Of a stretch of DNA of 37,684 nt, positions 1 to 37,684 are shown piece after piece. Under the pieces are notes generated by a model. The model was not told where the DNA came from, made no database searches, and worked only from the letters and a program-made list of their open reading frames with translations. The stretch comes from Minisyncoccota bacterium. Its GTDB lineage: Bacteria; Patescibacteriota; Minisyncoccia; Phycocordibacterales; UBA5272. The DNA is taken from positions 1 through 37,684 of the forward strand of contig JAGOTK010000005.1 of the NCBI GenBank assembly GCA_018061825.1. Direction: 5' to 3'. The translations under genes and the position numbers were made by a program. Numbering within the stretch: the stretch's first letter is position 1; each line of letters begins with the position of its first letter.

Positions 1-279
1 GATGATATAGAATGGTGTAAAAATAATCTTTTAGATTTAAAAAAAGAAGGTGAATTAGTTTTTGTGTCAGAAAATTTAAACCCTACAGACTCTCTTTATC
101 TCATAAGTAAATGTCAGCATAATGTTATAGCAAATTCTAGTTTCTCTTGGTGGGGTGCTTGGCTTAATCAAAACAAAGATAAAATAATTATTGCTCCAAA
201 AAATTGGATGAGATCAAATATTGACACTAAAGATATTTGTCCAGAAGAGTGGATCAGATTAGAAAATAGATTTTACTAG
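1..279 (+). CDS. GT11-type alpha-1,2-fucosyltransferase, C-terminal fragment
   Basis: The reading frame is open from base 1, so this is the 3' end of a gene that begins outside the window; 92 residues are visible. The segment HNVIANSSFSWWGAWLNQ near residue 40 of the fragment is the hallmark C-terminal motif of glycosyltransferase family 11, which moves fucose from GDP-fucose to a sugar acceptor. The tail with PKNWM followed by a short charged end also fits that family. It would act at the cytoplasmic face during assembly of a surface polysaccharide, in line with the neighbouring glycosyltransferases. Its last 21 bases overlap the end of the convergent GT2 gene. Family call is strong; the exact sugar linkage is inference. 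Confidence 0.85.
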   Translation, partial: DDIEWCKNNLLDLKKEGELVFVSENLNPTDSLYLISKCQHNVIANSSFSWWGAWLNQNKDKIIIAPKNWMRSNIDTKDICPEEWIRLENRFY

Positions 280-981
280 TCTTGATAAAGCTAAGAATCT
301 AATTTTTATAGCTATAATTTTAAAATTAAATTTTTTATAGATAGTATTATCCGAATTATTTTGATGTATTCTATATTTAATTAAAGTCTGATTTATATTT
401 TTAGATTTATTTTTATAAATATATTTAGTTATAAATTCATAATCCTCAGCTAGTTTCATTTTAGGTAGAAATAGTTTTTTATTGTCAATGATTTCTTTTT
501 TAAAAATAATCGATGAAGTTATAAATGGGTTTTTATATATAGACTCTATACGAATGAGAATATTTGTCAGTGGAGGATAATTAAAATTAGAAATAATTTC
601 CCCATATTCATTTATTACTTTTGCCCAAGTCCCACATATTTTTAATTCTTTGTCTTTTTCAAATTCATTTATTTGTGTCTCTAGTTTATTTATTAACCAG
701 ATATCATCACAGTCTATAAAGGTTATATATTTTCCATTGCTACTTTTTATTCCATTATTTCTTGAGCTAGAGACACCTTTATTTTCTTGATCTATTATTT
801 TAATTCTTTTATCTTTTACATCATATTCTTTTATTATATTTAAAGAGTTATCTTTAGAGCCGTCATTTATTATTATGAATTCAAAATTATCAAAAGTTTG
901 ATTTAAAACGCTTTCTATAGACTCTCTCAAGAATTTTTCTCCATTATAGACAGGCATTATTATAGATACTTTTGGATTCAT
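259..981 (-). CDS. Glycosyltransferase family 2
   Basis: A 240-residue GT-A fold glycosyltransferase. The N-terminus shows the family signature: VSIIMPVYNGEKFLRESIES, then NDGSKDNS around residue 40, NKGVSSSRNNGI around residue 70 and the metal/nucleotide-sugar motif FIDCDD near residue 90. The C-terminal third is variable and Lys/Asn-rich and probably sets acceptor specificity. No membrane segment is obvious, so the enzyme is likely cytoplasmic and adds a sugar to a lipid-linked glycan. It begins five bases after the stop of the polyprenyl glycosylphosphotransferase gene on the same strand, so the two are almost certainly one operon. The donor and acceptor cannot be read from the sequence. 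Confidence 0.9.
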   Translation of the reverse strand: MNPKVSIIMPVYNGEKFLRESIESVLNQTFDNFEFIIINDGSKDNSLNIIKEYDVKDKRIKIIDQENKGVSSSRNNGIKSSNGKYITFIDCDDIWLINKLETQINEFEKDKELKICGTWAKVINEYGEIISNFNYPPLTNILIRIESIYKNPFITSSIIFKKEIIDNKKLFLPKMKLAEDYEFITKYIYKNKSKNINQTLIKYRIHQNNSDNTIYKKFNFKIIAIKIRFLALSRLVKSIF

Positions 982-986
982 ACATT

Positions 987-2345
987 TTACAGTCCTGTCT
1001 TTCCTATTAATACTTTTATAGTTTTAATAATTAAAGAAAAATCTAAAAGCATAGATCTGTGCTTCAGATAATATACGTCATAAGATAATTTATCTTCTGT
1101 TTCTTTTGTAGAGATTCCAAATTTAGGCACATTGTTATGATCTTGATATATTTGCGCATATCCAGAAAGTCCAGGGATTATCGTGTGACGAATACCATAA
1201 AATGCTATCTGATTGGAATATTCTCTAACTAGCTCAGGAGTCTCAGGTCTTGGACCTATAAGAGATAGGTTGCCTTTTATAACATTTATAAGTTGAGGCA
1301 ATTCATCTATTCTTGTTTTTCTTATAAAGTCTCCAAATTTTGTAATTCTCTTTTTTTCATTTTTATTTGTAGAATCTACATTTTTAATATCTGTCATACT
1401 TCTAAATTTGTATAAGCTAAATTCTTTTCCATCTTTTCCTATTCTTTTTGATGTATAAAACACATCTCCTCCATCTTGGATTTTTATAAATATAAATATA
1501 AAAGGATAAACAAATAAAGATATTATAAATGTTGGTACTGATAATATTAAATCAAAACTTCTTTTTATAAATTCGTAAAATTTATCTTTTTTATTATATA
1601 AATTACTAAAGAACCAGCCAGCATCTATATTGTGAAGTGGTATTTTTCCAAACGCTTCTTCATACAAGTCAGCAAAATTCACAACAGTCCTTTTTTCCAA
1701 GAGTAATTCATAAAATAGCTCAATGTTATTTTTAATATGAGAATGATGCATATTTATTGCTATGATGTTAAAATCATTTTTTTGTATTTCATTTTTTATT
1801 TTTGTATAAAGATTTAGTCCAAATTCTTTTTCTATATCTATAAATTCTACTTTTTCTGTATCTAATATTTTATTATTTCTTAATTCTTCTTTTAGTTCAT
1901 GCAATTCTTTACCTTCGGCTACAAGTAAGATTTTCATGTATTGATTTGATTTTATAAAAAATCTAGCATAGCGTCTCCATACAAAAATAAGAATACTAGA
2001 AATAAATATATATATAAGTAATATAGTTTTTGGAGCAACAGAAAAGTATGAAGATGTATAAAAAATCACAGTTCCTATAATTGCTGAGATTATCTGACTA
2101 TACAATATTCTTTTGTCTAATTCTTTATAAATCTTTACTGTCATTTTGTCATAAAGACCATACATATAAAAAATCACTATGCTTGTGAACATTATGATTA
2201 TAAAAGGGGAAAATATTTTTAAATAATCTTGCCAATCTATTATTTTCAATCCTCTAAGAGAAAGAGATATAAAAAGTGATAAAGATAATATTAAAAAATC
2301 TACCATTCCGACAAAAACCCTTTTTGTTATTTTACTGAAAATCAT
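987..2345 (-). CDS. Polyprenyl glycosylphosphotransferase (initiating sugar-1-P transferase)
   Basis: A 452-residue membrane enzyme of the WbaP/WcaJ type, which starts glycan assembly by moving a sugar-1-phosphate from a nucleotide sugar to undecaprenyl phosphate. Several hydrophobic helices fill the first 125 residues, a Rossmann-like middle domain follows (from about MKILLVAEGK), and the C-terminal bacterial sugar transferase domain starts at IKRSFDLILS. In that domain KFRSM, the TRIDELPQLINVIKGNLSLI block and GPRPETPE are the conserved catalytic signatures, and PGLSGYAQ follows. It leads the minus-strand glycan operon with the GT2 gene. A TATAAT box lies about 18 bases before its start. 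The family is secure; the sugar is not determinable. Confidence 0.93.
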   Translation of the reverse strand: MIFSKITKRVFVGMVDFLILSLSLFISLSLRGLKIIDWQDYLKIFSPFIIIMFTSIVIFYMYGLYDKMTVKIYKELDKRILYSQIISAIIGTVIFYTSSYFSVAPKTILLIYIFISSILIFVWRRYARFFIKSNQYMKILLVAEGKELHELKEELRNNKILDTEKVEFIDIEKEFGLNLYTKIKNEIQKNDFNIIAINMHHSHIKNNIELFYELLLEKRTVVNFADLYEEAFGKIPLHNIDAGWFFSNLYNKKDKFYEFIKRSFDLILSVPTFIISLFVYPFIFIFIKIQDGGDVFYTSKRIGKDGKEFSLYKFRSMTDIKNVDSTNKNEKKRITKFGDFIRKTRIDELPQLINVIKGNLSLIGPRPETPELVREYSNQIAFYGIRHTIIPGLSGYAQIYQDHNNVPKFGISTKETEDKLSYDVYYLKHRSMLLDFSLIIKTIKVLIGKTGL

Positions 2346-2411
2346 ATATAATTGATATGTATATTATACATCTTTTACTTCATTTTAGGAAGTAAAGAAA
2401 AATTCAATTTT
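2346..2411. promoter_or_regulatory. Divergent promoter region between glycan genes
   Basis: The 66-base gap separates two divergent glycan genes. On the minus strand a TATAAT box lies at 2363-2368, preceded by a TG, and drives the glycosylphosphotransferase gene. The same place holds the near-palindrome GTATATTATAC (2359-2369), so a plus-strand -10 for the GT4 gene probably overlaps it. No Shine-Dalgarno sequence precedes either ATG. Confidence 0.5.
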
Positions 2412-3515
2412 ATGAAGATTTTATATTTTATTACAAAGAGTAATTGGGGTGGAGCTCAAAAATATGTATTTGATTTAGCTACTTATTTTAAAAATAGAGG
2501 TGAGAATATTTCCGTTGCTTTTGGAGGAAATGGAATATTGTCAGAAAAGTTAAAAAAAGAAAATATTCACACTATCTTTATAAAGAATCTGATTAGAAAT
2601 GTGGGTATTTTAAAAGAGATAAAATCTTTTAGAGAAATCTTCAAAATCTTGATAAGAGAAAAACCTGAGATCATACATTTAAATAGTTCAAAAATAAGTA
2701 TTTATGCTGCTATTTTGGGGAGATTGACAGGAGTTAGGAAAATAATTTTCACAGCTCATGGGTTTCCTTTTAGGGAAGAAAGATCTTATTTACAGATTTT
2801 ATTTATAAAATTTTTTACTTGGCTGACAATATTTTTATCTCACAAGACTATCTGTGTGTCAGAAAAAGATTTTGAAGATGTGAAAGATTGGTTTTTTATA
2901 AAAAATAAATTGATAATAATTCACAATGGTTTGAAAAAAGAAGAAGAATCTATAGAAATAGAAGATATACAAAATAAAGAAAAGAATCTTGTAAAAATAG
3001 TATCTATCGCAGAACTTCATAAAAATAAAGGCCTTGAATATGGGATAAAGACTATCGTTCTTTTAAAAGAGAGAATCCAAAATTTTAAATATTTTATTTT
3101 TTCTTTTGGTGGAGATGAAGAAGTTAATTTAATAAAATTAATTAAAGATTTAAATTTAGAAAATTTTATAGAAATAAAAATTTTAGAAGAAAATGAGAAA
3201 GTAAATCTAAAAGAATTTGATATTTATTTTTTGCCTTCTATAAAAGAAGGTTTACCATATGTATTACTTGAAGCTGGGATAAATTCACTAGCTATCGTAG
3301 CTAGTGATACAGGAGGAGTAAAAGAAGTTGTAGAGAATTATAAAAATGGTTTTTTGATAAGTCCTAAAGATGTAAATGCTTTTGACCTTGCTCTTGAAAA
3401 ATTAATTCTAGATTATAATCTAAGAAAGAATTTTGGAAATGAATTGAAGGATAAAGTGTTAAAAAATTTTCTTTTTGAAGAAATGATAAAAAAGGTAGAA
3501 GCTGTATATAAATAA
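2412..3515 (+). CDS. Glycosyltransferase family 4
   Basis: A 367-residue GT-B fold enzyme. I start it at 2412 because MKILYFITKSNWGGAQKYV is the classical GT4 N-terminus; an in-frame ATG at 2352 would add 20 hydrophobic residues and lies inside the divergent promoter. The N-terminal domain carries the GGAQKYV acceptor-side loop, HLNSSK and FTAHGFPF. The C-terminal domain has the conserved EGLPYVLLEAG block, with the E-x7-E nucleotide-sugar-binding motif, followed by SDTGGVKEVV. It should transfer a sugar from an activated donor to a lipid-linked glycan at the inner face of the membrane. It diverges from the glycosylphosphotransferase operon, suggesting one surface-polysaccharide locus. The exact sugar is unknown. 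Confidence 0.92.
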   Translation: MKILYFITKSNWGGAQKYVFDLATYFKNRGENISVAFGGNGILSEKLKKENIHTIFIKNLIRNVGILKEIKSFREIFKILIREKPEIIHLNSSKISIYAAILGRLTGVRKIIFTAHGFPFREERSYLQILFIKFFTWLTIFLSHKTICVSEKDFEDVKDWFFIKNKLIIIHNGLKKEEESIEIEDIQNKEKNLVKIVSIAELHKNKGLEYGIKTIVLLKERIQNFKYFIFSFGGDEEVNLIKLIKDLNLENFIEIKILEENEKVNLKEFDIYFLPSIKEGLPYVLLEAGINSLAIVASDTGGVKEVVENYKNGFLISPKDVNAFDLALEKLILDYNLRKNFGNELKDKVLKNFLFEEMIKKVEAVYK

Positions 3516-3548
3516 GTTTTTTAATACGTTTTTTTATTTATATTTTTA

Positions 3549-3557
3549 TGGTAAAAT
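3549..3557 (+). promoter_or_regulatory. Extended -10 promoter of tRNA-Trp
   Basis: TGG followed by TAAAAT (3552-3557) ends 11 bases before the tRNA. This places transcription initiation just ahead of the mature 5' end. Confidence 0.6.
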
Positions 3558-3568
3558 GCTTTTACTAT

Positions 3569-3642
3569 GGGTCTATAGTTCAGTGGTAGAATAGCGGTCT
3601 CCAAAACCGTTGACCGAGGTTCGAATCCTCGTGGGCCCGCCA
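3569..3642 (+). tRNA. tRNA-Trp (anticodon CCA)
   Basis: A complete 74-base cloverleaf. The acceptor strands GGGTCTA and TGGGCCC pair with G-T wobbles, the anticodon stem is GCGGT/ACCGT with loop CTCCAAA (anticodon CCA), and the T arm is CGAGG-TTCGAAT-CCTCG. Discriminator base G is followed by an encoded CCA. Anticodon CCA reads UGG only, which agrees with UGA being a stop in this genome. Confidence 0.96.
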
Positions 3643-3681
3643 ATACGTTGTAATCTTTTTGTATAAATTAAAAATAAAATT

Positions 3682-4143
3682 ATGTTATTAAAAAATATAG
3701 ATATAAAAATTATAAGCTTTTTTAGAAAAATTTATTTATCTTTAGACAGGTTTGCTATATTTTTAGTATTTTTCTGGTTTGGTATATTAAAAGTTTTAGA
3801 TTTGAGTCCAGCTAGTGGACTTGTGCAAAGATTATTTGAAAATACTATACCTTTCATGTCTTTTCATACTTTTATTATTTGCTTCGGTATTTTTGAATGT
3901 ATTATAGGTATAATGTTTTTGATTCGTGGTCTTGAGAGATTTGTGATACCTCTACTTTTGATACACATGATCACAACTCTGGGACCACTTGTATTATTAC
4001 CAGAAGAGACATGGGGTGGATTTTTTGTACCAACATTAGAAGGTCAATATATTATTAAAAATATTTTAATAATTGCTTGCGCTATAAGTATAGCTGCAAA
4101 ATTAAAACCTTTATCAGATGATAAAAAAAATAACAAAAAATAA
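3682..4143 (+). CDS. DoxX/DUF417-like four-helix membrane protein
   Basis: A 153-residue integral membrane protein with about four hydrophobic helices. The pattern FFWFGILKV in helix 1, FGIFECIIGIMFLI in helix 2 and PTLEGQYIIKNILII leading into the last helix follows the layout of DoxX-like proteins and especially DUF417 (YkgB/RclC) proteins, where a conserved Gly in helix 1, a Glu-x-x-x-Gly in helix 2 and a Pro-Leu-...-Lys before the last helix recur. The family's role is unclear; some members are linked to redox or chlorine stress. The next gene follows after 12 bases, so they are likely cotranscribed. The gene starts 39 bases after tRNA-Trp; a TATAAA lies about 15 bases before the ATG. Assignment is by pattern only. 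Confidence 0.6.
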   Translation: MLLKNIDIKIISFFRKIYLSLDRFAIFLVFFWFGILKVLDLSPASGLVQRLFENTIPFMSFHTFIICFGIFECIIGIMFLIRGLERFVIPLLLIHMITTLGPLVLLPEETWGGFFVPTLEGQYIIKNILIIACAISIAAKLKPLSDDKKNNKK

Positions 4144-4155
4144 TACAAAAATACT

Positions 4156-4704
4156 ATGTCGTTTTTTTGCTCACAATATATAGATATATCAAATCAAGAA
4201 TGGCGAAATAAAGGTTGCTCTATATCTTCTTTATGGATGGGAATTAAAAAAATAAAGCCAGATTTTAATTTATCTTTGGATAATTTATTGGAAGAAGGTA
4301 TTTCAATAAATGGATTTAAAGATGGATTTTGGGATCATAAAAGTATTTCTATACTTGCGCATAATCATGGTCTAGCAGCATATACAGAAGAATTTAAAAG
4401 TGCTCCATTTGGAAAAGATACAGAATACTCAGAAAATATAAATAATTATGGAGTAAATAAAATTTTTAATTTTTTAAAAAATAATTCTGGTGCTGTCATA
4501 GCCTCAGTCCCTAAAAATTTTGATGAAGTAGACAAGCCTCACTCTATTCTTTTACATAATGTATTAGAAAGAGATAGTGAAAAATATTTTATATATAATG
4601 ATAGTGAAAAGCTTTCAGATAAAGAAGGTGAAAATCTGGAAATAAGTCTAAAAGAATTTGAATCTAAATGGAGAAGGCTTGCAATATTTATAAATAAAAT
4701 TTAA
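4156..4704 (+). CDS. C39-like (papain-fold) cysteine peptidase domain protein
   Basis: A 182-residue protein with the arrangement of Peptidase_C39_2-like domains. Cys21 in KGCSISSLWMG sits at the start of the first long helix (the family motif is GC-x-x-x-S-x-x-M), His129 in KPHSILLHNVLE occupies the usual place of the catalytic His, and IYNDSE gives a following Asn/Asp. There is no signal peptide or membrane segment, so it would be cytosolic or exported by another route. It lies 12 bases after the DoxX/DUF417-like gene and probably shares its transcript. These domains often cleave peptides or bacteriocin leaders, but some are only binding folds; activity is not shown here. Confidence 0.65.
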   Translation: MSFFCSQYIDISNQEWRNKGCSISSLWMGIKKIKPDFNLSLDNLLEEGISINGFKDGFWDHKSISILAHNHGLAAYTEEFKSAPFGKDTEYSENINNYGVNKIFNFLKNNSGAVIASVPKNFDEVDKPHSILLHNVLERDSEKYFIYNDSEKLSDKEGENLEISLKEFESKWRRLAIFINKI

Positions 4705-4706
4705 AT

Positions 4707-4736
4707 TTGACTACAATATTATTTGTATGATATATT
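4707..4736 (+). promoter_or_regulatory. Promoter of the nitroreductase gene
   Basis: TTGACT (4707-4712), an 18-base spacer, then TGA-TATATT (-10 at 4731-4736). The predicted start of transcription is about 75 bases before the ATG, an unusually long leader for this window. Confidence 0.5.
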
Positions 4737-4815
4737 AAATTTGTATAGATTTATAGATTAGATATCGTAAATATATTATTAAAAAACTGAATTAAAGAAT
4801 ACACAAAAAGAAATT

Positions 4816-5442
4816 ATGTCATTTTTAGAAAATTTAAATTGGAGATATGCTACAAAGAAATTTGATAGCACAAAGAAAGTTAGTGATGAGAATTTACAAA
4901 AGATCCGTGACGCTATTCGTATGGCTCCTACAAGTCAAGGTTTACAAATGTTTTATGTTGTAGAAGCTACAGATATGGATTTGAGAAATAAATTAAAAGA
5001 AGTTTCTTTTAATCAAGATCAAGTTGTCAGTTCTGACAGATTATTTATTTTTTGTTCTAGAAATGATGCTGATAGTAGAGTGGAAGAAATGTTTAAGCTT
5101 GTGAGTGGTGGAGATGACGGTATCAGAAAGACTGTATTTGAAAATTATGAAAAAATGGTGAGTCATTTTACTGGATCTATGGATTCTAATGCTCTTATGG
5201 AGTGGTCATCTAGACAAGCTTATTTAGCTTTAGGATTTGGGTTGTTTGCTTGTGCAGAATTAAATATCGACTCTTGTCCAATGGAAGGATTTGATCCTTT
5301 TAAAGTAAAAGAAATTTTAGGATTAGGAGATGAATTTACACCAGTGTCTTATCTTGCTGTAGGATATCGTGATGAAAACGATGAAAGATTGAAAAATCCA
5401 AAATTTAGATTTCCTGAGTCAGATATCTTTTTAAAGAAGTAA
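4816..5442 (+). CDS. Nitroreductase family flavoprotein (NfsB-like)
   Basis: A 208-residue FMN-dependent NAD(P)H oxidoreductase of the nitroreductase superfamily. Family marks are the N-terminal RYATKKFD (the Arg-x-Ser/Ala-x-Arg/Lys-x-Phe FMN phosphate contact), APTSQGLQMFYVV around residue 36, and a C-terminal SYLAVGYRDEND. The length suits the NfsB/YfkO-like group with a homodimer sharing two FMN. The protein would reduce nitroaromatics or quinones in vitro, but the physiological substrate is unknown. It has its own promoter and is followed by a strong terminator, so it is monocistronic. Confidence 0.9.
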   Translation: MSFLENLNWRYATKKFDSTKKVSDENLQKIRDAIRMAPTSQGLQMFYVVEATDMDLRNKLKEVSFNQDQVVSSDRLFIFCSRNDADSRVEEMFKLVSGGDDGIRKTVFENYEKMVSHFTGSMDSNALMEWSSRQAYLALGFGLFACAELNIDSCPMEGFDPFKVKEILGLGDEFTPVSYLAVGYRDENDERLKNPKFRFPESDIFLKK

Positions 5443-5471
5443 TTTGATATCTATTTAATAATAGATATAAT

Positions 5472-5508
5472 AAAAAATCCCTTAATTTAAGGGGTTTTTT
5501 ATTTTTTT
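5472..5508 (+). terminator. Intrinsic terminator after the nitroreductase gene
   Basis: An A run, then stem CCCTTA/TAAGGG with a three-base loop, then a T tract interrupted by one A. The A and T runs extend the stem. Confidence 0.85.
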
Positions 5509-5517
5509 AATATTAAA

Positions 5518-5526
5518 TGATATAAT
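5518..5526 (+). promoter_or_regulatory. Extended -10 promoter of alaS
   Basis: TGA-TATAAT with the -10 at 5521-5526, just downstream of the preceding terminator. It predicts a leader of about 33 bases without a Shine-Dalgarno sequence. Confidence 0.6.
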
Positions 5527-5566
5527 CTCATAAAACAAAGCTAAAACACTAATATAGTTTAATTTT

Positions 5567-7435
5567 ATGACAATAAACGAAGTGAGAAAGAGATATTTAG
5601 AATTTATGAGAAGTAAAGGGCACGCTATAGTGCAATCTAGCTCTCTTGTTCCAGAAAATGACCCTACGACACTTTTTACTGCTGCTGGTATGCAGCCAAT
5701 GATAAATTATATTCTTGGTGCAAAACATACAGCAGGCACTCGCATATCTGATACTCAAAAATGCTTTCGTTCACAAGATATAGAAGAAGTAGGAGACAAT
5801 AGACATACAACTTTTTTTGAAATGCTTGGTAATTGGAGCTTCGGAGATTATTTTAAAAAAGAGCAAATTTCTTTTATGTATGAATTTTTGACTGATAAAG
5901 AAATTGGACTTGGTCTTGATAAAGATAGATTATACTTTTCTTGCTACGAGGGAAATGAAAAATTAAATCTTCCAAAAGATAATGAAGCAAAAAATTTTTG
6001 GATAGAAAATGGAATAGACGAGTCTCATATTTCTTTTTATGATGATGGTAAAAATTGGTGGAGCAGATCAGGAAGTCCAGAAAAGATGCCACAAGGAGAG
6101 CCTGGAGGTCCAGATTCTGAAATATTTTTTGATTTTGATCCAAAAAATGAAAAAGGGATTCATAAAAATAGTAAATGGACAAACGATGAATGTCATCCAA
6201 ATTGCGATTGTGGGCGATTTGTAGAAATTGGAAATAGTGTCTTTATACAATATATAAAAACAGAATCAGGACTTGAAGAATTAGAGCAAAAAAATGTAGA
6301 TTTTGGTGGAGGGTTAACAAGAATGGCTGCTGCTACTGAAAATGAGAGTGACATTTTTAATCTAGATATATTTGAGAATGCGAAAAATATATTAGAAAAA
6401 ATTTCAAATAAAAATTATATTGATGATAATGAAAATAAAGTTAATTTTAGAATTATTTTAGATCATATTCAAGCAGCTACATTTTTGATTGGCGATGGAG
6501 TGTTTCCTGGAAATAAAGATCAGATGTATTTTGTCAGAAGACTTATTCGTAGAGCTGTAGTAGCTGGACATAAGTTAGGAATTCAAGATAATTTTACAAA
6601 AGAAGTGTCTGAAACTTTTATTGAAAAGTATAATGAAACAAAAGAGTATCTAGGAGATAATTTATCTGTAAATAGAGAAAAGATTTTAGAAGAATTGGAT
6701 AAAGAAGAAAGTAAATTTAGAAAGACTTTGGTTTTAGGAATGCGAGAAATTGAGAAACTATTTTCTAAAATAGAAAGAGAAGAAAAACATATTGTTCCAG
6801 GTTTAGATTCTTCTTTATTATCTCAAAGTTTTGGATTTCCGATTGAACTAACACAGGAATTAGCTAAGGAGAAAAATTTAGAAGTGGATATAGTAGAATT
6901 TAATAGGTTAAAAGAAGAGCATGCAGAGAAAAGTAGAACAGCGAGTGAGGGAATGTTTAAGGGAGGACTTGCAGACCATTCTGAGATCACTACAGCACTT
7001 CATACATGTTGTCATTTAATGCTAGCAGGAATGAAAAAGGTACTTGGAGGATATATTTCTCAAGCTGGAAGCAATATTACCCCAGAAAGATTAAGATTTG
7101 ATTTTACTTTTGATAAAAAGGTGGAAGATGATGAAATTAAAAAAATAGAAGAATATGTAAATAATGCTATTCAAAATGGATTCACAGTATCAATAGAAGA
7201 GATGGATAAAAATAAAGCAAAAGAGTCTGGTGTGACTGGATCTTTTTGGGACAAGTATCCAGAGATTGTAAAAGTGTACACAATGAAGAATGATGAGAAT
7301 ATTTATTCTCGTGAGCTTTGTGGTGGTCCACATATTGAAAAGAGTGATGATTATTTAAAAGGAAAAATTTTTTGTATAGCAAAGCAAGAGGCTGTATCCG
7401 CTGGAGTCAGAAGATTTAAAGGAGTACTGAAGTAA
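5567..7435 (+). CDS. alaS: Alanyl-tRNA synthetase, short form lacking the C-Ala domain
   Basis: A 622-residue class II synthetase that charges tRNA-Ala. The catalytic core begins at once (EVRKRYLEFMRSKGHAIVQS) and holds class II motif 2 around RSQDIEEVGDNRHTTFFEML and motif 3 at GGGLTRMAAA. The editing (tRNA_SAD) domain has the zinc-binding pattern HxxxH at about residues 479-483 (HTCCH) and Cys-x3-His at 584-588 (CGGPH). The protein stops about 34 residues later, so the C-terminal DHHA1/C-Ala region of the usual ~875-residue enzyme is absent. The missing part normally helps bring the tRNA to the editing site; short forms are common in reduced genomes. The gene has its own promoter and no close partner. 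Confidence 0.97.
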   Translation: MTINEVRKRYLEFMRSKGHAIVQSSSLVPENDPTTLFTAAGMQPMINYILGAKHTAGTRISDTQKCFRSQDIEEVGDNRHTTFFEMLGNWSFGDYFKKEQISFMYEFLTDKEIGLGLDKDRLYFSCYEGNEKLNLPKDNEAKNFWIENGIDESHISFYDDGKNWWSRSGSPEKMPQGEPGGPDSEIFFDFDPKNEKGIHKNSKWTNDECHPNCDCGRFVEIGNSVFIQYIKTESGLEELEQKNVDFGGGLTRMAAATENESDIFNLDIFENAKNILEKISNKNYIDDNENKVNFRIILDHIQAATFLIGDGVFPGNKDQMYFVRRLIRRAVVAGHKLGIQDNFTKEVSETFIEKYNETKEYLGDNLSVNREKILEELDKEESKFRKTLVLGMREIEKLFSKIEREEKHIVPGLDSSLLSQSFGFPIELTQELAKEKNLEVDIVEFNRLKEEHAEKSRTASEGMFKGGLADHSEITTALHTCCHLMLAGMKKVLGGYISQAGSNITPERLRFDFTFDKKVEDDEIKKIEEYVNNAIQNGFTVSIEEMDKNKAKESGVTGSFWDKYPEIVKVYTMKNDENIYSRELCGGPHIEKSDDYLKGKIFCIAKQEAVSAGVRRFKGVLK

Positions 7436-7522
7436 AAAAATTTGATTGATTTATATATTATTTTATTATATATTTAACATAATAAATTGTTCTTATTTTT
7501 AACCATTTAAAATAAAAAAGCC

Positions 7523-7738
7523 ATGGAAATACAAGCGACTATTCAACAAAAAGTCAATATAAATCCTGCTGAAGTTATTGAAAAATTAATTGAAGAATCA
7601 ATCAAAGAAAGAGCTGTGTACGAAAGGTCTGGTAAATATTATGAGGGAATATCTAGCGAAGTCGAAGAAGAGATTTTAAAAGAAAAATATGATTATGTTA
7701 AAGCTCTTCAATTAGTTTTACAGTATTTAACAAAATAA
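7523..7738 (+). CDS. Small unknown protein (71 aa)
   Basis: I do not recognise this 71-residue protein. It is soluble, charged and predicted mainly helical (PAEVIEKLIEESIKERAVYE, then VEEEILKEKYDYVKALQLVL). It has no cysteine and no membrane segment. The well-formed terminator starting 12 bases after its stop, and the clean gap before it, support a real transcription unit. Its upstream gap of 87 bases is AT-rich and I see no strong promoter there. A regulatory or adaptor role would be a guess. Confidence 0.7.
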   Translation: MEIQATIQQKVNINPAEVIEKLIEESIKERAVYERSGKYYEGISSEVEEEILKEKYDYVKALQLVLQYLTK

Positions 7739-7750
7739 TTTTTTAAAAAA

Positions 7751-7779
7751 GCATCTTTAAAATCAAAGATGCTTTTTTT
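7751..7779 (+). terminator. Intrinsic terminator
   Basis: Perfect 8-bp stem GCATCTTT/AAAGATGC with loop AAAATC, followed by seven T. It closes the 71-residue gene and lies three bases before the next promoter. Confidence 0.9.
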
Positions 7780-7781
7780 CA

Positions 7782-7790
7782 TGTTAAAAT
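7782..7790 (+). promoter_or_regulatory. Extended -10 promoter, probably leaderless
   Basis: TGT-TAAAAT with the -10 at 7785-7790. Only six bases separate it from the ATG at 7797, so transcription should start at or within a base or two of the start codon. Confidence 0.6.
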
Positions 7791-7796
7791 ATATAC

Positions 7797-8276
7797 ATGA
7801 ATCAAAACTATCTTGAAAAGTTTTTAGATATAAAAGTATTTAAAGAGCATACTTTGGTGAATTATTGGAATAGAGATGTGCTCTCTTATTCTCACAAATT
7901 TGATGTCGCAATATCTAAAATAGAAGAAAATCTAGTCAGTGAGATTATTTTAAGTAATTGGATTAGTGGCATAATTTATGCTCTTCATAATATTTCACTT
8001 ATAGATAGAGTACCAACTTTTATTTATCTTGAGACAGAAAAATATGGAAGTGTTTTTGAAAAAGCTTTAAAAAATAAAAATACTTATTCACAGTTTTATA
8101 TAGAAAATGCAAGTCATGGAAAAGGAGTACATGTTATAATAAAGAAAATAAGTACTGCAAATATAAATAGTAGAAAGGATGAGTTTAATTTGCATTTAAG
8201 TTTAGAAGATAACAGTAATAATAAATCTAAATCATATGAGAGATATACGAAGGCGATATCAAAATTCAGAATCTAA
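7797..8276 (+). CDS. Unknown 159-aa protein preceding a baseplate-J-like gene
   Basis: Not recognised. The protein is soluble and mixed alpha/beta, with motifs FLDIKVFKEHTLVNYWNRDV at the start and ENASHGKGVHVIIKKI in the second half, and a Ser/Asn/Lys-rich tail. No cysteines, signal peptide or membrane helices are seen. Its last 41 bases overlap the start of the next gene in another frame, which suggests translational coupling. The extended -10 box six bases before its ATG implies a leaderless transcript for the pair. Function may be tied to the membrane protein encoded next; that is inference from context only. Confidence 0.75.
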   Translation: MNQNYLEKFLDIKVFKEHTLVNYWNRDVLSYSHKFDVAISKIEENLVSEIILSNWISGIIYALHNISLIDRVPTFIYLETEKYGSVFEKALKNKNTYSQFYIENASHGKGVHVIIKKISTANINSRKDEFNLHLSLEDNSNNKSKSYERYTKAISKFRI

Positions 8277-9684
8277 TAAAGTTATTTCTCCTAAAAAGGC
8301 AGAGAGGAATATAATTTCAAATCTAAAATCAAGAGAGGTTTCTAAAGAGACTGAAATGTTTGAAAAGGACAACTATGCAGAGATCGAATATGACAGAAGT
8401 GGTAAGCCTGTAATGAAAGCTTCAAAGCATTTTGGCTTGAAAAAAAAGCAAAGAGATCTTGAAGATGATGAGGATCATTCAGATTTACTTAAAAGACAAG
8501 CCTTTTTTGATAGTAAAAGAAGAGAATTCGATGAAAATGATATTAGAAATTTTCAAAAGAAAAGAGGACATAAAAAGAAAATCAAAGATTTTTTGTTTTA
8601 TTCTATTTTAATTCTGATAATCACAGGAATTATACTTTGGAGTACTATTTTTAGTTCAGCTACAATAACACTAAATCCAAAGTATAAAGATGTCGAAGTC
8701 TCTGACACTTTCTTATTTTTTAAAGATGATGTCATTCTTAGCAATGCCTCATCTTCATTGTCAAAAAATGTAATGAAGTCAACCCCAAAAGAATTAAATC
8801 AAAAGGCTACAGGTACTATACATATTTATAATAATTTTTCAGAGTCATCACAAATATTAATCAAGAATACAAGATTTCAAACCGCAGAAGGAAAAGTATT
8901 TAGAATAAATGATAGTATTACAATACCTGGAAAAAAAGGAAATACCCCTGGGTCTATAGAAGTAAAAGTATCAGCAGATAGTTATGGAGCTGACTACAAT
9001 ATACCAGCTTCAGATTTTAAAATACCAGGTTTTAAAGGATCTCAAAAATATAATTTATTTTATGGAAAATCTACGTCTTCTATGAATGGAGGTATATCTG
9101 GAGTAGTATCTACAGTATCTGTAGATGATATTGCTTTAGCAAATAGAGATTTAAAACCGACTTTAGACAATATGCTAAAATCTGAGGTTAAAAATTTTAA
9201 ATACAATGATTATTTCAGTCTTTACGATAATCTTGTAATAAATTATTCAGATAATCAGTCTCTACTTATGACTACAGAGCAAAATTCTTACACTTTGGTA
9301 GCATCGGGGGTACTTGTTTCAATTAAAAAGGATATTTTAGTAAAAATGATATCTCAACAAGTCCTAAAAGATAATTTTAATCAAGATGAAACTTTGAGAA
9401 TAGATGATATTAGTAATTTAACTTTTACTTTTGATCCTGATATGGATTTAGAGCTTACAAGCATCTTAAAAGTATTAATTACAGGAAAAGTTAGAATCAT
9501 CTGGGAACATAATGATGCAGCTATTAAAAAATCTTTAATAGGTAAAAAAGTTTCTACAATCGGAGAAATTATTAAAAATTACAATTCATCTATAGTGACT
9601 TCTAGCTACACTGTTAGTCCTTTTTGGTTAAGATCTTTTCCAAGCAATGAAAACAAAATAAAAATAGAAGAAAAATTAAAATAA
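8236..9684 (+). CDS. Baseplate J/gp47-like single-pass membrane protein
   Basis: A 482-residue protein: about 115 charged cytoplasmic residues, one transmembrane helix near residues 118-139 (FLFYSILILIITGIILWS), then a large outer region. In the outer region KATGTIHIYNNF, FQTAEGKVFRI, IPGKKGNTPGSIEVKVSAD and YNIPASDFKIPGFKG match the beta-rich repeats that databases call baseplate J-like in many CPR proteins. The name comes from phage and contractile-injection baseplates, but these CPR versions are membrane-anchored surface proteins of unknown role. The ATG at 8236 lies 41 bases inside the previous gene; the next in-frame Met would remove about 40 residues. No other tail or baseplate genes are nearby. 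Confidence 0.7.
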   Translation: MRDIRRRYQNSESNKVISPKKAERNIISNLKSREVSKETEMFEKDNYAEIEYDRSGKPVMKASKHFGLKKKQRDLEDDEDHSDLLKRQAFFDSKRREFDENDIRNFQKKRGHKKKIKDFLFYSILILIITGIILWSTIFSSATITLNPKYKDVEVSDTFLFFKDDVILSNASSSLSKNVMKSTPKELNQKATGTIHIYNNFSESSQILIKNTRFQTAEGKVFRINDSITIPGKKGNTPGSIEVKVSADSYGADYNIPASDFKIPGFKGSQKYNLFYGKSTSSMNGGISGVVSTVSVDDIALANRDLKPTLDNMLKSEVKNFKYNDYFSLYDNLVINYSDNQSLLMTTEQNSYTLVASGVLVSIKKDILVKMISQQVLKDNFNQDETLRIDDISNLTFTFDPDMDLELTSILKVLITGKVRIIWEHNDAAIKKSLIGKKVSTIGEIIKNYNSSIVTSSYTVSPFWLRSFPSNENKIKIEEKLK

Positions 9685-9693
9685 TGTTATATT
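9685..9693 (+). promoter_or_regulatory. Extended -10 promoter of infA, probably leaderless
   Basis: TGT-TATATT with the -10 at 9688-9693, immediately after the preceding stop codon and six bases before the infA ATG. Confidence 0.55.
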
Positions 9694-9699
9694 CTTTAT

Positions 9700-10005
9700 A
9701 TGAATTCAAATTTTAACAAGAGAAGTAATAATAAAAGCAATAAAAGTAGTAAGAGTAATAAAAAAACTCATAAAAAACAAGACGTTTTTAAAGAGCCAGA
9801 TGAAGACATGGAGGTCAAAGAAGGTAGAGTTATAGAGGCTTTACCAGCAGCTCTTTTTAGAATAAGGTACTCTGATGGAAAAGAGCAGATTTGTTTTTTA
9901 AGAGGGAAAATAAAAGTCTTTAAAATAAAGATTTTAGTAGGAGATAAGGTCGTCGTAGAGATAGATCCTTATGGAGGTAAAGGTAGAATTGTTCGTAGAA
10001 TGTAA
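9700..10005 (+). CDS. infA: Translation initiation factor IF-1 with a basic N-terminal extension
   Basis: The last 65 residues are a full S1/OB-fold IF-1 (EVKEGRVIEALPAALFRIRY, then LRGKIK, ILVGDKVVVEIDPYGGKGRI). IF-1 binds the ribosomal A site of the small subunit during initiation. Ahead of it lies a 36-residue low-complexity extension rich in Asn, Ser and Lys, absent from typical IF-1 of about 72 residues. A downstream Met right before the core could be a start, but the -10 box six bases before 9700 favours the long form. The gene stands directly before the rpmJ-rpsM-rpsK block, the usual place. The extension may contact rRNA, which is inference. Confidence 0.9.
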   Translation: MNSNFNKRSNNKSNKSSKSNKKTHKKQDVFKEPDEDMEVKEGRVIEALPAALFRIRYSDGKEQICFLRGKIKVFKIKILVGDKVVVEIDPYGGKGRIVRRM

Positions 10006-10021
10006 AATCTCTATAAAAGAT

Positions 10022-10050
10022 TTGCATTATTTATTAATTTATAGTATACT
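10022..10050 (+). promoter_or_regulatory. Promoter of the rpmJ-rpsM-rpsK-rpsD operon
   Basis: TTGCAT (10022-10027), a 17-base spacer and TATACT (10045-10050). It predicts a leader of about 43 bases before rpmJ, in which I see no Shine-Dalgarno sequence. Confidence 0.6.
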
Positions 10051-10099
10051 CGTCTGACAATCTAGTAATTAGTTTTTTATTTTGTGACCGTCATTAATT

Positions 10100-10213
10100 A
10101 TGAAAGTAAAATCATCATTAAAAAAAATTTGTAGTAAGTGTAAAATGGTAAAGCGAGATGGAGTTCTTCGCGTTATTTGCGCTAACCCAAAACATAAGCA
10201 GGCACAAGGATAA
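10100..10213 (+). CDS. rpmJ: 50S ribosomal protein L36
   Basis: A 37-residue protein of the large ribosomal subunit. The sequence begins [20 protein letters not shown] and has the zinc-binding set Cys11, Cys14, Cys27 and His32 of the zinc-containing L36 form. The length equals the family norm. It is followed by rpsM after 20 bases and sits between infA and rpsM, the conserved bacterial order. The 3' end carries the usual basic KHKQ-x-QG. The preserved zinc ligands suggest zinc is not limiting for this organism. Confidence 0.97.
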
Positions 10214-10233
10214 TTTAATAAAAATATTTATTT

Positions 10234-10614
10234 ATGCGTATAGCAGGTATAACAATTCCAGAAAAGAAAAGATTAGAAGTTGCTTTGACAGCAGTCTATG
10301 GTATTGGTAGACCAAAAGCAAAAGAAATTCTAGTAAAGCTTGAAATAGGACTTGGTAAAAAAGCTGAAGAATTAACTTCAGATGAAGAAAAAAATATCAG
10401 AAAAGAAGTTGAAATTTTTAAAATAGAAGGAGATCTCAGAAGAGACACTCAACTTAATGTCAAAAGACTAAAAGATATTAAATGTTATAGAGGTAGTCGT
10501 CATCTAAAGCATCTTCCAGTAAGAGGTCAAAGAACAAAAACTAATAATCGTACAGTAAGAGGAAATACTAGAAAGACTATGGGTTCTGGTAAAAGAAAAG
10601 TAGAAAAGACATAA
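10234..10614 (+). CDS. rpsM: 30S ribosomal protein S13
   Basis: A 126-residue small-subunit head protein. MRIAGITIPEKKRLEVALTA at the start, the helix-two-turn-helix GIGRPKAKEIL, and the basic C-terminal tail GQRTKTNNRTVRGNTRKT are all classical S13. The tail normally reaches the P-site tRNA, and the central part contacts the 50S subunit. Length is normal. It sits 20 bases after rpmJ and 10 bases before rpsK in one operon. No Shine-Dalgarno sequence precedes the ATG; the upstream bases are only A and T. Confidence 0.98.
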   Translation: MRIAGITIPEKKRLEVALTAVYGIGRPKAKEILVKLEIGLGKKAEELTSDEEKNIRKEVEIFKIEGDLRRDTQLNVKRLKDIKCYRGSRHLKHLPVRGQRTKTNNRTVRGNTRKTMGSGKRKVEKT

Positions 10615-10624
10615 AAATAAAATT

Positions 10625-11059
10625 ATGGGAAAGAAACGTATAGTAAAACAAATGGGTTCAGGAATAGACAATGCTCTTAAAGCAAGATCATTGGCTAAAG
10701 GCCTAAAGAAAAAAGTATCAGAAGGTATTCTTTATGTTGAATCAACATATAATAATACAAAGCTTACTTTGACTGATTTAAAAGGAGATGTCATGACTTG
10801 GTCAACTTCAGGATCTTTAGGGTTTAAAGGTGCTAAAAAAGGTACTCCTTTTGCTGCTGGAAAGTTAGCAGAAGTTTTAGGCGAAAAAGCTTCTTTAGCA
10901 GGTGTTAAAAATGTAAAAATCATAGTTAAAGGAGTAGGATCAGGTAGGGAAGCTGCTATAAGATCATTTGCAGCTTTTGGGATAGAAATAAGCTCAATTG
11001 AAGACAAGACGCCTGTTCCTCATAATGGTCCAAAAGCTAAAAAGCCAAGAAGAATATAG
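10625..11059 (+). CDS. rpsK: 30S ribosomal protein S11
   Basis: A 144-residue platform protein of the 30S subunit. Diagnostic stretches are STYNNTKLTLTDLKGDVMTW, GFKGAKKGTPFAAGKLAE, VKGVGSGREAAIRSFAAFG and the C-terminal DKTPVPHNGPKAKKPRRI. S11 binds 16S rRNA near the E-site codon. The N-terminal 30 residues are basic and a little longer than in E. coli. It is ten bases after rpsM and 17 bases before rpsD. No oddity is seen. Confidence 0.98.
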   Translation: MGKKRIVKQMGSGIDNALKARSLAKGLKKKVSEGILYVESTYNNTKLTLTDLKGDVMTWSTSGSLGFKGAKKGTPFAAGKLAEVLGEKASLAGVKNVKIIVKGVGSGREAAIRSFAAFGIEISSIEDKTPVPHNGPKAKKPRRI

Positions 11060-11076
11060 TAATTTAATTTAAATAT

Positions 11077-11709
11077 ATGACAGATAAAAAATGTAAAGTT
11101 TGTAGAAGAGCAGGAGAAAAACTTTTTCTAAAAGGGGAAAAATGTTTTACACCAAAATGTGTGATGAATACTAGAGCTTATCCTCCAGGCAAGCTTGATT
11201 CTGAGAAAAAACATAAATCTTCTATTTCTGAATATGGATTTCAAATGAAAGAGAAACAGAAAATTAAAAATATTTATGGAGTATCTGAAAAACAATTTGT
11301 TGGCTATGTAAAAGGATCTGAAAGATTATCAGGTACAAATAATATTCACCCTACTTTAGCTGTATATATTGCATTAGAATCAAGATTAGATAATGTAGTA
11401 TCTAGAATGGGTTTTGCAAAAAGTAGAGCATTAGCAAGACAAATTGTAGCTCATGGACACATTTTAGTTAATGGTAAAAAATTAAGTATAGCTTCTCATA
11501 AGATTAGAATTGGAGATGTTGTATCTATAAGAGAAGGTTCAAAAGTTACTAAATTATTTGTTGATTTATCTGCAAGATTAAAAGATTACAATGCACCAAA
11601 TTGGATTTCTTTTGATTCAGCTAAATTAGAAGCAAAGATAATTTCTTTACCAAAAGAAATTGAAGCAGGTTTTGACTTTACAAAAGTTTTAGAGTTTTAC
11701 AATAGATAA
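11077..11709 (+). CDS. rpsD: 30S ribosomal protein S4, zinc-binding form
   Basis: A 210-residue primary 16S rRNA-binding protein. The N-terminus KCKVCRRAGEKLFLKGEKC with Cys6, Cys9, Cys23 and Cys28 is the four-cysteine zinc site of the C+ type S4. The S4 RNA-binding domain follows: LDNVVSRMGFAKSRALARQI, then HGHILVNGKK. The tail NYNAPNWISFD-like region (here NAPNWISFDS) is also typical. S4 often autoregulates its operon in other bacteria; no matching leader is visible here. It ends the rpmJ operon; an AT-only palindrome and a fresh promoter separate it from rpoA. Confidence 0.98.
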   Translation: MTDKKCKVCRRAGEKLFLKGEKCFTPKCVMNTRAYPPGKLDSEKKHKSSISEYGFQMKEKQKIKNIYGVSEKQFVGYVKGSERLSGTNNIHPTLAVYIALESRLDNVVSRMGFAKSRALARQIVAHGHILVNGKKLSIASHKIRIGDVVSIREGSKVTKLFVDLSARLKDYNAPNWISFDSAKLEAKIISLPKEIEAGFDFTKVLEFYNR

Positions 11710-11722
11710 TTTTTATAGCTAG

Positions 11723-11748
11723 TTATTTATATTTATAAATATAAATAA
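11723..11748. repeat. Perfect 26-base AT-only palindrome between rpsD and rpoA
   Basis: Two 13-base arms of pure A/T meet at 11735/11736. It lies 14 bases after the rpsD stop. The RNA hairpin would be weak without G-C pairs and no clean T run follows, so it may be a soft terminator or a DNA structural site. Confidence 0.5.
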
Positions 11749-11761
11749 ATAATAAAAATAC

Positions 11762-11791
11762 TTGATTTTTCTAGTATTTTTGTGTTATAAT
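11762..11791 (+). promoter_or_regulatory. Promoter of the rpoA-rplQ-rplM-rpsI operon
   Basis: TTGATT (11762-11767), an 18-base spacer and the extended -10 TGT-TATAAT (-10 at 11786-11791). The leader to rpoA is about 53 bases. A dedicated promoter here uncouples rpoA from the upstream ribosomal genes. Confidence 0.65.
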
Positions 11792-11851
11792 TATTTTTGT
11801 TAATTTTATTAATAAAGAACAATAGGTCAGAAAAATAATAAAATAAATTTT

Positions 11852-12817
11852 ATGCATTCACAAAATATCAATTTACCATCAAAGCCAAAGGTTATTAAAG
11901 AAGAAGGAAATAAGGGTATCTATGAAATAGATGGTCTTTATCCTGGTTATGGGTACACATTAGGAAATTCTGTAAGAAGAATAATCATTTCTTCTATTCC
12001 TGGAGTAGCTATCACTTCTCTTTCAATCGAAGGTGTAAAGCACGAATTTTCAACAATAGAGGGCATTAAAGAAGATGTTATCTCAATAATTTTAAATCTT
12101 AAAGCTATAAACTTTTCAGTTCATGGAGATGAGCTTCAAAAGGTTCATTTAAAAGTAAAAGGACCAAAAGTAATAACAGCTAAAGATATAGAGACTTCTT
12201 CAAGTGTAGAAGTTATAAATGAAGATGCTTATATCTGTGAAATTACAGATAAGGTTTCTCTTGATATTGAAATAAATCTTGAAAAAGGTATTGGATATAT
12301 CTCAAAAGAGCAAGTAGAAAAAGAAAGAACAATGATAGGTTCTATATCTTTAGATGCGGCTTTCACTCCTGTAAAAAGAGCTAGTTATGAAGTTGAAAAT
12401 ATGCGTGTTGGAGATAGGACAGATCACAACAGACTACGTTTATCTATAGAGACAAATGGTACAATTTCACCAAGAGAAGTATTGGAATATAGTATTGCCA
12501 CAATGATTACTCAACTTCAATCTATAATAGGTTTTAAAGAATCTATATCAAGTGATGAAGATATGTTATCTGATAATATTTTAGATGAAAAAATTGATTC
12601 TGAAAATTCACCAGCAAAAATTAAAATTGAAGAATTAGAATTTTCAACAAGAACAGAAAACGCTCTTATTTCAGGAGGAATAAAAACATTATCTGGTTTA
12701 TTGAAAAAGACAGAAATAGATCTTAAGACTTTAGGAGGATTGGGAGATAAGGCTATTGAAGAAATAAAAGAATTATTAGACGGAAAAGGACTATCTTTAA
12801 AGAAAGAGAAAAAATAA
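11852..12817 (+). CDS. rpoA: DNA-directed RNA polymerase subunit alpha
   Basis: A 321-residue alpha subunit. The N-terminal dimerisation domain holds YPGYGYTLGNSVRRIIISSI and VSIEGVKHEFS-like sequence (here LSIEGVKHEFSTIEGIKED), and VGDRTDHNRLRLSIETNGTI. An acidic linker around residues 230-250 leads to a C-terminal domain with helix-hairpin-helix features (LEFSTRTENALISGGIKTLS, then LGGLGDKAIEEIKELL) that binds UP elements and activators. Alpha nucleates assembly of core polymerase. It has its own promoter and leads an operon with rplQ, rplM and rpsI. Length and residues are normal. Confidence 0.98.
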   Translation: MHSQNINLPSKPKVIKEEGNKGIYEIDGLYPGYGYTLGNSVRRIIISSIPGVAITSLSIEGVKHEFSTIEGIKEDVISIILNLKAINFSVHGDELQKVHLKVKGPKVITAKDIETSSSVEVINEDAYICEITDKVSLDIEINLEKGIGYISKEQVEKERTMIGSISLDAAFTPVKRASYEVENMRVGDRTDHNRLRLSIETNGTISPREVLEYSIATMITQLQSIIGFKESISSDEDMLSDNILDEKIDSENSPAKIKIEELEFSTRTENALISGGIKTLSGLLKKTEIDLKTLGGLGDKAIEEIKELLDGKGLSLKKEKK

Positions 12818-12866
12818 TAGTTGCAAAAAAGCCAAAAAAAGTGTATAAGATATAAAATATAAAACC

Positions 12867-13220
12867 ATGAAGCATCATAAAAATTTTAGAAAATTCGGAA
12901 GAGAGAAGAACCAAAGACATTCATTCATAAAAGGTCTAGCTATTAATCTAGTTCGTCATAGTAGAATCGAGACTACTGAGGCTCGCGCTAAAGAAATAAG
13001 ACCTTTTGTTGAAAAATTGGTAACTCTTGCAAAAGTAGATTCTGTAACAAGAAGAAGATTAGTATCAAGTAGAATTTTAAATCAAGAAATTGAGACTAAA
13101 AAACTTTTTACTACTTTAGCTCCAAAGTATAAAGATGTAAACGGTGGCTATTTAAGAATTACAAAGCTTGGTCAGAGAATTGGTGATGGTTCTCCAATGG
13201 CTGTTATCGAATTTATTTAA
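12867..13220 (+). CDS. rplQ: 50S ribosomal protein L17
   Basis: A 117-residue large-subunit protein near the polypeptide exit tunnel. MKHHKNFRKFGREKNQRHSF, then LVRHSRIETTEARAKEIRPF and the C-terminal GGYLRITKLGQRIGDGSPMA are diagnostic of L17. The length matches the short bacterial form. It follows rpoA by 49 bases, its usual partner. A weak TATAAG-like stretch precedes it but the gene most likely rides on the rpoA transcript. The next gene, rplM, starts five bases after its stop. Confidence 0.98.
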   Translation: MKHHKNFRKFGREKNQRHSFIKGLAINLVRHSRIETTEARAKEIRPFVEKLVTLAKVDSVTRRRLVSSRILNQEIETKKLFTTLAPKYKDVNGGYLRITKLGQRIGDGSPMAVIEFI

Positions 13221-13225
13221 AAAAT

Positions 13226-13591
13226 ATGACTAATACAAATACTACAAAAGAATATATTTTAGATGCAGAAGGCCAAGCTCTTGGAAGATTATCTAGTGAA
13301 GCTGCTGCTATTTTAAATGGTAAAAAATCAATTGACTTCGCAAAGAATGAAGTAAATGATGTAAAGGTGAAAATACTTAATGCTTCTAAAATTAAATTGA
13401 CAGGCAATAAATTAAAAGAAGGCATACATAAGACTTATTCAGGATATCCAGGAGGACAAAAAATTAAGACTTTCGTACAAGTGGTAGAAAGAAAAGGATA
13501 TAAAGAAATTATTAAGCATGCAATTTATGGAATGCTTCCAAAAAATAAATTACAAGATAAGAAGATGAAAAATCTCTCAATAGAAGAGTAG
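13226..13591 (+). CDS. rplM: 50S ribosomal protein L13, short form
   Basis: A 121-residue L13, about 20 residues shorter than in E. coli. EYILDAEGQALGRLSSEAAA and the block GIHKTYSGYPGGQKIKTF are the conserved RNA-binding signatures, followed by the IKHAIYGMLPKNKL segment. The region corresponding to the GD-x-VVVINA strand is present but diverged (EVNDVKVKILNASKIKLTG). The protein is an early assembly factor of the 50S subunit. It is five bases after rplQ and 30 bases before rpsI, its normal partner. Confidence 0.97.
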   Translation: MTNTNTTKEYILDAEGQALGRLSSEAAAILNGKKSIDFAKNEVNDVKVKILNASKIKLTGNKLKEGIHKTYSGYPGGQKIKTFVQVVERKGYKEIIKHAIYGMLPKNKLQDKKMKNLSIEE

Positions 13592-13621
13592 TAGATATTT
13601 AATATTATTAAAACAAATTTT

Positions 13622-14017
13622 ATGACCAAAGGATATATAGAGACAATAGGAAGAAGAAAAACAGCTACAGCGAGAATACGTATTACTCCTTCTGTAAAAT
13701 CATCATTTTTAGTTAATGATAAAGATATAAATGATTATTTTCAGACTAGTGATCTTAGAGACATTGTAAATTCAGCTTTTACAAAATCTGGATTAACAAA
13801 TAAATATACTATCACTATAAAAGTAACGGGCTCAGGGATTCATTCACAAGCAGAAGCTGTAAGACATGGAATTACTCGTGCACTTGTAAAAGAAGACGAA
13901 GCATTAAGATCTTCACTTAAAAAACTAGGATTCTTAAAAAGAGATCCAAGAGCAAAAGAAAGAAAGAAATTCGGTCTCAAAAAAGCTCGTAAAGCTCCAA
14001 CTTGGTCAAAAAGATAG
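13622..14017 (+). CDS. rpsI: 30S ribosomal protein S9
   Basis: A 131-residue small-subunit protein. IETIGRRKTATARIRITPS at the start, GIHSQAEAVRHGITRAL in the middle and the basic end KKFGLKKARKAPTWSKR show S9; the last Lys-Arg reaches the P-site tRNA anticodon loop in known ribosomes. The conserved penultimate segment reads APTWSKR where most bacteria have APQFSKR. It ends the rpoA operon and is followed by a good terminator nine bases downstream. Confidence 0.98.
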   Translation: MTKGYIETIGRRKTATARIRITPSVKSSFLVNDKDINDYFQTSDLRDIVNSAFTKSGLTNKYTITIKVTGSGIHSQAEAVRHGITRALVKEDEALRSSLKKLGFLKRDPRAKERKKFGLKKARKAPTWSKR

Positions 14018-14025
14018 TTTTAACA

Positions 14026-14058
14026 AAAATCTACTCGTCAAGAGTAGGTTTTGTTTTT
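14026..14058 (+). terminator. Intrinsic terminator of the rpoA-rpsI operon
   Basis: Stem CTACTC/GAGTAG with loop GTCAA, extended by A-T pairs, then a T-rich run (TTTTGTTTTT). Confidence 0.85.
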
Positions 14059-14063
14059 AATGA

Positions 14064-14071
14064 TGTATAAT
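14064..14071 (+). promoter_or_regulatory. -10 promoter element
   Basis: TG-TATAAT (-10 at 14066-14071), about 48 bases before the ATG at 14120. The leader that follows is pure A/T with a pentamer repeat. Confidence 0.5.
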
Positions 14072-14080
14072 TATATTATT

Positions 14081-14103
14081 AATAAAATAAAATAAAATAA
14101 AAT
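14081..14103 (+). repeat. Tandem AATAA pentamer repeat in a 5' leader
   Basis: Four consecutive copies of AATAA and part of a fifth lie in the leader of the DUF5671-like gene. Such tracts can vary in length between strains, which might alter expression; there is no direct evidence here. Confidence 0.6.
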
Positions 14104-14119
14104 TTATTCAAATAAAAAT

Positions 14120-15073
14120 ATGGAATTTTTAAGTATATTTAGCTCTATAGTTTTTCCTTTAATGTTACTTGTGATAATATCAAAAATTTTAAAGAAATCT
14201 GAGATAGATGAAAAAAGGACAAATAAAGATATTCTTTATAATATTGGACTATTGATAACTCTCTGTGTGTCTGTACAATCTTTTCTTTATATTATATTTT
14301 CTTTTATAGATAAATTGATTCCTGACAGTTCTAGTTTTATGTATCAAAATTATCAAATCGGAATGCCTTCAGATGTCGCTATGATGATAGCTACACTCAT
14401 AGTAGTGTTTCCTTTGTATCTTTTATTTTCATATTTGATAGAAAAAGATTTACAAAAAGATCCAATAAAAAAAGATCTGACACTTAGAAAGTCTGTTATT
14501 TATTTAGCTTTGATTATTACTATTTTGACAATAGTTAGTCTTGCAGTGGCTACTCTATATACATTTTTACTTGGATCTTTATTAAAGACATTCTTATTAA
14601 AATCTTTAGTGACCTTGATAGCTTCTATTTTATTATTTGCTTATTATTACTATACTTTAAATAGAGATTATTTATCATCGACAAATATTCCAAAAATACT
14701 TAGTTTAATAGCTACAATTTTAGTATTGGCTACTGTGATTTTCAGTATAGTCACTTTTGGTACACCAAATAAAGTGAGAGATTTAAATATGGATAGTCAA
14801 AAAATCTCTAGTCTCACTAATTTATCTGGCAGTATTTTAAATTTTTATATTCAAAATAAAGTTTTGCCAACATCTGTAAGTGAGGTAGGTTATGGGTATA
14901 AAGATACTCTTGGTTTAAATTATGAGTATAAAATAATATCTGAAAAAGAATACTCTCTTTGTGAATCTTTTTTGACTGAGGTGAATTATGGCAACGATTA
15001 TTATCTTTCAAAATGGAATCATCCAAAAGGATATTATTGTTTTCAATTAAATGCAGAAAAACAACAATATTAG
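14120..15073 (+). CDS. DUF5671-like multi-pass membrane protein with pilin-like C-terminal part
   Basis: A 317-residue protein with about six hydrophobic helices in the first 225 residues and a soluble outer segment at the end. The helical part resembles DUF5671 proteins that are common in Parcubacteria. After the last helix the pattern GTPNKVRDLNMDSQKISSLT followed by NLSGSILNFYIQNKVLPTSV is the 'R-x-x-D-x-x-R-x-x-x-L ... Y-x-x-x-x-x-LP' layout seen in type II secretion pseudopilin tails. The gene is alone between two terminators or promoters. Its role is unknown; a cell-surface or sensing function is inference from topology. Confidence 0.65.
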   Translation: MEFLSIFSSIVFPLMLLVIISKILKKSEIDEKRTNKDILYNIGLLITLCVSVQSFLYIIFSFIDKLIPDSSSFMYQNYQIGMPSDVAMMIATLIVVFPLYLLFSYLIEKDLQKDPIKKDLTLRKSVIYLALIITILTIVSLAVATLYTFLLGSLLKTFLLKSLVTLIASILLFAYYYYTLNRDYLSSTNIPKILSLIATILVLATVIFSIVTFGTPNKVRDLNMDSQKISSLTNLSGSILNFYIQNKVLPTSVSEVGYGYKDTLGLNYEYKIISEKEYSLCESFLTEVNYGNDYYLSKWNHPKGYYCFQLNAEKQQY

Positions 15074-15089
15074 TATCTCTTTTGAATCA

Positions 15090-15132
15090 ATTGACTTTAT
15101 TTAGGATTTAATATAATCTTAACTAAGTCAAT
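15090..15132 (+). promoter_or_regulatory. Promoter flanked by an 8-bp inverted repeat
   Basis: ATTGACTT (15090-15097) is mirrored by AAGTCAAT (15125-15132). The first arm contains the -35-like TTGACT, and TATAAT at 15112-15117 lies between the arms, so the repeat brackets the promoter. This is an operator-like layout, or the arms could be chance. Confidence 0.45.
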
Positions 15133-15142
15133 ATGTGTAAAA

Positions 15143-15700
15143 ATGTGTACATTCAAAGAGATTTTGTATGGTATCAATCCTAAAGATATTGATCCTACAA
15201 TTAAAACAGTAAAAATTCAAATTAAAGATTTTGAAAAAGAGGAAAATAAAATATTAGATTTTATAGAAAGAAATTTTTATTTTAATACTCATTTTTTAAA
15301 AAAGATACCTAGTTTAGAAAAATCTTTTGAAAAAACTATTTATTTTTTTTCCTTAAATTATGATGCAAATTATATTCGCTTGTGTGAAGAATATAAATTC
15401 AGAAATTTAAAATTTGCCAATCCTTCTTTACTTTTAAAGTTTAATTTAGATAATTTTAAATTAAAAAAGAAAATGATCAATCTCACTTGCTTTCCTTCTA
15501 AATTTAAAAGTCAGCATTATGTCTTGACTTTTTCAAATAAAATGGAAAAAAAAGCTGTGACATTAGATATCAGCAATAAGGCATTTTTTTTTGATAGAAA
15601 CGATTGGTTTTGTGGAGAAAAAAGAAAGAATTTTTTAGAAAAAGTAAAAGATTTTTTGGTTAATTCTTTTAATTTGATGATAATATCCCTTAGAAAGTAG
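15143..15700 (+). CDS. Unknown 185-aa protein
   Basis: Not recognised. It is soluble, basic and rich in Phe, Lys and Asn, with two halves: a helical N-terminal part (FKEILYGINPKDIDPTIKTV then EENKILDFIERNFYF) and a beta-like C-terminal part (QHYVLTFSNKMEKKAVTLDI). There are four scattered cysteines with no clear metal pattern. The stop codon lies inside the loop-to-stem side of a terminator hairpin, so the gene and terminator overlap. The promoter is bracketed by an inverted repeat. An in-frame downstream Met is not needed; the ATG at 15143 sits about 19 bases after the probable transcription start. No function can be assigned. Confidence 0.7.
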   Translation: MCTFKEILYGINPKDIDPTIKTVKIQIKDFEKEENKILDFIERNFYFNTHFLKKIPSLEKSFEKTIYFFSLNYDANYIRLCEEYKFRNLKFANPSLLLKFNLDNFKLKKKMINLTCFPSKFKSQHYVLTFSNKMEKKAVTLDISNKAFFFDRNDWFCGEKRKNFLEKVKDFLVNSFNLMIISLRK

Positions 15701-15713
15701 GGATATTTTTTTT
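15683..15713 (+). terminator. Intrinsic terminator overlapping a stop codon
   Basis: Stem ATATCCCT/AGGGATAT followed by a T run. The right arm starts within the TAG stop at 15698-15700. Confidence 0.88.
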
Positions 15714-15737
15714 GCCTAAAAATTTATTTTATGATAT

Positions 15738-15816
15738 TATAATTAAGACACTAAGGGTGGAATTCTGATTAACGCTGAGATTATTTATATTAGTGTTTTG
15801 TTATTTAAAATAAATT
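15738..15816 (+). promoter_or_regulatory. Promoter and candidate structured leader of grpE-dnaK
   Basis: TATAAT at 15738-15743 is followed at the expected start site by AAGACACTAA (15745-15754). Its near-perfect complement TTAGTGTTTT lies at 15790-15799, nine of ten bases pairing and the tenth a G-U in RNA. Between them is a GC-richer insert including GGGTGG and GCTGAGA. This is not the standard CIRCE element. It could be a heat-shock operator, an RNA thermometer-like stem closing the leader, or chance. Confidence 0.45.
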
Positions 15817-16455
15817 ATGAAAGATACAAATTTTAAAAATGAAGAAGAAATGTTAGAAAATGATGTTGATAATCAAAGAGAAAATGAAGATGATGTTGTT
15901 TTTGAAGATTTAAATTCTGACGGTGAAGTAATGTCAGAATCTCAAAAAATTAAAAATGATAAGAATAAATTAAAAGATAAATTTGAAGAGAAGATAGAAA
16001 GGTTAGAAAAAGAAAGAGATGAATATTTAAAAGGTTGGCAAAGAATCCAAGCAGATTATAAAAATCGTGAAAAAGAAATAGAAGAATACAAAAGAGATTT
16101 AATCAAATTTGCAAATTCTAATTTAATTAAAGATTTATTGCCTGTATTTGATGGATACGATATGGCTAAAAATAATAAATCTCAATGGGAATCTGTAGAT
16201 CAAAATTGGAGAGTGGGTATTGAATATTTATTTTCTCAACTTTTAAAAGTTTTAGAAAGCAATGGTGTAAAAGTTTTTGGTGAAGAAGGAGAAGATTATG
16301 ATCCATCAATTCATGAAGCTGTAGAAATTATCAATTTAAATCTTGAAGAAAAAGATAAAAATGATAAAATAATAAGCGTAATACAGAAAGGATACAAGAT
16401 TGGAGAAAAGATATTGCGTCCAGCGAGAGTGAAAGTCGGAAAATCTGAAGAATAA
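15817..16455 (+). CDS. grpE: Nucleotide exchange factor GrpE
   Basis: A 212-residue cochaperone that releases ADP from DnaK. An acidic disordered N-terminus of about 60 residues leads to a long coiled coil (KDKFEEKIERLEKERDEYLK) with the family mark GWQRIQADYKNREKE, then the four-helix segment LLPVFDGYDMAK and the beta-wing with DYDPSIHEAVE and VIQKGYKIGEKILRPARVKV. These cover the whole GrpE domain. It is followed by dnaK after 42 bases, the usual order. The leader carries an inverted repeat that may be a heat-shock control element. Confidence 0.97.
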   Translation: MKDTNFKNEEEMLENDVDNQRENEDDVVFEDLNSDGEVMSESQKIKNDKNKLKDKFEEKIERLEKERDEYLKGWQRIQADYKNREKEIEEYKRDLIKFANSNLIKDLLPVFDGYDMAKNNKSQWESVDQNWRVGIEYLFSQLLKVLESNGVKVFGEEGEDYDPSIHEAVEIINLNLEEKDKNDKIISVIQKGYKIGEKILRPARVKVGKSEE

Positions 16456-16497
16456 AATTATTAACTTTAAATTATTTTTAAATTAAAAAAGAAATAT

Positions 16498-18393
16498 ATG
16501 TCAAAAATTATAGGTATAGACTTAGGAACAACAAACTGTGCAGTAGCTATCATTGAAGGTGGTCAGCCAAAAATTATAGAGAATGTAGAAGGATATCGTA
16601 CAACTCCTTCTGTGGTTTCATTTTCAAAAAATGGTGAAAAATCAATAGGTGTGACAGCAAAGCGTCAATCAGTAATCAATCCAGAAAATACTATTTATGG
16701 AGTAAAGAGATATATGGGACATTCTTTTAAAGATAAAGAAGTACAAAATGACATTCCAAATGTTGCTTATAAATTAAAAGAAGGTCCAAGCAACTCAGTA
16801 CTTGTAAATCTTGGAGGAAAAGATTATAGACCAGAAGAAGTATCTGCGATGATTTTACAAAAAATAAAATCAGATGTAGAAGCAAAGCTTGGAGAAAAAA
16901 TCACAGAAGCTGTCATCACAGTACCAGCATATTTTAATGATACTCAAAAACAAGCAACAATAGACGCAGGTAAAATAGCTGGACTTAATGTAAAAAGAAT
17001 TATTCCAGAGCCTACAGCAGCTGCTCTTGCTTATGGATTTAATTCAAATAAAAATGAAAAGATAGCAGTATTCGACCTTGGAGGAGGAACTTTTGATATT
17101 TCTATTTTAGAAGTAGGAGACGGAGTAGTGGAAGTAAAATCTGTAGATGGAGATTCTCATCTTGGAGGAAGAGATATTGATCAACAAATAATTAAATTTA
17201 TTGCTGATAAATTTAAAGCAGAGACTGGTATTGATGTGATGAAAGACACTCTTGCTCTTCAAAGAATAGATGAAGCTGCAGAAAAAGCAAAGCATGAGCT
17301 ATCAACTCAATCTGAATCAGAGATTTTCCTTCCATTTCTAGCTGCAGGTCAAGACGGACCAAAGAATCTACAAATAAAATTATCTCGCTCTGAGCTTGAA
17401 AATATTGCTCGTCCATTTATAGATAAAGCAATGGAGATTACAAAAAGAGCCTTGGACAATTCTCCATTTAAAAAAGAAGAAATAAACGATGTCATCCTCG
17501 TTGGAGGACAAACAAGAATGCCAATGGTGATAGAAGCTGTAAAAAATCTTTTTGGTAAAGATCCAAATAGATCAATCAATCCAGATGAGGTAGTTGCTCT
17601 TGGAGCTGCTGTACAAGCTGGAGTGCTTCAAGGTGATGTAAAAGACATACTTCTTCTTGATGTGATACCTCTTTCATTAAGTATTGAGACAATGGGTGGA
17701 GTGGCTACAAAGCTTGTAGAGAAAAATACTACAATCCCAACACAAAGATCACAGACTTTTTCTACAGCAGCAGATAATCAGACAAGTGTAGAGATTCATA
17801 TCATACAAGGAGAAAGACCTCTAGCAGTCGACAACAAGTCTCTAGGAAGATTTATTCTTGATGGAGTTCCTCCAGCACCTCGTGGTATGCCACAAGTCGA
17901 AGTGACTTTTGATCTTGATGCAAATGGTATTTTAAATGTAAAAGCAAAAGAAAAAACAAGTGGTAAAGAGCAATCAATCAGAATAGAGGCATCGTCAGGA
18001 CTTACAGATGAAGATATTAAGAGAATGCAGACAGAGGCTGAAGCAAATGCTGATACTGACAAGAAAAAGATGGAGATTATCGAAGCTAAAAATCTTGCTG
18101 ATCAGATGATTCACACTGCTGAAAAAGCATTGAAAGATGCGGAAGGAAAAATTGGTGATGATATTAAAAATGAAGTCACAGAAAAAAGAATCAATCTGAC
18201 TTCAATCAAAAATAATCCTGATTCATCTTTAGAGCAAATACAAAAAGCCTCAGAAGATCTTTCACAAGCTATGATGAAAATTGGAGAAGCGATGAAGACT
18301 GCAAATGATCAAGCAAATCCTAATCCTTCAGAAAATCCAAATCCAGAAAATCCAAATCCTGAAAATTCTCAATCAGAAAATCCACAAGCTTAA
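16498..18393 (+). CDS. dnaK: Chaperone DnaK (Hsp70)
   Basis: A 631-residue Hsp70. The ATPase domain has [14 protein letters not shown] at the N-terminus, [38 protein letters not shown] from about residue 193 and [11 protein letters not shown]. The interdomain linker is [16 protein letters not shown] near residue 381, with Ile where most DnaKs have Thr in the DVTPLS motif. The substrate-binding domain and helical lid follow. The last 30 residues are a low-complexity tail of Asn-Pro-Glu/Ser repeats ending in PQA; the usual acidic EEVD-like or DDK end is absent. It works with GrpE upstream and DnaJ two genes downstream. Confidence 0.98.
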
Positions 18394-18405
18394 TTGAAAT
18401 TTTAT

Positions 18406-18431
18406 AGAAACACAAAATTCTTTGTGTTTCT
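18406..18431 (+). terminator. Hairpin after dnaK, weak or partial terminator
   Basis: Perfect 11-bp stem AGAAACACAAA/TTTGTGTTTCT with loop ATTC. No T run follows (AATAAGATTTT), so it may stabilise the 3' end or attenuate read-through into the next genes rather than stop transcription fully. Confidence 0.5.
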
Positions 18432-18441
18432 AATAAGATTT

Positions 18442-18450
18442 TGATAAAAT
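18442..18450 (+). promoter_or_regulatory. Extended -10 promoter, probably leaderless
   Basis: TGA-TAAAAT (-10 at 18445-18450), six bases before the ATG of the GIY-YIG gene. It implies a second transcript covering that gene and dnaJ. Confidence 0.55.
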
Positions 18451-18456
18451 AAAAAT

Positions 18457-19041
18457 ATGAAAAAATATTTATACATAATAACAAATATTTCTATGCCTGA
18501 TATGTGTAAAGTTGGCATAACTGATAATTTGGAAAACAGGATAAATAGTTTAACTAAACATTCTGGAGTGCCTACAAGATTTCAAATATATCAAACTTTT
18601 TCAGCTCCGTACATAAAAAATCCTGAAATTTTAGAACAGGAAATATTTAGTCATTTTTCTAAAGAAAGGATTAATAGAAATAGAGAATTTATAAAAATAC
18701 ACCCAGAAAAAATTATTTCTTTTATTGAAGATAATAAAAATATAGATTTAGAAAATGATACGAGTAGTAAATTTTCTAAAATAGGAATTAATAAAGGTGA
18801 TAAAATTTTCTTTACTTATAATGGAGATGTTGATCAAAATATTTTTGCTGAATATGATAAAGGAATAAATTTTAATTTTGAAGGTAAGAAAGGAGGATTA
18901 TCTAATCACACACTTAATATTCTTAATAATAAAAAGTTTTTAGAAGAAGGTAAAAAATGGAAATCTGTTCAAGGAACTTTGTATTGGTCTTTTAATGGAA
19001 AAACAATAAGAGAATTATTAAATGAAAAAGGAATAAGATAA
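18457..19041 (+). CDS. GIY-YIG (T5orf172/Mug113-type) protein with RAMA-like C-terminal domain
   Basis: A 194-residue two-part protein. Residues 1-95 follow the T5orf172/Mug113 branch of the GIY-YIG nuclease fold: KKYLYIITNISMPDMCKVGI, then LENRINSLTKHSGVPTRFQ, and a Glu near residue 62 (LEQEIFSHFS) at the position of the catalytic acid. Residues 108-194 resemble the RAMA domain of restriction-associated proteins: GDKIFFTYNGD, a central beta stretch, then WKSVQGTLYWSFNGKTIREL. The gene sits between dnaK and dnaJ, six bases before dnaJ, with its own leaderless promoter. No methylase or restriction partner is nearby. DNA binding or cleavage is inferred from the folds. The N-terminal call is firmer than the C-terminal one. 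Confidence 0.75.
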   Translation: MKKYLYIITNISMPDMCKVGITDNLENRINSLTKHSGVPTRFQIYQTFSAPYIKNPEILEQEIFSHFSKERINRNREFIKIHPEKIISFIEDNKNIDLENDTSSKFSKIGINKGDKIFFTYNGDVDQNIFAEYDKGINFNFEGKKGGLSNHTLNILNNKKFLEEGKKWKSVQGTLYWSFNGKTIRELLNEKGIR

Positions 19042-19047
19042 AATAAT

Positions 19048-20163
19048 ATGTCACAAAAAAATTATTACGAATTATTAGGAATCACAAAAAGTGCAAGTAA
19101 AGAAGAAGTAAAAAAAGCTTTTTATAAACTCGCGTCTAAATATCATCCAGACAAAAAGACAGGTGATGAAGCAAAATTTAAAGAGATAAATGAAGCTTAT
19201 CAAGTATTGTCTAACGATCAAAAAAGAAAAGAATACGATACATATGGTCAGACATTTTCTGGAGCTGGATCTCAAAATGGAGCTGGAGCAGGAGGATTTG
19301 GACAGGGACAAGGTTTTGGAGGATTTGACCAAGGAGATTTCAATAATATGAATTTTGATTTTGAAGATATAGGAGATATTTTTGGAGAAATGTTTGGCGG
19401 AGGATTTGCTGGATTTGGAGGTAGACAAAAAGAAAAAAGAGGAAGAGATATGTCTCTTGAAATAGATATTTCTTTTGAAGAATCTGTATTTGGAGTAGAG
19501 AGGAATTTTTTGATTTCAAAAGTATCTAAATGCAAGACTTGTACAGGATCTGGAGCAAAAGTCGGTACAAAAATGGAGAAATGTAAAAAGTGTAATGGTA
19601 ATGGAAAAGTTCAAGATATAAAAAGAACAATCTTTGGATCTATTCAGTCTGTACAAATTTGTAATGAATGTAATGGAAAAGGTGAATCTCCAAAAGAAAA
19701 ATGTGACACTTGCAAAGGTCATGGAATATCAAATCAAAAAGAAGATATAAAAATAAATATTCCAGCAGGTATAAATAATGGAGAAGTGGTGAGAATGAGT
19801 GGTATGGGTGAAGCTGTACAAAATGGAAGCAGTGGAGATCTATATATAAAAGTTTTAGTAAAATCACACAAGATATGGAAAAGAGAAGGAAATGATCTGG
19901 TTATGAATCATGATGTAAAATTATCTGATGCATTACTTGGAGCAAAGCATAAGATAGAAACATTGGAAGGCTATTTAGACATCAGTATTCCTCAAGGAGC
20001 TCATCCAAATGATATTTTAAGAATAAAAGGTAAAGGTATACCTTCTACTCACAATAAAGCTTTGAGAGGCGATATGCTTATAAAATTAAATATTCAGATG
20101 CCAAAAAAGATTTCAAGAAAAGCAGAAGAATTGATAGAGAAATTAAAAGAAGAAGGGTTTTAG
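19048..20163 (+). CDS. dnaJ: Chaperone DnaJ (Hsp40)
   Basis: A 371-residue type I Hsp40. The J domain (1-70) holds the HPD motif at residues 33-35, a Gly/Phe-rich linker runs to about residue 125, then come four zinc-finger repeats (CKTCTGSG, CKKCNGNG, CNECNGKG, CDTCKGHG) and two C-terminal substrate-binding beta domains (INIPAGINNGEVVRMSGMGE, and ISIPQGAHPNDILRIKGKGI). All motifs are intact. DnaJ delivers substrates to DnaK and triggers ATP hydrolysis. It is cotranscribed with the GIY-YIG gene just upstream. Its stop codon overlaps by four bases the end of the convergent gene on the minus strand. Confidence 0.98.
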   Translation: MSQKNYYELLGITKSASKEEVKKAFYKLASKYHPDKKTGDEAKFKEINEAYQVLSNDQKRKEYDTYGQTFSGAGSQNGAGAGGFGQGQGFGGFDQGDFNNMNFDFEDIGDIFGEMFGGGFAGFGGRQKEKRGRDMSLEIDISFEESVFGVERNFLISKVSKCKTCTGSGAKVGTKMEKCKKCNGNGKVQDIKRTIFGSIQSVQICNECNGKGESPKEKCDTCKGHGISNQKEDIKINIPAGINNGEVVRMSGMGEAVQNGSSGDLYIKVLVKSHKIWKREGNDLVMNHDVKLSDALLGAKHKIETLEGYLDISIPQGAHPNDILRIKGKGIPSTHNKALRGDMLIKLNIQMPKKISRKAEELIEKLKEEGF

Positions 20164-20447
20164 TATCCTTTCTTATAGAGCATCATCAGTATTAAAAGTA
20201 ATATGAGAGTTATCAATATACTTATAAAAAGGTATATTTTAACTTTTTTATGTTTTTCATATTCTTCATGATAAGTATCCAATACTTTAGTATTTTCTTT
20301 TTTTTCTTCTTTTACAGCTTCTTCTTTTTTTTCAATTATAATTTCTGTATCTTTATTTTTTAAAATAGATTTTATATCGTCATTTTTTTCTATTATTATA
20401 TTTATTACATTTTTTCCATTTTCACTTTCAAATTGTTCAAATTGCAT
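20160..20447 (-). CDS. Small C-terminally anchored membrane protein, unknown
   Basis: A 95-residue protein with a charged Glu/Lys-rich cytoplasmic part (about 66 residues, probably helical: EEAVKEEKKENTKVLDTYHE) and one hydrophobic helix near the C-terminus (IYLFISILITLILLLILMML) followed by a short basic tail. This tail-anchored layout is clear; no family is recognised. The start is at 20447; a TGT-TAAAAT promoter lies about 55 bases upstream on the same strand. Its stop overlaps the end of dnaJ by four bases, with no terminator between the two convergent genes. Confidence 0.65.
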   Translation of the reverse strand: MQFEQFESENGKNVINIIIEKNDDIKSILKNKDTEIIIEKKEEAVKEEKKENTKVLDTYHEEYEKHKKVKIYLFISILITLILLLILMMLYKKGY

Positions 20448-20502
20448 AGTTTTTAGTTTTTTAAATTATTAAAGTTTTTTAATTTAAATATTCTTTAATA
20501 TT

Positions 20503-20511
20503 ATTTTAACA
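20503..20511 (-). promoter_or_regulatory. Extended -10 promoter of the tail-anchored protein gene
   Basis: On the minus strand, TGT-TAAAAT. The remaining gap 20512-20601 is T-rich and I see no gene in it. Confidence 0.45.
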
Positions 20512-20601
20512 TAGAATCAATTGATACTTTTTTCTTATTTTTTTCATTTCCTTCATTTTTTATGTTCTTTTTATAGCTTTTTCAAAATCTTTATTTTAAG
20601 G

Positions 20602-20607
20602 TATAAT
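20602..20607 (+). promoter_or_regulatory. -10 element of tRNA-Gln(CTG)
   Basis: TATAAT ends 12 bases before the tRNA. A weak TTTTCA lies 18 bases upstream of it. Confidence 0.6.
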
Positions 20608-20619
20608 ATCATTAAATTT

Positions 20620-20690
20620 TGCGAGATCGTCTAATGGTAGGACACGTCCCTCTGAAGGATGTTATCTTGGTTCGAGTCCAAGTCTCGCAG
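20620..20690 (+). tRNA. tRNA-Gln (anticodon CTG)
   Basis: Acceptor TGCGAGA/TCTCGCA with the U1-A72 pair typical of bacterial tRNA-Gln and discriminator G. The anticodon stem is CGTCC/GGATG with loop CTCTGAA (anticodon CTG), and the T arm is CTTGG-TTCGAGT-CCAAG. CCA is not encoded and must be added by the CCA enzyme. The following 105 bases up to the Nudix promoter hold nothing I can identify. Confidence 0.95.
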
Positions 20691-20795
20691 CAGTCATGTG
20701 AGAGCTATAGAGGCACATAATAAAATAGATTTTTTAAGTATAGGATAAATATTTTCTAAAGTTAAACTTTTAATCTTATGTTATATTTGTGAGTA

Positions 20796-20801
20796 TATAA
20801 T
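20796..20801 (+). promoter_or_regulatory. -10 element of the Nudix operon
   Basis: TATAAT ends ten bases before the ATG at 20812, giving a leader of only three or four bases. Confidence 0.5.
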
Positions 20802-20811
20802 ATATAAAAAT

Positions 20812-21264
20812 ATGTATCGAAAAGGAGTGTCGTCTCTAATAATAAACGAAAAACAAGAATTTCTCATTGTTAATTTAATCTCTTTTGAAGAAAAATATTT
20901 TGCTATTCCTGGTGGTGGATCAGAAATAAATGAAACTTTAGAAGAGACGACTTACAGAGAAATAAAAGAAGAACTTGGTATAGAAAAAGAATCTTTAAAA
21001 TTTATAAATAAAAGCGATAAAGCTCTTCAATTTAAATTTAAAGAAATAAAGCTTTCTCGTGATGGAATTGAATACGAAGGCTCAGAAAAATATTTCTTTG
21101 GTTTTAAATTTATAGGAAATGAAGATGAAATAAAATTGCCAGAAGATGAAGTCAGATCTTACAAATGGGTTTCTTATTATGATTTAAAAAATTATTTATT
21201 ATTTGATAATCAACTCAAAGATACTCAAGAAAAAATAAAAGAAATATTTTTTGATATTAATTAA
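20812..21264 (+). CDS. Nudix hydrolase
   Basis: A 150-residue Nudix protein. The Nudix box G-x5-E-x7-R-E-U-x-E-E-x-G-U is complete, from Gly35 through Glu41, Arg49, Glu50, Glu53 and Glu54 (REIKEELGI). The residues before it (YFAIPGGGSE) are the normal entry strand. The family cleaves nucleoside diphosphates linked to another group (NTPs, NDP-sugars, capped RNA, dinucleotide polyphosphates); the substrate cannot be read from the sequence. The next gene starts nine bases downstream, so the pair is an operon. The near-leaderless promoter supports the chosen start. Confidence 0.92.
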   Translation: MYRKGVSSLIINEKQEFLIVNLISFEEKYFAIPGGGSEINETLEETTYREIKEELGIEKESLKFINKSDKALQFKFKEIKLSRDGIEYEGSEKYFFGFKFIGNEDEIKLPEDEVRSYKWVSYYDLKNYLLFDNQLKDTQEKIKEIFFDIN

Positions 21265-21273
21265 TTTAATTTT

Positions 21274-21786
21274 ATGAAAACCGTCACTGTAAATGACAAA
21301 ATGCAAAAGGGTTATAAATATGAATTGGTAGCACCTATAGGTAAAAAATTTCACCCAGATTTTAAGCCAGATCTATCTCCAAAAGAAATGCTCGAGCTTG
21401 GGGTATTTGGTGGGAGATATATGCGAGATTGTAAAAAAGAATTTCCTAGTTCATGGTTTACAAAAGCAAAATTTTTAAAAGAAGGAATAATGGGTCATGA
21501 TAAAAATTTAAACTTTTTTAAAATGGACGCATCTCAGCCACTTTCTATATGGAGAGAAAAGGGTTGGGTACACAAAAATGATCCTAGGGGTTGGTTTCAA
21601 TGGTATTGTCGCTACTATATGGGTCGCAGAATAGAAAAGGAAGATGAAAGACAAATAAAAAGATGGAAAGCAATCAGAAGGCATATAGGTCAGTTAAAAA
21701 AAGGTTGTAGAGATGGAGATGTATTTTGTAGACCAAGGCAAAGACAAGCATTATTGCATTGGGCATATGATAGTAGAAATATATAA
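21274..21786 (+). CDS. Conserved Trp/Arg-rich protein of unknown function
   Basis: A 170-residue soluble, basic protein with a very distinctive sequence: SPKEMLELGVFGGRYMRDC, FPSSWFTKAK, then DPRGWFQWYCRYYMGRR, DERQIKRWKAIRRHIGQL and CRPRQRQALLHWAYDS. From memory, very similar blocks occur in uncharacterised proteins of fungi, plants or algae and scattered bacteria, so this seems a strongly conserved but unnamed family. The density of Trp, Arg, His and Cys in the conserved blocks suggests nucleic acid or nucleotide contact, but this is inference. It is nine bases downstream of the Nudix gene. No signal peptide or membrane helix is visible. Confidence 0.8.
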   Translation: MKTVTVNDKMQKGYKYELVAPIGKKFHPDFKPDLSPKEMLELGVFGGRYMRDCKKEFPSSWFTKAKFLKEGIMGHDKNLNFFKMDASQPLSIWREKGWVHKNDPRGWFQWYCRYYMGRRIEKEDERQIKRWKAIRRHIGQLKKGCRDGDVFCRPRQRQALLHWAYDSRNI

Positions 21787-21842
21787 TCCACACTTGCTTT
21801 TTTATTTAAAGTATTGTATAGTTATAGGATAATAAAATAATT

Positions 21843-21870
21843 TACTTGTTTATACAACAAGTATAAACAA
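21843..21870 (+). promoter_or_regulatory. Leader with two mutually exclusive hairpins
   Basis: Hairpin A pairs TACTTGTT (21843-21850) with AACAAGTA (21856-21863) around loop TATAC. Hairpin B pairs TTGTTTATAC (21846-21855) with GTATAAACAA (21861-21870) around loop AACAA. Both stems are perfect and share bases, so only one can form. They lie 17 bases before the ATG of the RGG/CxxC gene. Confidence 0.55.
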
Positions 21871-21887
21871 ATAATAATAACAAATAT

Positions 21888-22433
21888 ATGGCATACGAAA
21901 GAGGAGGTAGTAGAGGTGGATTTGGAGGAGGACGTTCATCAGGAGGTAGTAGAGGAGGTTTTGGTGGTGGAAGTAGAGGTGGATTTGGAGGAGGTAGAGA
22001 TAATAGAGGATCAGGAGGAGGATTTAGAGATAAGGTCACTATGCACAAAGCTACTTGTGATGAATGTAATACTTCATGTGAAGTACCTTTCAAGCCATCA
22101 AATGACAAGCCAATATTCTGTGATAATTGTTTCTCAGGAAAAAGAGAAGGAGGAAGAGATTCTGGACGTCCAGAAAGAAGAAATGATACAAGATCTTCAG
22201 CACCTTCTTCAGACAATAGTTCTGATATGAAAGAAATCAAAAAATTCCTATTAGAAGTAAATACAAAATTAGATGTATTGATAAATCTTTTTGAAGAAGT
22301 CGATGCAGATTTTGATGAAGAAGATATGGAAAATGAAGAAGTAGAAGAAATGATAGAAGTAAAAGAAAAAAAAGAAGCAAAGCCAAAAGCTAAAAAGGCA
22401 GCAGCTAAAAAAGCTACTTCAAAAAAGAAATAA
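21888..22433 (+). CDS. RGG-repeat protein with CxxC-x17-CxxC zinc domain
   Basis: A 181-residue protein in three parts. Residues 1-48 are Gly/Arg/Phe repeats of the RGGFGGG type, like the RGG boxes of RNA-binding proteins. Residues 57-81 hold exactly CxxC-x17-CxxC (Cys57, Cys60, Cys78, Cys81), a small zinc ribbon family frequent in CPR bacteria. The C-terminus has an acidic coiled stretch and a Lys/Ala tail (AKKAAAKKATSKKK) like histone H1 tails. It is a likely nucleic-acid-binding protein, possibly RNA chaperone or nucleoid-associated; family function is not established. It has its own leader with alternative hairpins and a strong terminator. Confidence 0.85.
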   Translation: MAYERGGSRGGFGGGRSSGGSRGGFGGGSRGGFGGGRDNRGSGGGFRDKVTMHKATCDECNTSCEVPFKPSNDKPIFCDNCFSGKREGGRDSGRPERRNDTRSSAPSSDNSSDMKEIKKFLLEVNTKLDVLINLFEEVDADFDEEDMENEEVEEMIEVKEKKEAKPKAKKAAAKKATSKKK

Positions 22434-22451
22434 TTTTTTATTAAATTAAAT

Positions 22452-22489
22452 AAAAACAGATAACCTAAATTATCTGTTTTTATTTTTTT
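22452..22489 (+). terminator. Intrinsic terminator
   Basis: Perfect 12-bp stem AAAAACAGATAA/TTATCTGTTTTT with loop CCTAAA, then a T run. Confidence 0.88.
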
Positions 22490-22590
22490 AAATTCATTTT
22501 GTAATTTAAAGTATTAAAATTTTTATTTATGGTAATTATTTATCACAATATTTATTTTTTATGTCAATATTTAAATATATTTTTATGCGG

Positions 22591-22596
22591 TATAAT
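22591..22596 (+). promoter_or_regulatory. -10 element of the DedA gene
   Basis: TATAAT, about 50 bases before the ATG. The stretch 22490-22590 is AT-rich and holds no gene I can support. Confidence 0.55.
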
Positions 22597-22646
22597 TACT
22601 ATATATTTTTAAGAATTAAATTTTAAAAAATCCTAACAGTCTTTTT

Positions 22647-23297
22647 ATGCATCATTTAAATAATTTAGATCATATTGGTCAATCTTTACTAATGGCTAGC
22701 GGTCTTGGGTCTTTTTGGAGTTATGTTGTAATTTTATTCTTTTCTTTTCTTGATACTGTTTTTATCATAGGGACAATATTTCCTGGAAGTATACTTGTCA
22801 TGGGTGCTGGATTTTTAGCATCGTATAATGTCTTAAATATTTGGCTTTGTTTATTTTTTGTCATACTTGGAGGGCTGATTGGAGATCTAGTCACTTATTA
22901 TATCGGAGGACATAGTAATAAATTATTTAAACACGATAGCAGGCTTTTTAAAATGTCTTATATAAGTAAAGGTCAAAAGTTTTTTGATGATCATGGAGAC
23001 AAGAGTATAGTACTTGGAAGATTTATGGGTGTCATAAAAGCAGTGGTACCATTTATTGCTGGACTTGTAAAAATGGATTTTAAAAAATTCCTCTATTTAA
23101 ATTTATTTTCTGGTCTTATCTGGTCTATCCTATATCTAGGACTAGGATATTTCTTAGGAAGAAGTGTAGATGGGTTGGCTTTATCAAACGAGGTTAAGCT
23201 TCTGATACTTTTTGCTCCATTTTTACTTTTATTTATTTGGACAATATTTGAAGCTCGTACAAAAATATCTATTTTTTTTAAAAATATTTTTAAGTAA
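22647..23297 (+). CDS. DedA family membrane protein
   Basis: A 216-residue polytopic protein of the DedA/VTT (SNARE-associated) family, which in other bacteria recycles undecaprenyl phosphate or phospholipids across the membrane. Family marks are FIIGTIFPGSILVMGAGFLA (the re-entrant Pro-Gly region), GGLIGDLVTYYIGG, and GRFMGVIKAVVPFIAGLVKM, where the usual GRF-x-G-x-x-R-x-x-x-P-x-x-AG motif has Lys in place of the central Arg. Four to five membrane helices are visible. It ends exactly where the convergent L,D-transpeptidase gene ends, with no terminator between. A role in cell-envelope lipid carrier recycling is inferred. Confidence 0.92.
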   Translation: MHHLNNLDHIGQSLLMASGLGSFWSYVVILFFSFLDTVFIIGTIFPGSILVMGAGFLASYNVLNIWLCLFFVILGGLIGDLVTYYIGGHSNKLFKHDSRLFKMSYISKGQKFFDDHGDKSIVLGRFMGVIKAVVPFIAGLVKMDFKKFLYLNLFSGLIWSILYLGLGYFLGRSVDGLALSNEVKLLILFAPFLLLFIWTIFEARTKISIFFKNIFK

Positions 23298-24200
23298 TTA
23301 TTTTTCCACTATCACTTCTGTGCCTGCTTCAGTCCAAGAATATAGTCTCTCAGCTTGCTCTGGCTCTAAATTGATACATCCATGAGACCATTGTGTACCA
23401 AAGTTGTTATGCCAATATGTTCCATGTATAGCAGCTCCTCCATGAGTAAAATACATTGTCCATGGCACTCCGGGTAAATCATATTCTTGATCAGATACTC
23501 CAGGAATGGGTCCTTGCATATATCTACTTGGAGTCTTTGCAAATATGTAAAAAGTACCTATAGGTGTAGGGAGATCATCTAATCCAGAAGATATATGAGT
23601 CTCCATAAATTCAATATTATTTTCATATGCGTAAAGTCTCTGCTCTCCAAGCTTTATGATAATTCTTTTTGTTGAAGTAGAAATTTTTTTCTCATTTATT
23701 ATTTTTTCTGTATAACTGTCTATTTTTTCTAAATATTCTGAAGATATATACCAATCTCTCGCAGTCCTATCTGGATATCTTACCCATTCATCAAATATTA
23801 TGTGATACCAGTCTATACCTTCAAAAGTCGTGATTTCTCCGTCAGTTTTAAGTATCATATCATTTCTCAAATCTACTACAGTTGGACAATTAAGACTGGG
23901 ACAAGCTCTAGCTCTCACACAATCTCCAGTAAAATTTACACCACAACTTTTAATTATTTTTACATATTCACCGTTTTCAAATACTATATTTTTATTTATT
24001 TCTTTTACTGAAGATATATCTTTACTATTTTTTATATTTTCATAACTTGAAAATATATTTTTATTATCTTCTAATAAATTATTTTTTGAATCTTTATTTA
24101 AGTTGCTTAAATATCCTATACATATTAAAAGTATAATACCCAAAAGAGCTATATTAGCTAGAAAATAGGGTGATTTTTTGGGTTTTTTACTTATTTCCAT
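23298..24200 (-). CDS. L,D-transpeptidase (YkuD) with SH3-like domain
   Basis: A 300-residue membrane-anchored enzyme that cross-links or modifies peptidoglycan. An N-terminal membrane helix (YFLANIALLGIILLICIGYL) is followed by a Ser/Asp-rich linker, an SH3-type domain with four cysteines (SCGVNFTGDCVRARACPSLN and one more), and the YkuD domain with the catalytic set HGGAAIHGTYW and SHGCINLEP. I start it at 24200: a TGC-TATTAT box ends eight bases before that ATG, while the ATG at 24218 lies inside the box. The paired cysteines could form disulfides outside the cell. It converges with the DedA gene without a gap. Confidence 0.93.
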   Translation of the reverse strand: MEISKKPKKSPYFLANIALLGIILLICIGYLSNLNKDSKNNLLEDNKNIFSSYENIKNSKDISSVKEINKNIVFENGEYVKIIKSCGVNFTGDCVRARACPSLNCPTVVDLRNDMILKTDGEITTFEGIDWYHIIFDEWVRYPDRTARDWYISSEYLEKIDSYTEKIINEKKISTSTKRIIIKLGEQRLYAYENNIEFMETHISSGLDDLPTPIGTFYIFAKTPSRYMQGPIPGVSDQEYDLPGVPWTMYFTHGGAAIHGTYWHNNFGTQWSHGCINLEPEQAERLYSWTEAGTEVIVEK

Positions 24201-24208
24201 ATGGCTAA

Positions 24209-24217
24209 ATAATAGCA
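24209..24217 (-). promoter_or_regulatory. Extended -10 promoter of the L,D-transpeptidase gene
   Basis: On the minus strand TGC-TATTAT, with eight bases between the -10 and the ATG at 24200. It decides the start codon. Confidence 0.5.
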
Positions 24218-24242
24218 TAATATAGTACTTAATTTAAAGTGA

Positions 24243-24248
24243 TATAAT
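24243..24248 (+). promoter_or_regulatory. -10 element of the small membrane protein gene
   Basis: TATAAT at 24243-24248. It ends only four bases before an ATG at 24253, too close for a start, but 34 bases before the ATG at 24283. Confidence 0.55.
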
Positions 24249-24282
24249 TAATATGTTATTAGAATTAATAATAAATAAATTT

Positions 24283-24651
24283 ATGGATAATACAATGATT
24301 ATTTTAAAAATCGTCGCAATCTACTATACATTTAGTGGACTTATGATGATTTTCAAAAAAAATACTTTAGCATTGGTTTTTAAAGATTTCTTTAGTCATC
24401 CAAGTGTCCCTTGGATCACAGGAGTCTTTATGATAGCTCTTGGAGGTTTACTCGTTTTGACTCACAATATTTGGAGTGGAGATTGGAAGACTGTATTGGT
24501 CACATTTATGTCTTGGCTAATACTTATTAAAGGTCTTGTTTATATGATTTGGCCAGATAAAATGGCAAATACTGTAAAAAATTTTAAGAGTTGGTCTATG
24601 CCAATAGGAATAATAGTATTTGTTATCGGTATAATTTTATTTAGAGTTTAA
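24283..24651 (+). CDS. Four-helix membrane protein, unknown
   Basis: A 122-residue integral membrane protein with four hydrophobic helices: IILKIVAIYYTFSGLMMIF, then a segment from WITGVFMIALGGLLVLTHNI, then VLVTFMSWLILIKGLVYMIW and a last one in MPIGIIVFVIGIILF. I choose ATG 24283 because the -10 box is too close to the upstream ATG 24253 for that start to be transcribed completely. The family is not recognised with certainty; short four-helix proteins with this pattern are frequent in CPR genomes. A hairpin terminator follows 25 bases after the stop. Confidence 0.7.
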   Translation: MDNTMIILKIVAIYYTFSGLMMIFKKNTLALVFKDFFSHPSVPWITGVFMIALGGLLVLTHNIWSGDWKTVLVTFMSWLILIKGLVYMIWPDKMANTVKNFKSWSMPIGIIVFVIGIILFRV

Positions 24652-24676
24652 TCACAAACTAAAAATAATTTAAATC

Positions 24677-24707
24677 ACAAAACCCTGAAGCAATTCAGGG
24701 TTTTGTG
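24677..24707. terminator. Shared terminator of the membrane protein gene and tRNA-Gln(TTG)
   Basis: Stem ACAAAACCCTGAA/TTCAGGGTTTTGT with loop GCAA. It lies between the two convergent units and has a short T run on each strand, so it could stop both. Confidence 0.7.
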
Positions 24708-24717
24708 TGTTTATTTG

Positions 24718-24788
24718 CTGGCAGACCTGGAATCGAACCAAGATTCACAGCTTCAAAGGCTGCTGTCCTACCGTTAGACGATCTGCCA
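24718..24788 (-). tRNA. tRNA-Gln (anticodon TTG)
   Basis: Read on the minus strand: acceptor TGGCAGA/TCTGCCA with discriminator G, D arm GTCT...GGAC, anticodon stem GCAGC/GCTGT with loop CTTTGAA (anticodon TTG), and T arm CTTGG-TTCGATT-CCAGG. As in the other tRNA-Gln, U1-A72 is kept and CCA is not encoded. Confidence 0.95.
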
Positions 24789-24803
24789 AAATTTTGCTTT
24801 TGT

Positions 24804-24812
24804 ATTATAGCA
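24804..24812 (-). promoter_or_regulatory. Extended -10 promoter of tRNA-Gln(TTG)
   Basis: On the minus strand TGC-TATAAT, 15 bases before the tRNA 5' end. The gap 24813-24977 holds no other gene that I can see. Confidence 0.6.
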
Positions 24813-24977
24813 AAAAAAAACTCAAAAATAAAGTTTATTTTTTCATCTTAAATATTTAGACACATATATATATTTTCGCTAGTTGCAAATAGTTTTCTAT
24901 TTAGAGTATAATTCTAAATATAAAAGTTTGAATGTTTTTGTTTACTTATTAAATTTAATTTAAAAATTCTAATAAAT

Positions 24978-25157
24978 ATGTCAGTTGAAAAAATATCGTT
25001 TAATAATCCCAATAAAGACATTTCAAGATCTTCTGAAAAAGTAAAAATTTTTACTGATATAAAGAATTTATTATCTCCCTTTAATCTAGAAAAGACAGCA
25101 GACATGGCATCAAAAGTATTTGCTTCTTATAAAGCAAATCTCGCTTCAAAAAAATAA
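24978..25157 (+). CDS. Small unknown protein (59 aa)
   Basis: An ATG at 24978 opens a 59-codon frame ending in TAA. The product starts MSVEKISFNNPNKDISRSSE, is Lys/Ser-rich, and its second half (LEKTADMASKVFASYKANLA) would be an amphipathic helix. I do not recognise it. Support for it being real is the low-repeat, coding-like composition, an ATG in the same A/T context as its neighbours, and the lack of any other gene in 490 bases. The upstream ATTCTAAATATAAAAG stretch may hold a -10. A small hairpin (AAGTCT/AGACTT) lies at its stop codon. Could still be noncoding. Confidence 0.45.
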   Translation: MSVEKISFNNPNKDISRSSEKVKIFTDIKNLLSPFNLEKTADMASKVFASYKANLASKK

Positions 25158-25281
25158 GTCTTTATATACAGACTTGAAAGTAAGTTTAATGTTAAGTTTA
25201 CTGTGGATAAATTTTAGGTATATTTTTTATGCGTGATAGTATATGTATATGTAGTTTTAATTTCCTACTATTTAAATATTT

Positions 25282-25578
25282 ATGGATGAACAAGAAGACA
25301 AAGATATCAATATAAAGATTAAAAATATTTTACATAAATCAAATCTTTCTTTTGATGAGACAAAGACTTTTTTTGATGGTCTTCAATATTTACCTTTAGA
25401 AGACAAGGAAAATTTTATATCAATGCTCGAAGAAGATCCAGAGTTGATATATCCTTTATATATAAATTTTAAAGCAAAATTAAAATCTTTAGAAGAAGAT
25501 GACACTGGCAGATCTTGGGATCAGATAGTAGAAGATGAGATAAAGCAATTAGAGGAGCATTTAAATAAGAAAAATTAA
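25282..25578 (+). CDS. Small acidic unknown protein (98 aa)
   Basis: A 98-residue soluble, acidic and helical protein (KIKNILHKSNLSFDETKTFF, then LPLEDKENFISMLEEDPELI, then a Glu-rich end). No family is recognised; the LPLEDKENFISMLEEDP stretch looks like a helical repeat in which successive short helices count off, as in small adaptor proteins. The next gene begins five bases after its stop, so the two share a transcript. The upstream gap of 124 bases contains TGA-TAGTAT about 45 bases before the ATG as a possible -10. Confidence 0.7.
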   Translation: MDEQEDKDINIKIKNILHKSNLSFDETKTFFDGLQYLPLEDKENFISMLEEDPELIYPLYINFKAKLKSLEEDDTGRSWDQIVEDEIKQLEEHLNKKN

Positions 25579-25583
25579 AAAAT

Positions 25584-25772
25584 ATGAATAGCGTAACAAA
25601 AGTTTTACTTATAATAGGAGGTTTAGATCTAGGAATTATTGGTATTGGAAATCTAATAAATAAAAATTTAGATATAATATCTCTTTTCAAAGCTTTTCAT
25701 CCTTTGATACCAACTATTATCTATTGTGTGATAGGTATAGCGGCTACATATTCAATGTTTAGAAAATATTAA
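25584..25772 (+). CDS. DUF378 family small membrane protein
   Basis: A 62-residue protein with two membrane helices. VTKVLLIIGGLDLGIIGIGN matches the start of the DUF378 (YuzA) family, which typically reads LLIIGGLNWGLVG, and the second helix TIIYCVIGIAATYSMF matches its end, where V-x-x-L-x-G-L-x-x-L is common. The Asn-Trp of the usual motif is Asp-Leu here. Function of the family is unknown. It is cotranscribed with the 98-residue acidic protein five bases upstream. Confidence 0.75.
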   Translation: MNSVTKVLLIIGGLDLGIIGIGNLINKNLDIISLFKAFHPLIPTIIYCVIGIAATYSMFRKY

Positions 25773-25816
25773 TTAGACTTTTATATCAATAATTTGTCTA
25801 TATATTAATTATTTTG

Positions 25817-25822
25817 TATAAT
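25817..25822 (+). promoter_or_regulatory. -10 element of the thermonuclease operon
   Basis: TATAAT (preceded by TTG) ends 13 bases before the ATG at 25836, giving a leader of about seven bases. Confidence 0.55.
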
Positions 25823-25835
25823 ATGATTATTAAAT

Positions 25836-26546
25836 ATGTCTTTTATTTCTGATATTTTAAGTTTTAAACAACCTGCAAAAAATTTTGGGAGAATGATACT
25901 TTTGGCTATTTTTCTAGGTATACTGTATTTTATTAGTAGTATTTTATCTCCATATTCTTTATATTTATTTCCTGCATCAAATTCAGAAAAAGAAAAAAGT
26001 TTTTTTATTAATGATTTAAAATTTGATTATAAAGTTGTGAGTGTGATAGACGGAGATACTTTAGATATTGAGAGATTAGATGGAAATAAAGTCTTTAATA
26101 TGGATAAAATAATGCGTGTACGCTTAATTGGTATAAATACACCAGAGACAGTTGATCCTAGAAAGCCTGTAGAATGCTTTGGGAAAGAATCTAGTAAATA
26201 TTTAAAAGATTTAGCTAATGGTAAGATTGCTGCGATAGAGCTAGATGATTCTCAAGGATTTTTAGATAAATATAATAGGATACTTGCTTATGTCTATATA
26301 AAAGATTCTGGATTTAAAAATGACAATATTTTATTTGTAAATGAAGAAGAGATTAAAAATGGCTATGCATATGAATATACATACAATACCCCATATAAAT
26401 ATAAAGAAGAATTTAAGTATATGGAAAACATGGCTAGACAAAAATATCTAGGTCTATGGTCTCCTGAGACTTGTAATGGCTTAAAAAGCCCAGTAGCGCC
26501 TCCAAATGACAGTATTAACAGCATTAAACCATACAAAAATAATTAA
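25836..26546 (+). CDS. Membrane-anchored thermonuclease (SNase family)
   Basis: A 236-residue protein with an N-terminal membrane helix (MILLAIFLGILYFISSIL) and a staphylococcal-nuclease OB fold outside. Active-site marks are VVSVIDGDTLDIE, RVRLIGINTPET (Arg and Glu of the classical site) and DKYNRILAYVYI with the second Arg. FVNEEEIKNGYAYEYTY and ARQKYLGLWSPETC complete the domain. Ca-dependent cleavage of DNA and RNA is the family activity, and an external position fits nucleotide scavenging from the surroundings, a plausible need for a host-dependent cell. The next gene starts five bases after the stop. Confidence 0.93.
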   Translation: MSFISDILSFKQPAKNFGRMILLAIFLGILYFISSILSPYSLYLFPASNSEKEKSFFINDLKFDYKVVSVIDGDTLDIERLDGNKVFNMDKIMRVRLIGINTPETVDPRKPVECFGKESSKYLKDLANGKIAAIELDDSQGFLDKYNRILAYVYIKDSGFKNDNILFVNEEEIKNGYAYEYTYNTPYKYKEEFKYMENMARQKYLGLWSPETCNGLKSPVAPPNDSINSIKPYKNN

Positions 26547-26551
26547 AATAT

Positions 26552-27280
26552 ATGAAAGAATTTTATAAAAAAGTTTTTTTTAAAGGTTTGAAGATATTAT
26601 TGATAGTTTTGATTATTTGGATAATATATTTTATATTAAATTTTATAAATCCTAATTTATTTAATTTTTTGAGATTTTCTAATAAAAATAATAATACAGT
26701 AAATTCTACTTCTACAGTAGTAGAAAAAAAATCATTAGGATATAGAATATATGATTTACTTTTTAAATCTAATAGTAAAGAACAGACAGCAGCTTCTATC
26801 AGCAAAGTATCAAAATGGAATGCGTCTTCTACTACTTGGGGAGATGATACATGGGTATGGGGTGATACACACACTGTCTGGGGATCTTCAAAGAAAAGTC
26901 CTTTGATAGGTCAGACATTCATATCTCCAAATACATCAAAATCTCCAATAAGAGGAATGAAGATAAATAATACACTTATAAATGAAAAGAATTTTAATTA
27001 TGTATATCCAGGAGATATGATCTCAGGATCAATATTTACAGGATTTTTAGATAGTGTCTTTTTTGATGCTGATATATATGATATAGATGGTAATTTTCTA
27101 TTTTTCCTACCTGTGACTTCTAGTTATGATATTCTCAGTCCAGATTCATTTGTAAATTTTCATGTAAAATATGATTCAGATCTAAATTATCAAAAATATA
27201 AAGGAAATGGATATCTCATAATACATTCAAATAATTTAGAAGTCACTGGGGCTGTACTATTAAAAATAACATTTAAATAA
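26552..27280 (+). CDS. Membrane-anchored secreted protein with Trp-Gly repeats, unknown
   Basis: A 242-residue protein with an N-terminal membrane helix (ILLIVLIIWIIYFILNFI), a polar linker, then a striking short region near residues 94-112: TTWGDDTWVWGDTHTVWG, in which W-G recurs about every six or seven residues. A beta-rich domain follows that looks like an immunoglobulin-like sandwich (VYPGDMISGSIFTGFLDSVF, then FVNFHVKYDSD and LIIHSNNLEVTGAVLLKITF). From memory, CPR proteins with this C-terminal domain are common and unnamed. It shares an operon with the thermonuclease, so it may work outside the cell next to it. No enzyme motif is seen. Confidence 0.75.
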   Translation: MKEFYKKVFFKGLKILLIVLIIWIIYFILNFINPNLFNFLRFSNKNNNTVNSTSTVVEKKSLGYRIYDLLFKSNSKEQTAASISKVSKWNASSTTWGDDTWVWGDTHTVWGSSKKSPLIGQTFISPNTSKSPIRGMKINNTLINEKNFNYVYPGDMISGSIFTGFLDSVFFDADIYDIDGNFLFFLPVTSSYDILSPDSFVNFHVKYDSDLNYQKYKGNGYLIIHSNNLEVTGAVLLKITFK

Positions 27281-27283
27281 ATT

Positions 27284-27892
27284 TTATTCTTTATCTATTT
27301 CGTAAAAGTTTTTTAAATCTGAAGGTGGTATATTTTTTTTATTTTTATTATAATAAAAATCTTTAAATTTATTTTTAATCTCTAATAATTCTTTTTCTTT
27401 TGGAATTATATTTAGACTTTTAAAGTATATTTTAGCTAGATTGTTGCAGGCTATACCTACAAAATAAGAATATTCTTTTTCTTTTTCATTGGAAGCTTCG
27501 TAATCATTTTTACATATTTCTATATAATTATTTGTCAATACTTCTTTTAACTCGTCAAATTTTATTTCTTTTAATTTATTTAAAATCTCTAATACTTCAT
27601 CGTTTCTTTTTTTATGAGATAAGTCTACTTCATAATTTTTATGTTTTTTTTCTGAAATTTTAGTTAAAAACTCTAAAAGATTTTCTTTTAAATCTCTCTT
27701 TTCTTCATCAGACCCATTTGGTATTTCTGCATCTATTATTTCTTCAATAGAAAATCCACTAGGATGTTTATCCAGAATATTTTTCAAAAAAGAATCTTCT
27801 TTTTCTAATTTAGATTTAGATTCATTTTTTTTATCTTTAGCATCTTTAATAGGAGATAGATTTTGTGATAAATTAAATCTAAATAATGACAT
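27284..27892 (-). CDS. Unknown Lys/Glu-rich protein (202 aa)
   Basis: Not recognised. A 202-residue soluble, highly charged, helical protein beginning MSLFRFNLSQNLSPIKDAKD. No cysteine cluster, signal peptide or membrane helix; one possible conserved-looking part is YSYFVGIACNNLAKIYFKSL. It starts 11 bases after the stop of the GatB/YqeY gene on the same strand, so it is probably expressed with it. Its stop is three bases from the end of the convergent secreted protein gene, with no terminator in the gap. An adaptor role is possible but not shown. Confidence 0.7.
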   Translation of the reverse strand: MSLFRFNLSQNLSPIKDAKDKKNESKSKLEKEDSFLKNILDKHPSGFSIEEIIDAEIPNGSDEEKRDLKENLLEFLTKISEKKHKNYEVDLSHKKRNDEVLEILNKLKEIKFDELKEVLTNNYIEICKNDYEASNEKEKEYSYFVGIACNNLAKIYFKSLNIIPKEKELLEIKNKFKDFYYNKNKKNIPPSDLKNFYEIDKE

Positions 27893-27903
27893 GTATTAAT
27901 ATA

Positions 27904-28365
27904 TTATTTTACCAATTCGTCTATTATTTCCTTTACTATATTTCCGTCAGCATTTGATCCAAGCTCTCTCATCATCAATCCTACAAATTGTCCTTTTTTT
28001 GCTGGATCTACAGGCTCTGTTGCCAATTTTTCAGTAATTTTCTTTAATATTTCTTCTTTAGACATCTGTTCTGGTAAAAATTCTTCAAGTACTTTCATTT
28101 CAGATGTCTCAGCTTCTGCTAGCTCTGTTCTTCCAGCATTTGTAAATTGCTCAATAGAGTCTTTTCTTTTTTTAACTTCTTTTTTTATAACTTTTAAGAC
28201 TTCTTCGTCTGATAAAGGTTCGTCTGATTTTTTACCACTTGCAATTCTAGATTCAGATACCATTTCATTTATAAATGAAGCAGAGAGCATACGAAGTACA
28301 CCGAGTCTATCTGCATTTTTTTCTATCATTGCCTTTTTAATTTCTGCTTTAATTTGTTCTTGCAT
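27904..28365 (-). CDS. GatB/YqeY domain protein
   Basis: A 153-residue helical protein of the YqeY family, related to the tail of the GatB amidotransferase subunit. MQEQIKAEIKKAMIEKNADR at the start, LGVLRMLSASFINEMVSESR, then LEEFLPEQMSKEEILKKITE and GQFVGLMMRELGSNADGNIV are the diagnostic segments. The family is thought to bind tRNA, but its role is unsettled. Interesting in this window is the presence of two tRNA-Gln genes: organisms lacking GlnRS make Gln-tRNA through GatCAB, which would be encoded elsewhere. It leads an operon with the 202-residue unknown. A TGA-TATAAT promoter lies 26 bases before the ATG. Confidence 0.93.
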   Translation of the reverse strand: MQEQIKAEIKKAMIEKNADRLGVLRMLSASFINEMVSESRIASGKKSDEPLSDEEVLKVIKKEVKKRKDSIEQFTNAGRTELAEAETSEMKVLEEFLPEQMSKEEILKKITEKLATEPVDPAKKGQFVGLMMRELGSNADGNIVKEIIDELVK

Positions 28366-28391
28366 AGATTTATTTTGTTATTTATTTTGTG

Positions 28392-28400
28392 ATTATATCA
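28392..28400 (-). promoter_or_regulatory. Extended -10 promoter of the GatB/YqeY operon
   Basis: On the minus strand TGA-TATAAT (-10 at 28392-28397), 26 bases before the ATG at 28365. Confidence 0.6.
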
Positions 28401-28433
28401 TAAAAAATCTAATTTTATATATGTTTATTCGTA

Positions 28434-28442
28434 TGATATAAT
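28434..28442 (+). promoter_or_regulatory. Extended -10 promoter of rmuC, probably leaderless
   Basis: TGA-TATAAT (-10 at 28437-28442), eight bases before the ATG at 28451. It is divergent from the YqeY promoter 35 bases away. Confidence 0.6.
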
Positions 28443-28450
28443 TTATAAAT

Positions 28451-29572
28451 ATGGACACATCTATTATTATTTTAGTCATTATTTTAGCAGTATTTATTTT
28501 CGGTATCGTATTGGTTATTTATATTATAAATAAAAAAATAGGAAAAGGTGGCAATAGGGATGAATTATTTTTAATAGCAGACACTTTGAAAAGTCTAAAA
28601 GAAGACATTAAGACAGATATTCGAGAAACTCGTAAAGAAATAGATCAAAAAATATCTTTTGGTCAAAAAGAGAGCAATGAAAATGTAAAATATCAATTTG
28701 ATAAATCTCAAGAGTTGATAAAAGATATACATGAGCATCTTTCAAAAGTAAATGAGAGTGTGATAGAGGTAAAAGAAGGTAGCAAGCAAGTCGTAAGTAT
28801 GACAGAGCAGCTCTCTAATCTTGAAAAAGTATTGACAAATCAAAAGCAAAGAGGAAATTGGGGAGAGTCTTCTCTTGAATTGATACTTTCAAATTTTCTT
28901 CCTGTGGGAGTTTATGGAATGCAGCATATTTTTAAATCTGGAATTATAGCTGACGCGATTATAAATATAAAAGATAAGATTTTATGTATTGATTCAAAAT
29001 TTAGTATAGATAATTATCGTAGAAGCATAGATGCAAATAATGATGATGATAAAAAATATTTTGCAGATGAGTTTAAAAAAGATATAAAAAAAAGAATAGA
29101 AGAGACATCTAAATATATAGATGAAATAGGAGAAGATACTCTCTCTTTTGCATTTATGTTTATACCAAGTGAAGCCATTTATTATGATATACAAGCTGGG
29201 CTTTCAGGAGGATTAAAAATTGACACACAAAAGCTACTTGATTTTGCACAAGAAAAAAAAGTGATTATCGTTTCTCCTACTTCTATACTTGCATATCTTC
29301 ATCTTGTGATTTCTGGAATTAAAGATAGTAATATAGAAAAAAATAGTATAGAAATAAAAAAGAAAGTCGAGGAGCTGGGAAAGCATATTCAAAAATATGA
29401 AGATTATATGCAAAAGCTTGGTAATTCTTTAAATACCACAGTTAATCATTATAATGCTAGCTATAAAGAATTAAAGAAGATAGATAAAGATGTATACAAG
29501 ATCACAGATGGTAATCATGACATGAGTATAGACCCAGTTTTGCTTGATAAAGTAAACATGGAAGAAGAGTAA
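28451..29572 (+). CDS. rmuC: DNA recombination protein RmuC
   Basis: A 373-residue RmuC family protein. An N-terminal membrane helix (IIILVIILAVFIFGIVLVIY) is followed by a long coiled coil, then a PD-(D/E)XK-like nuclease domain: QRGNWGESSLELILSNFLP, then ADAIINIKDKILCIDSKFSI (the Asp and Asp-x-Lys of the active site) and FMFIPSEAIYYDIQ, VIIVSPTSILAYLH. The family limits DNA inversions and may process foreign or damaged DNA at the membrane. All core motifs are intact. The gene has a leaderless-type promoter. Family identity is clear; the real substrate is not known. Confidence 0.95.
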   Translation: MDTSIIILVIILAVFIFGIVLVIYIINKKIGKGGNRDELFLIADTLKSLKEDIKTDIRETRKEIDQKISFGQKESNENVKYQFDKSQELIKDIHEHLSKVNESVIEVKEGSKQVVSMTEQLSNLEKVLTNQKQRGNWGESSLELILSNFLPVGVYGMQHIFKSGIIADAIINIKDKILCIDSKFSIDNYRRSIDANNDDDKKYFADEFKKDIKKRIEETSKYIDEIGEDTLSFAFMFIPSEAIYYDIQAGLSGGLKIDTQKLLDFAQEKKVIIVSPTSILAYLHLVISGIKDSNIEKNSIEIKKKVEELGKHIQKYEDYMQKLGNSLNTTVNHYNASYKELKKIDKDVYKITDGNHDMSIDPVLLDKVNMEEE

Positions 29573-29589
29573 TATTTATAAAGTTTTAT

Positions 29590-29616
29590 TTGACAAAATA
29601 ATATATTTATTATAAT
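29590..29616 (+). promoter_or_regulatory. Promoter of the Cys-rich small protein gene
   Basis: TTGACA (29590-29595), then TATAAT at 29611-29616 with a 15-base spacer, or an overlapping TAATAT at 17 bases. Confidence 0.5.
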
Positions 29617-29641
29617 ATATAAAAACATAAAACTTTAAATT

Positions 29642-29902
29642 ATGTCTAAGAAAAAGGTTTTAGATTTTTTCATTTTATGTCCTTTTAATAAAAAAATATC
29701 CATAACGATTTCTTCATTAAATATAGATAAAAAAATATCTATTATTTGTGAAAAATGTCTAGGATGTAGAAAAGAGTTTGAGTTTAAAATATCTAAAGAG
29801 AAATTTGATGCTAAAATTCAGAAAATTATTAAAAGAGGTAGTGATACAAAAGTCAATTATTGGAATGAAAAAAGTTTACAAAATTCAAGAATCTCTTTAT
29901 AA
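29642..29902 (+). CDS. Small Cys-containing basic protein, unknown (86 aa)
   Basis: An 86-residue basic protein with cysteines at 13 (FILCPFN), 36, 39 and 42 (CEKCLGC). The spacing suits a small zinc site, and the Lys content suggests binding to RNA or DNA. No family is recognised. The end of the gene lies in the left arm of a strong terminator, so the coding end and the RNA structure coincide. It is between rmuC and rplU but has its own TTGACA promoter, so it is a separate unit. Confidence 0.7.
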   Translation: MSKKKVLDFFILCPFNKKISITISSLNIDKKISIICEKCLGCRKEFEFKISKEKFDAKIQKIIKRGSDTKVNYWNEKSLQNSRISL

Positions 29903-29921
29903 AATAAAGAGATTCTTTTTT
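29887..29921 (+). terminator. Intrinsic terminator overlapping a coding end
   Basis: A 14-bp stem AAGAATCTCTTTAT/ATAAAGAGATTCTT with a three-base loop and a T run. The stop codon lies at the loop. Confidence 0.88.
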
Positions 29922-29989
29922 ATTTGCAAAAATTCTGATTTTATGATAATATTGTAGTATTAAAAAAACTTTAAAAGCTATTGAAATAT

Positions 29990-30307
29990 ATGACTAATTT
30001 CGCAGTTATCCAAACAGGAGGAAAAGAATACAAGGTTGAAGCAGGAAGCAAAATCAAGATTGAAAAGATCATTGGTGAATATAAAGTGGGAGACAAGCTT
30101 TCTTTTGAGAATGTTCTCCTTGTAGTAAATGGATCTGATGTAAAAATCGGAGCACCTCTTGTATCAGGAGCTAAAGTTGAAGCAGAGATAATAGACATAG
30201 CAAAGCATAAGACTGTAGAAGTTGTAAAGTATATGCCAAAGTCTAGATATTTTAAAAGAAATGGCCACAGACAACCATATTTTGAAATTAAAGTTTTAGC
30301 TATCTAA
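29990..30307 (+). CDS. rplU: 50S ribosomal protein L21
   Basis: A 105-residue large-subunit protein. FAVIQTGGKEYKVEAGSKIK, then GDKLSFENVLLV and the C-terminal YMPKSRYFKRNGHRQPYFEI are diagnostic of L21. I choose ATG 29990 (MTNFAVIQTG); an in-frame TTG at 29981 would add three residues not seen in the family. rpmA (L27), its usual partner, does not follow; a strong terminator comes 13 bases later. Hence rplU stands alone here. Confidence 0.97.
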   Translation: MTNFAVIQTGGKEYKVEAGSKIKIEKIIGEYKVGDKLSFENVLLVVNGSDVKIGAPLVSGAKVEAEIIDIAKHKTVEVVKYMPKSRYFKRNGHRQPYFEIKVLAI

Positions 30308-30320
30308 ATTTAAATAAAAA

Positions 30321-30356
30321 TAAAAACTCGTAAGAAATTACGAGTTTTTATTTTTT
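30321..30356. terminator. Intrinsic terminator between rplU and recR
   Basis: Stem TAAAAACTCGTAA/TTACGAGTTTTTA with loop GAAA and a T run after it. The A run on the other side may let it also stop the convergent recR transcript. Confidence 0.88.
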
Positions 30357-30367
30357 GAATTAAGATT

Positions 30368-31003
30368 TTAATCTCTATGATTAAATGCTTCTTTAAAAGT
30401 ATTTTTGTCTACATATTCAATATCAAGTCCAGTAGATAGACCTCTTGCAAGTGTAGACATTTTTGTATTTTCAATACCGACAATTTGAGATAAAGTTTTC
30501 TTTAAATAATTTATTGTATTTTCTCCTTCATCTGTAGCGGGAAGAGCAAAGACAATTTCTTTTATTTTCATTTCTTCTTTTTCATTTTGTATATTTTGAT
30601 GAATTTTATTTACAAGCTCACGGATATTTATTATCTCTTTTGGATTTTCTGTAAGAAATGGGAGCACTGATCCTAATACAAAATATTTACCATTATAAAA
30701 ATTTGTCTTTTCTATTGCGTCTATATCGAGCTCTTTTACAACTATCATGAGTGAAGCTTTGTCTCTATTTTCATCTTCACAAATAATACAAATCTTTTTT
30801 TCTTTATTTTTAGATTTACTAAATACACGAAGACAAGATTCACAAATATGAGAAGAGTCTTTTAGCATTTCAATATTTCTAGAGAGCTCTACTTTATAAT
30901 CTTCCTTTTGTCTTAAAAGAAAATATACAAAACGCGCCGCTTGTTTTGGGCCAATACCGGGGAATCTCAAAAACAATTCTTGTAATTTTTCTGTAGGGTT
31001 CAT
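30368..31003 (-). CDS. recR: Recombination protein RecR
   Basis: A 211-residue RecR, which acts with RecO (and RecF) to load RecA on gapped DNA. The helix-hairpin-helix LFLRFPGIGPKQAARFVYFL, the zinc site Cys54/Cys57/Cys72/Cys75 (CESC and CIIC), and the TOPRIM part (LMIVVKELDIDAIEKTNFYN) followed by VFALPATDEGENTINYL and LARGLSTGLDIEYV are complete. The start is ATG 31003 (MNPTEKLQEL); an upstream in-frame TTG at 31021 is not needed. No dnaX or YbaB gene, its usual neighbours, is in the window. Confidence 0.97.
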   Translation of the reverse strand: MNPTEKLQELFLRFPGIGPKQAARFVYFLLRQKEDYKVELSRNIEMLKDSSHICESCLRVFSKSKNKEKKICIICEDENRDKASLMIVVKELDIDAIEKTNFYNGKYFVLGSVLPFLTENPKEIINIRELVNKIHQNIQNEKEEMKIKEIVFALPATDEGENTINYLKKTLSQIVGIENTKMSTLARGLSTGLDIEYVDKNTFKEAFNHRD

Positions 31004-31079
31004 AAAAATATTAATACACAATAAGAATATTATTTAAATATACAAATATAATACTAAAAATATATAATTTTTATAAGTC

Positions 31080-31109
31080 TTGACAGTAATGTGTATTTAG
31101 TTATATAAT
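31080..31109 (+). promoter_or_regulatory. Promoter TTGACA-18-TATAAT
   Basis: TTGACA at 31080-31085 and TATAAT at 31104-31109. It is the closest to the textbook consensus in the window and precedes the 218-residue unknown gene. Confidence 0.7.
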
Positions 31110-31153
31110 CTTATTGGTAATTAAATTTTGTCAAACATATAAAAATATAAAAA

Positions 31154-31810
31154 ATGAGAAGAAAATCTATAGCATTTCAGATGAATAGTCTAGATAATGT
31201 TTTTGGTACTAAATTAAATAACACTCATTCAGAATCGGTCGTTGAAGAAATAAAAGGATGTCTTAATTTATTTGTAGTTGATCCAGATCTTGTGTCTACA
31301 AAAGATTTATTCTATGCTGTAAATTTGGGCTGTAAAAAACACAATTCTTGGTTTTTGGATGAAGAGTGTATTTATGATTTAGTTAATGCGTCTATTTACG
31401 ATGATAATATAAATTATAATTATATTCTACAAAATGTATGCATTGATAATACCGTTGCACCTAAATACTTCATTGATTTTAATTCAATCCCAAAATCTAA
31501 ATCCGATTTCCATAAAAGAAAATATGATTTAACTAGTTGTATTTTTGCACGTTTTGGTCAAGAGAGGCCATTAACTTTTCATGAAGTATTGAATTTAGCA
31601 TTTCAATATCCAAAAATTTTTAATGAAAAGATATCTGGTATGCAAGCTTATGGTTCAAGATTTACAAAGAAGGTAGAAAAAAATCCTTTGACAGACGATA
31701 CTTTAGAGATTTATAGAAAAGGAAATATTGGAAAAGCTTTTCTAAAAATGGCTAGAGAGCAATATAGGTATAATGAAGATACAAAAATAATACCTTTTCT
31801 TAAAGTTTAA
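31154..31810 (+). CDS. Unknown 218-aa protein
   Basis: Not recognised. A soluble protein of mixed composition with a helical first half (SESVVEEIKGCLNLFVVDPD, then KDLFYAVNLGCKKHNSWFLD) and a basic end (TLEIYRKGNIGKAFLKMARE). Five cysteines are scattered with no metal pattern; no signal peptide or membrane helix. It has the best promoter in the window and a strong terminator close behind the stop, so it is an independent and probably well-expressed unit between recR and dnaB on the opposite strand. The product is worth structural prediction since sequence gives no clue. Confidence 0.75.
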   Translation: MRRKSIAFQMNSLDNVFGTKLNNTHSESVVEEIKGCLNLFVVDPDLVSTKDLFYAVNLGCKKHNSWFLDEECIYDLVNASIYDDNINYNYILQNVCIDNTVAPKYFIDFNSIPKSKSDFHKRKYDLTSCIFARFGQERPLTFHEVLNLAFQYPKIFNEKISGMQAYGSRFTKKVEKNPLTDDTLEIYRKGNIGKAFLKMAREQYRYNEDTKIIPFLKV

Positions 31811-31835
31811 AATCAAGATTTAGAATGTTTAGATT

Positions 31836-31861
31836 AAAGGAGTCGAAAGACTCCTTTTTTA
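31836..31861. terminator. Intrinsic terminator between the unknown gene and dnaB
   Basis: Stem AAAGGAGTC/GACTCCTTT with a GAAA tetraloop, then a T run; on the other strand an A run becomes a T run only weakly, so it acts mainly on the plus strand. Confidence 0.88.
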
Positions 31862-31864
31862 CTT

Positions 31865-33355
31865 TTAAAATTCATCAAATGTATCAACTTTTGGCATTTC
31901 AAAATCTCCAAATTCATTTTTATCAATAGATAAGAACGAAGTCTTTTTACTATCAAAGAATAATTCGACAATTCCAGTTGGACCATTTCTATGTTTTTCA
32001 ATTAAAATTTCTATGACATTTTTTTTATCAGAATCTTTATCATATTTATCTTCACGATGAATAAGCATCACAATATCCGCATCTTGCTCAATAGATCCAG
32101 AATCACGAAGATCAGATAGGCGAGGACGACCTCCACGAGATTCTACAGCACGAGAAAGCTGAGAAAGCGCTATCACAGGCACATTAAATTCTTTTGCTAA
32201 CCCTTTTAATGATCTAGAAATTTCTGTCACTTGATTCACCATATTGTCGTATGTGCGAGAGGTGCCCATCAGTTGAAGATAATCCACTATGACAAGTCCT
32301 ACAGGTTTGTCATGATTAAGTTTACGAAGTACACTTCTCATATTCATTACAGTGTTTGATGGTTTATCATCAATAAAAATAGGAGCTTGCATAAGCTTAT
32401 GCATTCCTTCTTGTAATCTTTCTATCTCATCATCCATACTTAACTTTCCCGTGCGAAGCTTCCAACCATCTACTTGTGCTTCTGCTGAGAGCATTCTGTC
32501 CACTAGCTGTTGCTTACTCATTTCAAGAGAAAATACCACAGTAGGTACATTGCTTTTTACAGCGGCATTTCTAGCAATGTCGAGAGCAAAAGATGTCTTT
32601 CCTACAGATGGACGAGCTGCCAATATGATGAGATCTGATTTTTGAAATCCTGCAAGCTTGTTGTCTAAATCTCTAAATCCACTAGGTACTCCACGGACTT
32701 CATTTTGGTTTTCTGCTAAATGTATAAAGCGAGAAATAGTCTCATCCCCAAGATCACGCATAGATACGACATCACTATCACCAGAATTTTTTGAAGTTAT
32801 TTCATAAATTTTTCTTTCTGCTTCTTCAAGTACATGTTCCAATTCTTTTTCTTCATTAAAAGCCATTTCTCCAATATGTCCACCAGCTATTATTAATTTT
32901 CGGAGTACTGATTTCTTTTTTACAATATTTGCATAATAGACTACATTTGCAGCAGATCCGACTAGTCCAAGCAAGCTTGATAGATAATCTGTTCCTCCTA
33001 TTTGTTCTAGTTCTTTTCTTTCACGTAATTTTGCAGATACAGTTAATAGATCTACAGGCTCCTTTTTATTTATAAGCTCATGTATAGTCTCAAAGATAAT
33101 TCTATGCTTCTCAGAATAAAAATCATTTCTATCTAAAATATTTCCAATGTCATAAAAGGCATCTGGCACAAGAAGGAGAGATCCAAGTAAAGCTTTTTCA
33201 GTTTCTAGATCTTGAGGAGGGATTCTGATTCCAGAGAGTTCATCAAAAGGAGAAAGTATATTTTTATTTTGATAATTATTGTTTGAATAATTATCTCTAT
33301 TTTTTCTTTTTTCATCTTTATCACTTTGTCTTGCGAGATCTTGTGGTGTTAACAT
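31865..33355 (-). CDS. dnaB: Replicative DNA helicase DnaB
   Basis: A 496-residue hexameric helicase. A polar N-terminal extension of about 45 residues precedes the helical N domain (PPQDLETEKALLGSLLLVPD). The RecA-like core has Walker A ARPSVGKTSFALDIA, the arginine-finger region and Walker B LVIVDYLQLM, then the DnaB signature DLRDSGSIEQDADIVMLIHR. No intein interrupts the core, unlike in some DnaBs. It unwinds the fork with the primase DnaG. It is monocistronic here, with the probable -10 TATACT at 33389-33394 on the minus strand, about 33 bases before the ATG. Confidence 0.98.
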   Translation of the reverse strand: MLTPQDLARQSDKDEKRKNRDNYSNNNYQNKNILSPFDELSGIRIPPQDLETEKALLGSLLLVPDAFYDIGNILDRNDFYSEKHRIIFETIHELINKKEPVDLLTVSAKLRERKELEQIGGTDYLSSLLGLVGSAANVVYYANIVKKKSVLRKLIIAGGHIGEMAFNEEKELEHVLEEAERKIYEITSKNSGDSDVVSMRDLGDETISRFIHLAENQNEVRGVPSGFRDLDNKLAGFQKSDLIILAARPSVGKTSFALDIARNAAVKSNVPTVVFSLEMSKQQLVDRMLSAEAQVDGWKLRTGKLSMDDEIERLQEGMHKLMQAPIFIDDKPSNTVMNMRSVLRKLNHDKPVGLVIVDYLQLMGTSRTYDNMVNQVTEISRSLKGLAKEFNVPVIALSQLSRAVESRGGRPRLSDLRDSGSIEQDADIVMLIHREDKYDKDSDKKNVIEILIEKHRNGPTGIVELFFDSKKTSFLSIDKNEFGDFEMPKVDTFDEF

Positions 33356-33388
33356 ATTTTTTTTATTAATAAATCCCTCTTTGCTAAT

Positions 33389-33410
33389 AGTATAATGATA
33401 ACAAAATCAT
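33389..33410 (-). promoter_or_regulatory. dnaB promoter with a small inverted repeat
   Basis: On the minus strand TATACT (33389-33394) is the likely -10. Directly upstream is ATGAT-N6-ATCAT (33395-33410), where a regulator could bind. No clear -35 is seen. Confidence 0.35.
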
Positions 33411-33459
33411 CACTATTGATACTAATTAAAATCTATGGCGAAAAGGGTGGATAAAGTGG

Positions 33460-33495
33460 AAAAAGCTCTAAAAAGTCTTTTTATAAAAGCTTTTT
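33460..33495 (-). terminator. Terminator of cysS
   Basis: On the minus strand AAAAAGCT and AGCTTTTT pair around an inner TAAAAA/TTTTTA stem. The structure begins within the TAA stop of cysS and ends in a T run. Confidence 0.65.
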
Positions 33496-34747
33496 AGATT
33501 AGTTCTAATTTAAAATATTTATCCATTTCTTTTATAATTAAATATTTTTCTTCATCAAGAATATTTTTATCTCCAAGCATTGACCACAAAGTAGCAAGAG
33601 CAATAGATGTGTTTAGATCATCTCTCATGGCTAATACAAATTTTTCAAAATAATTTTTGCCATTTTCAGTTATTTCTTTTACATTTTCTTCTTCTTTTAA
33701 ATTTGATTTTATTTTTTCTACTTGCTTTAAGAGTTTTAGATATGCATTATTTGCAGCATCGAGAGAATCCCAAGAAAATTTAATTTCTTTTCTATAATGA
33801 GTCATGAGTAGTAGATATTTAAAGGCTAGAGGATTTATATTTTTTTCTTTTATACTTTCAAGTCTTAAAAAGTCATCAGAACTTTTACTCATTTTTCCTT
33901 TATCTGCATTAAGAAAATTTACATGCATCCAAAAATTTACAAATCTTTTTCCATCATCAGATACAGATTCACTTTGGGCTATCTCATTTGTATGATGTAC
34001 TGGTATATGATCTATACCTCCTGTGTGAATATCAAGATGATCTCCAAGTATAGTTTTACTCATAGCGCTACATTCAATATGCCAACCAGGAAAGCCTATT
34101 CCCCATGGAGATTCCCATTCCATTTGTCTTTTTTGATCTTTAGGAGAAAATTTCCATAATGCAAAGTCTGTCTTATTTTTCTTTTCATTTTTTTCATCTT
34201 CAATTCTTTTTCCTTTTTGAAGACCATCTATATCAATATGTGCCAATTCCGCATAATTTATAAATTTACTTGTATCAAAATAGACTCCATCACTTGTATT
34301 GTAAGTAAAATTTTTTTCTTCTAAATTTTTTATCATTTCTATTTGCTCTTTTATATAATCAGTAGCACGAGTCCAAATAAATTTATCTTTATTTATATTT
34401 AAATCTTTTAAATCAGAAAAAAAAGCGTCTGTATAAAAATCTGCTATTTCTTTTGCAGATTTTCCTTCTCTTTGTGATCCTTTTTCCATTTTATCTTCTC
34501 CTTCATCAGAATCTGATACTAAATGTCCCACATCAGTGATATTTATTTGATGTTTTATATTGTATCCAGCTTCATTTAAAGTATTGTTTAAAATATCTGC
34601 AAATACATAAGCCCTCAGATTACCAATATGAGCATAATGATAGACTGTTGGACCACAAGAATAAATTTTCACCTCTTTTTCATCAAGGCTTTTAAATAAT
34701 TCTTTTTCTTTTGAAAGCGTATTATATAGTTTTATTTCTTTTGCCAT
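33494..34747 (-). CDS. cysS: Cysteinyl-tRNA synthetase
   Basis: A 417-residue class I synthetase that charges tRNA-Cys. The signature HIGN (residues 40-43, after CGPTVYHYA) and KMSKS near residue 285 ([10 protein letters not shown]) form the ATP site. Zinc ligands include Cys31 and the segment [20 protein letters not shown] with the following [13 protein letters not shown]. Compared with the 461-residue E. coli enzyme the C-terminal anticodon-binding part is shortened by about 45 residues. A TGC-TAAAAT promoter lies 17 bases before the ATG. It is followed by its own hairpin and then the dnaB promoter. Confidence 0.97.
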
Positions 34748-34764
34748 ATCTTTTTATTTGTTTT

Positions 34765-34773
34765 ATTTTAGCA
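34765..34773 (-). promoter_or_regulatory. Extended -10 promoter of cysS
   Basis: On the minus strand TGC-TAAAAT (-10 at 34765-34770), 17 bases before the ATG at 34747. Confidence 0.55.
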
Positions 34774-34794
34774 TATTTTATATTATATTTCTTA

Positions 34795-34803
34795 TGCTAT
34801 AAT
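34795..34803 (+). promoter_or_regulatory. Extended -10 promoter of the S41 protease gene
   Basis: TGC-TATAAT (-10 at 34798-34803), 19 bases before the ATG at 34823. It diverges from the cysS promoter 25 bases away. Confidence 0.6.
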
Positions 34804-34822
34804 TCTGAGATAAATAAAAATT

Positions 34823-36106
34823 ATGAAAAATCTAAGCTTTAAAAATATATCAAAAAATCTCTTTAAAAATACATTTAAAATTGATAGTGAGAGAGTAAAG
34901 TATGTCTATGTAGTAGTGATAGCTATATTCTTTTTTGTTTTTGGATATGTTTTTGCTCATATTGCTAATTATCGTATAAATTTATTTTCTCCTGCAGCTG
35001 CTTCATCTGGCATCACAGTCATGCCTTCAATATTATCTGAAGTTCAAAATATTTTAGATAGAGATTTTATCTCATGGAAAGCATCATCCACTTTACCTAC
35101 TACTCAAGATTTGAATTATGGGATAATAAAAGGATATGTAGAAGCTTATAAAGATCCTTATACAGAATTTTTTACTCCTCAAGAATCAAAACAATTTGAA
35201 GGAAATATAAAAGGAAGCTTTGGAGGTATTGGTGCATATATTGGATATAAAGATGGCTACACTGTGATAATATCTACAATAAAAGACAGTCCAGCGGAAA
35301 AAACTGGAATAAAAGGAGGGGATATTATAGTATCTGTAGATGCTACTTCTACGAGAGGAATGTCTTCAGATACAGTCGTTAGCTATGTGAGAGGAGAAAT
35401 AGGTACGACAGTATCTCTTGAAGTTCTCCATAAAAATGATTCAAAAACTTCAAAAATAAAAATAGTCAGAGCTAAAGTAGATATTCCAATTTTAGATACA
35501 GAAATAAAAGGAGATGTTTTTATAATTCATTTTTATTCATTTACAGAAGATTCTGCTTCAAAATTCAATGACGCTTTAAAGACTTTTTCAAATTCAGGAA
35601 AAGCAAAATTACTTATTGATCTGAGAGGAAATGGAGGAGGTTATTTAGAATCAGCTATAAATATAGCATCATTCTTTTTATCAAAAGATAAAGTGGTGGT
35701 CTCAGAAAAAAATAGTAAAAATGTAGAAGATAAAAAAGATTATTCTTTAGGATATGATTTCTTTGATCATAAAATATTAAAATTAGGAGTCCTCATTGAT
35801 GGTGGATCAGCATCAGCTTCTGAGATTTTAGCTGGAGCATTAAAAGATAATGATGTAGCTACAGTGATAGGAGAAAAATCATTTGGTAAAGGATCTGTTC
35901 AGCAACTTATAAAATTAAGTGACGGCTCAGATATAAAAGTGACTGTAGCAAAATGGTTTACGCCAAATGGTGTGAATATTTCAGAAAGTGGGATTATTCC
36001 AGATATTATCGCTACAAGCTCAGAAGTCATCAAGCTTGATAAAGATGGAAAAGCTATAGATGAACAATTAAATAAAGCTGTAGATATTGTAAATAATTTA
36101 AAATAG
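34823..36106 (+). CDS. S41 family carboxy-terminal processing peptidase (CtpA-like)
   Basis: A 427-residue membrane-anchored serine protease. One membrane helix (YVYVVVIAIFFFVFGYVFAH), a linker, then a PDZ domain (GSFGGIGAYIGYKDGYTVII, with SPAEKTGIKGGDII) and the S41 catalytic domain. The Ser nucleophile sits in DGGSASASEILAGALKD and the Lys base in GEKSFGKGSVQQL, the Ser-Lys dyad of the family. A C-terminal NGVNISESGIIPDI is typical of CtpA. It would trim or degrade envelope or secreted proteins outside the membrane. It has its own promoter and a very strong terminator. Confidence 0.96.
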   Translation: MKNLSFKNISKNLFKNTFKIDSERVKYVYVVVIAIFFFVFGYVFAHIANYRINLFSPAAASSGITVMPSILSEVQNILDRDFISWKASSTLPTTQDLNYGIIKGYVEAYKDPYTEFFTPQESKQFEGNIKGSFGGIGAYIGYKDGYTVIISTIKDSPAEKTGIKGGDIIVSVDATSTRGMSSDTVVSYVRGEIGTTVSLEVLHKNDSKTSKIKIVRAKVDIPILDTEIKGDVFIIHFYSFTEDSASKFNDALKTFSNSGKAKLLIDLRGNGGGYLESAINIASFFLSKDKVVVSEKNSKNVEDKKDYSLGYDFFDHKILKLGVLIDGGSASASEILAGALKDNDVATVIGEKSFGKGSVQQLIKLSDGSDIKVTVAKWFTPNGVNISESGIIPDIIATSSEVIKLDKDGKAIDEQLNKAVDIVNNLK

Positions 36107-36118
36107 TTTATAAAAAAT

Positions 36119-36168
36119 AAAAACCTAGTTATTAAAAATAATATATTATTTTTAATAACTAGGTTTTT
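36119..36168. terminator. Bidirectional terminator, 50-base perfect palindrome
   Basis: A perfect inverted repeat with 25-base arms that carries CCTAGTTATT on one side and the complement on the other, flanked by T runs on both strands. It sits between the convergent S41 protease and Cys-rich protein genes. Confidence 0.9.
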
Positions 36169-36172
36169 TGAT

Positions 36173-36460
36173 TCAAATAAATTTTCCACAATTTCCACAT
36201 TTTTTATCTTCCACTTTACAAGCTTTTCCAATTTCAAACCATGTCTTATTTTCATGTGGGCAATTTTTTTGAATCACAGAGATTGTCGCCATCAAAGAAT
36301 CAATTTTGTCTTTATCTTTATTTCCTTTATCTTCGTCTAAATATTTTTTTAGACTTGTATTTGCTAGTAATAAAGGGTATCTTCCGATGCAAAATTTTAT
36401 TTCCGCGTTAGAAAGTGTTTCTTTTTGCATAGGCATAACAGCCAGACTTGTTTGTGACAT
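36173..36460 (-). CDS. Small Cys/His-containing protein, unknown (95 aa)
   Basis: A 95-residue soluble protein with the C-terminal pattern NCPHENKTWFEIGKACK and CGNCGKFI (Cys67, His69, Cys81, Cys88, Cys91), which suggests a zinc ribbon. The first half is helical (ETLSNAEIKFCIGRYPLLLA). No family is recognised. It is the only gene in the window that ends in TGA. It shares a palindromic terminator with the convergent S41 protease; a TG-TATTAT -10 lies 40 bases before its ATG. A nucleic-acid-binding or redox role is possible, not shown. Confidence 0.7.
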   Translation of the reverse strand: MSQTSLAVMPMQKETLSNAEIKFCIGRYPLLLANTSLKKYLDEDKGNKDKDKIDSLMATISVIQKNCPHENKTWFEIGKACKVEDKKCGNCGKFI

Positions 36461-36524
36461 ATTATTTTAATTTAAAAATGAACAAATACTATTTAGAGAT
36501 ATATAATACAAAATAATTTAAATT

Positions 36525-36553
36525 TTGTCAAACAAGTGTTTATCTGCTAAAAT
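36525..36553 (+). promoter_or_regulatory. Promoter of rplI, near leaderless
   Basis: TTGTCA (36525-36530), a 17-base spacer and TGC-TAAAAT (-10 at 36548-36553), eight bases before the ATG at 36562. Confidence 0.65.
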
Positions 36554-36561
36554 AGATATAT

Positions 36562-37026
36562 ATGAAGGTAATTTTTATTCAAAATGTATCAAAACATGGA
36601 CAGATCGGTGAGATTAAAAATGTAGCAGATGGATTTGCTGTGAATGTTTTAATTCCAAAAAAGCAAGTAGTGATAGCTACAGATCAAGCTATAAAGAAAA
36701 TAGAAGACGCAAAGAAAAATAAAGAATTTAAAAAAGAATTAGATAAAAATTTATTTTTAAGAGCTATTCTTGATTTACAAAAAATACTAGATGAAGAAAA
36801 AGATAAAGCTTTGATTTTGTCTGGATACAAATCAGATGCAAAGGGTAATCTTTTTTCACAGATAAAAGAAAATGATATTATAGATGCTATTTATAAGAAG
36901 ATAAAAATCTCTTTAAATCCTGGCCAAGTAATACTACCAAAAGATCCAATCAAAAAATTGGGAATATTTGAAATAGAGGTAAAAGATAAAGACAATAAAA
37001 GAAAATTAAAAATTTTAGTTAAATAA
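36562..37026 (+). CDS. rplI: 50S ribosomal protein L9
   Basis: A 154-residue L9 with both domains. The N-terminal RNA-binding part reads MKVIFIQNVSKHGQIGEIKN and GFAVNVLIPKKQVVIAT, a long connecting helix follows (KNKEFKKELDKNLFLRAILD), and the C-terminal domain ends at RKLKILVK. Length and parts are normal. L9 is not essential in many bacteria and, from memory, absent from some CPR lineages, so its presence here may help to place the organism. rpsF, rpsR and ssb, common partners, are not adjacent. Confidence 0.96.
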   Translation: MKVIFIQNVSKHGQIGEIKNVADGFAVNVLIPKKQVVIATDQAIKKIEDAKKNKEFKKELDKNLFLRAILDLQKILDEEKDKALILSGYKSDAKGNLFSQIKENDIIDAIYKKIKISLNPGQVILPKDPIKKLGIFEIEVKDKDNKRKLKILVK

Positions 37027-37064
37027 TAAGATAGATATTTATATTTTTCTAATTAAAATAAATA

Positions 37065-37093
37065 TTGACAGTTTTTATTTTATTAGTTATATT
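37065..37093 (+). promoter_or_regulatory. Promoter TTGACA-17-TATATT
   Basis: TTGACA at 37065-37070, 17-base spacer, TATATT at 37088-37093. It serves the secreted-protein gene at 37134. Confidence 0.65.
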
Positions 37094-37133
37094 CTATATA
37101 GAAATAAATTTTAAAACCTTAAAATATTTAAAA

Positions 37134-37553
37134 ATGAAAAAAGTATTTTTGTTCTTTATTTTATTATTTTCTTTTAATTTGCTTTTTGCACAAAGATTTT
37201 TAAGAGTAGAGCATCCAGCGGTATGTAGATATATTTCTGAGATGATGAATCCTATCATTGTCACAAATAATACATCAATTTCAGAATATATACTTTATGG
37301 AGAATACTATTATCTTATTTATGGTGAAAATCATTATGGACCAGATTATGATCCATTGCTCATAAAGACATTTCCAAATGGTGACTATCTGATAATGGGC
37401 AATCTTCATGATTTACAATCAGGACCTATCTACACAGGAGATATTATTGAGATTAGATTTCGCTTTTCTGTTAAAAGAATTCATTTTTATCAAGCTGCTA
37501 GATTTACTAGGATAGTCTGGGAAAAATGGCCTCAAAGATCTTTTCAATATTAA
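37134..37553 (+). CDS. Small secreted protein, unknown
   Basis: A 139-residue protein with a clear N-terminal signal peptide: two lysines, a Phe/Leu-rich core and a likely cleavage after LLFA (MKKVFLFFILLFSFNLLFAQ). The mature part is about 118 residues, Tyr/Ile-rich and beta-like (EYILYGEYYYLIYGENHYGP, then LIKTFPNGDYLIMG), with a single Cys. Start at 37134 is fixed by the promoter; an in-frame TTG further up is inside the -35 box. No family is recognised. A strong terminator follows 25 bases after the stop. The protein is exported, so a surface or host-contact role is plausible, but unproven. Confidence 0.75.
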   Translation: MKKVFLFFILLFSFNLLFAQRFLRVEHPAVCRYISEMMNPIIVTNNTSISEYILYGEYYYLIYGENHYGPDYDPLLIKTFPNGDYLIMGNLHDLQSGPIYTGDIIEIRFRFSVKRIHFYQAARFTRIVWEKWPQRSFQY

Positions 37554-37578
37554 AATTTGTATTTAATTAAAAGAAAAT

Positions 37579-37611
37579 AAAAAACCGATAAGATAGTCTT
37601 ATCGGTTTTTT
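37579..37611 (+). terminator. Intrinsic terminator
   Basis: Perfect 15-bp stem AAAAAACCGATAAGA/TCTTATCGGTTTTTT with loop TAG. The T-rich remainder of the window, 37612-37684, shows no gene. Confidence 0.9.
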
Positions 37612-37684
37612 ATTATTTATTCTTATAAAACACTGATTACTTTTTTTATTTTGATTGTATTATCAAATTTTGTTTGTCTTTTTT

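Follow-up and report, generated by a model that had tools for sequence, protein, structure and literature searches.

The window, i.e. the whole stretch of 37,684 nucleotides that was analysed, contains at positions 18457–20163 two plus-strand genes, an ORF encoding a protein of 194 amino acids (18457–19041, ATG start) and a complete dnaJ (19048–20163; DnaJ_C, E = 2.5e-41; J domain, 4.4e-24; CXXCXGXG, 7.4e-15). The ORF starts 63 bp after the end of dnaK (16498–18393, plus strand; HSP70, 8.8e-237) and ends 6 bp before the start of dnaJ, so that the coordinates confirmed its position inside the chaperone locus as described in an earlier note on this DNA. The Pfam family matches of the GrpE, DnaK and DnaJ encoded nearby covered approximately the full length. 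The product of the ORF was assigned as a GIY-YIG (T5orf172)–RAMA protein using Pfam, PADLOC, an AlphaFold2 model, and an alignment of 26 members. The GC content of its gene is low (0.230, with 4 of 45 genes lower), but few genes have a more typical codon usage; recent insertion was thus rejected on compositional grounds, the native codon usage giving no sign of a recent arrival. The ORF is intact: neither its frame nor its catalytic residues nor its codon usage shows decay. Upstream of grpE, a further plus-strand ORF of 185 amino acids (15143–15700) with an unusually low GC content of 0.216 gave no significant family match.

Immediately after dnaK, a hairpin was predicted (18394–18444, plus strand; −19.6 kcal/mol, z = −6.3) with an inner stem formed by AGAAACACAAA (18406–18416) and TTTGTGTTTCT (18421–18431). 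The sister genome of the same genus (G001) has a hairpin of different sequence at the same place, and the interval folds there at −13.5 kcal/mol. A U-tract was not found after the dnaK hairpin, and a scan for consensus intrinsic terminators gave no site; a function of the predicted fold as terminator is plausible. Of the hairpin that had been proposed to separate the transcripts, the structure was thus recovered, but the terminator was not. The proposed leaderless promoter is weakly supported: a −10-like TAAAAT (18445–18450, plus strand), a weak motif in AT-rich sequence, is located 6 nt before the ATG of a possible leaderless start, and strong motifs of this type 4–9 nt before starts were approximately twofold enriched in the window (12 versus 5.9 in shuffles, SD 2.1), but a sigma-70 promoter scan gave nothing above chance. 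With a gap of 6 bp and the same orientation, the gene likely shares a transcript with dnaJ.

The N-terminal part of the protein (residues ~4–91, 18466–18729, plus strand) is a T5orf172-type GIY-YIG nuclease domain with conserved Y6, K18, G20, R28, E60 and E77. It matched PF10544 (T5orf172) with E = 3.4e-14 (53.6 bits, cut-off 20) and MUG113 with E = 9e-13, both above the curated cut-offs, and gave a weak match to the general GIY-YIG model. In an alignment of 26 near-full-length homologues, the invariant residues included Lys18, Gly20, Thr22, Arg28, Glu60, Arg71 and Glu77, and Tyr6, Asn10, Met13 and Arg76 were kept in at least 90% of the sequences. By analogy with known GIY-YIG enzymes, Tyr6, Arg28 and Glu77, all retained in the window protein, would be the Tyr that acts as general base, the Arg, and the Glu that binds the metal; a Glu-dependent T5orf172 nuclease has been mentioned (PMC10448857). 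The second motif is KVG or KIG family-wide and not YIG, with Lys18 at the position of its Tyr in all members. A fold search of viral models with the AlphaFold2 model gave 158 matches at E ≤ 0.001 (best E = 1.2e-7), and the named top matches were largely T5orf172 or BRO-type proteins. Profile and fold searches thus bore out the GIY-YIG similarity that the earlier note had read from the letters.

AlphaFold2 yielded a confident two-domain model of the whole protein (mean pLDDT 89.2, pTM 0.57), and the better folds found with it in the PDB included CcrM and MPND (RAMA) as well as UPF0213 and Slx1 (GIY-YIG). CcrM and MPND are the two solved RAMA proteins. Modelled alone, the C-terminal domain (residues ~102–194, 18760–19038, plus strand) reached a pLDDT of 90.5, and its top three fold matches were two chains of CcrM (6pbd; probability 1.00, TMq 0.61–0.66) and MPND (7ydw; probability 0.96, TM 0.61/0.59), followed by a match with a probability of 0.38; the E-values were weak (0.03–0.1). 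In the MPND paper, the RAMA domain of CcrM is the closest structural neighbour of MPND. Sequence profiles gave no meaningful match to PDB chains. Of the 26 full-length homologues, three gave a match to PF18755 (RAMA), the best with 2.7e-4, and one gave a match to DUF4357; the window protein itself had no PF18755 match at E ≤ 1. Since both known RAMA structures agree and homologues have profile matches, the C-terminal half is assigned, from the model and with fold E-values of only 0.03–0.1, to the RAMA fold. The second domain proposed earlier was therefore recovered by fold and in homologues; the Pfam check suggested for both domains succeeded directly for T5orf172 only.

The PADLOC model PDC-S57 matched the window protein with E = 3.1e-33 (best stretch, residues 2–99) and all 26 family members (best 3.1e-73). 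PDCs are putative defence candidates identified by guilt-by-embedding and are mostly untested (PMC12988326); a literature search for PDC-S57 itself found no paper. A scan of genome contigs with the single sequence found nothing, and close relatives were recovered using the subfamily alignment as query. With an eight-member profile, 28 of 397 genomes at the order level gave a match, distributed over 27 of 179 genera with one copy each; homologues were present in 15 of 384 genomes in the class-level and in 16 of 380 in the phylum-level draw. The family is thus sporadic, occurring in 4–7% across approximately 1,100 related genomes. One member (L046 1120–2106, genome G171) carries an extra in-frame N-terminal extension of ~125 residues. 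The closest relatives of the window protein are 49–54% identical to it. In the tree it grouped with members from families f11 and f41 (support 96/88 and 100/100) and apart from the copies of its own family in G007 and G012, which indicates that the gene was laterally acquired.

Four close relatives lie in or near restriction–modification (R-M) loci, in agreement with the expectation that this domain combination is tied to restriction genes. In a Kaiserbacteria genome (L169), hsdM-hsdS-hsdR is followed 14 bp on by the relative, and a serine-recombinase-like gene lies upstream; the relative of a Moraniibacteriota genome (L171) is located 5 bp before hsdR, with hsdM/S downstream. The relative of a Paceibacterota genome (L170) has a set of C5 methylase, NgoFVII endonuclease and Z1 protein at a distance of 1.7 kb, and that of another Moraniibacteriota genome (L174) is near a T5orf172/ResIII/Eco57I fusion. 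The latter is a 1336-aa protein (L174 984–4991, upstream of the close relative) that joins T5orf172, a ResIII helicase and an Eco57I-type methylase. In the wider family, 97 flanking proteins included, as raw counts, seven N6_N4_Mtase, four N6_Mtase and two EcoRI methylases, besides DpnII, GmrSD, recombinases and several subunits of type I and III systems, R subunits among them. Some copies were found, by reading the sequences, beside small-terminase-like or ParB-methylase-like genes, which suggests that these copies may reside on mobile elements. The window copy is flanked by dnaK and dnaJ and by no defence locus.

These neighbourhoods could mean that the window protein derives from an accessory subunit that works with HsdR/HsdM in a type I or other R-M system and has become detached; with the partner gone in this genome, the protein would be idle or repurposed. 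Two of the closest relatives directly follow or precede hsdR with gaps of 5–14 bp, and a type I methylase was not detected in the own genome of the window copy. We regard this explanation as a real but less likely alternative, because members of the wider family adjoin prophage genes as well as R-M systems of types I, II, IIG and III, the Paceibacterota relative lies outside any operon, arguing against a fixed partner, and the orphan copy has remained intact and uses codons as native genes do.

A comparison of dnaK-dnaJ intervals placed the locus in context. Among 15 genomes of the family with adjacent dnaK and dnaJ, nine gaps measured 3–59 bp and six 640–999 bp; the gap of the sister genome G001 measures 59 bp and contains a hairpin and no ORF. 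The long gaps hold different genes: the gene described here in its own genome (G000), a stretch without assignment in G009, and related minus-strand ORFs of 230–264 aa, convergent to dnaK and lacking any Pfam match, in G015, G005 and G018 (L012, L017 and L030). In G010 (L026), the 793-bp gap contains a canonical GIY-YIG gene on the opposite strand (PF01541, E = 4.6e-14). GIY-YIG genes of different subfamilies thus occupy two of the six long gaps. Because unrelated genes are found there in several family members, the dnaK-dnaJ gap tolerates insertions. Apart from the window's own locus, neither dnaK nor dnaJ was found within ~1.5 kb of the homologous loci examined, within 2.5–6 kb on either side of the four close relatives (L169, L170, L171 and L174), or in 80 viral loci. 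A conserved dnaK-dnaJ linkage of the gene was not found in relatives, and no other genome surveyed had a homologue in this interval. As G001 lacks the gene, the other homologues are located elsewhere, and relatives hold unrelated genes in the same gap, the genome comparison shows the chaperone linkage to be, as read from these sequences, a private insertion, probably a neutral one. Of the options considered in the earlier note, the best fit is a protein of anti-phage type whose position is neutral. That note had also reckoned with an occurrence in this genome only, combined with recent insertion and decay; the restriction to this genome was observed at the chaperone locus, but decay was not, with frame, residues and codons all sound. 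Capture of the ancestral dnaJ leader by the insert was considered and rejected, the alignment of the G000 and G001 leaders scoring not above shuffles (131 of 500 reached the score).

The gene might also encode a free-standing homing endonuclease and have spread to its site by a conserved gene. T5orf172 genes of phages are homing endonuclease genes that often adjoin essential genes (PMC10448857), and the different GIY-YIG gene in the dnaK-dnaJ gap of G010 would fit such behaviour. However, the C-terminal domain has the RAMA fold, a CapR/DUF723-type zinc-finger DNA-binding domain was not found in the window protein, and relatives occupy many loci with no other examined one at dnaK-dnaJ, making this origin improbable. 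A role as a DNA-binding factor linked to the chaperones, or as a defence gene under heat-shock control, might be suggested by the same-strand position 6 bp upstream of dnaJ and the probable co-transcription, but is very improbable, since the gene is absent from G001, has no such linkage elsewhere in the surveyed genomes, shares its interval with variable, unrelated genes in other family members and has no CIRCE-like operator that could be found; of the anti-phage module on heat-shock expression proposed earlier, the anti-phage type of protein was thus retained, but evidence for heat-shock expression was not obtained.

With approximately even confidence, we favour a laterally acquired, intact, stand-alone GIY-YIG–RAMA endonuclease of the PDC-S57 family, type IV-like in action, that by chance lies in the dnaK-dnaJ gap. 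The assembly (G000, 537 kb) gave no match to five DNA methyltransferase families (PF02384, PF01555, PF02086, PF00145 and PF07669), although at 93% completeness a methyltransferase could lie in the missing part. This absence is consistent with a type IV (modification-dependent) enzyme and is circumstantial evidence that the host DNA may be unmethylated; a modification-dependent nuclease would be safe in a host without a detected DNA methyltransferase. We infer that the RAMA domain would grip DNA and sense its modification state, directing the GIY-YIG domain preferentially to DNA marked as foreign by that state, which this nuclease domain would then cut. The protein would thus form a type IV-like barrier against phages or other foreign DNA; its nuclease activity and this substrate are predicted.

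GIY-YIG–RAMA fusions have been proposed as possible 6mA-dependent type IV enzymes (PMC11037411). The contacts of the RAMA domains of CcrM and MPND are to the backbone of the DNA and read no bases, and a preference of MPND for 6mA was not confirmed (PMC9963953, PMC11037411). Such backbone-only contacts argue against the favoured explanation, as does the replacement of the second GIY-YIG Tyr by Lys. Moreover, many relatives adjoin adenine methyltransferases, and there the host itself would be a target of any nuclease with a general 6mA dependence; a sequence-context specificity or another target would be required. Only tentatively do we suggest that a single-gene RAMA-guided GIY-YIG nuclease may serve as a lone modification-dependent restriction system, possibly co-expressed with dnaJ, in a streamlined genome without detected methylation.

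The window protein shares its profile with PDC-S57, a single-gene phage defence candidate; the close relatives belong to R-M loci or lie near them, whereas the window copy is alone between housekeeping genes. It has the same two domains as the GIY-YIG–RAMA fusions of PMC11037411, in which RAMA was suggested to read adenine methylation as the winged helix (wH) does. That work only names the fusion, with tests to come, and the family is characterized here from sequences and models. The combination of GIY-YIG with a small DNA-binding domain is common to the 6mA-dependent wH–GIY-YIG endonucleases Ahi29725I and Apa233I, which use a winged helix reader instead of RAMA and for which Gm6ATC dependence was shown experimentally. 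The homing endonucleases of phages (ICP1, T5-like) belong to the same T5orf172 nuclease subfamily but, unlike the window protein, are phage-borne with zinc-finger-type DNA-binding domains.

The GIY-YIG–RAMA fusion was already noted in 2024, and the window protein, intact but an orphan, belongs to a known, untested candidate-defence family. Its linkage to dnaK and dnaJ as such probably has no functional meaning. The analysis adds structural and gene-neighbourhood evidence for a family that combines GIY-YIG with a predicted RAMA fold and is often found in or beside R-M loci across the phylum. The window copy, alone in a genome without a match to five DNA methyltransferase families, is a useful test case, with which it becomes directly testable whether RAMA domains read DNA methylation.
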